This document shows, piece by piece, positions 1-41,508 of a stretch of 41,508 nucleotides of DNA (within the stretch, counting starts at the first letter, position 1; every line of letters starts with the position of its first letter). Location of the stretch: the NCBI GenBank assembly GCA_000701625.1, contig JNJK01000036.1, forward strand, positions 1-41,508, read 5' to 3'. A program made the position numbers and the translations under genes. The DNA comes from Lachnospiraceae bacterium MC2017. Its GTDB lineage: Bacteria > Bacillota > Clostridia > Lachnospirales > Lachnospiraceae. Below the pieces are notes generated by a model. That model ran no database searches, was not told where the DNA came from, and saw nothing but the letters and a program-made list of their open reading frames with translations.

Positions 1-149
1 TTCTGATTTGAACATACAGAAAACTCATCCCATTCTTTAAGCATCACATCAATATAAAAATCAACAGCTCTGCGATAGAGTATGGTCGTATCCTTGAAAA
101 TGTGATTATATTCTTTTATTTTTACCGAATATGTGGACATTATCTTCAT
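1..149 (-). CDS. tnpB: IS200/IS605 accessory protein TnpB, N-terminal part (cut by window edge)
   Basis: An open frame starts at the ATG at 149 on the minus strand, eight bases after a strong AAAGGAGG site, and runs off the window after 49 codons. It begins MKIMSTYSVKIKEYNH and lies 21 bases downstream of tnpA in the same direction. That is the usual tnpA-tnpB order of IS605-type elements, and the sequence resembles the start of TnpB proteins. TnpB proteins are RNA-guided DNA nucleases related to Cas12 that act with an RNA from the element's right end. The RuvC and zinc-finger parts and the guide RNA region are outside the window, so activity cannot be judged. Identity rests mainly on position. 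Confidence 0.7.
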   Translation of the reverse strand, partial: MKIMSTYSVKIKEYNHIFKDTTILYRRAVDFYIDVMLKEWDEFSVCSNQ

Positions 150-170
150 ATCACAGAGCCTCCTTTCGTC

Positions 171-599
171 TTAACGTTCTTTTTGTGAATCGATGTAATG
201 CTTTACCTGCTCAAAACTTCTGTCACTGACAGTAACAATGCAATAGGATGGATTCCAAAGATGACCTCCCCACAACTGTTTTTTTAATTCAGGATGTTTC
301 ATAAACAGCCATCGTGCCGTATTTCCCTTTAGGATCTTTATCATATCTGAAGGAAAAAACTGCGGTTTGCAGTCTACGAGAATATGTATATGATCCGGCA
401 TAACTTCCATTGCAAGTATTGAAAAGGAATACTCCTTTGCCAGCACGTTAAGATATCCCTTAATATCATCATCAATACCATTAGAAAGAACTTTTTTCCG
501 ATACTTGGTACACCATACAATGTGATACTGTAAAGAATATACATAACCTCTACCATATGTAAGTTTGGAGTAATTTGTATTATAAATAGCTTTATCCAT
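171..599 (-). CDS. tnpA: IS200/IS605 family transposase TnpA (Y1 HUH)
   Basis: This 142-residue protein has the usual size of the single-domain Y1 HUH transposases that move IS200/IS605 elements as single-stranded circles. The family signatures are visible: HIVWCTKYRKK near residue 27, the metal-binding His pair in MPDHIHILVDCKP near residue 68, and the nucleophile tyrosine in VKHYIDSQ near residue 132. It appears intact and therefore potentially active. It precedes tnpB, and a long imperfect palindrome lies just upstream at 638-681, as expected for the element's left end. Confidence 0.95.
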   Translation of the reverse strand: MDKAIYNTNYSKLTYGRGYVYSLQYHIVWCTKYRKKVLSNGIDDDIKGYLNVLAKEYSFSILAMEVMPDHIHILVDCKPQFFPSDMIKILKGNTARWLFMKHPELKKQLWGGHLWNPSYCIVTVSDRSFEQVKHYIDSQKER

Positions 600-637
600 G
601 TAACCATTATACCATATGTAGTTATAAAGAAAAAGAA

Positions 638-681
638 GCGGCGGCTAACTCACGACTAAAGTCACGAGAATGCGCCGCCGC
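638..681. repeat. Hairpin at the left end of the IS200/IS605 element
   Basis: An 8-bp perfect stem, GCGGCGGC (638-645) with GCCGCCGC (674-681), encloses a second short stem, GACT-AA-AGTC, with a CTC/GAG extension. Subterminal hairpins of this kind are the structures that TnpA recognises in single-stranded ends of IS605-family elements. The exact left boundary of the element was not located; it should lie between here and about 720. Confidence 0.7.
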
Positions 682-768
682 AGTTATTCAAAACGACGAA
701 TATTGCGTCCCTAGTATCAAATAGTTTGATATAATATAGTTGTAACATACCTATAAAAGGAAAAATAC

Positions 769-1629
769 ATGAGTACAGACAAAATAAACGAAGAAATAAT
801 CGAAGAAGTTGGAAGCATAAACTATGTAAAACATGTTATAAAAGCAACTGTTTTTTCCGATTTATTTTATAACCCCAAATATCTGATAGAATTATATCAG
901 ACATTGCACCCAGAAGATAAATCTGCCACAGAGAAAGACTTAAGAGATGTCACTATTCGTAATGTATTGGTGAACGATATAGTAAACGACTTAGGTTTCA
1001 GAGTTGGAAACAGACTCTTATTGCTCTTAGAAGCACAATCAACATGGAGCTTGAACATTCTAATAAGAGTTCTCATGTACCTTGCAAGAACTTATCAGCA
1101 GTATTTCAAAGAACAAAAAGCGGATTTATATAGTTCAACAAAGGTAAGTGTGCCGAAACCAGAGCTATATGTAGTATATGTTGGAGATGAACCAAATATA
1201 CAGGATACGATTTCTCTGGCGGATGAATTTTATAATGGCGACGATACCTACTTAAACCTCAAGATAAAAGTTATTAAACAGAGTGATGGTTCGGATATTT
1301 TGAATCAGTATATATTATTTTCCAAGATATATAATGAGCAAAGACGGCTCCACGGTAGAAAAAAGGAAACCATATTAAATACAATTCGCATCTGTAAAGA
1401 CAGGAATATCCTTAGAGAATACCTTGAATCACGTGAAAAGGAGGTTGTGGATATTATGATGACGTTATTTGATGAACAGGAAATAGCGGAGATGCACGAT
1501 ACCAGTATGATGGAAAAAGGAAAGACAGATACCTTGGTTTCGCTCGTCAAGGATAACCTTTTAAGTATCAATGAGGCAGCCAAGAGACTAGGCATTACAG
1601 AAGACAAGTTTAAGGAATATTTGAAATAA
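769..1629 (+). CDS. Rpn family recombination-promoting nuclease / PD-(D/E)XK transposase-like
   Basis: This 286-residue protein matches the Rpn/YhgA-like group (PD-(D/E)XK nuclease family transposase, common and multicopy in Lachnospiraceae). The N-terminal part has the VKHVIKATVFSDLFYNP-type start. The nuclease core follows, with Asp in VNDLGFRVG and the EXQ element in LLLLLEAQS near residue 88. The C-terminal tail ends in a small helix-turn-helix-like segment, NEAAKRLGITEDKFKEYL. Rpn proteins of Escherichia coli are DNA endonucleases that promote RecA-independent recombination; whether this one acts the same way is not known. A TATAAT lies at 730-735 and a purine-rich AAAAGGA site precedes the ATG. 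It stands alone next to the IS605 element and ends at a clear terminator. Confidence 0.85.
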   Translation: MSTDKINEEIIEEVGSINYVKHVIKATVFSDLFYNPKYLIELYQTLHPEDKSATEKDLRDVTIRNVLVNDIVNDLGFRVGNRLLLLLEAQSTWSLNILIRVLMYLARTYQQYFKEQKADLYSSTKVSVPKPELYVVYVGDEPNIQDTISLADEFYNGDDTYLNLKIKVIKQSDGSDILNQYILFSKIYNEQRRLHGRKKETILNTIRICKDRNILREYLESREKEVVDIMMTLFDEQEIAEMHDTSMMEKGKTDTLVSLVKDNLLSINEAAKRLGITEDKFKEYLK

Positions 1630-1656
1630 TAAAACAGATTACATTTTCTAACAAAC

Positions 1657-1688
1657 AAGGCAGCCGCTTTCATCCCAGCGACTGCCTT
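1657..1688 (+). terminator. Intrinsic terminator of the Rpn gene
   Basis: The stem AAGGCAG-c-CGCT pairs with AGCG-a-CTGCCTT around an 8-base loop and is followed by TTTCTTATT. It lies 28 bases after the Rpn stop codon. The opposite strand has a weaker T-rich tail, so it may also serve the convergent gene ending at 1717. Confidence 0.85.
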
Positions 1689-1716
1689 TCTTATTACCTA
1701 TTCATTATGAATTGCC

Positions 1717-3783
1717 TTATGAATTCGAACCCGAATCCCCCGATCCGCCTACATACTGTGATGCATCGACTGATCCTTCGAAGTTGCCGGAGAACTTGAT
1801 GGTTGTTCCGTCCAGTGTCCACATCTTCTTGGAGACCTTCTTCTTTTTACCGTCCAGGATCCATTTTACTGACTTGATCTTTCCGTCTTTGCTTGTGATC
1901 TCCACGTTTGAAGCGTTCAGCTTTCTCGGTGTGATCTCAAAGGTGAATGTCTTGCCTGTGTATTCTTGCTTGATTTTGTTTTTAGCTTCCTTGCTGATTC
2001 CATTTCCCTTTAATCCGGTGATACTGTATGTTGCTGTACCGGCATTCTTGTTATTCTTGTACTTTACTTTGATTTCCTTGCCGCTGTAACAATTACCATC
2101 GGAATCTGTGATTGAAAGTACAGAATCAAGCTTGATCTTCTTGCCTGTGTACTGGATGTTGTTTAATGTTGTAGTAGTATAACCTGTATCGGAAGTGATC
2201 GGTGCTGGTGTGGGATCATCACCTGATCCGGGATTGCTGTGGTTATTGTTATCGTCATCATTGCCTGCAGCAGGAGCTTTTTTGTAACCGGCATTTATAG
2301 CCAGCATGTCGGCTCCCTTAAGAAGATAATTATATAATTCACCACCACTACACAATTCATCCAGAGTACCTGAATAAGCGACTGCCACATCAGAACCACT
2401 GCCTGTACTATCTGGATATGTATCAGCATATTTTTCAGGGTACAGATAAATACAGCTTGCTACTTCAATTTGGAATGGATGCGTGTACTCATAACCCCAT
2501 GACTCGTTTTTACCTGGCATCTCGAAAGGATTTTTTCCTTCGTAAATAATTACAGATGTAATAATGCTCCCTGTCTGTTCTGATCCATCATAGTCAGAAG
2601 GATATGTATACGGCAAGCTAGTAGCATTATAACTATCTGTTAACCAATGTGGGTTCCATCCTGTTTCACTTGGTTCTGTCATATCCACAATATTTTCACC
2701 CAATATTATAAACTCTTGAGCAAGTGCCTCTTTATGAAGAGATACATTATTATAATATGAAGCATACATATTGCCATTTATACCATATTCACTGTTTTTT
2801 CCATATGATTCAGGCATGTTTAGTTTATAATCTAACATTTGCGCGTGTTTTAAACCTCCATACCCAATTTCGATCTGCTTTGTTTGCTTTGGCATGCTAA
2901 TAATTGGATAACCAGACTTACCTTCGGCATCTTTTATATAAAACGCATTTTTTCCAATATAAGTAATCTCGTTTGACTTTAATTCAAATTCAGGATGTGA
3001 GTATTTTTTGTACCTAACTCGATTTTCATAGACAACCTGAGGGATTTTGGATACAAAACCAGCAAACGCATGATCTCCAAAAACAGTACATGACTCTGGA
3101 CAAATCACTTTACTGGCACCAATACTATCCCTTGTAGCAAAGTTTTCACCAATTTCAGTGATTCCCTTTTCAAAAACAATGTATGTCTCTTTTGGACAAG
3201 ATAATTTTTTTGCCTCAGAGAGGATACTTGATGCGTTACTTATCTGCGTTGACTGTCGAGCAACAGTGTCGGGGGTGCCATTTTCAGGAGTTGTATTTAT
3301 AGAGACATAAATTGTTGTAACGCCGGTTGATTCATCATAAACAGCGTGTATATCAAGGTTGTCATAAATTGACCAATCTACACCATTTATAATATGAGGA
3401 TATGCATTTCCTGTAGAATGATATGTAATATCAAACAAATACCCGTTCTGTCCACTTTCATTTGTCCAGTATCCATGAGAAAACATGTTTTCATGTTCAA
3501 TCTTTTCATTTATTATCTGGAGCATTTCGTCATTCGGTACATTTACTTCACGTGTTGAGTCAGAACTGCAGATAACACTTTCTGCTTCCTCATGTTCTGA
3601 ATTAGTTATTGCAGAGGTTGTATCTTTAGCACTCTCAGAGTCTTCCAAAACTGTATATTCTGAAAACTCTTCACAAGACGATGTTATCTCTTCCGCATGA
3701 ACAGGTACAGCTGCAGGTGATACAGAGATTGCTGCTGCAAGCAGAACCGCTATTCCTCTAAACCCTCTTGGTTTCTTAATCAT
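1717..3783 (-). CDS. Secreted BspA/LRR-like surface protein, paralogue 1
   Basis: This 688-residue protein has a cleavable signal peptide (basic start, hydrophobic core, VPVHAEE cleavage region near residue 30). The middle region has weak BspA-type leucine-rich elements, such as GITEIGENF near residue 205 and ITYIGKNAF near residue 275. A D/N/P-rich linker (about 505-535) is followed by an Ig/MBG-like C-terminal module with YKNNKNAGTATYSITG and FEITPRKL, then a Gly/Ser-rich tail. No LPXTG motif or membrane anchor is visible, so how it is retained is unknown. It is a tandem paralogue of the protein at 3988-5823, sharing signal peptide, domain order, C-terminal module and upstream region. The start at 3783 follows GAGG by 8 bases. 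The exact function, probably adhesion or binding, is not known. Confidence 0.8.
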   Translation of the reverse strand: MIKKPRGFRGIAVLLAAAISVSPAAVPVHAEEITSSCEEFSEYTVLEDSESAKDTTSAITNSEHEEAESVICSSDSTREVNVPNDEMLQIINEKIEHENMFSHGYWTNESGQNGYLFDITYHSTGNAYPHIINGVDWSIYDNLDIHAVYDESTGVTTIYVSINTTPENGTPDTVARQSTQISNASSILSEAKKLSCPKETYIVFEKGITEIGENFATRDSIGASKVICPESCTVFGDHAFAGFVSKIPQVVYENRVRYKKYSHPEFELKSNEITYIGKNAFYIKDAEGKSGYPIISMPKQTKQIEIGYGGLKHAQMLDYKLNMPESYGKNSEYGINGNMYASYYNNVSLHKEALAQEFIILGENIVDMTEPSETGWNPHWLTDSYNATSLPYTYPSDYDGSEQTGSIITSVIIYEGKNPFEMPGKNESWGYEYTHPFQIEVASCIYLYPEKYADTYPDSTGSGSDVAVAYSGTLDELCSGGELYNYLLKGADMLAINAGYKKAPAAGNDDDNNNHSNPGSGDDPTPAPITSDTGYTTTTLNNIQYTGKKIKLDSVLSITDSDGNCYSGKEIKVKYKNNKNAGTATYSITGLKGNGISKEAKNKIKQEYTGKTFTFEITPRKLNASNVEITSKDGKIKSVKWILDGKKKKVSKKMWTLDGTTIKFSGNFEGSVDASQYVGGSGDSGSNS

Positions 3784-3859
3784 GTTACTTACCTCGATTT
3801 CTTGTAAAAAAAATATAAGTTACCTGCGATTTCAAAAGAAATCTTAATTGATTCTGTAT

Positions 3860-3875
3860 ACACTGTATCATAGTG
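3860..3875. promoter_or_regulatory. Conserved upstream palindrome-like motif, copy 1
   Basis: ACACTGTATCATAGTG lies 77 bases upstream of the paralogue 1 start. The same 16 bases occur upstream of paralogue 2, embedded in about 70 bases of shared sequence that includes CGATAACTT and a TCCAAAA stretch. On the coding strand it reads CACTATGATACAGTGT, with CACT/AGTG arms and a TATGAT that could serve as -10. Conservation in both copies suggests a promoter or operator. Confidence 0.5.
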
Positions 3876-3931
3876 AAAAATTTTGGATTTTTTATATACA
3901 AGTTATCGAGAATCAAATATGAAAGAAATGA

Positions 3932-3968
3932 ATCGAATAGACGAAGGTGTTCCCCCTGTCTATTCGAT
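3932..3968 (-). terminator. Terminator of paralogue 2
   Basis: A perfect 11-bp stem, ATCGAATAGAC / GTCTATTCGAT, encloses a 15-base loop and is followed on the minus strand by a T-rich TTCATTTCTTTC. It lies 20 bases past the stop codon of the protein ending at 3988 and separates the two paralogues into two transcripts. Confidence 0.75.
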
Positions 3969-3987
3969 CCAATGAGTTCAATAATGT

Positions 3988-5823
3988 TTACTTTGCTGAG
4001 TTTTCGGATACGAGATACAAAGAACCATCTGCTGTTCCTGTGAAATTGCCTGTAAATGTGATAGTAGTTCCGCTTGTGCTCCACATTTTTTTAGGCACAC
4101 TCCTCTTTTTTCCTTTTCTATCAATCCACTTAACAAATGTTAGTTTACTATTTCTTCCCTTAAAAAAGATATTGTCATTGTAAAGCTCTCTTGGAGTAAT
4201 CTCAAAAGTAAAAGCTGTTCCGGAAAGCTCTGATTTTATAGCCTTATTATCTTCCTTATTGCCTTTTACTCCTCTGATGTAGTATGTAGCTGTACCAGCG
4301 TTCTTATTATTTTTATATTTAACCTTAATCTGCTTACCACTATAAGTATTACCATTTGGCGTTGTTACAGAGATTATATCAGCGAGATTGATCTTCTTGC
4401 CTGCATACTGGGCACTGCTTACTGTATTAATGGTATATCCATTGTGTGAAATAGTTGATTTTTTGTAATCTCCCAAATTTGAAAGACTACCATCTTTTGC
4501 CTTCTGATAGTAAGTTTCAAGATTCTCGCACAGTTCATCAAGTGAGCAGTCATATGCAAATCTTCCCATACTTTCAAGTGCAGCCTGGTCAAAACCATCA
4601 CCTGTATAGGTTGACTTACTTGTTGAAGGGTAAAAAGTGATAACATTTCCACCGGCCATTTCACGAAACTGTCGTTTAGTAAACGGATTATCTCCTGTAA
4701 AAATGGCGATATTACCATATTGTGCAAAAACTGGATCTCCTTCAGCATCGGGCGTCATAGAAAAATTTTTATCAAAAATTACTACAGGACTGCAATCAAG
4801 CGCCGAGGTTCCAAATGTCATATTTGACAGGAAAGCTGCATTTTCTGCTGCGTTTGCAAGATCTGTTCTACCTATGCCATTATATATATCTTCTCCTGCA
4901 TTTACATGATAATTACAGATTGGTCCATGTAGTGCATAATCTTCAACACAACAATTTCCTGTCTGTCTAGGCATATAAAATGTAGGTATTCCAGTTACCG
5001 GTCTGTCATTAGTGAAATCATAAATAGGGGCGGCACGGAATGCGCCTGTTTCAATCAGTTCAATTTTATCTGATTTGAAAGTGATGCTTATCTTCTTATA
5101 GTAATCTCCCGTTGCTGCGAAAGGCATAACCTGACAAGCGCAGGAATCAAACTTTACGCATGATTCCGGAAAAGTCATGCTTCTCAGGGATGCAGTAAGA
5201 GCGGTTTTGTTTTTGTCGAAGTAATGATCTCCGATTTCTGTAATTCCTTCTTCAAAGATGATATCTACAAGCGTTTCACCCGTAATTCCCACTGCATTCT
5301 TTACTGCCGGAAGAATATTAGCAACAACACTCCAGCCTCTTTCCGACGTATAAGCGACGGTAGTTGTACCAACTCCTGGTGCCGGATCTGAGGTTATCGC
5401 CTGTGAGATTGTTACAACATTTGAATCCGCATCGTATGTTACATGAACATCGAGGTTATCTTTGATATCGCTTAATTCGCTTACAATGCCGCTTGAGTTA
5501 TATGAGAGATCAATAAGATAACCATTCTGACCGCTCTCGCTTGTCCACGAACCGTTATCAGTAACTTCAACCTCATGTAGTTTATTGCTGATCAGCTGAA
5601 GAACTTCATCACTTGCTTCGTTTCTTCCTTTAATAGTCACGCTCTGGACAGATGTGTTATTGTCAGACACTTCTTCATTTGAAGCTACAGGAGTTTCCGC
5701 TTCTGTATACTCTTCTATTTCTGCTATCTCTTCTGCATAAACTGGCACTGCTACCGGCGATACAGCAATCGCTGCTGCAAGCAGGACTGCTATTCTCTTA
5801 AAGTTCCTTGTTTTCTTAAACAT
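3988..5823 (-). CDS. Secreted BspA/LRR-like surface protein, paralogue 2
   Basis: This 611-residue secreted protein has a signal peptide nearly identical to paralogue 1 (KRIAVLLAAAIAVSPVAVPVYAEE). Both share the opening block around SWTSESGQNGYL / YWTNESGQNGYL, the GITEIGDHYF element near residue 195 and the C-terminal module with YKNNKNAGTATYYIRG and FEITPRELYNDN. It lacks the long linker and the Gly/Ser tail of paralogue 1. No sortase signal is present. The ATG at 5823 follows GCGAGGTAATGAAAA. The middle parts have diverged more than the ends, consistent with an old duplication and relaxed or diversifying selection on the exposed part. The ligand is unknown. Confidence 0.8.
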   Translation of the reverse strand: MFKKTRNFKRIAVLLAAAIAVSPVAVPVYAEEIAEIEEYTEAETPVASNEEVSDNNTSVQSVTIKGRNEASDEVLQLISNKLHEVEVTDNGSWTSESGQNGYLIDLSYNSSGIVSELSDIKDNLDVHVTYDADSNVVTISQAITSDPAPGVGTTTVAYTSERGWSVVANILPAVKNAVGITGETLVDIIFEEGITEIGDHYFDKNKTALTASLRSMTFPESCVKFDSCACQVMPFAATGDYYKKISITFKSDKIELIETGAFRAAPIYDFTNDRPVTGIPTFYMPRQTGNCCVEDYALHGPICNYHVNAGEDIYNGIGRTDLANAAENAAFLSNMTFGTSALDCSPVVIFDKNFSMTPDAEGDPVFAQYGNIAIFTGDNPFTKRQFREMAGGNVITFYPSTSKSTYTGDGFDQAALESMGRFAYDCSLDELCENLETYYQKAKDGSLSNLGDYKKSTISHNGYTINTVSSAQYAGKKINLADIISVTTPNGNTYSGKQIKVKYKNNKNAGTATYYIRGVKGNKEDNKAIKSELSGTAFTFEITPRELYNDNIFFKGRNSKLTFVKWIDRKGKKRSVPKKMWSTSGTTITFTGNFTGTADGSLYLVSENSAK

Positions 5824-5898
5824 TTTTCATTACCTCGCTTTGTATACAATACTGTGTTTTTTTTGTGAATTCAATAAAAATCTTATTAAATTCTATAA

Positions 5899-5914
5899 AC
5901 ACTGTATCATAGTG
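5899..5914. promoter_or_regulatory. Conserved upstream palindrome-like motif, copy 2
   Basis: ACACTGTATCATAGTG occurs 76 bases upstream of the paralogue 2 start, the same distance as copy 1 from its gene. Flanking bases, including GTTATCG 30 bases further upstream, are also conserved between the two copies, so promoter and gene were duplicated together. The rest of the 5824-6093 intergenic region holds a GGGAC/GTCCC hairpin near 5980-6007 followed by T5, and the ribosome binding site of the next gene. Confidence 0.5.
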
Positions 5915-6093
5915 ATTTTTTTTGGACTTTTTGTATATAAGTTATCGGGAGACGTCTTATCTCAAATTTCTTTAATAATAGGGACAAACAGTATAAATCT
6001 CTCGTCCCTTTTTCAGATTTTTTTCATGCAGCATTTTCTTACATATTATAAACATCACGTTAATGTTGAAATCCCAAAGGGAGGAAATGTGCT

Positions 6094-8247
6094 ATGCGCA
6101 AGATCTTAAAAACAATTGTTGCGGCTGCGGTAATGATACCGGTGCTCGCCACATCGGTTGTTACCAATGCTGCGCCTTCATATGGAAGTTATGCAAATTA
6201 TGAAGGCGGTGACGTAAATACGGCAGATATACAGTATTCAACCATGCCGAATACACAATCGATTACCAAAAAAGGATATGAAGAAGCGGAACCTGATAAT
6301 CCGGCGTACAGGGACCGCACTGATGACGATTATTCAGCTGATACTACTACATGGACATCAGTCAAATGGGATGATGTCGAAGCAGGTACCGCTACAGTAA
6401 CCATCAATGCTCAGATAAACGGAAAAAGTGCAGATATTGCGCTAAAGAAGACACCGAGACTTCTGATTTTCCTGGATTCATCTTTATCAGTAAGTGATTT
6501 CTGGTGGCATCAGTACAGAGGTATATCACAATGGCTGAATCCTGAAACAAATCCCGATATGGCTCAATTGATATCTAATGCCAGAACAGCAGGAATACAG
6601 CATATATATTTTGCAATCGTTCGCTTCCCACAGCTCGCTATTTCACAGGACAACAGACTTAATGGTGCCGGCGAAGGTATGGTGGCGTATTATCCTGACT
6701 ACAATAACACATCTTCCATGTGGATCGATCTTTTGGATGATACTGCAAGAAATCGCACGATGAATGATTTTGAAGAAATGTTCAAAATGGCTGACTTAGT
6801 GCCTGAGGCCGCAAAAAATGCAGGCTTCACATATATGCGTGTGCCGCATACAAATATGGTTGCATTCAAGGCCGGTGGAATAAAGTATGGCACTTATTAT
6901 GATAATAGCAACACAGGAACATGGACTTTTGATGCTCCTGAAGAAAAAGGGCCGGTTTATTACACTCTCAATCGACAGAGTAAATACAATGGCTTATATG
7001 AAGACACGATATTTAAAGCTACTAATTATAAAACAAGAAGTCTGAAAAAAAATGATTTTAAAACAGAATATTTCTACAATCAGGTAAAAACTATACATCT
7101 ATTGAAACAGTATGATATGACCGGTGGATGGCGCAGAGTTTATGCAAGTAGTACGGCTGGATATCCGCAGATTGAAAAAATGATAGATAACAATATCCAG
7201 GGATGCGGATTCTCCAAAAACGACAGCACAACGGGTACCACAGGTGTTGCAATCTTCGGAGACTTCGTAACAGCAGACCCCGACGGATCACATCAGCGTA
7301 ACTGGTATGATAAATGGTTTGAAAAGTATTTTCAGGATACAAATGATTACTGTTATTTACAGAGATATGCCGTAGTAAGAGGAACCAAGAATGGTTTTGA
7401 TAAAACAGCAAAACTTTTCTGTAACACACTGAACAGACACTTGGTCAAAGTTGATGAAGTACCTGGTACTAACGCAGCCGAAGAAAAATGGAGAAGCATT
7501 TTTAAAGATATGTCTGCAACCACTGGTTACAGTGGTATTCTCTCCGGTGCATATTACAAGAATGCAGACCTGAAAGCAGAAATTAACACAAAATACTGGG
7601 AGCTTGCTGACGGCAGCCAGAAAACAAGCTTTGTAGTTGAGGGTAATAACAAGCTTAATGTTTGCAAGATCAAAGTAAGACTTAAGGAGCAGTATCGTTC
7701 CAAAGGTGGTTACTGGCAGGTTCTCAAGAACGTTACAGTTAATAACCATTTCCTTAACGGAGTAAATGGTGATATAAACATAACTGATAATCTCAATGGC
7801 AAGGGAATCGGTCTTATCAGATATAAAGAGACCATGAACCACTATTGGGGAACAGCTTCCAAGAAGATCAGAAGACTTTCTCAGGAAGTAAGATATTTCA
7901 CTAACAAAGGACTTATCACCGGGAATGATGACGCTGGTAGTTATCCTGGTGAAGATTACGATTATAAGGCTACAAAGTGGAATTCATATGAAAAAGATCC
8001 TACCACCGGCAAAAACTGGCGTGGAATCGACGGCGGTGAAGAAAAATACAGATGGGACAGTGGCGACGGTAAAGGTCATGTATATACGGATATTACAAGA
8101 GTAAATACCGGAAAGAGAGATATTTACGAACAGCAGATCAATAATGAAACTACCGGCAAAGATATCCCGTTCAACCACGTAAACGGCTCAACCTGGATGT
8201 TATATTCATCCGCTATTGATCAGAGGGATGCGAATAGATTCTTTTGA
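6094..8247 (+). CDS. Secreted vWA-domain protein, probably truncated at its 3' end
   Basis: This 717-residue product has a signal peptide (MRKILKTIVAAAVMIPVLATSVVTNAAP) and a von Willebrand factor A-like domain. The MIDAS start is LIFLDSSLSVSD near residue 128 (DxSxS), followed by an alternating helix/strand region up to about residue 500. A strong GGGAGG lies 9 bases before the ATG. The last roughly 10 codons appear to be foreign: read on the other strand, they are the end of a different gene remnant (8213-8349). No sorting signal, membrane anchor or complete C-terminal domain is present, although secreted vWA proteins of this group often carry Cna-B repeats and an LPXTG end. I infer a 3' deletion or rearrangement. 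The remaining protein might still be secreted. Confidence 0.75.
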   Translation: MRKILKTIVAAAVMIPVLATSVVTNAAPSYGSYANYEGGDVNTADIQYSTMPNTQSITKKGYEEAEPDNPAYRDRTDDDYSADTTTWTSVKWDDVEAGTATVTINAQINGKSADIALKKTPRLLIFLDSSLSVSDFWWHQYRGISQWLNPETNPDMAQLISNARTAGIQHIYFAIVRFPQLAISQDNRLNGAGEGMVAYYPDYNNTSSMWIDLLDDTARNRTMNDFEEMFKMADLVPEAAKNAGFTYMRVPHTNMVAFKAGGIKYGTYYDNSNTGTWTFDAPEEKGPVYYTLNRQSKYNGLYEDTIFKATNYKTRSLKKNDFKTEYFYNQVKTIHLLKQYDMTGGWRRVYASSTAGYPQIEKMIDNNIQGCGFSKNDSTTGTTGVAIFGDFVTADPDGSHQRNWYDKWFEKYFQDTNDYCYLQRYAVVRGTKNGFDKTAKLFCNTLNRHLVKVDEVPGTNAAEEKWRSIFKDMSATTGYSGILSGAYYKNADLKAEINTKYWELADGSQKTSFVVEGNNKLNVCKIKVRLKEQYRSKGGYWQVLKNVTVNNHFLNGVNGDINITDNLNGKGIGLIRYKETMNHYWGTASKKIRRLSQEVRYFTNKGLITGNDDAGSYPGEDYDYKATKWNSYEKDPTTGKNWRGIDGGEEKYRWDSGDGKGHVYTDITRVNTGKRDIYEQQINNETTGKDIPFNHVNGSTWMLYSSAIDQRDANRFF

Positions 8248-8349
8248 GATCATCCCCTAGCATTTGCACAAGCGCACTTCTCTTATTATGCGTAATCCTG
8301 CCTATATACTCGATCAAACTACAAGCATAAAAAGCTTATCATCACTCAT
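8213..8349 (-). pseudogene. Frameshifted, truncated remnant of a small hypothetical protein gene
   Basis: On the minus strand a GGAGA ribosome binding site precedes the ATG at 8349. The frame encodes MSDDKLFMLV and then stops. Shifting by one base continues directly as SLIEYIGRITHNKRSALVQM and then LGDDLKRIYSH, which resembles the start of small Firmicutes proteins of the type 'xxIEYIxRxTKNxRxxVVxxLG'. After IYSH the similarity ends, near 8225, inside the last codons of the vWA frame. So the gene suffered a one-base loss near 8317 and lost its 3' half at the junction with the vWA gene. I recognise the family only by its pattern and assign no function. Confidence 0.6.
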
Positions 8350-8449
8350 GAACCTCATCTCCTCTCACAAATTTCAATGTTTTACGCTTATTATAACATC
8401 GTCCCTCAAATGATACACTGATTCGTAGTTTTAGATTTTCACAATACAA

Positions 8450-8479
8450 AAAAGCAGAAACAGCTTTTTCATCTGCCAT
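8450..8479 (-). terminator. Probable terminator of the DUF1593 lipoprotein gene
   Basis: On the minus strand GCAGA pairs with TCTGC over a 13-base loop and is followed by TTTTTTG. It lies about 55 bases after the stop at 8533. A second hairpin, CAACCT/AGGTTG, lies at about 8498-8515. The stems are short, so confidence is moderate. Confidence 0.5.
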
Positions 8480-8532
8480 TCCTGCCTTTTCTTTCAACCT
8501 ACGACATCAGGTTGTCTATTTTTTTACTATGA

Positions 8533-10206
8533 TCATTCCACTGTTATGATAACTCGTGCATAATGTTTAAGTTTATGCGCTCCATCATCCTGCGCTTCAC
8601 AGATAATATGTATAGTATCTCCGCTCTCAGCATCCTCAGGCACTATAAACGAAGCTGTTTCAGTATTACTTCCATCAATCTTGATGCTATCGATAACCTC
8701 ATCATCGATAAGCTCTCTCGTTACATTAAGAAGCATCCCAAGCGAATCATCTTCAATCTCGTTGTTAAGCTCCCTCTTTTCATCCTTATAAGTATCAGCT
8801 TCCGCATATCTGTACCAATTTACCGACACACTGTTTCCATCCGGATCAGAAACCTCTGCGTTAAGAGTTACCTTTTCTCCTGCCTTAGCTGAGATATTGA
8901 GACCTTCTTCGATTTCTACTGATGGAGCATGATTAGCATCTTCAAAGTTTTCAGCCACGCACCAATCAGCTCTTGCAGCGAAATCATTCTGCATATCATC
9001 AAACCAACGTGTAAGTGTATAAACCGCTTCATAATCCCCTTCATTCGGATCATAATCTAATACGTTGTTGATCCAGTGATTATCAGAACCCTCAGCAAGG
9101 CCGAAACGTCCACCCCATCCACCATAGGAAGGATCTTCTGTACATCTGAGTCCGTTATTTACAAGATAGAGAAATGATGGTGAATCTCCTTCTGAAATAA
9201 AATCATATTTCTCGTAATTTGGATTATTTTTAAGATAATCCTCTGTTCCTCTCTGCTCCTCATCAAGCTCACCATCGATGATATTTCCATCACCCATGAG
9301 TGCATAATGCTCCATAAGCGCGCCCTTATTCATAAGGTTTTCTTTATTCCAGTCAGCGTGAAGTGCTGTATTTACGCTCTCATCATGGAACTGCCAAGCA
9401 TAAGCGAAATGCCAGAAATTAGAACGATCGTTAATGATCGTAAGATCAGGCCAATTCTTTGCTATATAATCGCTGTAACTCTCGTCCTGATCAAGGATGA
9501 TGTAGAGAACTAATTTATCATTTATCTTTTTCTGAATGCTCTCCCATTCATCTGTTCCAGAGTACTCTTCTTCAATGGATTTAAGTGCTCTTGCTGTTGT
9601 ATTTGTTCCACCCCAAGTCTGCACATAAAGCGTTCTGTCGTCATCATCCAGAAACAGATCTTTCAGGAATTCCGAACCCTCAGTCACTTCATCCATCTCA
9701 CCCTTATTTGAAATGTTTCCAATCTTTGTTACAGATCTTAAATAATCCGCATCGGGGTAAGCTGGATCATGTTTTCTGAGATTTGGCAGTACTTTCTCGT
9801 AGGAATCCAGATATTCATATATCCAATCTGTTCCTGTCCATCTAAACGGCTCTATGCCCTTCTCCTCATCTCCTGCATAATGATACATAGAACTTGTAAG
9901 CACTATACCTGCAATATCCATCTCATCAGAGTAAAGAAGTGCTCTGATAACTGAGTTCATATCGTCAACTTCTCCGTCAGTCGTTATGACTGTTCTCGGA
10001 AGCTGAGAATGATCAACTGTTTCTTTCACTACAGTCTCTTCCGTTTCTTCTGATAATGTTTCTGTCTCAGTTTCTACTGCAGCCGTTTCGGATGCAGCTG
10101 TTTCCAAGCTTACTGCCTCAACTTTTTTCTCAGAAGTACCACAAGCTGTCATAGACATGACCATCGCCGCAGCCAGTAAAATTGAAATAGATGATTTACG
10201 TTTCAT
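8533..10206 (-). CDS. DUF1593 (nucleoside hydrolase-like, Sde182-type) lipoprotein
   Basis: This 557-residue lipoprotein has a signal sequence ending in a lipobox (VMSMTAC, Cys about 22), so it should be anchored outside the membrane. After a Glu/Thr-rich linker comes a DUF1593 domain (about 70-360) related to nucleoside hydrolases, with the acidic ITTDGEVDDMNS motif replacing the classical DxDxxxDD calcium site. WGGTNTTARAL near residue 205 is also typical. The C-terminal 150 residues form an Ig-like Sde182 C-terminal-type domain (EVSDPDGNSVSVNWY). Family members are linked to polysaccharide degradation loci, but their reaction is not established. Two GGAGG-type sites precede the start. The LacI-type gene lies immediately upstream on the same strand and may control it. 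Confidence 0.85.
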   Translation of the reverse strand: MKRKSSISILLAAAMVMSMTACGTSEKKVEAVSLETAASETAAVETETETLSEETEETVVKETVDHSQLPRTVITTDGEVDDMNSVIRALLYSDEMDIAGIVLTSSMYHYAGDEEKGIEPFRWTGTDWIYEYLDSYEKVLPNLRKHDPAYPDADYLRSVTKIGNISNKGEMDEVTEGSEFLKDLFLDDDDRTLYVQTWGGTNTTARALKSIEEEYSGTDEWESIQKKINDKLVLYIILDQDESYSDYIAKNWPDLTIINDRSNFWHFAYAWQFHDESVNTALHADWNKENLMNKGALMEHYALMGDGNIIDGELDEEQRGTEDYLKNNPNYEKYDFISEGDSPSFLYLVNNGLRCTEDPSYGGWGGRFGLAEGSDNHWINNVLDYDPNEGDYEAVYTLTRWFDDMQNDFAARADWCVAENFEDANHAPSVEIEEGLNISAKAGEKVTLNAEVSDPDGNSVSVNWYRYAEADTYKDEKRELNNEIEDDSLGMLLNVTRELIDDEVIDSIKIDGSNTETASFIVPEDAESGDTIHIICEAQDDGAHKLKHYARVIITVE

Positions 10207-10368
10207 AAAACCTCCTCCAAACCTTTCGTTCGGCAGAAGTTTACAATAACCTATTTAAGATTTCCATAGAGTTGTATCATTTTCCACTATTTCAACATTA
10301 CAACTTCTACTCACATAGTTATAGTACACAATGATTTTTTATAATTTTCGAACAAACTAAACTTTTTG

Positions 10369-11385
10369 TTAAGTTGTTTCACCCTTTATCAGAGTCGGAA
10401 TTGCATAAACCCTCATCTTCGTACTGCCCCGACCATCAATCTCTCTCTTTAATAATTGGATTGCCATCAATGCTCTGTCCTTATGCGGTATTTTTATCTG
10501 TGTAAGCTTAAATTCTCCCTCAAATGTCTCAGAAATTTCATCAATTCCAACCATCCTGAGCTTTTTAAATTTTTCAGTTCCAATCCGCTCGATTGCTTTC
10601 AATACTCCGGAAGATACCTGATAGTTCTCCATTATCAAACCATCGTAAGTATCGTTAGTTCTCAAAAACCTCTCTGCAGCTTCAATATTCTCACTTATAA
10701 CCGAACCCATGTGGATAATATCGCTTTTTTCCACCGGCACACCTCTGTCAAACATGACGTGCATAAATTCATTCCTGCGTTCCGCGAAATTAAACATATT
10801 CTTTGTTGTTGCAAGATACGCAGTTTTTTTGACTCCTGCCCTTAAAAGTTCGTCTACAGCAATTTCAAGGGTTCTTCTAGAGTCTATACATATGCAGGTA
10901 TAATCTCCCTCCGGCATAACGTAATCGTAAATAACAACCGGCTTCTGTATCTTCTTCACAAAGCTCCTGTCCGATGCTCTCATATCTGTCCCAAACAAAA
11001 TGACACCGGCGACTGTCGGCATGTTGCATTCATCCAATGCATCCTTTCTGCTCATGGCATCTTCGTACACAGTAGTAAAGCCTATTCTGTAATTATAAAC
11101 TTTTGCCTCTTTTTCAAATGCCTGTATCACGTCTGACCAGAGATCCATTTCCATTTTTGAGCTAACTTCTTCATTATGCGTCAGCAGCTCTATCTGTATA
11201 ATCTTTTCAGGTCTATGCTCACCGCAAAGACCGCTATACTGCTCCTCAAGCTCCTTCATACAGTCTTGAACCCTTTGTCTTGTTTCTGCACTTACGCCGG
11301 GTTTATTATTTAAGGCCAGAGATACCGCCGCCTTGGATAGTCCAAGTTTCTTTGCTACATCTATCATTTTCACTTTCACGCCCAT
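10369..11385 (-). CDS. LacI family transcriptional regulator
   Basis: The N-terminal LacI helix-turn-helix is clear: MIDVAKKLGLSKAAVSLALN followed by NKPGVSAETRQRV. A periplasmic-binding-protein-like ligand domain (about 60-335) follows. The frame is open further upstream to 11472, but that stretch overlaps the terminator at 11436-11484. The start is therefore the ATG at 11385 or, better spaced from GAGG, the GTG at 11379. The recognition helix fits sugar-responsive repressors; the effector is unknown. It precedes the DUF1593 lipoprotein by 162 bases on the same strand, which makes that gene its most likely target. Confidence 0.9.
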   Translation of the reverse strand: MGVKVKMIDVAKKLGLSKAAVSLALNNKPGVSAETRQRVQDCMKELEEQYSGLCGEHRPEKIIQIELLTHNEEVSSKMEMDLWSDVIQAFEKEAKVYNYRIGFTTVYEDAMSRKDALDECNMPTVAGVILFGTDMRASDRSFVKKIQKPVVIYDYVMPEGDYTCICIDSRRTLEIAVDELLRAGVKKTAYLATTKNMFNFAERRNEFMHVMFDRGVPVEKSDIIHMGSVISENIEAAERFLRTNDTYDGLIMENYQVSSGVLKAIERIGTEKFKKLRMVGIDEISETFEGEFKLTQIKIPHKDRALMAIQLLKREIDGRGSTKMRVYAIPTLIKGETT

Positions 11386-11435
11386 ACACCTCAATAATCT
11401 ATTCACATCGATGATAAAAAAGCTAGCTCTCTCTT

Positions 11436-11484
11436 CAAAAAGACAACGCAGCACATTGACCCTTGATGTCATAATGTGCTGCGT
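11436..11484 (-). terminator. Intrinsic terminator of the YdjM-like gene
   Basis: A perfect 12-bp stem, AATGTGCTGCGT (11473-11484) with ACGCAGCACATT (11446-11457), is followed on the minus strand by TGTCTTTTTG. It lies just after the stop at 11498 and shows that the LacI-type gene is transcribed separately. Confidence 0.9.
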
Positions 11485-11497
11485 TTATTTATCTCAT

Positions 11498-12136
11498 TCA
11501 GTGATTAATCAGTGCCATTACATTTCCGAATGCCAGGCGTATCGGTGCGGATAATGCAAAGTACACTACGGAGATTGCGATTCCCGCTGCCATGAGCAGA
11601 TGATTTACTGTTCCATGGGATGAACAAAGCCTCAGACTAAATCCTTTTTTATATGGCCATAAAAGTTTCTCACCTTTTTTGTTGAATATATCCACGAACA
11701 GATGCGACGCATAGCCGATAGCAAAGTACGGTGCGATCGCAGGAAATATTATTCCTACACATGCTGTGAGTAGTACCAGTGATACTCCCGAGTGCATGAA
11801 TGACCGGTGTGGCTGCTGCATTCCAAAAGCACACAATAGAATGAACGCCATCAAACCGATCAGAATCCGTGCGATATTGCTGTCTCGCTCCAATCTGTTA
11901 TAAATCCCCAAATGAAAAAAGTATTCCAATACAATGACCGCACCTATTGCCAGCACTGATGCCGCAATAACCTTATCTGCATCCTGATGCGCCTGCGATG
12001 TTCCGGAATCTACGTCACTGATAACTCCACCAAGTGCCGCCGCACCTGTTCCTGCGATCAAGATCGGCAGCGTCTTAGGCTCCATAACTACAAGCGCAGT
12101 CGCTGTCCCTACAAAAAAATGTGTTCTTCCAAGCAT
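11498..12136 (-). CDS. YdjM/DUF457-like membrane-bound metal-dependent hydrolase
   Basis: This 212-residue protein has several membrane segments (about 15-35, 60-80, 90-110, 118-145, 180-205). It carries the conserved polar motifs of the YdjM/DUF457 family: MLGRTHFFVG at the start, GGVISDVDSGTS near residue 40, QPHRSFMHSGV near residue 108 and YASHLFVDIFNKKG near residue 143. The His/Asp residues suggest a metal site at the membrane. E. coli YdjM is SOS-induced; the biochemical role is unproven. The start follows AGGAGA by 12 bases. It is divergent from the ATPase at 12375. Confidence 0.85.
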   Translation of the reverse strand: MLGRTHFFVGTATALVVMEPKTLPILIAGTGAAALGGVISDVDSGTSQAHQDADKVIAASVLAIGAVIVLEYFFHLGIYNRLERDSNIARILIGLMAFILLCAFGMQQPHRSFMHSGVSLVLLTACVGIIFPAIAPYFAIGYASHLFVDIFNKKGEKLLWPYKKGFSLRLCSSHGTVNHLLMAAGIAISVVYFALSAPIRLAFGNVMALINH

Positions 12137-12232
12137 AGTTTATTCGTGTCTCCTTATTAGTCTCCCCCTGATGCCGTGCACAAATTTACCCTCATGCATT
12201 ATCCTAAATTCTAAGAACTTAATTATACCATC

Positions 12233-12248
12233 GTATCATAAAAGATAC
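12233..12248. promoter_or_regulatory. Short palindrome in the divergent intergenic region
   Basis: GTATC-ATAAAA-GATAC lies between the YdjM-like gene and the ATPase, 20 bases ahead of the 29-bp repeats. It could be a small hairpin or an operator. No convincing promoter was found around it. Confidence 0.3.
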
Positions 12249-12267
12249 ACGCATCCCAGTTGCCAAA

Positions 12268-12354
12268 AACAGTAAAGAACAGTAAAATACTTTTTGAACA
12301 GTAAAGAACAGTAAAAGAATTCCAAAACAGTAAAGAACAGTAAAAGAATTTCAA
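12268..12354. repeat. Three tandem 29-bp repeats (iteron-like) upstream of the ATPase gene
   Basis: Units start at 12268, 12297 and 12326, each exactly 29 bases apart. Each unit opens with AACAGTAAAGAACAGTAAAA, which is itself two 10-bp copies of AACAGTAAAR. Units 2 and 3 differ at one base over 29; unit 1 differs in its last nine bases. The array ends 20 bases before the ATG of the ATPase gene and so lies in its promoter or leader. It has no spacers or palindrome and is not CRISPR. Confidence 0.9.
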
Positions 12355-12374
12355 AACAACAAAGGACCAATCTT

Positions 12375-13427
12375 ATGACTGCAAAAAAGAATCCATATAC
12401 TCTTGTATTCGGAAAAGAGCCATCACAGCTGATTTCTCGAATATCACAAGAAAGAGATGTTATTGAAAATTTCACATCCGACGATCCATCCTGGCAACTA
12501 TACATGATCACAGGAGTCCGCGGTATGGGAAAGACTGTTTTTATGACAGATATCGCCTCCAAGCTCAAAAAAGAAAAAGACTGGATCGTTGTAGAGCTTA
12601 ACCCAGAAAAGGATCTTTTAGAATCTCTTGCGTCTAAATTGAGCAGCAATAATGCCCTTGCTCAGATTTTTAAAACAGCTAAGATCAATCTTTCCTTCTT
12701 TGGTTTTGGCATGGAGATCAGCGGTGTTGCTCCAATTACAAATATTGAATCTGCACTTTCAAAAATGATTGAAAGCCTAAAAAAACACGGTAAAAAACTA
12801 CTAATTACCATTGATGAAGTCACTAACACAAAGGATATGCGTGTTTTTTGCAGCACCTATCAAATACTGGTTCGTGAAAATCTTCCTGTTTTTCTGCTGA
12901 TGACAGGTCTTTACGACAATATTTATGAATTGCAGAATGTAAAAACCCTTACTTTCCTGTATCGAGCTCCTAAGATCATTCTGGGACCTCTCAACATCGG
13001 TACGATCGCAGCAAACTACCGTCAAAATTTTGATATAGATAATCCGACTTCATTAAAAATGGCTCAGACCACCCGCGGATATTCTTTTGCTTTTCAGGTT
13101 CTTGGATATCTAACCTGGAAATATGATGGTAATTTTAAGAATGCTCTGCCGGAATACAAGCAGTATCTTGAAGAATATGTTTACGAAAAAATCTGGTCAG
13201 AAATGTCACCTAAGGATAAATATGTTGCTTACGGTATAGTACAGGCAGATTCGTCAAAAATTTCCGATATACGAAAGCTGCTTAACATGACCACAAATGA
13301 ATTTAATCCTTACCGACAGCGACTTATACAAAAGGGGGTCGTTGACGGCTCCGAGCACGGTCGTCTAACCTTCACACTTCCTTTGTTTGAGGAATTTATT
13401 TCCGAAAATTACATTCCTGAGATGTAA
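12375..13427 (+). CDS. AAA ATPase with C-terminal winged helix
   Basis: This 350-residue STAND/archaeal-ATPase-like protein has Walker A GVRGMGKT near residue 54 and Walker B KLLITIDEV near residue 143. A sensor-like stretch, LLMTGLYDN, is near residue 175. The last 75 residues (SPKDKYVAYGIVQADSSKIS onward) look like a winged helix. Such stand-alone ATPases occur in many copies in Clostridia; their role is not established. The start is set by AAAGGA eight bases before the ATG. The gene is isolated, preceded by three 29-bp repeats and followed by a strong terminator. A DNA-binding role for the C-terminal domain, perhaps at those repeats, is an inference. Confidence 0.8.
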   Translation: MTAKKNPYTLVFGKEPSQLISRISQERDVIENFTSDDPSWQLYMITGVRGMGKTVFMTDIASKLKKEKDWIVVELNPEKDLLESLASKLSSNNALAQIFKTAKINLSFFGFGMEISGVAPITNIESALSKMIESLKKHGKKLLITIDEVTNTKDMRVFCSTYQILVRENLPVFLLMTGLYDNIYELQNVKTLTFLYRAPKIILGPLNIGTIAANYRQNFDIDNPTSLKMAQTTRGYSFAFQVLGYLTWKYDGNFKNALPEYKQYLEEYVYEKIWSEMSPKDKYVAYGIVQADSSKISDIRKLLNMTTNEFNPYRQRLIQKGVVDGSEHGRLTFTLPLFEEFISENYIPEM

Positions 13428-13437
13428 AAAAGCACAG

Positions 13438-13493
13438 AATAACCGCCCAACAAGATACTGAGAATATCTCAGACGTCTTGACGGGCGGTTATT
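13438..13493. terminator. Bidirectional terminator between convergent genes
   Basis: AATAACCGCCC (13438-13448) pairs perfectly with GGGCGGTTATT (13483-13493). Inside, AAGA/TCTT and CTGAG/CTCAG extend the structure. The minus strand has CTTTTTT a few bases beyond, and the plus strand has a T-rich tail. It can serve both the ATPase (ending at 13427) and the FMN-binding protein gene (ending at 13563). Confidence 0.85.
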
Positions 13494-13562
13494 ATTGTGT
13501 TTAATTTTTCAATTTCTTACACAGTCAGCAGCTCAGCGCTTCCTGTTTCCTGTAAACAGTGA

Positions 13563-16001
13563 TCAGAACTTCACTATTCCTGCGAAATCTCCCTTAAATG
13601 TCACTGTTCTGGCCGACATATCAACTGTATAGTTCTTCTTGCTTATCTTCTTTTTTGTTTCCTTATCGGTTATACTTACAACCTTTGTTTGCTTCTTATT
13701 AAGCTTAAATGTTATGTCTTCAGCTGTCACCGTTTTTGATTCAATCGAACTATCCTGAGTGATCTTCCTTATGCCTGCTATATAAACGGCAGCATTTTTC
13801 TTGAACTTATATACTGATGTAAGTTTTCCTACATGGAGTCCGCCCTTTACAGACACTTTGTAATCTTTTCCATAAACATAGGCTGTTCCATCTATAACCA
13901 CGTATGATTTAAATCCAGGTTTAAGCTTCTTTCCTGCAAACAAATAGCGAACGCTTGATTCTGCCTTTGCATTGCCTTTCTTATCCGGCGTAGAAATCTC
14001 ATTTCCACTGATAACAACTGCAATATCACCCTCTGCATCAGTGTAAACACCTGTTGCATTATTTCTGCTAAGTGTGGTAACAGAACCGTCGGATGTCGGG
14101 AAGCTCACTTCCGTGTATGCGGGAACAGCTTTTTCAAGGGGATCAGGACTTACCGGTGTAGACTCATCCTGAGTACCAGGATTTTCCGGCGTAGGCTCAA
14201 CCTGGTTACCAGGATCTGCCGGTGTGGGGTCATCCGGGTTAACAGGATCTGCCGGTGTGGGGTCATCCGGATTAACAGGATCTGTCGGTGTAGGTTCGTT
14301 AGGGGAAACAGTTGAAGGGTCATCATTTCCACGTCTTTTATCAAATACCGTTACACCATTGATCAGTGTCCACTTATAAAGATCAGAGCCATCGCCTGTG
14401 TAATAGATATACATCTTGTCATACTTTGTCTGATCTTTTTCATCAGAATACTCTGCTCTTACATCCTTAAGCACTGAAGTCATGTTCTCTACAGTACCGT
14501 TCATCTTTTCTGCAAAAGCTTTGTCTGTAGTATCAGTATTTCCAACAGTCTTATTCTTTGCAATGACACTGTACGGATCTGCACCAGCATATACAACATC
14601 TTTGTTCTTTCCTGCAACTGTCAAAACTGCATTTACATCATAGTAATCATACGCATTGGATGCGATACCCGCTGTTCGTCCTGCAAATGCACCAATGTCG
14701 CCTGTGGTACTTTCACTCGTGACATTACCCTTTGAGTAGCAGTTTACGACAGCTGAAGCGTCGAGACCGATAAAGCCTCCAACAGTTGTTTTGTTATAAT
14801 CTCTTGCCTTTGCTGTAACATCACCGAGCGTGTAGCAGTTGATGATAGTTGCACGATTTGTGATACCCACAAATCCTCCGACATAAGCCGCGAAATTCTT
14901 CTTTACTTCAGCCTTAACGCTTACATCTGCCTTTGAGTCGCATATCTGTCCGTAAACCATGCTTCCTGCCAGGCCGCCGACTCTCGCACTTCTTTCATCA
15001 CAAGATGCATTGATCTCAGAATCTTCCGCAGAGCAATTTTCGATAAATGTTCCGTTCTGACCCTGACCGATAAGTGTTGCTGCGGTTGTGTCGTATTCAT
15101 TTGAAGTTGCGACTTTTACATCCTTAAGATGAACGTTTTTGATAACGGATTTTCTAAGTTCATCATGAAGGAATCTGTCAGGATAGTCTCCCTGCACAAG
15201 TCCAAACATACCGTTAGTAAAGATATGTCCATATTTTTTACCATTACCGATCCTTAGACCGCTTATGGAATAACCCGCACCATCATAATTTCCTTCAAAC
15301 GCATGAACTGCAGCAGTCTTTATTGCTCCGGTAGAAGTGTTGTACTGCTGGAGTGCAAAACCAATTGGAAGAAACTCTTCGTCACTTACAGAAATATCGC
15401 CGGTCTGACGGAACCATATATTGTTCCATGTCACGTCTGCGTTTATGGATTCTGCTATATATCTCAGCTGCCTTTCCGTACTTACAAGATACGGAGACTC
15501 CTCTGTACCGTTGCCGGATGCAAATGTAGTCACTACTGCGTCTTTTAATGCGTTATTTACGGCAGCTTTAATACCGTTAGTGCTTTTTGTAGCTCCTGAA
15601 ATATTATCTACATCAGTCGTCTGCTTTTCGATAATTGATTCAATAACTTTCAGAGCCTTTTCCCAATAACTTGGTGTTTCACTTTGTGAAACCACATCAA
15701 TCGCAGCTATTTTTCTGTTTTTAACAGTAACTTTTACAGTTATCTTACCTCTTTTTCCCTGACCGGTTCCGGTATACTCTCCATCCTTATATACCACTGT
15801 CTCATCGATCGATGCTTCTTCCTCTTCATCACTTTCCTGAGTAACACTATCAAGTGAAAACGAACCGTCTTCGCTAAACTCTGCCGAGCTGTCATCCAAA
15901 ATTTCTTCTGCCATGACCGGAACAGCAGGAGCGATCGAAGGCGCGATCATTGAAACACTGACAGATAAAACCATCAGTATTTGCTTCATTCTCTTCTCCA
16001 T
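13563..16001 (-). CDS. Secreted FMN-binding / GLUG-repeat surface protein
   Basis: This protein of about 812 residues has a signal peptide (to about residue 31) and an FMN-binding domain (about 70-150, starting YKDGEYTGTGQG). SGATKST near residue 137 is the site where ApbE-type flavin transferases attach FMN to threonine. A long GLUG-type beta-helix region (about 215-470; repeats such as VGGFVGITNRATIINCY) is followed by a Pro/Thr/Asp linker of near-identical 10-11 residue repeats and a C-terminal Ig-like region. The last 40 residues resemble the ends of the two paralogues at 1717 and 3988. No sortase motif is seen. An extracellular flavin redox role, for instance in metal reduction, is an inference supported by metal-type operators upstream. 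ATG 16001 is preferred over GTG 16004 by spacing from GAGGGA. Confidence 0.85.
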   Translation of the reverse strand: MEKRMKQILMVLSVSVSMIAPSIAPAVPVMAEEILDDSSAEFSEDGSFSLDSVTQESDEEEEASIDETVVYKDGEYTGTGQGKRGKITVKVTVKNRKIAAIDVVSQSETPSYWEKALKVIESIIEKQTTDVDNISGATKSTNGIKAAVNNALKDAVVTTFASGNGTEESPYLVSTERQLRYIAESINADVTWNNIWFRQTGDISVSDEEFLPIGFALQQYNTSTGAIKTAAVHAFEGNYDGAGYSISGLRIGNGKKYGHIFTNGMFGLVQGDYPDRFLHDELRKSVIKNVHLKDVKVATSNEYDTTAATLIGQGQNGTFIENCSAEDSEINASCDERSARVGGLAGSMVYGQICDSKADVSVKAEVKKNFAAYVGGFVGITNRATIINCYTLGDVTAKARDYNKTTVGGFIGLDASAVVNCYSKGNVTSESTTGDIGAFAGRTAGIASNAYDYYDVNAVLTVAGKNKDVVYAGADPYSVIAKNKTVGNTDTTDKAFAEKMNGTVENMTSVLKDVRAEYSDEKDQTKYDKMYIYYTGDGSDLYKWTLINGVTVFDKRRGNDDPSTVSPNEPTPTDPVNPDDPTPADPVNPDDPTPADPGNQVEPTPENPGTQDESTPVSPDPLEKAVPAYTEVSFPTSDGSVTTLSRNNATGVYTDAEGDIAVVISGNEISTPDKKGNAKAESSVRYLFAGKKLKPGFKSYVVIDGTAYVYGKDYKVSVKGGLHVGKLTSVYKFKKNAAVYIAGIRKITQDSSIESKTVTAEDITFKLNKKQTKVVSITDKETKKKISKKNYTVDMSARTVTFKGDFAGIVKF

Positions 16002-16133
16002 CACTTATTCCCTCTCTCTATAAACTTACGATTATAGTTGACTTTTGCTGCCAAATGCCTTTCTCTTTGTGTGATGCAAATGTACTTTTATTTTACTGTT
16101 TACACGAACAATAACCTTTTCACTCTCATATCA

Positions 16134-16161
16134 TTAACACCAGCTAATTAGTCTGCATTAA
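16134..16161. promoter_or_regulatory. Two abutting degenerate copies of the TTAGY-N4-RCTAA operator
   Basis: TTAACACCAGCTAA (16134-16147) and TTAGTCTGCATTAA (16148-16161) lie back to back, each one base away from the palindrome seen exactly at 21846-23340. They lie 133-160 bases upstream of the FMN-binding protein start. The promoter itself is not obvious here. Confidence 0.45.
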
Positions 16162-16217
16162 CCGCAGCAACTTGTTCAGATTATCATACAATTATTATCA
16201 TTAACAATCGTTTACCC

Positions 16218-16231
16218 GAGAATCATTATCA
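16218..16231. promoter_or_regulatory. Fur-box-like site
   Basis: GAGAATCATTATC differs by one base from the inverted repeat GATAATCATTATC, the core of the classical Fur box. It lies about 217 bases upstream of the FMN-binding protein gene, with further GATAAT/ATTATC elements around 16185-16206. The remainder of 16005-16331 shows no gene; it holds these sites and the terminator at 16274-16300. Confidence 0.4.
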
Positions 16232-16273
16232 ATAAAGGCTTTTTGATATTTTTTGTCATTATCAGAGGCAAAC

Positions 16274-16300
16274 AAAAAAGACGACGTATAACCGCCGTCT
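16274..16300 (-). terminator. Terminator of the exporter-COG0523 operon
   Basis: AGACG-a-CG pairs with CG-c-CGTCT, and the minus strand continues with TTTTTTG. It lies about 30 bases beyond the stop of the COG0523 gene, closing the operon that starts at 21825. Confidence 0.75.
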
Positions 16301-16331
16301 CAGTTTATGGATTCTATGCTATTGTTTCCCA

Positions 16332-17279
16332 TCACACAGTCGTCGCTCCCTCAAAGTAGGAATGCACTCTTTCCTTATCGAGTTTCTCTCCTATAACTAT
16401 AAGGATTGACTGTCCTGTCGGGACTTCGCGGATTACTTCCGCTTCTTTAGTGATATTAAGCTCAAACCATTTTCCATCGGGAGTATTTAGAAAGCCCTTA
16501 ATACGAAGCACCTTTCCTGCTGAGGTATCATTAAGAAGTTTGCGTGCTTTCTCTGTAAGCTCCTCTTCTTTCATCACCACATTCATATAAAAGAAGGAAT
16601 CAAATCCGTTTTCATCTACGTTCGTGATCTTTACATGATCCGCCCCCACATATTCCACTCGGGTTAGTCGTGCAAAATCTTCTTTTGTATATTCTTCGAT
16701 GTTTTTTGAAAAAAGGTTTTCCGGTTTGAAGCGTCTCTTACACTTGAACCGCTCCATTGCCCGATTCAGATGATCTGCTGTTTTTTTCTCCTGTCCGGGA
16801 TTTGTATCCACATGACTTAATACGATCTTTCCAGCATTTGCAGCCTGCGCCATAAAGAAGTATTCGGCCTCTTCTGACATTTGTTCAGGGAGCCCTGCAT
16901 CCACAATAGTTATTACACTTCCGATACGATACCAACTGTCGATAGGATCTTCATGCAAGATATCAAAAAACTCGTCTGTATCAAAAATTCCTGACGGTTC
17001 TACGATTATTCGGTCATATCCGGACATTCCCATCGATATCAGCTTTGACTTAAATCGCCTCTTATGACAGTCATAGTCACAACCTCCGCTTATCATCTCT
17101 ATCTCACATTTGTCACTTCTGAGATCAGAAAGAAGAGTCATATCTACATTTACAGCACCGTAGTCATTTTCAAGTATCCCTATCCTCATACCTTCATCCA
17201 TAAGGTACTGCGCATATTTCCTTATAAACGTTGTTTTTCCCGAACCCAGGAAACCTGTGACAAGATCTATAACCGGCAT
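16332..17279 (-). CDS. COG0523/G3E family GTP-binding protein (CobW-like)
   Basis: This P-loop GTPase of the G3E family (CobW/ZNG1/YjiA type) begins MPVIDLVTGFLGSGKTTF, with Walker A at residues 8-15. It has GILENDYGAVNVD near residue 35 (family ENEFG region), IIVEPSGIFD near residue 90 and a CobW C-terminal domain. The family metal motif CxCC is replaced by GGCDYDC, and the guanine-specificity motif NKxD reads SHVD, so it is a divergent member. G3E proteins insert or deliver metals. The frame is open upstream to 17342, but ATG 17279 with TAGGAG at the right distance is the start. It is the last gene of the exporter operon, 16 bases after the ATPase gene. Confidence 0.85.
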   Translation of the reverse strand: MPVIDLVTGFLGSGKTTFIRKYAQYLMDEGMRIGILENDYGAVNVDMTLLSDLRSDKCEIEMISGGCDYDCHKRRFKSKLISMGMSGYDRIIVEPSGIFDTDEFFDILHEDPIDSWYRIGSVITIVDAGLPEQMSEEAEYFFMAQAANAGKIVLSHVDTNPGQEKKTADHLNRAMERFKCKRRFKPENLFSKNIEEYTKEDFARLTRVEYVGADHVKITNVDENGFDSFFYMNVVMKEEELTEKARKLLNDTSAGKVLRIKGFLNTPDGKWFELNITKEAEVIREVPTGQSILIVIGEKLDKERVHSYFEGATTV

Positions 17280-17295
17280 AAAAACTCCTAAAATA

Positions 17296-18036
17296 TCAAT
17301 AATTAATATCCCACGCGTTTTTGGGATTTTCGACCCGTTCATCTGATTTTACGGTCGAATTCTTTACTCGTATAACTCTATCTGCAATCTCTGCACATGC
17401 ACTGTTATGTGTTACCATGACAACAGTTCTGCCCTTTTCATGGCTTTCCTTCTGCAATAATTCCAGTATTTCACATCCGGTATTTGTATCAAGCGCACCT
17501 GTAGGCTCATCGCATAATAATAACCTCGGATTTTTCGCAAGTGCTCTTGCTATGGATATTCTCTGCTGTTCACCTCCGGACATCTGTGATGGAAAGTGGT
17601 ACATTCTCTTAGTCAGTCCAACTGCAGCGATCGCGTCTTCCGGACGCATCACCTCTATTTTACCTGTATTCCACACAGATTTCCTTCGTGAATTTGCACG
17701 AACATCTTTCATCAAAGCAACATTTTCATATGCAGTAAGCATCGGGATAAGATTATAAAACTGGAAAACAACACCCACATTCCACGCTCTGTAATCCGTA
17801 AGATCATCATCACTGAATTTCGCTATGTCTTTTCCATCAAATATGATCTCACCCTCTGTCGGTGAATCCATTCCTCCAAGAAGGTTTAAGAGTGTGCTCT
17901 TTCCTGCTCCGGAGGGTCCGAGGATCACTACAAATTCACCTTCTTCAAGATTTAGGTTTATATCATGTATAGCATAAAAGCTCTGGTCCCCCATTGTATA
18001 GGATCTTGATACGTTTTTTAACTCAATTAAGGACAT
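17296..18036 (-). CDS. ABC exporter ATP-binding subunit (MacB/LolD type)
   Basis: This 246-residue ATPase has Walker A GPSGAGKST near residue 40, the Q-loop at VVFQFYNLIP, signature MSGGEQQR near residue 152, Walker B LLLCDEPTGALD and switch His in VTHNS. The type matches the ATPases that partner FtsX-like permeases and adaptor proteins. A short insertion (RANSRRKSVWNTGKIEV) after the Q-loop is unusual. It overlaps the adaptor gene by 14 bases. Together with 18023-21825 it forms a complete MacB-like exporter in a Gram-positive arrangement. The substrate is unknown; the neighbouring COG0523 gene and metal-type operator suggest a link to metal stress. Confidence 0.93.
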   Translation of the reverse strand: MSLIELKNVSRSYTMGDQSFYAIHDINLNLEEGEFVVILGPSGAGKSTLLNLLGGMDSPTEGEIIFDGKDIAKFSDDDLTDYRAWNVGVVFQFYNLIPMLTAYENVALMKDVRANSRRKSVWNTGKIEVMRPEDAIAAVGLTKRMYHFPSQMSGGEQQRISIARALAKNPRLLLCDEPTGALDTNTGCEILELLQKESHEKGRTVVMVTHNSACAEIADRVIRVKNSTVKSDERVENPKNAWDINY

Positions 18037-19507
18037 ACTTTGCTTTTTCTCCTACATTTTTATCCGTGATCGCATCTGTTACCACGATGTCTCCACTCTG
18101 AAGCCCATCTGTTATTTCAACCTCATCCCCATTATTTATACCGCTCTTCACATACTTCTTTTCAATTTTTCCATTTGAAATAACATAGCAGTAATCACCG
18201 TCATTGTCGCTGTAAAATGCTTCCACCGGTACTGTAAGTGTATCTTCCGATTTCTCGGTATAGATCGTCACATCTGCTTCCAGTCCGATTATCGCAGCCT
18301 CATCTGCTCCTTCTATAGAAACCTCCACTTCCACCTTTGTCTTGTCGGATGAATCTTCCTTTGCCAGAGAATTGATCTTTGTTACCGTACCACTGTACTT
18401 TCTCCCGGAGATATCTACTTCTGCTTTTTGTCCTTCTTTAATATCAAGAATATCGTATTTACTTATGTCTGCCCTGCATACCAGATTTTCCGAATTTTCT
18501 ATGGTAAAAAGCGGCGTACCTTCCGTTACATACGCACCATCATGGACATTAAGTTCCGTAACAATTCCGGAAAACTCTGACTTTATTCCATCTGCAGCCT
18601 TCACGTAGTCTTCTGAAACCTGTTCAGCTTCTTTTTTGCTCAGCTCACTGTTTTTTTCAAGAGCCTTCTTTTCATCCTCTTTAAGGATATTCCCTTCGTA
18701 CGCTGCTTTATTACTCTTTGCTTCCGTCCAGTTACGTGTTATATCTTCCATGACATTATTTACGTCATTCATCTCCGAATTTTCATCCGGTGTGACCGCT
18801 CCCTCGCTTGTCACGTTCAGCTGTTTTTTTAAGTCTGCAAGTTCAGTATTTAGCCTGTCTATCTCCTTTTGTGCATCCTTGATATGCTTTACATTACTTT
18901 CAGAATACTCATCTTCCGACTTGGTTCCGTATCCTGTTTCTTTATTCTTTTTATGCTGGCTCTCGCTGATCTCTTTTTCTTTTTCAGCTATTTCTTTATT
19001 TACTGAATCGATCTGGCACTGGATCTGATAGCTTCTATTAAATTCTTCTTCAGAGATCTCATTTCCCTTTTCCCTGTAAAGCCAGTAAAGCGCAGCATAT
19101 GCGTCATCATCATTCACTGCTTTTTGATATTTTTGAGCGTAGTCATTACTCTTTTCTACACTTCCCTTATATTCAAGTTCTGCCATATTAGACTTAATTT
19201 CAGCTTCATCAAGCATACGTTTTAATTCACTATCGTCATACTTTACGACAGTATCACCTTTTTTCACTTTATCCCCGAGTTTAACGGAAATACTTTCTAT
19301 CGGAGCTGTTACAGCTGCATAATAAACTTTATCATCAGCACCATGTATCTTTCCGCTCTCTTTTACACTTCCTTCTATCACGGATCTTTTTACTTCAACA
19401 GCACTGTAAGACGGCGCTGCATTTATCGCATGTAACGTGCCTGATGCAGCCATCACTACTACAATAGCAACTCCGACTAATCTGATTATATCCTTTTTCT
19501 TCATCAT
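18023..19507 (-). CDS. HlyD/MFP-type efflux adaptor subunit
   Basis: This 494-residue adaptor is anchored by an N-terminal membrane helix (about 7-27). A biotinyl-lipoyl-like half follows (about 65-90, IESISVKLGDKVKKGDTVVK), then a long charged coiled coil (about 150-300) and the second lipoyl half (SGIVTELNVHDGAYVTEGTP). It ends in beta-barrel and membrane-proximal domains (VPVEAFYSDNDGDYCYVISNG). This is the RND/MacA-like periplasmic adaptor fold as found in Firmicutes exporters. Its ATG overlaps the permease stop codon (ATGA), indicating translational coupling. Confidence 0.9.
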   Translation of the reverse strand: MMKKKDIIRLVGVAIVVVMAASGTLHAINAAPSYSAVEVKRSVIEGSVKESGKIHGADDKVYYAAVTAPIESISVKLGDKVKKGDTVVKYDDSELKRMLDEAEIKSNMAELEYKGSVEKSNDYAQKYQKAVNDDDAYAALYWLYREKGNEISEEEFNRSYQIQCQIDSVNKEIAEKEKEISESQHKKNKETGYGTKSEDEYSESNVKHIKDAQKEIDRLNTELADLKKQLNVTSEGAVTPDENSEMNDVNNVMEDITRNWTEAKSNKAAYEGNILKEDEKKALEKNSELSKKEAEQVSEDYVKAADGIKSEFSGIVTELNVHDGAYVTEGTPLFTIENSENLVCRADISKYDILDIKEGQKAEVDISGRKYSGTVTKINSLAKEDSSDKTKVEVEVSIEGADEAAIIGLEADVTIYTEKSEDTLTVPVEAFYSDNDGDYCYVISNGKIEKKYVKSGINNGDEVEITDGLQSGDIVVTDAITDKNVGEKAKYVLN

Positions 19508-21825
19508 TCAATTCCCTTCAAAGCTTCAACCATATCTATATCCTTTACCCGCGCAGATAAAAAGAAACTAACTGCACTGGATAAGATAACCGTTCCAAGC
19601 ACCGAGTAAAGATATGACGGTGTAAAAATAATCGCTCTATAATCCATGGACTCTGCCATATCCGACATGATCATGATAAGCAGCAGTCTGCCAAACGGTA
19701 TCCCTACTATTACCCCGACTGCTGTCACCCATAAATTCTGCAGCTGGAGGATCCATCTGATCTTTCCTGTAGAAAACCCAAGTACCTTAAGTGTCGCCAT
19801 CTCTCTTGATTTTTCCACAAACGAAAGTATTCCCTGATTGTAAAGAACCACGACTCCAAGTACGACAGCAGCAGTTATGAAGATTCCCATCATCATATAC
19901 ATCATGGCTTTCATTTCATCCATGGATCTCATCATTTCCTTTGTATCCTGGACATCAACTACATGATCATCGTCTGCAAGTTCTTTTTTTGCATCCATGT
20001 TTGTGAGTATTGTAGTGGGATTAAATTTGTATTCGTGCCGCTCATATATGTTCCGATACATTGTTATCCCCTGCGTCGCAGGATTGACATACAGCTGTAC
20101 CACTCTGTCTTTCTGCCATTTATCATCACCGGTCAGATGCCATCTGACAAAATCACCTTCTTTTATGCCGAGAAGCTCCGCCATCTTTGCAGACATGGCA
20201 ATTCCATTCTCCGTCAGTTTCTTATGTACAAATCCTTCCCCCTGGAAATGCATGTAATTCCCCTTTTCTATAACAGTAACACTGCCGCTCTTTTTAACAG
20301 ACCCCACTTCAAAGTCAGCTGCTGTGTTTTCCATCATCTGTCCTTTATACTTGAGAGCATAATCACGTGTGACAGGATATGTTGTGTCTTCTTTCATTAT
20401 TATCTGATAGCTCGCGGTATTAAGCTGCCCATACATCCAGTCGGTTATAAATTCGATCGAATCCAAACATCCAAAGGCTGTAAGGATAAGCATCGTACAT
20501 CCTGCTACACCTACCACTCCCATTCCTGTCCTGACTTTATTTCTCCTTATGTCTCGCAGGTTCCACTGGGTGGCAAAGGTCAGATGTTTCCATAAACTGC
20601 TTTTTTCAAGACGTGACGCTTTTACAAGTTTCGGAGCTTCAGGTTTTAAGGTTTCTGCCGGCGGAAGCTGCAATTCCCTGCGACATGATAAAAAACTTAC
20701 CAGTGAAGATACTGCAACAGACGCAGTGATCATAAATACACCTGCGAAAGAAAGTCTGCTCGATGCATCCGGCAGCAAATAGGTATCCGACATCATATCA
20801 AAGATCAGCTTCGGGATCATCTTATAGCCGGCAAAAGCGCCCAGTATACTACCTACAAAGCTTAAGACAAATCCATAGGAAACATAGTGCAGGGTGATCA
20901 CCCGCTTTGAAAATCCCAAAGCCTTCAATGTTCCTATTTCTACTCTCTGTCTCTTCGTAAGTCTCGTCATGGTTGTGATTATTCCGAGCACCGATATCAG
21001 CATGAAAACGATCGGAAACATAAAGGACATGCTTGTATGCTGGTTCATCTCTGCCCTAAAAGTCTGATAGCTTAGATTATCGTCTTTATCAAGTACAGCC
21101 AGAGTGTCCATATCAATCGCATCACATATCTTTGACGAAAGCTCATATTTTACATTTTTTTCTTTTTGGGATAGTGCGTTGGAGTTATCGATACCCTCTG
21201 CATCGATGATCACTTCATTAAAATAGACATCTTCCTTCGGATACTCGGATATATCCATAAATGCCATGCCATATGTACCGTATGCCGGCATCATGGACGC
21301 TGCATCCTGAAGATAATAGACATATTCCGGGTTTCGTATCGTTCCCCGGATAACCTCATCAAAGGTCTTTCCTTCATATTTAAGCTTGATCTTATCGCCT
21401 ATATCATAACCATTAAAATCTGCAAATCTGTAATCAAGCCATATCCCGTTTTCACCGGGTTTATATTCTTCGCCCTTTTCTATACCAATCTTCGATATTT
21501 CATTACTCTCAACAAAATTCAGATACATGTCTGCTTCACGTGTATCGAGAACTGCTTTTCCTTTAACAGAAGCACGCCTCTCAGCATCCTTTATCCCCTT
21601 TATTTCCCGAATATGTGAGAGATCATCAGTGGTGAAATTTTTACCCTGAACCCAGATATCGGCAAGTTCGTACTTTGTGTAAAAGGTATCTTCTGCCGCC
21701 GTAAATCCGGCAACTTCAGAATCCATTCCCACAAATACGTACAGGCCCAAAAATGACATGATAAATATCGAAAAAAACTGAACCTTATTTTTTATAAGGT
21801 TTCTTAACATATTTCTGAAGAGCAA
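19504..21825 (-). CDS. ABC exporter permease, FtsX-like (two FtsX domains)
   Basis: This permease of about 773 residues has an N-terminal membrane helix, a large extracellular domain (about 40-260) and three helices of a first FtsX domain (about 270-390). After a second extracellular domain come three more helices near the C-terminus (about 650-765). GTLKALGFSKRVITLHY and ATLKVLGFSTGKIRWIL are the paired FtsX signatures. Translation probably begins at TTG 21825, ten bases after AGGAG; ATG 21810 is the alternative. It heads the operon permease-adaptor-ATPase-COG0523 under a TTGACA-N17-TATCGT promoter with a TTAGY-N4-RCTAA operator. Confidence 0.92.
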   Translation of the reverse strand: MLFRNMLRNLIKNKVQFFSIFIMSFLGLYVFVGMDSEVAGFTAAEDTFYTKYELADIWVQGKNFTTDDLSHIREIKGIKDAERRASVKGKAVLDTREADMYLNFVESNEISKIGIEKGEEYKPGENGIWLDYRFADFNGYDIGDKIKLKYEGKTFDEVIRGTIRNPEYVYYLQDAASMMPAYGTYGMAFMDISEYPKEDVYFNEVIIDAEGIDNSNALSQKEKNVKYELSSKICDAIDMDTLAVLDKDDNLSYQTFRAEMNQHTSMSFMFPIVFMLISVLGIITTMTRLTKRQRVEIGTLKALGFSKRVITLHYVSYGFVLSFVGSILGAFAGYKMIPKLIFDMMSDTYLLPDASSRLSFAGVFMITASVAVSSLVSFLSCRRELQLPPAETLKPEAPKLVKASRLEKSSLWKHLTFATQWNLRDIRRNKVRTGMGVVGVAGCTMLILTAFGCLDSIEFITDWMYGQLNTASYQIIMKEDTTYPVTRDYALKYKGQMMENTAADFEVGSVKKSGSVTVIEKGNYMHFQGEGFVHKKLTENGIAMSAKMAELLGIKEGDFVRWHLTGDDKWQKDRVVQLYVNPATQGITMYRNIYERHEYKFNPTTILTNMDAKKELADDDHVVDVQDTKEMMRSMDEMKAMMYMMMGIFITAAVVLGVVVLYNQGILSFVEKSREMATLKVLGFSTGKIRWILQLQNLWVTAVGVIVGIPFGRLLLIMIMSDMAESMDYRAIIFTPSYLYSVLGTVILSSAVSFFLSARVKDIDMVEALKGIE

Positions 21826-21845
21826 TGTTCATACGCTCCTTTACA

Positions 21846-21889
21846 TTAGTCTTAGCTAACACGATAATTCTCCCCTTGCAATTTGTCAA
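21846..21889 (-). promoter_or_regulatory. Exporter operon promoter with operator O1
   Basis: On the minus strand, -35 TTGACA (21889-21884), 17 bases, and -10 TATCGT (21866-21861). Directly after the -10 lies TTAGTCTTAGCTAA (plus strand, 21846-21859), a 5-4-5 inverted repeat covering the expected start of transcription. The position fits repression. Confidence 0.75.
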
Positions 21890-21905
21890 GCTGACAGATA
21901 AAAAG

Positions 21906-21941
21906 AAAGCTGTACCGGTTACCAACTCCCGGTACAGCTTT
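21906..21941 (-). terminator. Terminator of flavodoxin-DUF3793
   Basis: A perfect 13-bp stem, AAAGCTGTACCGG / CCGGTACAGCTTT, is followed on the minus strand by CTTTTTATC. It lies ten bases after the DUF3793 stop codon and separates this unit from the exporter operon. Confidence 0.92.
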
Positions 21942-21951
21942 CCCTTACTTT

Positions 21952-22569
21952 TTACACTGCATATGAGTGTGAATACATATCATCTCCGATCCTGTTGTCG
22001 GCTATGACTTTCATTATACTCACACCGGAGAGAAGTTCTCTCATCATTTTTTCCGTAATGGCATCATAGCACTGAAACAGCGCCGCTGCCGTATCCGGAT
22101 CGGTATAAACTTTCCAGTACCCGTTAAGCAGATAATTTTTACCATCCTGCTCAATATACCCGATCACATCGCCGATCGGATACCCCAGAAAGAGTCCCAA
22201 TTCATCCGGAAATCCCGCTGCTCCCTCCATACATGCCGTATAACGTGATGATACTTCCTGTATCGCATCATGCAGTGATCCGGACGAAAATCCGCGTTCT
22301 CTGAAAAACAACATATTTTTGTTGTCTCTAAGTATCCGCTCCAGTCTGTCCTTGTGATATATAAGATATGTCACTTTTTTATCGTTCTGATACAGGATTG
22401 CCCAGGACAGACCTATCGCCCGTATGATCCTCAGTGCCGCCGATATCATTTCACGGTCCAGGATAAGGAGGTTACTTATCTTTAATCCTGATAATACCGG
22501 TGCGCACTGATAAATCAACGTATGCTCAAGTTCACGAAAATTTATAATGTCATATACATCCCTACTCAT
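21952..22569 (-). CDS. DUF3793 family protein
   Basis: This 205-residue soluble protein matches DUF3793, found in Clostridia beside flavodoxin and often beside feoAB iron-uptake genes. Characteristic pieces are CAPVLSGLKISNLL near residue 22, LIYHKDRLERIL near residue 70, the FPDELGLFLGYPIGDVIGYI block near residue 122 and NYLLNGYWKVY near residue 146. No catalytic motif is obvious and no function is known. Its ATG overlaps the flavodoxin stop (ATGA), so the two are translated together. The context of flavodoxin and a metal-type operator suggests a role in iron limitation. Confidence 0.85.
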   Translation of the reverse strand: MSRDVYDIINFRELEHTLIYQCAPVLSGLKISNLLILDREMISAALRIIRAIGLSWAILYQNDKKVTYLIYHKDRLERILRDNKNMLFFRERGFSSGSLHDAIQEVSSRYTACMEGAAGFPDELGLFLGYPIGDVIGYIEQDGKNYLLNGYWKVYTDPDTAAALFQCYDAITEKMMRELLSGVSIMKVIADNRIGDDMYSHSYAV

Positions 22570-22997
22570 GCTTTAACAAGTGCCTGACCCAGGGCTTCGC
22601 AATCACTCATGGCATCATCATCAGGTGCATTATTAGCAATGACCCCTTCACCGTTTACAACAGTTGCTCCATCAGATGATACTCTGTCCTGCCATGATGT
22701 CATCCACTCTCCGGATCCCCATCCATAGGAACCGAACAATGCAACCTTCTTGCCTCCGATAAGGCCATCAAGTTCAGCCATGAAAGGCTCAACTTCTCCC
22801 TCTTCCAATACCTCTGCTCCCATTGCAGGACAGCCAAGTGCAAATCTGTCATCCTTTGCAAGGTCAGCCGCAGAAAGCTCACTGAACCCTAAGAGGCTTG
22901 CCTTTCCTCCGGCTGCCTGAATTCCCTTCGCAACAGCCTCTGCCATAGCCTGTGTATTACCTGTTCCGCTCCAATATACAACCTTTATCTCTGCCAT
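22566..22997 (-). CDS. Flavodoxin
   Basis: This 143-residue flavodoxin has the FMN phosphate loop WSGTGNTQAMAEAV at residues 9-22, the first isoalloxazine loop at LGCPAMGAEVLEE near residue 54 and the second at SYGWGSGEWMTSWQD near residue 90. It is a short-chain type. Flavodoxin carries electrons in place of ferredoxin and is commonly induced by iron shortage. It is the first gene of a two-gene unit with DUF3793, transcribed from a promoter with two operators. Confidence 0.96.
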   Translation of the reverse strand: MAEIKVVYWSGTGNTQAMAEAVAKGIQAAGGKASLLGFSELSAADLAKDDRFALGCPAMGAEVLEEGEVEPFMAELDGLIGGKKVALFGSYGWGSGEWMTSWQDRVSSDGATVVNGEGVIANNAPDDDAMSDCEALGQALVKA

Positions 22998-23023
22998 TTT
23001 TAGTCATTCCTTTCAATCATTTA

Positions 23024-23075
23024 TTAGTATAAACTAACTATATAAGATATTAGCACTAGCTAACAGCAATCACAA
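23024..23075 (-). promoter_or_regulatory. Flavodoxin promoter with operators O2 and O3
   Basis: On the minus strand, -35 TTGTGA (23075-23070), 17 bases, and -10 TAATAT (23052-23047). O3, TTAGCACTAGCTAA (23050-23063), covers the spacer and -10. O2, TTAGTATAAACTAA (23024-23037), lies just after the expected start of transcription near 23040. Both are perfect 5-4-5 inverted repeats, 26 bp apart centre to centre. Confidence 0.8.
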
Positions 23076-23084
23076 GTGTTTTCA

Positions 23085-23100
23085 TGATAATTGTTTATCA
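23085..23100. promoter_or_regulatory. Palindrome resembling a Fur box
   Basis: TGATAATTGTTTATCA is a perfect inverted repeat (TGATAA / TTATCA) ten bases upstream of the flavodoxin -35. It is one base longer than the 7-1-7 Fur consensus, so identity as a Fur site is uncertain. Confidence 0.4.
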
Positions 23101-23145
23101 ATAAGCAGTAATTGAGGGAATTTCAACGAAATATCCTATAAACAA

Positions 23146-23223
23146 GTTACGCTAGGCTCGATAAGACCTCGCCAAGCGAACTTGCATAGCACGCACTAAG
23201 CTCGAAAATACCTCGCTAAGTGC
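23146..23223. repeat. Two REP-like palindromic repeats
   Basis: Units 23146-23181 and 23193-23223 share CTCGA-nAAnA-CCTCGC within imperfect inverted-repeat arms (GTTACGCTAGGC / GCCAAGCGAAC and GCACTAAGC / GCTAAGTGC). Each has the same type of mismatch in the arm and the same loop. They lie between the sRNA terminator and the flavodoxin promoter, in neither predicted transcript. They look like dispersed intergenic palindromes. Confidence 0.6.
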
Positions 23224-23234
23224 TCCGCATAAGT

Positions 23235-23317
23235 AAAAACAGTCGCGGCTGGCTCGACCGCGACTGCATTCTGAATAGGAGAAATCTAAATTTTACTTAT
23301 CGTTAGTTTTTGCTAAC
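23235..23317 (-). ncRNA. Candidate metal-regulated small RNA 1 (~83 nt)
   Basis: A promoter (23324-23352) and a strong terminator (23235-23266) bracket about 83 bases without a convincing coding frame. The RNA would start with a hairpin, GUUAG-CAAAAA-CUAAC. A mostly unpaired stretch containing UCUCCUAUU follows (23274-23282 on the plus strand), complementary to Shine-Dalgarno sequences. It ends in CAGUCGCGG-N9-CCGCGACUG-UUUUU. In addition AUAAGUAAAA (23291-23300) is perfectly complementary to UUUUACUUAU at the 3' end (23229-23238), giving an alternative long-range helix. Architecture and regulation recall Fur-controlled FsrA of Bacillus subtilis, but no homology is claimed. Confidence 0.6.
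23240..23266 (-). terminator. Terminator of candidate sRNA 1
   Basis: A perfect 9-bp GC-rich stem, CAGTCGCGG / CCGCGACTG, with a 9-base loop is followed on the minus strand by TTTTTAC. No gene precedes it on this strand other than the predicted small RNA. Confidence 0.88.
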
Positions 23318-23352
23318 AAGGTTATATTAGCACTAACTAACGCACATGTCAA
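23303..23352 (-). promoter_or_regulatory. Promoter of candidate sRNA 1 with operators O4 and O5
   Basis: On the minus strand, -35 TTGACA (23352-23347), 17 bases, and -10 TAATAT (23329-23324). O5, TTAGCACTAACTAA (23327-23340), overlaps the spacer and -10. O4, TTAGTTTTTGCTAA (23303-23316), covers the transcription start. The layout is nearly the same as at flavodoxin, with centres 24 bp apart. Confidence 0.78.
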
Positions 23353-23374
23353 CACTCACTTTAAATATAAAAAG

Positions 23375-23401
23375 CCGATAACCATAGAGCATGGTTATCG
23401 G
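23375..23401. terminator. Terminator at the end of the sugar operon
   Basis: A perfect 11-bp stem, CCGATAACCAT / ATGGTTATCGG, with a 5-base loop. T-rich tracts follow on both strands (CTTTTTAT on the minus strand, TATTTTTATTTT on the plus strand). It lies 6 bases beyond the last gene of the sugar operon. Confidence 0.92.
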
Positions 23402-23406
23402 TATTT

Positions 23407-24033
23407 TTATTTTGCCAAAAGATCTCTAAAAACATCTTCTAACGGTACTTTAGAGAAATCCGTCACATCTGTCCTTACTGTTCTGCCCAGCGCGATATTA
23501 TAATCGCGTCCTTGGATTCCCTTACTGAATTCTTCAAAACTCAGTATTTTTCTATCACTTCCGTTCAGATCTTCCTTCTTAAAATTTTCAATATGGTACT
23601 TATTCACCAGATGTCCCGGATGCCTTTCTCCTCCGTTATCTCTGGTCATACCTCGTTCATAAGCGGTTCTTAGATCAGTATACAGGTATAGCGTCACCGC
23701 ATTGTAATGATATTCTGTTATGAGTTCCAGTAATTTCTGCTTGTGATACTGATAAAATGGGTATTCTATTAATATGGTCTTATTTCGCCACATTAGCTTA
23801 CGGATCGTCAGATAAAATTCCTCAAGAGCAAATTCATTTACTCTTTTCTTTTCGTTCTCGTTTTCAAATCCGAATACATCCCATTCTTTTTCTTTGAAAT
23901 CATCATAGCTTACTTTTGCAATATCATCGTCACCCAGAAAGTTCAAAAATTTTTTTGCGATACCGCTCTTACCTGTCCCCGGACCTCCTGTGATTATGAA
24001 GATCGTACGCTGGTATTCAAACGGTTCTGTCAT
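23407..24033 (-). CDS. P-loop kinase-like ATP-binding protein of unknown substrate
   Basis: This 208-residue single-domain P-loop protein has Walker A GGPGTGKSGIAKK near residue 16. It resembles small-molecule kinases (zeta toxin/nucleoside kinase-like): ILIEYPFYQYHK as the Walker B-like strand near residue 85 and YLYTDLRTAYERGMTRD as a lid. It is the last gene of the sugar operon, and its ATG overlaps the stop of the PfkB gene. A phosphotransfer step in sugar use is possible, but the substrate cannot be read from the sequence. Confidence 0.7.
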   Translation of the reverse strand: MTEPFEYQRTIFIITGGPGTGKSGIAKKFLNFLGDDDIAKVSYDDFKEKEWDVFGFENENEKKRVNEFALEEFYLTIRKLMWRNKTILIEYPFYQYHKQKLLELITEYHYNAVTLYLYTDLRTAYERGMTRDNGGERHPGHLVNKYHIENFKKEDLNGSDRKILSFEEFSKGIQGRDYNIALGRTVRTDVTDFSKVPLEDVFRDLLAK

Positions 24034-24992
24034 ACATACTCACCTCTTATCAGTGCATCTATATTCTCCTTTGAAATCTTTCCTTCCATCGGACCGAACT
24101 CCATGACATTCAGTGCTCCTGCCGCGGACGCAGACTGAGCTGCTTCATTCAGGCTCTTTCCGTCAAGGAGTGCACACAGGAACGCTGCATCAGAGGTATC
24201 TCCTGCTCCGGTCGCATCCTGAAGCTTTACCTTAAATAAAGGCTGTTCGATGACATTTCCGTCCTTTGTATAAACTCTCATGCCCTTGTCGCCCATCTTC
24301 AGAAGTACTATTTCCATCTTTGGATGATCAAAGCATGCCTTTATACCGTCTTCTATACTGTCTTTTCCAGTGAGCAGCTTCAATTCTTCGATACCGGGTT
24401 CAAAAATAGCTGTTTCATCGAGGATCTCATTAATGATCGCAAATGATTCTTCTTTCTTTAAGGGATTTGTCAGGTGCTCTACTCTCACATTAGGATCAAA
24501 GCTTATCTTTGCTCCCTGCTCACTCATCGCCTTAACGGTCTTAACAATTTCTCTTCCATAGGATAATTTAGCAGTAAGAGCACATCCCATTACATGGAAA
24601 TATTTCGCCTCTTTAAAACTTTCTTCCGTAACATCCGGTGCCTTTGCCTCTGTTGCGGGGGTATTATCCCAATGAAAAAGAAAACCTCTGCTCCCGTCCG
24701 AATCATATGAAACAAAGGCGCATGCCGTGGAATTGTCAGAGTCTACCACAACTTTTGAAACATCGACTCCGTCTTTTTTCAATCTATCCAAAAGACACCT
24801 GCCAAATCCGTCTTTACCAACTCCGGAGATAATACCTGCACTGTGTCCCAAACGAGCTACTGTCGATATCATTATCGCCGATGATCCCGAAGGAAAAGGG
24901 CCTCTGAAAGTTCCCGTTTCATGAAGCGGCATATCTACATCGGGTCTCATGATTTCAACCAGCATTTCACCCATTGTCCATATTTCTGCCAT
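24030..24992 (-). CDS. PfkB family sugar kinase
   Basis: This protein of about 320 residues is a ribokinase/PfkB kinase. It has the N-terminal MGEMLVEIMRP strand, glycine-rich FPSGSSAIMISTVARLG near residue 32 (in place of the usual GGAPAN) and the C-terminal catalytic motif DATGAGDTSDAAF, where the usual Phe is Ser. The role could be phosphorylation of a ketohexose 6-phosphate to the bisphosphate for the adjacent aldolase, or of a free sugar or sugar acid. ATG 24992 is preferred over the upstream GTG because AAGGGG is eight bases away. It overlaps the downstream P-loop gene. Confidence 0.85.
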   Translation of the reverse strand: MAEIWTMGEMLVEIMRPDVDMPLHETGTFRGPFPSGSSAIMISTVARLGHSAGIISGVGKDGFGRCLLDRLKKDGVDVSKVVVDSDNSTACAFVSYDSDGSRGFLFHWDNTPATEAKAPDVTEESFKEAKYFHVMGCALTAKLSYGREIVKTVKAMSEQGAKISFDPNVRVEHLTNPLKKEESFAIINEILDETAIFEPGIEELKLLTGKDSIEDGIKACFDHPKMEIVLLKMGDKGMRVYTKDGNVIEQPLFKVKLQDATGAGDTSDAAFLCALLDGKSLNEAAQSASAAGALNVMEFGPMEGKISKENIDALIRGEYV

Positions 24993-25028
24993 CTTAAACA
25001 CCCCTTACATCTTATTATTTCGTCATAC

Positions 25029-25973
25029 TCACCTGTATAATTCCTGCATGACAGCCTTTGCTTTACCGGTAGCATTGAAAAGATCGCACTTTGATGCAAT
25101 TTCCTCAGCTATTGCCTTTCTTCCCGGACCTACGATCTTTCTCGGATCATACTCAGTCTCCGGCAGTACCTTTATTGCTTCCCTTACAGCATCAGTATAA
25201 ACTTTCTTTAACCCTGTACCTACATTTATCTTACTCATTCCCATGGCTACGCACTTCTTAAAGTCCTCATCCGGAACTCCCGTACCACCATGCAGAACGA
25301 GCGGGATGTCTGTAGCTTTTCTGATTTCTTCCAGCAGATCAAATCTGATCTTTGGTGCTGCTTTATAAAATCCATGAGCTGTTCCGATAGCTACTGCGAG
25401 AGCATCGATTCCGGTCTTTTCTACAAACTCAGGAACAAGTGCCGGATCTGTATATGCTTTTCCTGCATCCTCTTCAGAAACACTAATGTTATCTTCATGT
25501 CCTGCAAGCATTCCAAGCTCTGCTTCCACAGAGCAGCCAAATTTCCCTCTCGGGCTCTGATCATGTGCAAATTCTGCGATCTCTCTTGATTTTTCTATAT
25601 TGATCTCAAAGCTTTCCTGAGATGCATCGATCATTACATTGGTAAAACCAACTGTGACAGCGTGCTTTATCATATCGAGATCAGTTGCATGATCTAAATG
25701 AAGAACCATCGGAACTTCCGGATACTGACGTGCAATTCCTTTTGCAGCATCAGCGACCAGTTCAAGCGAACCAATATATTTAAGTGCTCCAAGTGACAAC
25801 ATAAGGATCACCGGTGCATTCTTCTCTCTTGCTCCTTCAACAATACCTACCATCTCGGGAATCGTACTAAAGTTAAATGCTCCAACCGCGTATCTTTCTT
25901 TCGGATCTATATTTTTATCCAATGCTCTCCTTAAAGAATCAGCCATTACTTCTTTCATTGTTACTAATGCCAT
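25029..25973 (-). CDS. Class II fructose/tagatose-bisphosphate aldolase family
   Basis: This 314-residue TIM-barrel protein is of the class II (zinc) ketose-bisphosphate aldolase family. Visible are AVGAFNFSTIPEM near residue 30, the HLDHATD motif with catalytic Asp and zinc His near residue 92, the SVEAELG motif near residue 147, the zinc ligand in GTAHGFYK near residue 196 and VLHGGTGVP near residue 225. Products are dihydroxyacetone phosphate and glyceraldehyde 3-phosphate (or another aldehyde). The C-terminal KINVGTGLK phosphate loop is intact. It lies between the ROK and PfkB kinase genes, consistent with the lower part of a hexose pathway. Confidence 0.92.
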   Translation of the reverse strand: MALVTMKEVMADSLRRALDKNIDPKERYAVGAFNFSTIPEMVGIVEGAREKNAPVILMLSLGALKYIGSLELVADAAKGIARQYPEVPMVLHLDHATDLDMIKHAVTVGFTNVMIDASQESFEINIEKSREIAEFAHDQSPRGKFGCSVEAELGMLAGHEDNISVSEEDAGKAYTDPALVPEFVEKTGIDALAVAIGTAHGFYKAAPKIRFDLLEEIRKATDIPLVLHGGTGVPDEDFKKCVAMGMSKINVGTGLKKVYTDAVREAIKVLPETEYDPRKIVGPGRKAIAEEIASKCDLFNATGKAKAVMQELYR

Positions 25974-25986
25974 CTATACTCTCCTT

Positions 25987-26958
25987 TCAAAACTCTTCTC
26001 CGGAAATTGCTTTTTTTGCCATCACATACGCTCCATATGCAACGACCTTGTCATTTAATTCCGATATCAATATCCTGTCTTTACTGTATTCAAAGCAGGC
26101 TCGTCTCTGTATCTCGCACATCATGTCTTCAAAGAACCACTTATGCGCCTTTGCTATGCCTCCTGCAAGAACGATCACATCAGGATCAAAAATATTTATC
26201 AGATTAGAAAGACCCGCACCTATGTACATACCTTCTTGTCTGAGCATACCTATCGCATAGGAATCGCCTTTTTCAGCAGCATCCGTTAGTATTTTTCCAC
26301 TGACTCTCTGCGGGTCATATCCAATCGCATCAAATGCCTGCGACCGGATGCCATTTTCAATATCGCGTATCATTCTTTTATTTAGAGCCGTTCCGGACGC
26401 ATATAGTTCAAAGCAGCCATTTCCACCGCAGCCGCATTTAGGTCCTGCAAAGTTTATGGATACATGCCCAAACTCTCCTGAAAAACCTGAGTGTCCGTGC
26501 AAAATTTTTCCGTTATATGCTATTCCACCTCCGCAGCCGGTACTTATTGTCTGGTACAGGACTACTTCTTTTCCCTTTGCGACTCCGACGTTCGATTCTG
26601 CGAGGGCTCCTAAATTTCCGTCATTTTCCACATATACAGGTACATGAAATTCATCTCGTAACCTCTGCCCCAGCGGAAAGTTTTTCCATCCCATCATAGG
26701 TACATCTATTATAAGTCCTGTCCTGTAATCAAGAGGTCCGGGGGCAGCTACTCCTATTGCTGCGATGTCCGCCACGGAGATTCCGGCTTCCTTTATAGTC
26801 TTATAGGCTTCAGTTACCGTATTTTCAAAAACCGCATCTTCTCCTTCGTATGTCCTTGATGCTGCTACATTGAAGCCTGTCACCGGATCTCCTTTTTCAT
26901 CAAAGAGTACTGTGGTCGTCTTTGTACCACCAATATCCAGTATTAAGTAGTAGCCCAT
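25987..26958 (-). CDS. ROK family sugar kinase
   Basis: This 323-residue ROK kinase has phosphate loop LDIGGTKTTTVLFDE at the N-terminus, catalytic Asp in VENDGNLGALAE near residue 112, STGCGGGIAYNG near residue 140 and the zinc motif CGCGGNGCFELYASG near residue 180. No helix-turn-helix is present, so it is an enzyme and not a regulator. By position with an AlsE-like epimerase and an RbsABC-like importer it may act like allokinase AlsK, phosphorylating the imported sugar or its isomer at C6. It starts three bases after the permease stop. Confidence 0.92.
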   Translation of the reverse strand: MGYYLILDIGGTKTTTVLFDEKGDPVTGFNVAASRTYEGEDAVFENTVTEAYKTIKEAGISVADIAAIGVAAPGPLDYRTGLIIDVPMMGWKNFPLGQRLRDEFHVPVYVENDGNLGALAESNVGVAKGKEVVLYQTISTGCGGGIAYNGKILHGHSGFSGEFGHVSINFAGPKCGCGGNGCFELYASGTALNKRMIRDIENGIRSQAFDAIGYDPQRVSGKILTDAAEKGDSYAIGMLRQEGMYIGAGLSNLINIFDPDVIVLAGGIAKAHKWFFEDMMCEIQRRACFEYSKDRILISELNDKVVAYGAYVMAKKAISGEEF

Positions 26959-26961
26959 GTC

Positions 26962-27945
26962 TTATTCTTTTTCACCTTTCTGTGCCATATCGAGAAGAAC
27001 TGCGAGGATGATAATGGCACCGATAACGACCTTCTGCCAGTACGCGTTGATCTCCATAAGTGTCATACCGTTATTAATAACTGCGATGATCGCACATCCA
27101 AACATCGCTCTTGCAACCGAACCTGCACCTCCGCTTAATGATGTTCCGCCAAGAACAGTCGCTGCGATAGCAAACATCTCGTATCCTTCACCTGTAGCCG
27201 GATGTCCGTTATTTACCTTTGATGCAGCTACGACTCCGGCAAGACCTGCACAGATACCACAGATCATGTGGCAGAGAAGTGTTACACGTCTCGTATCAAT
27301 ACCGCTCATATGAGCAACATTTCTATTTGAACCAACCGCAAATACATGACGGCCAAAAACTGTTTTTGTGAGAACCAGATGGAAAATAATGACAACGATA
27401 ACTGTGAAGATAATGATGCAGGGTATGATTCCTGTCGGGAAAGATGCTGTCTGTATAAGTCTGCCTGCGCCAAGCACAGAAAAACCATTTGGCAGACCGT
27501 ATACCGGACCGCCTCCGGAAATAATGTAAGCAAGTCCCCTAAATGCCTGCATGAGTGATAACGTACAGATCATCGGAACCAGATTTCTGTATGCTATAAG
27601 ATATCCGATGAAAAGACCTATAACTGCTCCTGCAAGTGTTCCTACGATAATCTGAAGTATTATGATGACCGGTGTCTGTGTCACGCCTGTTGCGAGCACA
27701 AGCTGCGCTGCGAGGATACCGGTTATCGCCATAATAGAACCTACACTGATATCAATACCGCCAAGGATTATCACATAAGTAAGACCTGATGCCAGAAGAG
27801 CGTTTAAGCACATCTGACCCACAAGATTTATAAGGTTCGCAACCTTAAGGAATGTCGCATTTCCTATCGAAAAGCCAACTACCAGCAGTATCAGAACTAT
27901 AACGACGATATTGTCGGTTATCAGTCTTTTTGTGTTGTTATTCAT
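26962..27945 (-). CDS. Sugar ABC importer permease (RbsC-like)
   Basis: This protein of about 327 residues is a BPD_transp_2-type permease with eight to ten predicted helices. It carries the family motifs IILGGIDISVGSIMAITG near residue 60 and AIAATVLGGTSLSGGAGS near residue 255. It passes the sugar delivered by the binding protein through the membrane. The frame is open upstream to 28005, overlapping the ATPase gene, but TCAGGAGGGAG before ATG 27945 fixes the start. Order binding protein-ATPase-permease is as in ribose and allose systems. Confidence 0.95.
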   Translation of the reverse strand: MNNNTKRLITDNIVVIVLILLVVGFSIGNATFLKVANLINLVGQMCLNALLASGLTYVIILGGIDISVGSIMAITGILAAQLVLATGVTQTPVIIILQIIVGTLAGAVIGLFIGYLIAYRNLVPMICTLSLMQAFRGLAYIISGGGPVYGLPNGFSVLGAGRLIQTASFPTGIIPCIIIFTVIVVIIFHLVLTKTVFGRHVFAVGSNRNVAHMSGIDTRRVTLLCHMICGICAGLAGVVAASKVNNGHPATGEGYEMFAIAATVLGGTSLSGGAGSVARAMFGCAIIAVINNGMTLMEINAYWQKVVIGAIIILAVLLDMAQKGEKE

Positions 27946-27964
27946 GTATATACTCCCTCCTGAC

Positions 27965-29479
27965 TCATGCTTCCTTTTTTTCATCATCTGATACCGGACT
28001 TGCAAGTGAGATTATGTTTATCTCACTTATTTCTTCATGGCTTAGTTCGCCTTTTATGATTCCCTCCGACATCACATAAACCCTGTCCGCAACCTTTATG
28101 ATCTCCGGCATATCAGATGAGACCATAACTATGCTTCCGCCGTCTTCTACAAATTTATTCATGAGAGCATAAAATTCTGCTCTGGCATTTACGTCGATTC
28201 CCTTTGTCGGTTCATCAAGGATCAGAACCTTTACACCTGCGGCAAGCCATTTCGAAAGGATCACTTTCTGCTGATTGCCGCCCGACAGATTTCCACATAA
28301 AACCTGTATATTCGGTGCTTTTATCTGAAGCTTTTTTCTGTATTCTTCACTTGTGTCTTTTTCCCATTTGACATTTACAAGCTTCATCAGGAATTTCTTT
28401 GCGTGGAACGGCAGGTTTGGAAGCCCGACATTTTCCTGTATTGACTTTGTGAGAAGAAGACCCGTTCGCCGTCTGTCCTCTGTCGCAAGTCCCATTTTGT
28501 GCGCTATAGCTTCTGACGGATGTTTGAAATGAACTTCTTTTCCTTCAAGGAATACTTTTCCGGAAGTTGCACGGGTTGCTCCGAATACCGCTTCCATAAC
28601 TTCCGTACGTCCTGCTCCTACTAGACCGGAGAACGCAACTATTTCACCTGCATTAGCATGGAAGCTCACATCCCTGAATTTTCCTTCCTGAGTAAGATGT
28701 TCAACCCTCAAAAGTTCTTCCTTTGCAGTGTGCTCAGGCTTTACATATGCTCCAAGCTCACGGCCAACCATACTGTTTACTATGGTCTTTTCATCTACGT
28801 CCTTTACCATGTATTCAGCGACCTTTAAGCCGTCTCTGAAAATGGAACAACGTTCACAGATCATCGGGAGTTCCGCCATTCTGTGAGTTACATAGATCAT
28901 TGTGGTATTCGCTTTTTTCATCTTCCGTACCTGTTCAAAAAGAGAATCGATCTCTTTATCAGAAAGAGAAGAAGTCGGTTCATCAAGTACCACGACCTTT
29001 GCATGCTTTGAAATGACCTTGGCTATCTCTACCATCTGAAGCTGCGCTGCTGTAAGTCCCGCGCATATCGTATGCGAATCGAGCTTCAACTCCATTTCAT
29101 CGAGAACAGCCTGTGCATCACTTTCCATCTTCTTGCGGTTCAAAAGTCCGTTTGAATATCTCGGCTCACAGCCCAGATACATATTTTCTGCTATTGAAAG
29201 ATGCGGAGCGATGGATGTTTCCTGTTGTATTACAGCGATCCCTGCATCGATAGCATCTTTCGGAGTCTTAAAATTGCAGGTTTTCCCCTCTAAAAGAACC
29301 TCCCCCTTTGTGGGCTTATAGATTGAAGCGATTATCTTTATAAGTGTGGATTTTCCTGCTCCGTTTTCTCCAACCAGGGCATGACATTCTCCCGGGTAGA
29401 AATCGATACTTATGTCTTCCAGCGCTTTTACGCCCGGAAATTCTTTTGCTATATGCTTAACCTGTAATACCGGTTCCAT
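27965..29479 (-). CDS. Sugar ABC importer ATPase (RbsA-like, two nucleotide-binding domains)
   Basis: This protein of about 504 residues has two ABC domains. The first has Walker A GENGAGKST, a degenerate signature (LTAAQLQMVEIAKVI) and VVLDEPTSSL. The second has the altered P-loop GLVGAGRTEVMEA, signature LSGGNQQK and LILDEPTKGID. This is the typical asymmetry of RbsA/MglA. ATG 29479 follows GGAGGGAACGGT and replaces the upstream in-frame start at 29515. It energises the permease at 26962. Confidence 0.96.
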   Translation of the reverse strand: MEPVLQVKHIAKEFPGVKALEDISIDFYPGECHALVGENGAGKSTLIKIIASIYKPTKGEVLLEGKTCNFKTPKDAIDAGIAVIQQETSIAPHLSIAENMYLGCEPRYSNGLLNRKKMESDAQAVLDEMELKLDSHTICAGLTAAQLQMVEIAKVISKHAKVVVLDEPTSSLSDKEIDSLFEQVRKMKKANTTMIYVTHRMAELPMICERCSIFRDGLKVAEYMVKDVDEKTIVNSMVGRELGAYVKPEHTAKEELLRVEHLTQEGKFRDVSFHANAGEIVAFSGLVGAGRTEVMEAVFGATRATSGKVFLEGKEVHFKHPSEAIAHKMGLATEDRRRTGLLLTKSIQENVGLPNLPFHAKKFLMKLVNVKWEKDTSEEYRKKLQIKAPNIQVLCGNLSGGNQQKVILSKWLAAGVKVLILDEPTKGIDVNARAEFYALMNKFVEDGGSIVMVSSDMPEIIKVADRVYVMSEGIIKGELSHEEISEINIISLASPVSDDEKKEA

Positions 29480-29543
29480 ACCGTTCCCTCCATATCTTAA
29501 AATCCCAAAACTCAACCATCACTGTTCGTCCCAGTAATGACAA

Positions 29544-29570
29544 GTGTCCAAGCCATATCGGCCTGGACAC
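29544..29570 (-). repeat. Intercistronic hairpin between binding protein and ATPase genes
   Basis: GTGTCCAAGCC pairs with GGCCTGGACAC (one wobble pair) around five bases. It lies 40 bases after the binding protein stop. The following tract is only weakly T-rich, so partial termination or mRNA protection is likely, which would give more binding protein than ATPase. Confidence 0.65.
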
Positions 29571-29609
29571 CGCAGATATGTGCAAGATTTTGTATGCACA
29601 TTGATGATC

Positions 29610-30707
29610 TTATTGCAGGAAATCCTTAACATTTTCCTTTGTTACAAGCTGGCAGTCGATGAGATCTTTCTGCTCGCCTTCAATCTTACCTGTTGTGAAG
29701 TATTCAGCCATCTTATCTACGATACCTGCACCGATTCCGTGAGGATCCTGTGCAACTTCTGCTTCCCAGATCTTTCCAACTGTGTCATCTGCGATATATT
29801 CGCAAGCTGTCTGACCAGCATCAAATCCTACGATCTTTGTTGAGCTTCCTGCTGCCTGGATAGCTGCAAGTGCGCCGTAGCCTGTAGGATCACCTACTAC
29901 GAAGATATAGGAAAGGTCATCGCCATACTGTGTGATGAGGTTCTGCATGATATCAGAAGCCTTTGACTGATCGTTATCAGCGTCCTGTGACTCGATAAGC
30001 GTCAGGTCTTTTCCACCGTCTATAGCAGCCTGGATAGTTTCTTCAAATCCAGCCTGACGATCCTGAGTTGACTGAGCTGATGCATAGGTGATGCAGCCTA
30101 CTACAGATCCTTCCGGGGCATGCTCTGCAACGTACTCGCCTGCTGTGATACCGCCTGCTTTGTTATTTGATCCAACGAATGAAATATAGTCGCCGAGATA
30201 CTGGTCATCTACAGTACAGTCAAATGTAAACATTGCAACACCTGATGCTGCTGCCTGCTGCATAGCAGGAACTGTACCTGCCGGATCATTTGCAGAGAAA
30301 GCGATTCCGTTATATCCACCTGCAACATATGTATTTATAAGATCTGTACACTTTGAACCATCAAGTTCCTGATCGCTTATCGTAGGGTCAGGAATACCAA
30401 GCGCTTTACATTCGTCCTTGATACCTTCTGCGACAGTCTGATAGAATGCATCATTCATTGTTCCTACGATAAATGCCAGCTTGAGCTCAGACAGATCCTT
30501 TGTTGCCGCTGCCCCATCTGCTGCAGCCTCTGATGCAGGTGTCTCTGATGCAGGTGCCTCTGATGCAGGTGTTTCTGCTGCTGCGCTCGATGCAGCAGGT
30601 GCTTCTGATGCAGGTGCCGAACTACTATTCTGGGCTGCTCCGCCACATCCAACCATAGTCATTGCCATAGCTGCTGCCAGTGTTACCGAAAGAAACTTCT
30701 TCATCAT
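29610..30707 (-). CDS. Sugar ABC importer substrate-binding lipoprotein (RbsB/AlsB-like)
   Basis: This is a lipoprotein of about 365 residues with signal MMKKFLSVTLAAAMAMTMVGC (lipobox VGC). A low-complexity Ala/Ser/Glu/Pro linker of repeated APASE/TPASE units (about 25-65) follows. The periplasmic-binding-protein type 1 sugar domain starts at LKLAFIVGTMNDAFYQTVAEG. GYNGIAFSANDPAGTVPA and VVGDPTGYGALAAIQAAG are family landmarks. It captures the sugar outside the membrane. AAGGAGG eight bases before ATG 30707 fixes the start over 30725. The ligand is probably a monosaccharide. Confidence 0.93.
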   Translation of the reverse strand: MMKKFLSVTLAAAMAMTMVGCGGAAQNSSSAPASEAPAASSAAAETPASEAPASETPASEAAADGAAATKDLSELKLAFIVGTMNDAFYQTVAEGIKDECKALGIPDPTISDQELDGSKCTDLINTYVAGGYNGIAFSANDPAGTVPAMQQAAASGVAMFTFDCTVDDQYLGDYISFVGSNNKAGGITAGEYVAEHAPEGSVVGCITYASAQSTQDRQAGFEETIQAAIDGGKDLTLIESQDADNDQSKASDIMQNLITQYGDDLSYIFVVGDPTGYGALAAIQAAGSSTKIVGFDAGQTACEYIADDTVGKIWEAEVAQDPHGIGAGIVDKMAEYFTTGKIEGEQKDLIDCQLVTKENVKDFLQ

Positions 30708-30778
30708 AATTTTTTCCTCCTTCATTCGTTAAAACCACCATTTATAAATAAGCGCCCACTCTCACGCCTATTCTCTGA

Positions 30779-31462
30779 TCACTTTGCTTCCGGATATTCC
30801 GTGCAGAGAAGTCTGTATGGAGCTTCATCTTCTTCTATAGTCGGGAAACGTCCGAGAGGCTCCTTGAAACGATTATCCGTGTCATCATCATTGCACATAG
30901 ATACTTCACCTATCAGCGCCGGTCCGCCCTCCGGAATGACAAATTCATGATAAAGGTAAGGATACAGCGTAAAACTTTCACCCGGTTTCAAAGCCACCTG
31001 CGAGCCTGCCGGAAGTCTGTACTGACGTCCGTCCTTCATGATGAGTACATCAGTGTCTTCAAATTCTTCCGTTTCTTTATTCGCGTTATAAAAAGTAAAT
31101 AATATGTCATTTCCTCCGCGATTTATGATGTCTTCCATCTTATTCCAATGAAAATGCATAGGAGAGACCTGTCCCGAATCGCACATCATTATCTTTTCAG
31201 CGTACGGTTTTTTGTACTTATCAGGCATCTTTACATTTCCGTTACGGATAGTGATCAGCGCAAGCCCCAACGTATCGAAGTGTCCCTCACCGTAGTCGGT
31301 GACATCCCAGCCAAGCTTGTTATCACGGATCTCGTCATACTCATGTCCGAGCGTTGACCATTCTTCCGGTGTGAAACTCAGATACGGAGGAAGTGCAAAC
31401 TTGTATTCATTAAGAAGTGCCTCAAATTTTTTAATTACCCTGTTGATCTCTGATCTCTTCAT
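30779..31462 (-). CDS. D-lyxose/D-mannose-type sugar isomerase (cupin)
   Basis: This 227-residue protein matches the D-lyxose ketol-isomerase cupin family. The metal-binding site is visible as SPMHFHWNKMEDIINRGG near residue 105 (His, His, Glu) with a fourth ligand in YLYHEFVIPEGG near residue 172. The family interconverts D-lyxose/D-xylulose and D-mannose/D-fructose and often accepts other aldoses, which suits a first isomerisation of an imported aldose. It lies between the DUF4432 gene and the binding-protein gene. Confidence 0.88.
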   Translation of the reverse strand: MKRSEINRVIKKFEALLNEYKFALPPYLSFTPEEWSTLGHEYDEIRDNKLGWDVTDYGEGHFDTLGLALITIRNGNVKMPDKYKKPYAEKIMMCDSGQVSPMHFHWNKMEDIINRGGNDILFTFYNANKETEEFEDTDVLIMKDGRQYRLPAGSQVALKPGESFTLYPYLYHEFVIPEGGPALIGEVSMCNDDDTDNRFKEPLGRFPTIEEDEAPYRLLCTEYPEAK

Positions 31463-31478
31463 AGTTTTTCTCCCTGTC

Positions 31479-32525
31479 CTACATTAAGCTCTCTAACTGC
31501 GCCTTTTTCTCTTCGATTTTTTCCTTACCCTCGATCACCGTAAATTTCAGGCTGTATGTCGATTTCTCAAATGGTTCCAGATATCTCAAGAGACCGTTTT
31601 CCTTGTGGTACGCTCTGTTGTATGCCATAGCATTTGCAGGTTCGAGTCCCATCACATAATCACCGGATGCGAGAGATTTCCACTGGTTAAAGTACGGCAG
31701 CTGATTCTTATTAAACTCGATCAAAAGTGCCACATCATATTTCCGGTTTATGAAAAGACACCCTGTATTTCCATTGGAATCTGCCGCAAGCTCATGAATA
31801 TAAACGTATTCTTCCGCATTATCCACCGGTGCTTCCATCACATTCCATTTATCAAGATGCTTTTCAGAAAATTCTTCGCGTCCTCTTACTTTCTCTGACG
31901 GAAGAACGAGTTCCGATCCGTCATCAAGGAACGGATATCCCATATTGCAGTGATACATGAGCATCAGCGGCTCTTTTCTGTATGACTGATTTTCGACTTC
32001 ATCCGTTATTACGATACTGTCATCTCCGAGAGTACTTTCGATCTTTCTCCGCAGAACCATATTCTCTCCGAAAAGCTCTGCTTCTCTCATTTCGCCGGTA
32101 ATGACAACTTTTATACCGTCCTCACCCTCGATAACGTCCGTACTCACGTGCTCTGCCGGAGTAGTCCTCATACGTCCGTGCATCGGATACTCTTTCCCAT
32201 CCAGCACATGCGGACTGCATATACTTTCCAGACCGCAGGTAAAGAAAAATCCGCACATTATACTTCTCTGAGCTTCCGCTCCTGCCGTATCAAACGGATT
32301 TCTGCCGATAAGACCGGGCTTTGACAAAAAAGATAGATTAAGCCCCTTATATGACAAGTCCGAAAGATCCAGGCACTTATCAAGCTGAGAATGAAACGCC
32401 AGATTTCCGCACTTTACTTCCACCGCGTTCATCCATTCACTTCTGCCTTCTCTGTACGCTATCGGTCTTGCGTATACCAGCTGTTGAAGGCTTCCGATCT
32501 TCTTAAACAATTCTTTCTTATCCAC
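31479..32525 (-). CDS. DUF4432 family aldose 1-epimerase-like protein
   Basis: This 348-residue protein has the galactose mutarotase-like beta-sandwich pattern of DUF4432. It has LDLSDLSYKGLNLSFLS near residue 52, MCGFFFTCGLESICSPH near residue 90, the catalytic-type His in MHGRMRTTPAEH near residue 115, MLMYHCNMGYP near residue 190 and GLEPANA near residue 295. Relatives act on anomers or related sugars, but for most the substrate is unknown. It starts with GTG eight bases after AAGGGG. It probably prepares the right anomer or ring form for the isomerase encoded next. Confidence 0.85.
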   Translation of the reverse strand: MDKKELFKKIGSLQQLVYARPIAYREGRSEWMNAVEVKCGNLAFHSQLDKCLDLSDLSYKGLNLSFLSKPGLIGRNPFDTAGAEAQRSIMCGFFFTCGLESICSPHVLDGKEYPMHGRMRTTPAEHVSTDVIEGEDGIKVVITGEMREAELFGENMVLRRKIESTLGDDSIVITDEVENQSYRKEPLMLMYHCNMGYPFLDDGSELVLPSEKVRGREEFSEKHLDKWNVMEAPVDNAEEYVYIHELAADSNGNTGCLFINRKYDVALLIEFNKNQLPYFNQWKSLASGDYVMGLEPANAMAYNRAYHKENGLLRYLEPFEKSTYSLKFTVIEGKEKIEEKKAQLESLM

Positions 32526-32538
32526 TTTTACTTCCCCT

Positions 32539-33114
32539 TTATTCCAGATTTGCGTGACACCGCCACAGGCTTTTCATATCTATCTGCCGTTCTTCGATTA
32601 TCATCTTTGCGATTATGTCTCCGAAAAGAAGCAGGCTTTGTTCAAAGAGCGATGTCATCGGCTGTGCCGAATCAATCTCATCCTCCAGGTACTCCTTTGT
32701 CCTGACCGGTATCCGTACCATCAGATCCGCGTATTCTTTCATAGGACTATTTGGATTTGATCCGATGTGGGCTATCTTTGCCCCCCTGCTCTTTGCGATC
32801 CTCGCTATCCCCAGAGGAAACATTGTCGAACCACTTCCGGATCCTACTATCAGGAGATCCTTTTCTGTTATAGCCGGTTCGGTAATCTCTCCTACATAAT
32901 GGGTTTTTATACCGAGATGCGCTAATCTCTTGCATATCGCCTGAAGTGATAAAAGAACCCGTCCGACTCCCACAAAAAAGACCTGATCTGCATTTAGTAT
33001 TTCGTGAACAAGTCTCTCAACAGCTTCCGGATCAACTGCTGACAGTGCTGTATCCATTTCTTTTAGAATGAGACATTCCGTATCCTTATAACCTTCACTG
33101 TAAAACCCTTTCAT
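32539..33114 (-). CDS. hxlB: SIS-domain 6-phospho-3-hexuloisomerase-like protein
   Basis: This 191-residue single SIS domain matches HxlB (PHI) in length and motifs: VFFVGVGRVLLSLQAICKRL near residue 46, LLIVGSGSGSTMF near residue 87 and the C-terminal FEQSLLLFGDII. PHI converts D-arabino-3-hexulose 6-phosphate to fructose 6-phosphate; with HxlA it forms the ribulose monophosphate pathway. Here no hexulose-phosphate synthase is present; an AlsE-like epimerase lies upstream instead. So the substrate may be another 3-keto or 2-keto hexose phosphate. The gene starts ten bases after the epimerase stop. The symbol is by family resemblance only. Confidence 0.75.
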   Translation of the reverse strand: MKGFYSEGYKDTECLILKEMDTALSAVDPEAVERLVHEILNADQVFFVGVGRVLLSLQAICKRLAHLGIKTHYVGEITEPAITEKDLLIVGSGSGSTMFPLGIARIAKSRGAKIAHIGSNPNSPMKEYADLMVRIPVRTKEYLEDEIDSAQPMTSLFEQSLLLFGDIIAKMIIEERQIDMKSLWRCHANLE

Positions 33115-33124
33115 AAATCCCTCT

Positions 33125-33826
33125 CTATGACCGAAGCTCTTCTTCCAGTTCTTTCAGATATTTAAGGCTTCCTGCTATATCATCTTTTTTTATACAAGTA
33201 CTTCCTGCTGCAAAAATCTGTGCTTCACCCTTTGATCCAAACTCTCTTATGTTTTCTTCTGAAACTCTTCCATCAAGGATTATTTTCGTTTCGGGATGTA
33301 TCTCCATCACTTTCCTGTGAAGATCCCTGATCTTTTTCCCTGCATACGGTACCTGCCCCTCTCCGGCAACCTGTGCATATCCCGGATTTATCAACATAAG
33401 CAGTACACTGTCACATTTCTCGAGGATGTAATCCAAGGTGTTTAGCGGAGTCGCAGGCTTTAACGCCACGCCTGCTCTGATACCGTTACTGTGGATGTAA
33501 TTCAGCAATCCGTCTACGTGAGGAGCTGTCTCTATATGAAAAGTAATCTGAGACGCTCCTGCTTCGATAAGCTCATCTACAAAAAATTGAGGTTCCGTTG
33601 CCATTACATGAGCTTCAAATTCCAGCTTTGTCTTTTTCCTTAACTGCTTCACCGCATCCAATCCCAACGGCATACTTGGTGAAAAGTGTCCATCAAGGAT
33701 ATCTATATGAACCATTTCCAAACCGCTGTCTTCTATCTGATTTACTGCCCTTTCCAGATTGCACAGATCAAATGTTATGAGAGATGGTGATATACTGCAT
33801 TTTTTTCCCCACACACTGCTTTGCAT
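33125..33826 (-). CDS. alsE: Ribulose-phosphate 3-epimerase family, allulose-6-phosphate 3-epimerase-like
   Basis: This 233-residue TIM barrel of the Rpe family has ISPSLITFDL at the N-terminus, the metal ligands in MVHIDILDGHFSPSMPLG near residue 40, EAHVMATEP near residue 72, MLINPGYA near residue 142 and catalytic Asp in ILDGRVS near residue 187. Divergence from housekeeping Rpe and the company of a ROK kinase and RbsABC-like importer favour the AlsE type, which epimerises D-allulose 6-phosphate to D-fructose 6-phosphate. It is the first gene of the eleven-gene operon. The symbol is tentative. Confidence 0.75.
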   Translation of the reverse strand: MQSSVWGKKCSISPSLITFDLCNLERAVNQIEDSGLEMVHIDILDGHFSPSMPLGLDAVKQLRKKTKLEFEAHVMATEPQFFVDELIEAGASQITFHIETAPHVDGLLNYIHSNGIRAGVALKPATPLNTLDYILEKCDSVLLMLINPGYAQVAGEGQVPYAGKKIRDLHRKVMEIHPETKIILDGRVSEENIREFGSKGEAQIFAAGSTCIKKDDIAGSLKYLKELEEELRS

Positions 33827-33853
33827 TTCTTCTGAAACATCCCCCTCTCATTC

Positions 33854-33904
33854 GTAAATTCGATTTACTATATTTGTTAATTGAGTTAACTATATAGTAA
33901 CTCA
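33854..33904. promoter_or_regulatory. Probable ROK-type operators of the sugar operon
   Basis: GTAAAT-TCG-ATTTAC (33854-33868) and TGAGTTA-ACTATATAG-TAACTCA (33882-33904) are inverted repeats 28-78 bases upstream of the first gene. The second, with its GTTAAC-TATA-GTAAC core, looks like operators bound by XylR/NagC-type ROK repressors. The regulator encoded directly upstream at 34099-35259 is the obvious candidate. Confidence 0.6.
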
Positions 33905-33964
33905 TTCGTAAAGTCAAGTAACTATTTAGCATTTTTTATGTTCTGAAACTACTTTCATTGTATT

Positions 33965-33987
33965 TATTATGTACTTTGTACATAATA
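33965..33987. promoter_or_regulatory. Perfect palindrome upstream of the sugar operon
   Basis: TATTATGTAC-TTT-GTACATAATA has 10-bp arms. It lies about 140 bases upstream of the first sugar gene and 110 bases past the ROK regulator. No T tract follows, so an operator is more likely than a terminator; the cognate protein is unknown. The rest of the 33827-34098 region holds the ROK-type operators and a terminator. Confidence 0.5.
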
Positions 33988-34029
33988 TTCACATCTCCGC
34001 CGCCTTTTCGTTTTTTTTGCACATAAAAA

Positions 34030-34067
34030 AAGCAGAGAAGCGCACTTTTATGTGCATTTCTCTGCTT
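34030..34067 (-). terminator. Terminator of the fructokinase-ROK regulator unit
   Basis: AAGCAGAGAA pairs with TTCTCTGCTT, with an inner GCAC/GTGC stem. On the minus strand it is followed by TTTTTTTATG. It lies about 32 bases after the ROK regulator stop and separates it from the sugar operon. Confidence 0.85.
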
Positions 34068-34098
34068 GTTATCATGAGTAACAGTCGCTGATCTACTT

Positions 34099-35259
34099 TT
34101 AAGGTATGTTTATGTCCCCATCAAATACAGGCTGCAGTATATTGCAAACAGCGCCAAGGAGCTGTGCATCCTGCAGATAATAGGGTTTCTTTACAACAAC
34201 CGTCATTCTGCTGGAATTAAAGATCTTTTCGTTTATCTTTCTTTCCAAAAGATTCAGATATTTTTCTGATATATATGCCCCATCATAGCCCAGTATCACC
34301 AGATCCAGATTTAACAGATTGATCGTAGACGAGATACCGGCAGACAGTTTTTCCATAATATCATCCATAAGTTCATCCATCTCCGGAATATCCTGCATGG
34401 ATATATACTCTTCCAGAGATTTCCCCTTACCGAATGTTTTTTCAAAACGTGCCTTTAGTTCTTCAGAATTGACATATAGTTCCATACAGCCACGATTTCC
34501 GCATATACATTTCCTGCCCTTGTAATCAATACTTACATGACCGATCTCAGGGCTAAGTCTGTGAAATCCACTGTAGATTTTGCCATCCTTGATAATTCCG
34601 CATCCAACGCCACGCTCGATACCGACGAGCATCAGGCTTTCATGTCCTTTTCCATTTCCATAGTAGTATTCTTCCAGAGCACCACTTTCATTATCCTGAT
34701 GGATCCGGACAGGAAGCGAAAACTTCGTTTCAAGGATACTCACAATAGGAAGTCTTCCTATGCCATAAAAATACGGCGGCTCCATGATTATGCCATCGCC
34801 GGAATCAACAGGTCCCAGACTGGAAACTCCGATCCCGATAACCTTTTCAGCTTTTCCTATAGCATTTTCAACAAGCCTGCATATGATCCTTATCAATTCC
34901 TGCTCTGTAGGATGTTCAAGTATCACTTTTTCACGGTACTCGATATGCAGATAAAAATCGCAAAGCACAACTTCCACTCTATCACGGATCACCAGTAATC
35001 CTACGATTCGTGGCGCACTCGGAGATATCTTGATATTTACAGGGCGTCGTCCCGCCTTATCAAGAGAAAGCTTTTCGTCCTCCATAAGGATTCCCTTTTC
35101 CTGAAAATCCGAGACGATATTCGAGATAGTTACCTTTGTAAGCCCCATAAGGTCTACCAGATCTCTCCTCGTTCTGCATCTGCCGGTTGCGATAAGACCT
35201 AATACTTTTCCTCTGTTATTCTTTTTATTATCTGCAGCATTTTTCCCGAGATTTTTCAT
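34099..35259 (-). CDS. ROK family transcriptional regulator (XylR/NagC type)
   Basis: This 386-residue protein has an N-terminal winged helix (about 10-70; GRCRTRRDLVDLMGLTKVTI at the recognition helix) joined to a ROK sugar-binding domain. The latter retains VGIERGVGCGIIKDG near residue 205, HQDNESGALEEYYYG near residue 185 and zinc motif CICGNRGCMELY near residue 248. It probably represses sugar genes and is released by a sugar or sugar phosphate. Its ATG overlaps the fructokinase stop (ATGA). ROK-type palindromes upstream of the sugar operon are likely targets. Confidence 0.92.
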   Translation of the reverse strand: MKNLGKNAADNKKNNRGKVLGLIATGRCRTRRDLVDLMGLTKVTISNIVSDFQEKGILMEDEKLSLDKAGRRPVNIKISPSAPRIVGLLVIRDRVEVVLCDFYLHIEYREKVILEHPTEQELIRIICRLVENAIGKAEKVIGIGVSSLGPVDSGDGIIMEPPYFYGIGRLPIVSILETKFSLPVRIHQDNESGALEEYYYGNGKGHESLMLVGIERGVGCGIIKDGKIYSGFHRLSPEIGHVSIDYKGRKCICGNRGCMELYVNSEELKARFEKTFGKGKSLEEYISMQDIPEMDELMDDIMEKLSAGISSTINLLNLDLVILGYDGAYISEKYLNLLERKINEKIFNSSRMTVVVKKPYYLQDAQLLGAVCNILQPVFDGDINIP

Positions 35260-36212
35260 TTACCGGAGTGGTCCTTCCTGAACGCTTCGATGGTTTCTCT
35301 TGTGGGAAGTGAAGAAATAGCGCCCTTTTCCTGTACGCAAAGGAATCCGCTGATATTTCCGTAATCCAGTGCATCTCTTGCGATCTCTTCTGTCACATCA
35401 TTCTTACTTCTGACACCGAGGATCAGGAGTCTTGAAAGGAATCCACCCCAGAACGCATCTCCAGCACCTGTTGTATCCTTTACATACTGAGGCTCGGAAT
35501 AACCTCTGTCTAAAAAGTTGATACCGTTAAAGAAGCACTTTGAGCCATCACCGCCAAGAGTCATTACAACTACAGTAATGTCGTTCTCCTTCATTACATT
35601 CGGGATATTCTCTTCTCCGCCGAGCATATCCACCTCTTCATCAGACACCTTTAAAAGGTCAACGAGAGGAAGTAATTTCTTTACCTCGTCTGCACACTTT
35701 TCCTTGTCATCATTCCATGCCACATTTCTGTAATTGATATCAAAGCTTACAAGCTTGCCATCTTCATGAGCAAGTCTCATTGCCTCACGTGTAGCATCAG
35801 CAGAATCAGGTGCAGAAAGTGAGAATGATCCGGCATGAACCATCTGTGCCTTAGCGATCACGTCAGCAGAAACCTCTGACTTATTTAAGAACATGTCAGC
35901 GCCGGGCTTTCTTCCGAAAGTAAAGCTTCTGTCACCATGCTCGTCAAGTGTTACGAATGCAAGAGTTGTCATTGCATTTTTGGCTCTCTCAGGATTAAGG
36001 ACTTCTACGCCCTCTTTTTTCAAAGTATCCTGCAGAAATACTCCAAAGTCATCATCTCCAACCTTTGTATATACACCGGATGTAATACCATTTCTCACTG
36101 CTGCGATAGCAACATTTGCAGGCGCTCCTCCTGCATTTCTGATATAAACTCCTGTGCTTTCTCCGGGAAGAAAATCAATGACCATTTCGCCGATACAAAC
36201 TAAGTCTGCCAT
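35256..36212 (-). CDS. scrK: Fructokinase (PfkB family)
   Basis: This 318-residue PfkB kinase has the start MADLVCIGEMVIDFLPG, IRNAGGAPANVAIAAVRNG near residue 25 and the C-terminal KDTTGAGDAFWGGFLSRLL with catalytic Asp. These closely match bacterial fructokinases of the ScrK type (ATP + D-fructose to fructose 6-phosphate). It is co-transcribed and translationally coupled with the ROK regulator. A TTGACA-N17-TTATAG promoter within a long inverted repeat lies upstream. Fructose could be supplied by sucrose use or by the isomerase of the neighbouring operon. Confidence 0.88.
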   Translation of the reverse strand: MADLVCIGEMVIDFLPGESTGVYIRNAGGAPANVAIAAVRNGITSGVYTKVGDDDFGVFLQDTLKKEGVEVLNPERAKNAMTTLAFVTLDEHGDRSFTFGRKPGADMFLNKSEVSADVIAKAQMVHAGSFSLSAPDSADATREAMRLAHEDGKLVSFDINYRNVAWNDDKEKCADEVKKLLPLVDLLKVSDEEVDMLGGEENIPNVMKENDITVVVMTLGGDGSKCFFNGINFLDRGYSEPQYVKDTTGAGDAFWGGFLSRLLILGVRSKNDVTEEIARDALDYGNISGFLCVQEKGAISSLPTRETIEAFRKDHSGK

Positions 36213-36285
36213 TTTGAACCCCTTATATCTTTCGATATTCCTTTCGTATAATTATTGATAACCACTACATTGTTTACCAACTTTA

Positions 36286-36335
36286 CTATAAGATGTATTT
36301 TGTTTCTTTGTCAATTGAAATAGAAAATACATCTT
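36286..36335 (-). promoter_or_regulatory. Fructokinase promoter flanked by inverted repeat
   Basis: On the minus strand, -35 TTGACA (36314-36309), 17 bases, and -10 TTATAG (36291-36286). AAGATGTATTTT (36290-36301) and AAAATACATCTT (36324-36335) form a perfect 12-bp inverted repeat. One arm covers the spacer and -10 edge and the other lies just upstream of the -35. This suggests a dimeric or looping repressor. Confidence 0.65.
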
Positions 36336-36351
36336 TAAAAGAATAAAAAAA

Positions 36352-36388
36352 ACAGGCTTCCATACATTTTTATGTACAAGAAGCCCGT
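36352..36388 (-). terminator. Terminator of the P-type ATPase gene
   Basis: ACAGGCTTC pairs with GAAGCCCGT (one mismatch), with an inner TACAT/ATGTA stem. The minus strand continues with GTTTTTTTTATT. It lies ten bases after the stop at 36398. Confidence 0.85.
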
Positions 36389-36397
36389 CTTACATTT

Positions 36398-38485
36398 TTA
36401 ATCTCTGCTTATTAGATCTGTCATACTATGAAGCGATACACCAAGTGTTGAAGCATTGTGAAGGACCGCTGATGTTGCCGGAGGAAGTATTCCCATAACC
36501 CCAAGCATTATAAGTCCAACGTTAAATCCTATAACAAATCTGTAATTGGATTCTATCCTCTTCATCAGGAAATCACTTATATTTTTCAGTGTCACAAGTT
36601 CAAAAAGCGTATCCGCAGAAACTGTGATATCTGCAACTTCTCTGGCAATCTGTGCTCCCTCACTTATGGCTATTCCTGCATCCGAGGTGCTGAGCGCAGG
36701 TGAATCATTTATACCGTCACCTACCATAATGACCTTGCGTCCTGCTGCATGTTCTTTTTCAATGAATGCAGCCTTATCCTCCGGCAGTACCTCTGCATAA
36801 TATTCATCAACGCCAACCTTTGATGCTATAGCCGCTGCTGTACGTTCGCTATCACCGGTCATCATGACGATCTTATCTATTCCCATCATGTGCAAAGTAT
36901 TGATGACAGCCCCCGCTTCTTCCCTTATAGGATCGCTTATGTAAATAACTGCGGCAAGTCTGCCTCCGATCGCCAGATAAAGGTGTGAATACTGTGTTTC
37001 CAGCTCGTCAAACTTTTCCTTTTCGCCTTCCGGGATTTCTGCCTTTTCATCCTCAAATACAAAATGATAGCTTCCGATTACAACATCATTTCCGTCAACA
37101 GAGCTTGCAATACCGTGAGCCACTATATACTTTACTTCCGAGTGCATTTCCTCATGAGTAAGTCCCAGCTCATTCGCCTTATTGACTACAGCATTGGCTA
37201 TAGAATGAGGGAAATGCTCCTCAAGACACGCTGCCAAGCGAAGCATCTCATCCTTGTCTTCTCCGCCAAATGTCACCACGTCAGCCACTACCGGATCAGC
37301 CTTTGTAAGAGTACCTGTCTTATCAAAAACTATCGTATTTGCACCTGATACAGCTTCCAGATATTTTCCACCCTTAACCGTGATCTTGTAGCCACTCGCT
37401 TCTCTCATGGCAGAAAGCACCGAGATCGGCATAGCAAGTTTCAGAGCGCACGAAAAGTCTACCATCAGCACAGAGATCGCACGTTCAACGTTTCTTGTGA
37501 TCAGATATGTAAGGATCGTTCCTGCAAAACTGTACGGTACCAGATGATCTGCCAGTGAAGACGCTCTTGTTTCGAGATTACTTTTTAGTTTCTCGGATTC
37601 TTCGATCATGTGGACGATCTTTTCATATCTGGTTCCACCCGATTCAGCAGTGACGCTTATCTCAAGTTCGCCCTCTTCAACTACTGTTCCTGCAAAAACA
37701 GTGACACCTTCATTCTTTCTGACCGGCACGGCTTCTCCGGTCATGGAAGCCTGATTTACCATTGCTTCTCCGGATGTTACAACTCCGTCAAGCGGTATCA
37801 TATTTCCGGTACGGACTACAATGATATCACCTTCATTTACATCCGTTACTCTAACTCTGATTTCTTCATTGTCTCCGGTCTTTTTCCACACGTGTGCCAC
37901 ATTTAATGACATGCTGCGCGCAAGATCATCAACCGATTTCTTATGCGTCCAGTCTTCGAGCAATGATCCTATGTTCAAAAGGAACATGATCGAACTTGCA
38001 GTATCTATATCATCTCTAAGCGTTGATACAAGTACTGCCGTCGCATCAAGGACTTCCACCTTCAGATGACCACCTTTTAGACTCTTTATTCCATTTAAGA
38101 CGCATCTGACCACTTTAGCTCCGGTATAAAGGATCCTTATCGGCGCCGGAAGGACTGTCTTTTCAATGACTCTCCTGCAAAGCATCCAGAAAAGCTTATC
38201 TTCATATTCACGATTAAGCATCCTTCCTGTTTTTTCAGGAACAAGTTCCTCATTCTTTTCATCCTTAAAATCAAATGCCAGAAGAGAATCTATCACTGCC
38301 TGTCTGTCATGCTTATATCTTATCAGGACCGAACCCGTTCTCTCATGTACAGATACACTGATGATCTCAGGATTTTGTATCAAGGCATACTGAAGCATAT
38401 CCGCCTCGTGCAGAGTCATCTTTCCATAAACATGAGCACGTATCCTGATACGTCCTTCCAGTTCATGTAATACTGTAAAATTCAT
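36398..38485 (-). CDS. Heavy-metal P-type (P1B) ATPase with unusual metal-site motif
   Basis: This 695-residue P1B-type ATPase has an N-terminal ferredoxin-like HMA-type domain without CxxC (about 1-75), the actuator loop MTGEAVPV near residue 245, phosphorylation site DKTGTLT near residue 390, nucleotide-binding and hinge motif VMVGDGINDSPALS near residue 590 and terminal helices with HNASTLGVSL. The membrane metal motif, normally CPC or SPC, reads DFSCALKLAMP. The exported ion is therefore not predictable from the classical code; manganese or iron is plausible from relatives with similar motifs. It follows the DUF6110 gene, its usual partner in Clostridia. Confidence 0.9.
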   Translation of the reverse strand: MNFTVLHELEGRIRIRAHVYGKMTLHEADMLQYALIQNPEIISVSVHERTGSVLIRYKHDRQAVIDSLLAFDFKDEKNEELVPEKTGRMLNREYEDKLFWMLCRRVIEKTVLPAPIRILYTGAKVVRCVLNGIKSLKGGHLKVEVLDATAVLVSTLRDDIDTASSIMFLLNIGSLLEDWTHKKSVDDLARSMSLNVAHVWKKTGDNEEIRVRVTDVNEGDIIVVRTGNMIPLDGVVTSGEAMVNQASMTGEAVPVRKNEGVTVFAGTVVEEGELEISVTAESGGTRYEKIVHMIEESEKLKSNLETRASSLADHLVPYSFAGTILTYLITRNVERAISVLMVDFSCALKLAMPISVLSAMREASGYKITVKGGKYLEAVSGANTIVFDKTGTLTKADPVVADVVTFGGEDKDEMLRLAACLEEHFPHSIANAVVNKANELGLTHEEMHSEVKYIVAHGIASSVDGNDVVIGSYHFVFEDEKAEIPEGEKEKFDELETQYSHLYLAIGGRLAAVIYISDPIREEAGAVINTLHMMGIDKIVMMTGDSERTAAAIASKVGVDEYYAEVLPEDKAAFIEKEHAAGRKVIMVGDGINDSPALSTSDAGIAISEGAQIAREVADITVSADTLFELVTLKNISDFLMKRIESNYRFVIGFNVGLIMLGVMGILPPATSAVLHNASTLGVSLHSMTDLISRD

Positions 38486-38527
38486 TATTCACCACGTCTT
38501 TCTTCTAAATAACTAACCAATAAAGTT

Positions 38528-38579
38528 AAAACACGCGAACGACCCATTTTCGAGTTATCCACGTGTTTTACAAAATCTT
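38528..38579 (-). repeat. Hairpin between DUF6110 and P-type ATPase genes
   Basis: AAAACACG pairs with CGTGTTTT, with an inner CGAA/TTCG stem. On the minus strand it is followed by AACTTTATT. It could be a weak terminator that lowers expression of the ATPase relative to DUF6110, or an mRNA-stabilising element. Confidence 0.45.
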
Positions 38580-38591
38580 CATTACAGGTTA

Positions 38592-38921
38592 TTAGACTTC
38601 AAGACCTGCTTCCTCTGCTGCTGCCTTCTTAGCCTTAAGAAGCTCCTCTGCCTCTCTGTACTCTCTTTCGCGGCGCTCCTGCTCTCTCTTTGCATTGATG
38701 CTCTTTGCATCAGCGTAGATATCTGCACAATTCTCTGTGAGGATATCTTTCTGCTCAAGCGTATAGTCCTTCATACGAAGAACTGCTGCTGTACACTCTG
38801 TGTATGCTTTCTTTGCGTCCTGACTGCTAAGGATCTTGATACCGGCCGTTCCAAAAAGGACTCCACCTGCAAAAAGGCCAACCTTCTTCCATGCAACTTT
38901 TGATAAACACTCTAAAATCAT
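38592..38921 (-). CDS. DUF6110 family protein
   Basis: This 109-residue protein has a hydrophobic, Gly-rich N-terminal segment (VGLFAGGVLFGTAGIKIL, about 13-30), a probable membrane helix. A helical, highly charged C-terminal half (REQERREREYREAEELLKAK) follows, likely a coiled coil, and VLRMKDYTLEQKDILTEN lies between. This matches DUF6110, regularly encoded directly before metal P1B-ATPases that lack N-terminal CxxC. Its function is unknown; a regulatory or assembly partner of the pump is an inference. AAGGAG seven bases before the ATG fixes the start. Confidence 0.85.
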   Translation of the reverse strand: MILECLSKVAWKKVGLFAGGVLFGTAGIKILSSQDAKKAYTECTAAVLRMKDYTLEQKDILTENCADIYADAKSINAKREQERREREYREAEELLKAKKAAAEEAGLEV

Positions 38922-39034
38922 ATCTGTCTCCTTTCAGCCATAGAACTAAACGTACTACTTATGTATCGGTTCTGCACCCAAAATACTTGACTGCATATAT
39001 CCAATAACAATAGTATTTTTTTGCTTTCCATTCG

Positions 39035-39063
39035 ATTATATTTCTCTGTTTTTTTGATAACAA
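39035..39063 (-). promoter_or_regulatory. Promoter of DUF6110-P-type ATPase
   Basis: On the minus strand, -35 TTGTTA (39063-39058), exactly 17 bases, and a consensus -10 TATAAT (39040-39035). It lies between the upstream terminator and the DUF6110 gene, so the gene pair has its own promoter with a leader of about 107 bases. The leader shows no obvious known riboswitch. Confidence 0.7.
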
Positions 39064-39094
39064 GGGATTTAATTGAGAAATTTTTTCACTAAAA

Positions 39095-39198
39095 ACACAA
39101 AAAGAAGTCTTGTTAGATTTTTTTGACCGCAAAAATCCAACACGACTAAGAAAAGCTGTTTTTTATTGGTATTTCAATCACGAATGATATTCGTTATC
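39095..39198 (-). ncRNA. Candidate metal-regulated small RNA 2 (~100 nt)
   Basis: A promoter with operator O6 (39205-39233) and a long terminator hairpin (39106-39147) bracket about 100 bases without a coding frame. The RNA would begin with a 6-bp hairpin (ACGAAU-AUC-AUUCGU, 39180-39194). An A/U-rich unpaired middle follows, and it ends at the terminator. Layout and promoter design match candidate sRNA 1, although the sequences differ. The alternative is an attenuated leader of the DUF6110 operon. Confidence 0.45.
39106..39147 (-). terminator. Terminator of candidate sRNA 2
   Basis: AGTC-g-TGTT-g-GATTTTT pairs with AAAAATC-t-AACA-a-GACT (one mismatch, one wobble), and the minus strand continues TTCTTTTTGTGTTTTT. 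No protein gene precedes it on this strand inside the non-IS sequence. Confidence 0.75.
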
Positions 39199-39233
39199 AC
39201 TTGGATATTAGCACAGGTTAACCGTTTCTACAA
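39185..39233 (-). promoter_or_regulatory. Promoter of candidate sRNA 2 with operator O6 and Fur-like site
   Basis: On the minus strand, -35 TTGTAG (39233-39228), 17 bases, and -10 TAATAT (39210-39205). O6, TTAGCACAGGTTAA (39208-39221), one base off the palindrome, covers spacer and -10 exactly as at flavodoxin. TGATATTCGTTATCA (39185-39199), an inverted repeat resembling a Fur box, lies at the transcription start. The IS66-like element ends 38 bases upstream of the -35. Confidence 0.55.
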
Positions 39234-39302
39234 TAATCCTTATAGTACATTTTTTATCAACAAGAGCTATGGTTACAGTTCAGACCCTATCTTGAGATAA
39301 GA

Positions 39303-39346
39303 AGACCGGTAGACTACACTTGATTCATCAAGTCGATCTACCGGCC
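39303..39346 (-). terminator. Hairpin overlapping the transposase 3' end
   Basis: CCGGTAGA pairs with TCTACCGG, with an inner ACTTGAT/ATCAAGT stem. It overlaps the last codons of the transposase gene. No long T tract follows (TCTTCTTATC), so it may be an inward-acting structural end of the IS as much as a terminator. Confidence 0.5.
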
Positions 39347-41034
39347 TTTTGTCTATCGAAGATCTTTGATACGCTGTCATATACACTGGATTCTGAATCC
39401 CGCCTTAATGATAGAAGCATGCTCATGCTCTGACAAAGGTAATCAATGCTCGCATCCGAGCGGAAACTCATGACTTGATGCTGCTTGCGTTTATAGGCAC
39501 GCAAAAGGCGTTCCGCCATGTTATTGTTGTGCGGAACTCTTATATCATGTAAAAATAGCAGATGGCTGGACCTATACTTCTTCATACGTCTGTATAAGTT
39601 ATAACCTTCTCTATAGTATTTACTGGGTGGAATGTATTCGTATTCTTCTCGGGCTTCTTCCAGGATGCTGTCATATCTTTCTTCAAATGCCATGACAGTT
39701 TTTTCATCAAATTCCGTGGTTTCATCAATACCGTTCCGGTAATGAACCATTTCCCGCAGAAGTTTATACATCTTCTTATTCCATTTCCGGTCAGGTTCAT
39801 TCTGTATGCTGTCCTTGCAGTATCTCAGGATATGAGCGATACATTCCTGATGGCCACTGCCATAATTATAAAAGGTGGTGTCATGGTCATGTATAAATAT
39901 CGCTGACTGGTTAAGGTCGACAGGGGTATCTTTTATTCCTGCATGGCCTTTGTTTTCCCTGAAGTAATACTGGGCGGTCCCATCCGGAGCAGCAACAATA
40001 AATACAAATCGGCTGCTTCCATTGCTTCTGGCATTGGTGTTATCTGTATGGAGTACAGGCTTCTGCATCAGTGATGCAAAAAGCTCTTTCTTTTCCTTAT
40101 CCGTTTTCATGGAGAATTCTTTGGAAAGACCATTGACCATGCCTTTTGAAATGCTCAGTTTTCCGTCAGTGAGATCTGAAATAAGCTTTATGGTCTTGTC
40201 TATAGAAACACAGCATTCATTATTAAGGATGAATGCAAGTGCTTTGACACTGCCGCCATAGTTTACGTCATTGACATATCCTTCAGGAAACTGTGCGTGG
40301 CATCTTTCGCCCGTCTTTGAATTATAGTAGACTTCAGCAGCGTATTCGTTAACATCCAGGAAAACCCTCAGATTTATCATCTGTTTGCGGATGACTTTTC
40401 CAGTTTTCTTGAAGTCAGAATCCTCAATTACTTCTTCTGGTGGAGGCAGCATAATAACAGGCTCTGATACAGCCTGCTTTTTGCGACCATGGCCTTTGTG
40501 CCCCAGCTGACCGCCTGGACGTCTGCCACTTTTTTCTCTGCTGTTGGATATTTTCTTGTGATTGGGAGACTGGGAAGATGGTTTAGAAGAGTTTTCGTAA
40601 TCTCTGTTGATCTGAGCCGTCAGTTTAAGATTCTTTCCCTGTTCTTCTTCAAGCTCAGTTTTTACTTCATATAATTCACGCCTTTGTTCGGCAACCTTGT
40701 CCAGGGCAGCATCGCGCTGCTGCTCAACCAGGATGATGCGCTTCTCGAGCGCTCTGATCCTGGCATCCTTAGCAGCGATTTCTTTCTGATGGTCTTTATA
40801 GACATCTTCAATGGTGTCCCACCATTTATTTCTGACATCTACAGTCTGTGCGTGAGCCTTGGACAGCTCGACTTCAAGTTTGTGTATGCGGCATTCTTCA
40901 GTATGAAGCAGGCTTTTGTACTGCGCATCCATCTGTCGGTACTTTGATCCGTTCTTGAAGGCATCAACCTGTGCCTGAAGATTCTTGACGCGGTACTGTA
41001 GAGTTGTAATGAATTCATACTGATAGTTGTTCAT
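39328..41034 (-). CDS. IS66 family transposase
   Basis: This 568-residue transposase has an N-terminal coiled coil (about 10-140), a low-complexity SSKPSSQSPNHKK linker and a helix-turn-helix/zinc-ribbon-like region (RRPGGQLGHKGHGRKK). An IS66 DDE domain follows: first Asp in LHTDNTNARSNG near residue 320, second in IFIHDHDTTFYNYG, the ECIAHILRY element in place of the usual GCWAHxRR, and the Glu in NNNMAERLLRAYKRKQ near residue 515. It appears intact. No clear Shine-Dalgarno precedes ATG 41034; it begins eight bases after the accessory gene stop, so translational coupling is likely. Confidence 0.92.
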   Translation of the reverse strand: MNNYQYEFITTLQYRVKNLQAQVDAFKNGSKYRQMDAQYKSLLHTEECRIHKLEVELSKAHAQTVDVRNKWWDTIEDVYKDHQKEIAAKDARIRALEKRIILVEQQRDAALDKVAEQRRELYEVKTELEEEQGKNLKLTAQINRDYENSSKPSSQSPNHKKISNSREKSGRRPGGQLGHKGHGRKKQAVSEPVIMLPPPEEVIEDSDFKKTGKVIRKQMINLRVFLDVNEYAAEVYYNSKTGERCHAQFPEGYVNDVNYGGSVKALAFILNNECCVSIDKTIKLISDLTDGKLSISKGMVNGLSKEFSMKTDKEKKELFASLMQKPVLHTDNTNARSNGSSRFVFIVAAPDGTAQYYFRENKGHAGIKDTPVDLNQSAIFIHDHDTTFYNYGSGHQECIAHILRYCKDSIQNEPDRKWNKKMYKLLREMVHYRNGIDETTEFDEKTVMAFEERYDSILEEAREEYEYIPPSKYYREGYNLYRRMKKYRSSHLLFLHDIRVPHNNNMAERLLRAYKRKQHQVMSFRSDASIDYLCQSMSMLLSLRRDSESSVYDSVSKIFDRQKAGRST

Positions 41035-41042
41035 TGAAGTGA

Positions 41043-41339
41043 TTACTTGGCCTTTAACTGTTTTATTTCTGCTTTGAGAGATTTGATAAGTACTTCCTGT
41101 GCTTCACATTTCTTTTGAAGCTTTTCATACAGCTTTTTATAGTCGGGTTCCTTTTCTTCGGCGCCCCCGGTATTTCTGTGTCTCCCATCAGTGGGGACTA
41201 TTTCGCCGGTTTCTGGATCAATTCTGCCGATCAGTGTTCTTTTTGCCCGGCTCTGCTTTTTTTCTTTGTCCCAGTATGCCTTGGATTCATACACGTAAGT
41301 GATACCGGTTCGCTTGTCTAACTGCTTAATTATGCCCAT
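41043..41339 (-). CDS. Small accessory protein of the IS66-like element
   Basis: This 98-residue protein begins MGIIKQLDKRTGITYVYE, continues with YWDKEKKQSRAKRTLIGRID and ends in a short coiled coil. The N-terminal half resembles the start of larger transposases (IS1634/IS4 type) that carry the same 'YWDKEKKQSR...IGRIDPETGE' stretch. Here it is a stand-alone gene ahead of the IS66 transposase, in the place of the usual TnpA/TnpB helpers. A DNA-binding helper role is plausible but unproven. AAGGAG lies six bases before the ATG. Confidence 0.7.
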   Translation of the reverse strand: MGIIKQLDKRTGITYVYESKAYWDKEKKQSRAKRTLIGRIDPETGEIVPTDGRHRNTGGAEEKEPDYKKLYEKLQKKCEAQEVLIKSLKAEIKQLKAK

Positions 41340-41409
41340 GGCGTGCTCCTTTCAAAGATGCATCGTTACGTTTATATTATATACCATAACGATAATAAAT
41401 GCAATAGAA

Positions 41410-41440
41410 AACCCAGAAAAAGATAGATTTTTTCTGGGTT
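41410..41440. terminator. Hairpin at the upstream end of the IS66-like element
   Basis: A 12-bp perfect stem, AACCCAGAAAAA / TTTTTCTGGGTT, with a 7-base loop is followed on the minus strand by TTTCTATTG. It lies between the right terminal repeat and the accessory gene. Its position suits blocking transcription that enters the element from outside. Confidence 0.7.
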
Positions 41441-41508
41441 TATGTCCATTTTAATATATGATTTTCAATCGTTAGGATTGTGTGTCAAGCTAGTGTCTGA
41501 ACTGTAAC

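Follow-up and report, generated by a model that had tools for sequence, protein, structure and literature searches.

The minus-strand locus at 23231..23317 of the window (the whole 41,508-nucleotide stretch of DNA analyzed here) most probably encodes a trans-acting, metal-repressed and probably DtxR-controlled iron-sparing sRNA of the FsrA/RyhB kind, a reading to which we assign a probability of roughly 0.78 and for which we infer transcription, metal, regulator and translational repression from the sequence. With iron in good supply, two GTTAG-N6-CTAAC palindromes would be occupied by a repressor (most likely a DtxR-family protein, with Fe2+ as its most likely metal), shutting the promoter; as iron falls, an RNA of ~85 nt would be made, stopping at its own hairpin terminator. 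Its unpaired UUUAGAUUUCUCCUAUU would then pair with mRNAs of iron-using proteins at their Shine-Dalgarno region and block ribosome binding, the proposed targets being ferredoxin, Fe-alcohol dehydrogenases, a LeuD-type operon, a radical-SAM protein, a NUBPL-type cluster carrier and cysteine-motif flavoenzymes. Flavodoxin, under the same kind of operator, would replace ferredoxin. A first-pass annotation had proposed a metal-repressed, FsrA-like sRNA with an anti-Shine-Dalgarno segment; that proposal gains support from a conserved RNA gene, from the start sites of iron genes and from covariation between seed and ferredoxin leader.

The locus and its flavodoxin neighbor comprise the following features.

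23347..23352, minus strand: -35 hexamer TTGACA, read from the sequence.
23324..23329, minus strand: -10 hexamer TAATAT, read from the sequence and compared with relatives.
23327..23341, minus strand: operator 1, GTTAGTTAGTGCTAA, covering spacer and -10 hexamer; from the palindrome scan.
23302..23317, minus strand: operator 2, GTTAGCAAAAACTAAC, at the putative transcription start; palindrome matches on both strands.
23231..23317, minus strand: predicted small RNA of ~85 nt, with both ends inferred; from fold and covariance models.
23276..23287, minus strand: conserved seed AGATTTCTCCTA, complementary to ribosome-binding sites; from alignments and pairing tests.
23239..23267, minus strand: terminator hairpin of 11 pairs; stem read from the sequence, 10 of 11 pairs covarying.
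23050..23064, minus strand: operator of the sRNA-promoter kind at the flavodoxin promoter; from the palindrome scan.
23024-23038: GTTAG-N6-CTAA palindrome at flavodoxin; from the palindrome scan.
22566..22997, minus strand: flavodoxin gene (PF00258); from the open reading frame and Pfam.

The promoter (TTGACA-17-TAATAT, minus strand 23352..23324; matches 10/12) has a -35/-10 spacing of 17 bp that recurs at 20 of 21 sRNA loci, the remaining one (G025) being a locus without a reading. Operator 1 is present at 18 of the 21. Scanned for GTTAG-N6-CTAA palindromes, the window yields six matches (operator 2 matching on both strands) against 0.18 expected, a number reached in none of 100 shuffles, and no open reading frame of at least 60 aa lies between the neighbors ending at 22997 and 23407. 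The arrangement described in the first-pass annotation, a promoter with two operators followed by a GC-rich terminator with no gene between, was thus recovered in all its parts: the palindromes, the 11-pair stem and the ORF-free gap.

Several further elements surround the locus. Just upstream of the sRNA promoter, a near-perfect 12-bp bidirectional terminator-like hairpin (23374-23402) separates and insulates it from a kinase-like gene (23407-24033). Between the sRNA terminator and flavodoxin, positions 23140-23232 hold two imperfect repeat hairpins (TTAGCGAGGT..TCGAGCTTAG); similar copies of 29-45 bp are found on contigs C5, C16, C6 and C8, and the second hairpin also on C2. Downstream of flavodoxin and a DUF3793 gene, a GTTAG-N6-CTAA palindrome (21846-21860) precedes an ABC-transporter permease operon (17296-21825).

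The 85-nt predicted RNA folds at -24.5 kcal/mol (z -3.74), and none of 200 shuffles folds as well. In this predicted fold the anti-Shine-Dalgarno stretch UCUCCUAUU is unpaired, and the unpaired AUUUCUCCUA core is nearly invariant. The terminator, in turn, is kept as a structure: across 16 sequences both sides change in 10 of its 11 pairs, with 48 double-change cells against 13.6 in shuffles and a covariation score of 0.449 against 0.138, two sequences (G015 and G031) that lie one column out of register being scored as breaks. The 5' hairpin coincides with the DNA palindrome of operator 2 and its five pairs are invariant in the 16 sequences, so that it neither supports nor opposes a role in the RNA. 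A long-range helix around the CUCCU loop had also been suggested; the 10-nt complementarity between 23229-23238 and 23291-23300 is exact in the window but is not conserved, the longest perfect complement in 20 relatives being at most 6 nt, and we rejected it. Since the complement of the seed resembles a Shine-Dalgarno site, an opposite-strand gene or small peptide was considered as well. Reading frames of at least 12 codons with an SD-like stretch occur on that strand at 4 of 21 loci only (G010, G031, G139 and RUI060, the last also on the sense strand) and are absent from the rest, which argues against a conserved peptide, and this candidate was likewise rejected.

Conservation was followed from DNA matches to covariance models. 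In a DNA search of 61 genomes (the window's own and 60 others), G014 (NK4A144) and G009 matched strongly and G032, G010, G015 and G031 more weakly; with E up to 1 something is matched in 36 of the 61, mostly by chance. The first nine aligned loci have a pair of operators and the core ATTTCTCCTA in common, as well as a 3' hairpin of differing sequence. Scanning GTDB contigs with a pattern gave 17 loci, 14 of which show operator, core and hairpin by eye; one (L053, in G007) is unclear, and two (L057, L058) resemble chance matches. Because the scan pattern demanded the core, it is not proof of core conservation, which the covariance-model searches are able to show: these recovered core variants, namely CTCCTT (G139, G020), ATTCTCCTA (G128, G461) and, more distant, ATTCTTCTA (G102). 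In going from alignment A3 to A4, RUI060 (hairpin misaligned) and G025 (operator split) were removed, and the unclear G007 locus was also omitted.

With model R2, 19 of the 48 genus genomes searched have a match at E <1e-8, G461 follows at 4e-5, and 28 of the 48 have a match at E up to 0.05. Among the weak ones that were inspected by eye, that in G034 (L219, E 0.007) looks real and four others (L218, L220, L221, L222) do not; the matches in G020, G035 and G461 come from genomes used in no alignment. R2 found no match in some nearly complete genomes of the genus (G028, G006, G030, G460, G004, G003). Model R1, with E up to 0.05, matched 9 of 397 family genomes, of which five are real by eye (the window's own, G440, G139, G128, G102) and four unconvincing; G128 and G102 belong to two other genera, and by eye the G102 locus (L040) is probably a distant relative, unlike L042. 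Outside the genus the RNA is therefore rare or too diverged for detection. Judged on sequence and conservation, the locus is a conserved, free-standing RNA gene with its own promoter and terminator, as in the class of iron-sparing sRNAs (RyhB, FsrA, IsrR, PrrF, MrsI), and it is conserved in rumen and gut Lachnospiraceae. The conservation reaches well past the operators, into the core and the covarying terminator, and an absence of such conservation had been named at the outset as a point against an sRNA.

The neighborhoods bear on whether the RNA could instead be a cis-acting leader or attenuator of the gene downstream. Flavodoxin does lie downstream on the same strand in the window's genome, G014 and G009 (the last by eye), as such a reading would have it; elsewhere the RNA is followed by other genes, such as acetate kinase in G031 (with DtxR- and Fur-family genes upstream), or by convergent ones (clpB at both the G025 and the G033 locus; in G023, where feoB is also a neighbor, a DtxR-family gene). 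In addition, flavodoxin carries an operator and, by eye, a promoter of its own, and the sRNA terminator is kept by covariation. Because the neighborhoods differ between species, with no constant same-strand position before one gene family and some neighbors convergent, we rejected a cis-acting role, which we hold to be very improbable. The ordinary flavodoxin leader against which the first-pass annotation had set its own proposal is met, at the level of sequence, by varying neighbors and a separate flavodoxin operator.

As for the presumed trans-acting RNA, its regulator is probably a DtxR-type Fe2+ repressor, judging from the operators and their company. The sRNA-type palindrome recurs at flavodoxin and, judged by eye, ahead of a feoA-like gene in G007, and DtxR-family genes adjoin the sRNA in G031 and G023. 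The strict operator form GTTAGYNNNNGCTAA has seven matches in the window's genome: three at the sRNA locus and flavodoxin, two at a second sRNA described below, and one each before an ABC transporter and an enolase (both named by eye). The enolase palindrome (L192, C7:181535-181549 of the same genome) is operator-like, lies between promoter and gene start, and may be real or chance. The DtxR family includes Mn sensors, and RsaC of S. aureus is placed under MntR in a table of PMC9294342, so that the RNA might in principle answer Mn2+ through an MntR-type member and spare or replace that metal; the same palindrome before flavodoxin and feoA (by eye, G007), the feoB neighbor in G023 and predicted targets that are iron proteins all weigh against this, and we judge a manganese response improbable. 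Upstream of the flavodoxin promoter, TGATAATTGTTTATCA at 23085-23100 forms a palindrome that we take to be Fur-box-like. Fur-box-like palindromes are also seen by eye upstream of some sRNA promoters (G031, G010), which suggests dual control by Fur and a DtxR-type regulator.

Targets in the window's genome were sought by pattern searches in place of a whole-genome target ranking. The 12-mer AGGAGAAATCTA occurs there exactly three times: as the complement of the sRNA, at the start of an iron-containing alcohol dehydrogenase and at that of an FMN-reductase-like protein that has a cysteine cluster. Searched for ahead of start codons, the G-U tolerant pattern AGGAGRRRTYT yielded 36 rows, among them 23 sites whose ORF has at least 50 aa, a denominator in which three loci without a Pfam scan (L148, L151, L162) were kept. 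Eight of these 23 are iron-related, six by Pfam (two Fe-ADH, Radical_SAM, the NUBPL iron-transfer NTPase, Fer4, and Aconitase_C, a LeuD-type protein whose adjoining gene looks LeuC-like) and two by eye from cysteine motifs (the flavoenzymes FMN_dh and FMN_red). No iron domain was found among the 22 scanned genes of the window's 33, and 8/23 against 0/22 gives a Fisher p of 0.0023. The control pattern AGGAGTYTRRR has nine sites with an ORF, one of them iron-related by eye, and against this control (1/9) the enrichment is not significant (p 0.19); nor, within the 23 sites, do iron genes pair significantly better than the others (p 0.087). Likewise, the G-U tolerant 14-nt pattern TRGGRGRRRTYTRR shows no excess over its reversed control, either in the window's genome (4 vs 6) or in 11 relatives. 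The extended complement at iron-protein start sites is suggestive, not proof.

Across species, we read the start regions of seven targets in the window's genome and up to 22 others, and compared pairing with a flank-shuffle test in which UCUCCU was kept and its flanks were shuffled. Among carriers of the sRNA with a close ortholog, pairing is good for the leaders of the FMN-dehydrogenase (4/4), LeuD1 (4/4), the Isf-like protein (5/5, two of them borderline at 0.05) and NUBPL (5/7). The Fe-ADH leader pairs well in the window's genome, G014 and G009, less in G010 and G021, and does not do so in G440, where the pairing is lost, or in most others, and the radical-SAM leader pairs in four close carriers, is borderline in G015 and fails in the other 11 of 16. 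Ferredoxin is the widest target, with 11 of 16 carriers at or below 0.05; flank-shuffle results include fewer than 1 in 1000 (LeuD), 1 in 1000 (ferredoxin of G015) and 2 in 1000 (Isf).

Seed and leader differ in parallel. Seven of the ten A-type carriers (seed AGAUUUCUCC) have a ferredoxin leader of the GGAAATTT, GGAATTT or GGAATCT type, with C or U opposite the seed G (the exceptions being G457, G032 and G459), and of the B-type carriers (seed AUAUUUCUCC), the five examined all show A or G opposite U. In 13 of the 16 seed carriers (G014, G009 and G459 omitted as near-duplicates), matched RNA-ferredoxin pairs average -16.9 kcal/mol against -14.4 for mismatched ones, and 7 of 100000 permutations are as low; the corresponding counts are 52 of 50000 without two sister lineages and 1468 of 50000 when permuted within seed types only, all of them approximate since the lineages share ancestry. 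Matched residuals are negative in 12 of the 13 lineages. The exception, with a positive residual, is the window's own genome, whose ferredoxin pairing is average (-13; 0.118 in the flank-shuffle test). The computation shows that RNA seed and ferredoxin leader have changed together across species, a parallel change that supplies natural variants for direct pairing tests. Base-pairing with iron-protein mRNAs, a mark of iron-sparing sRNAs, accordingly reads as a prediction from start sites and ferredoxin covariation, with partly weak controls.

These data also weigh on a different account, in which a real metal-regulated sRNA has other targets, or works on ribosomes or a protein, and pairing with iron-protein mRNAs is a by-product of its anti-Shine-Dalgarno sequence. 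Any CUCCU pairs with AGGAG, genome-wide, the pattern is no more frequent than its reversed control, and some genomes lacking the sRNA score well; in three without a detected sRNA, the ferredoxin leaders would pair with a B-type seed (-16.0 to -16.8). A pure by-product sits poorly with real flanks that beat shuffled ones at many iron-gene leaders (LeuD, Isf, G015 ferredoxin) and with matched RNA-ferredoxin pairs that outdo mismatched ones, and we regard this account as unlikely, if less so than a manganese response.

The window's genome holds a paralogue of the sRNA at C8:8572-8653 (L169:3073-3154 minus; model R1, 33 bits, E 0.004), upstream of a pyruvate formate-lyase-like gene. It has its own promoter, two operators, seed UUUCAGAUUUCUCUUACC, a terminator and an extra hairpin, and its seed is shifted relative to the first (UUUCUCUUACC). 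Further copies lie at C20:61275 in G014, C54:12059 in G009 and C24:36132 in G440, in each case sharing a contig with the first sRNA, ~10 kb away; over the transcribed part, the G014 copy is nearly identical and the G440 copy largely so. Taken together, we lean towards a new iron-sparing sRNA family in anaerobic Lachnospiraceae, under DtxR-type rather than Fur control, with two main seed types evolving in step with the ferredoxin ribosome-binding site and a paralogous sRNA whose seed is shifted. If true, both sRNAs and the co-regulated flavodoxin would shift electron transfer and pyruvate cleavage off iron.

Known RNAs offer analogies. No Rfam family reaches gathering score in the window, nor, except for a tRNA, at eight relative loci, and a literature search outside subscription papers and preprints found no published description of the RNA, which agrees with the initial remark that no described RNA of this sequence was known. 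LhrC of Listeria is an anti-Shine-Dalgarno type RNA. Its model (RF00616) matched the sRNA strand in a permissive Rfam scan with 21.9 bits, where the gathering score is 110 (E 0.58), values that do not speak for homology. Anaerobes such as Clostridia lean on ferredoxin in their energy metabolism. PMC9410917 describes iron-sparing sRNAs from enterics, pseudomonads, Bacillus, staphylococci and mycobacteria, and the table of a 2022 review reports no sRNA for Fe-sensing DtxR (PMC9294342).

FsrA of Bacillus subtilis is Fur-controlled, requires FbpABC and binds Shine-Dalgarno sequences by a C-rich motif (PMC9410917). As an iron-repressed sRNA against iron-containing enzymes, FsrA has the role predicted for the Lachnospiraceae RNA, whose operators, in contrast, are not Fur boxes, whose host class differs and which has no Rfam match. 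IsrR of staphylococci is iron-repressed through two operators, conserved in its genus and predicted to target mRNAs of Fe-S enzymes (PMC9410917). Two operators, genus-level conservation and predicted iron-protein targets recur in the Lachnospiraceae RNA; unlike it, IsrR has Fur boxes and three C-rich regions in three stem-loops, whereas the Lachnospiraceae RNA has one seed between operator palindrome and terminator. IdeR is a DtxR-family regulator. MrsI of Mycobacterium tuberculosis, with predicted IdeR control and predicted iron sparing in PMC9410917, shares predicted DtxR-family control and iron sparing with the Lachnospiraceae RNA; it is actinobacterial, and the sequences were compared through Rfam scans only. 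An iron-sparing sRNA in Clostridia would, if true, be the same solution arisen separately, in ferredoxin-dependent anaerobes.
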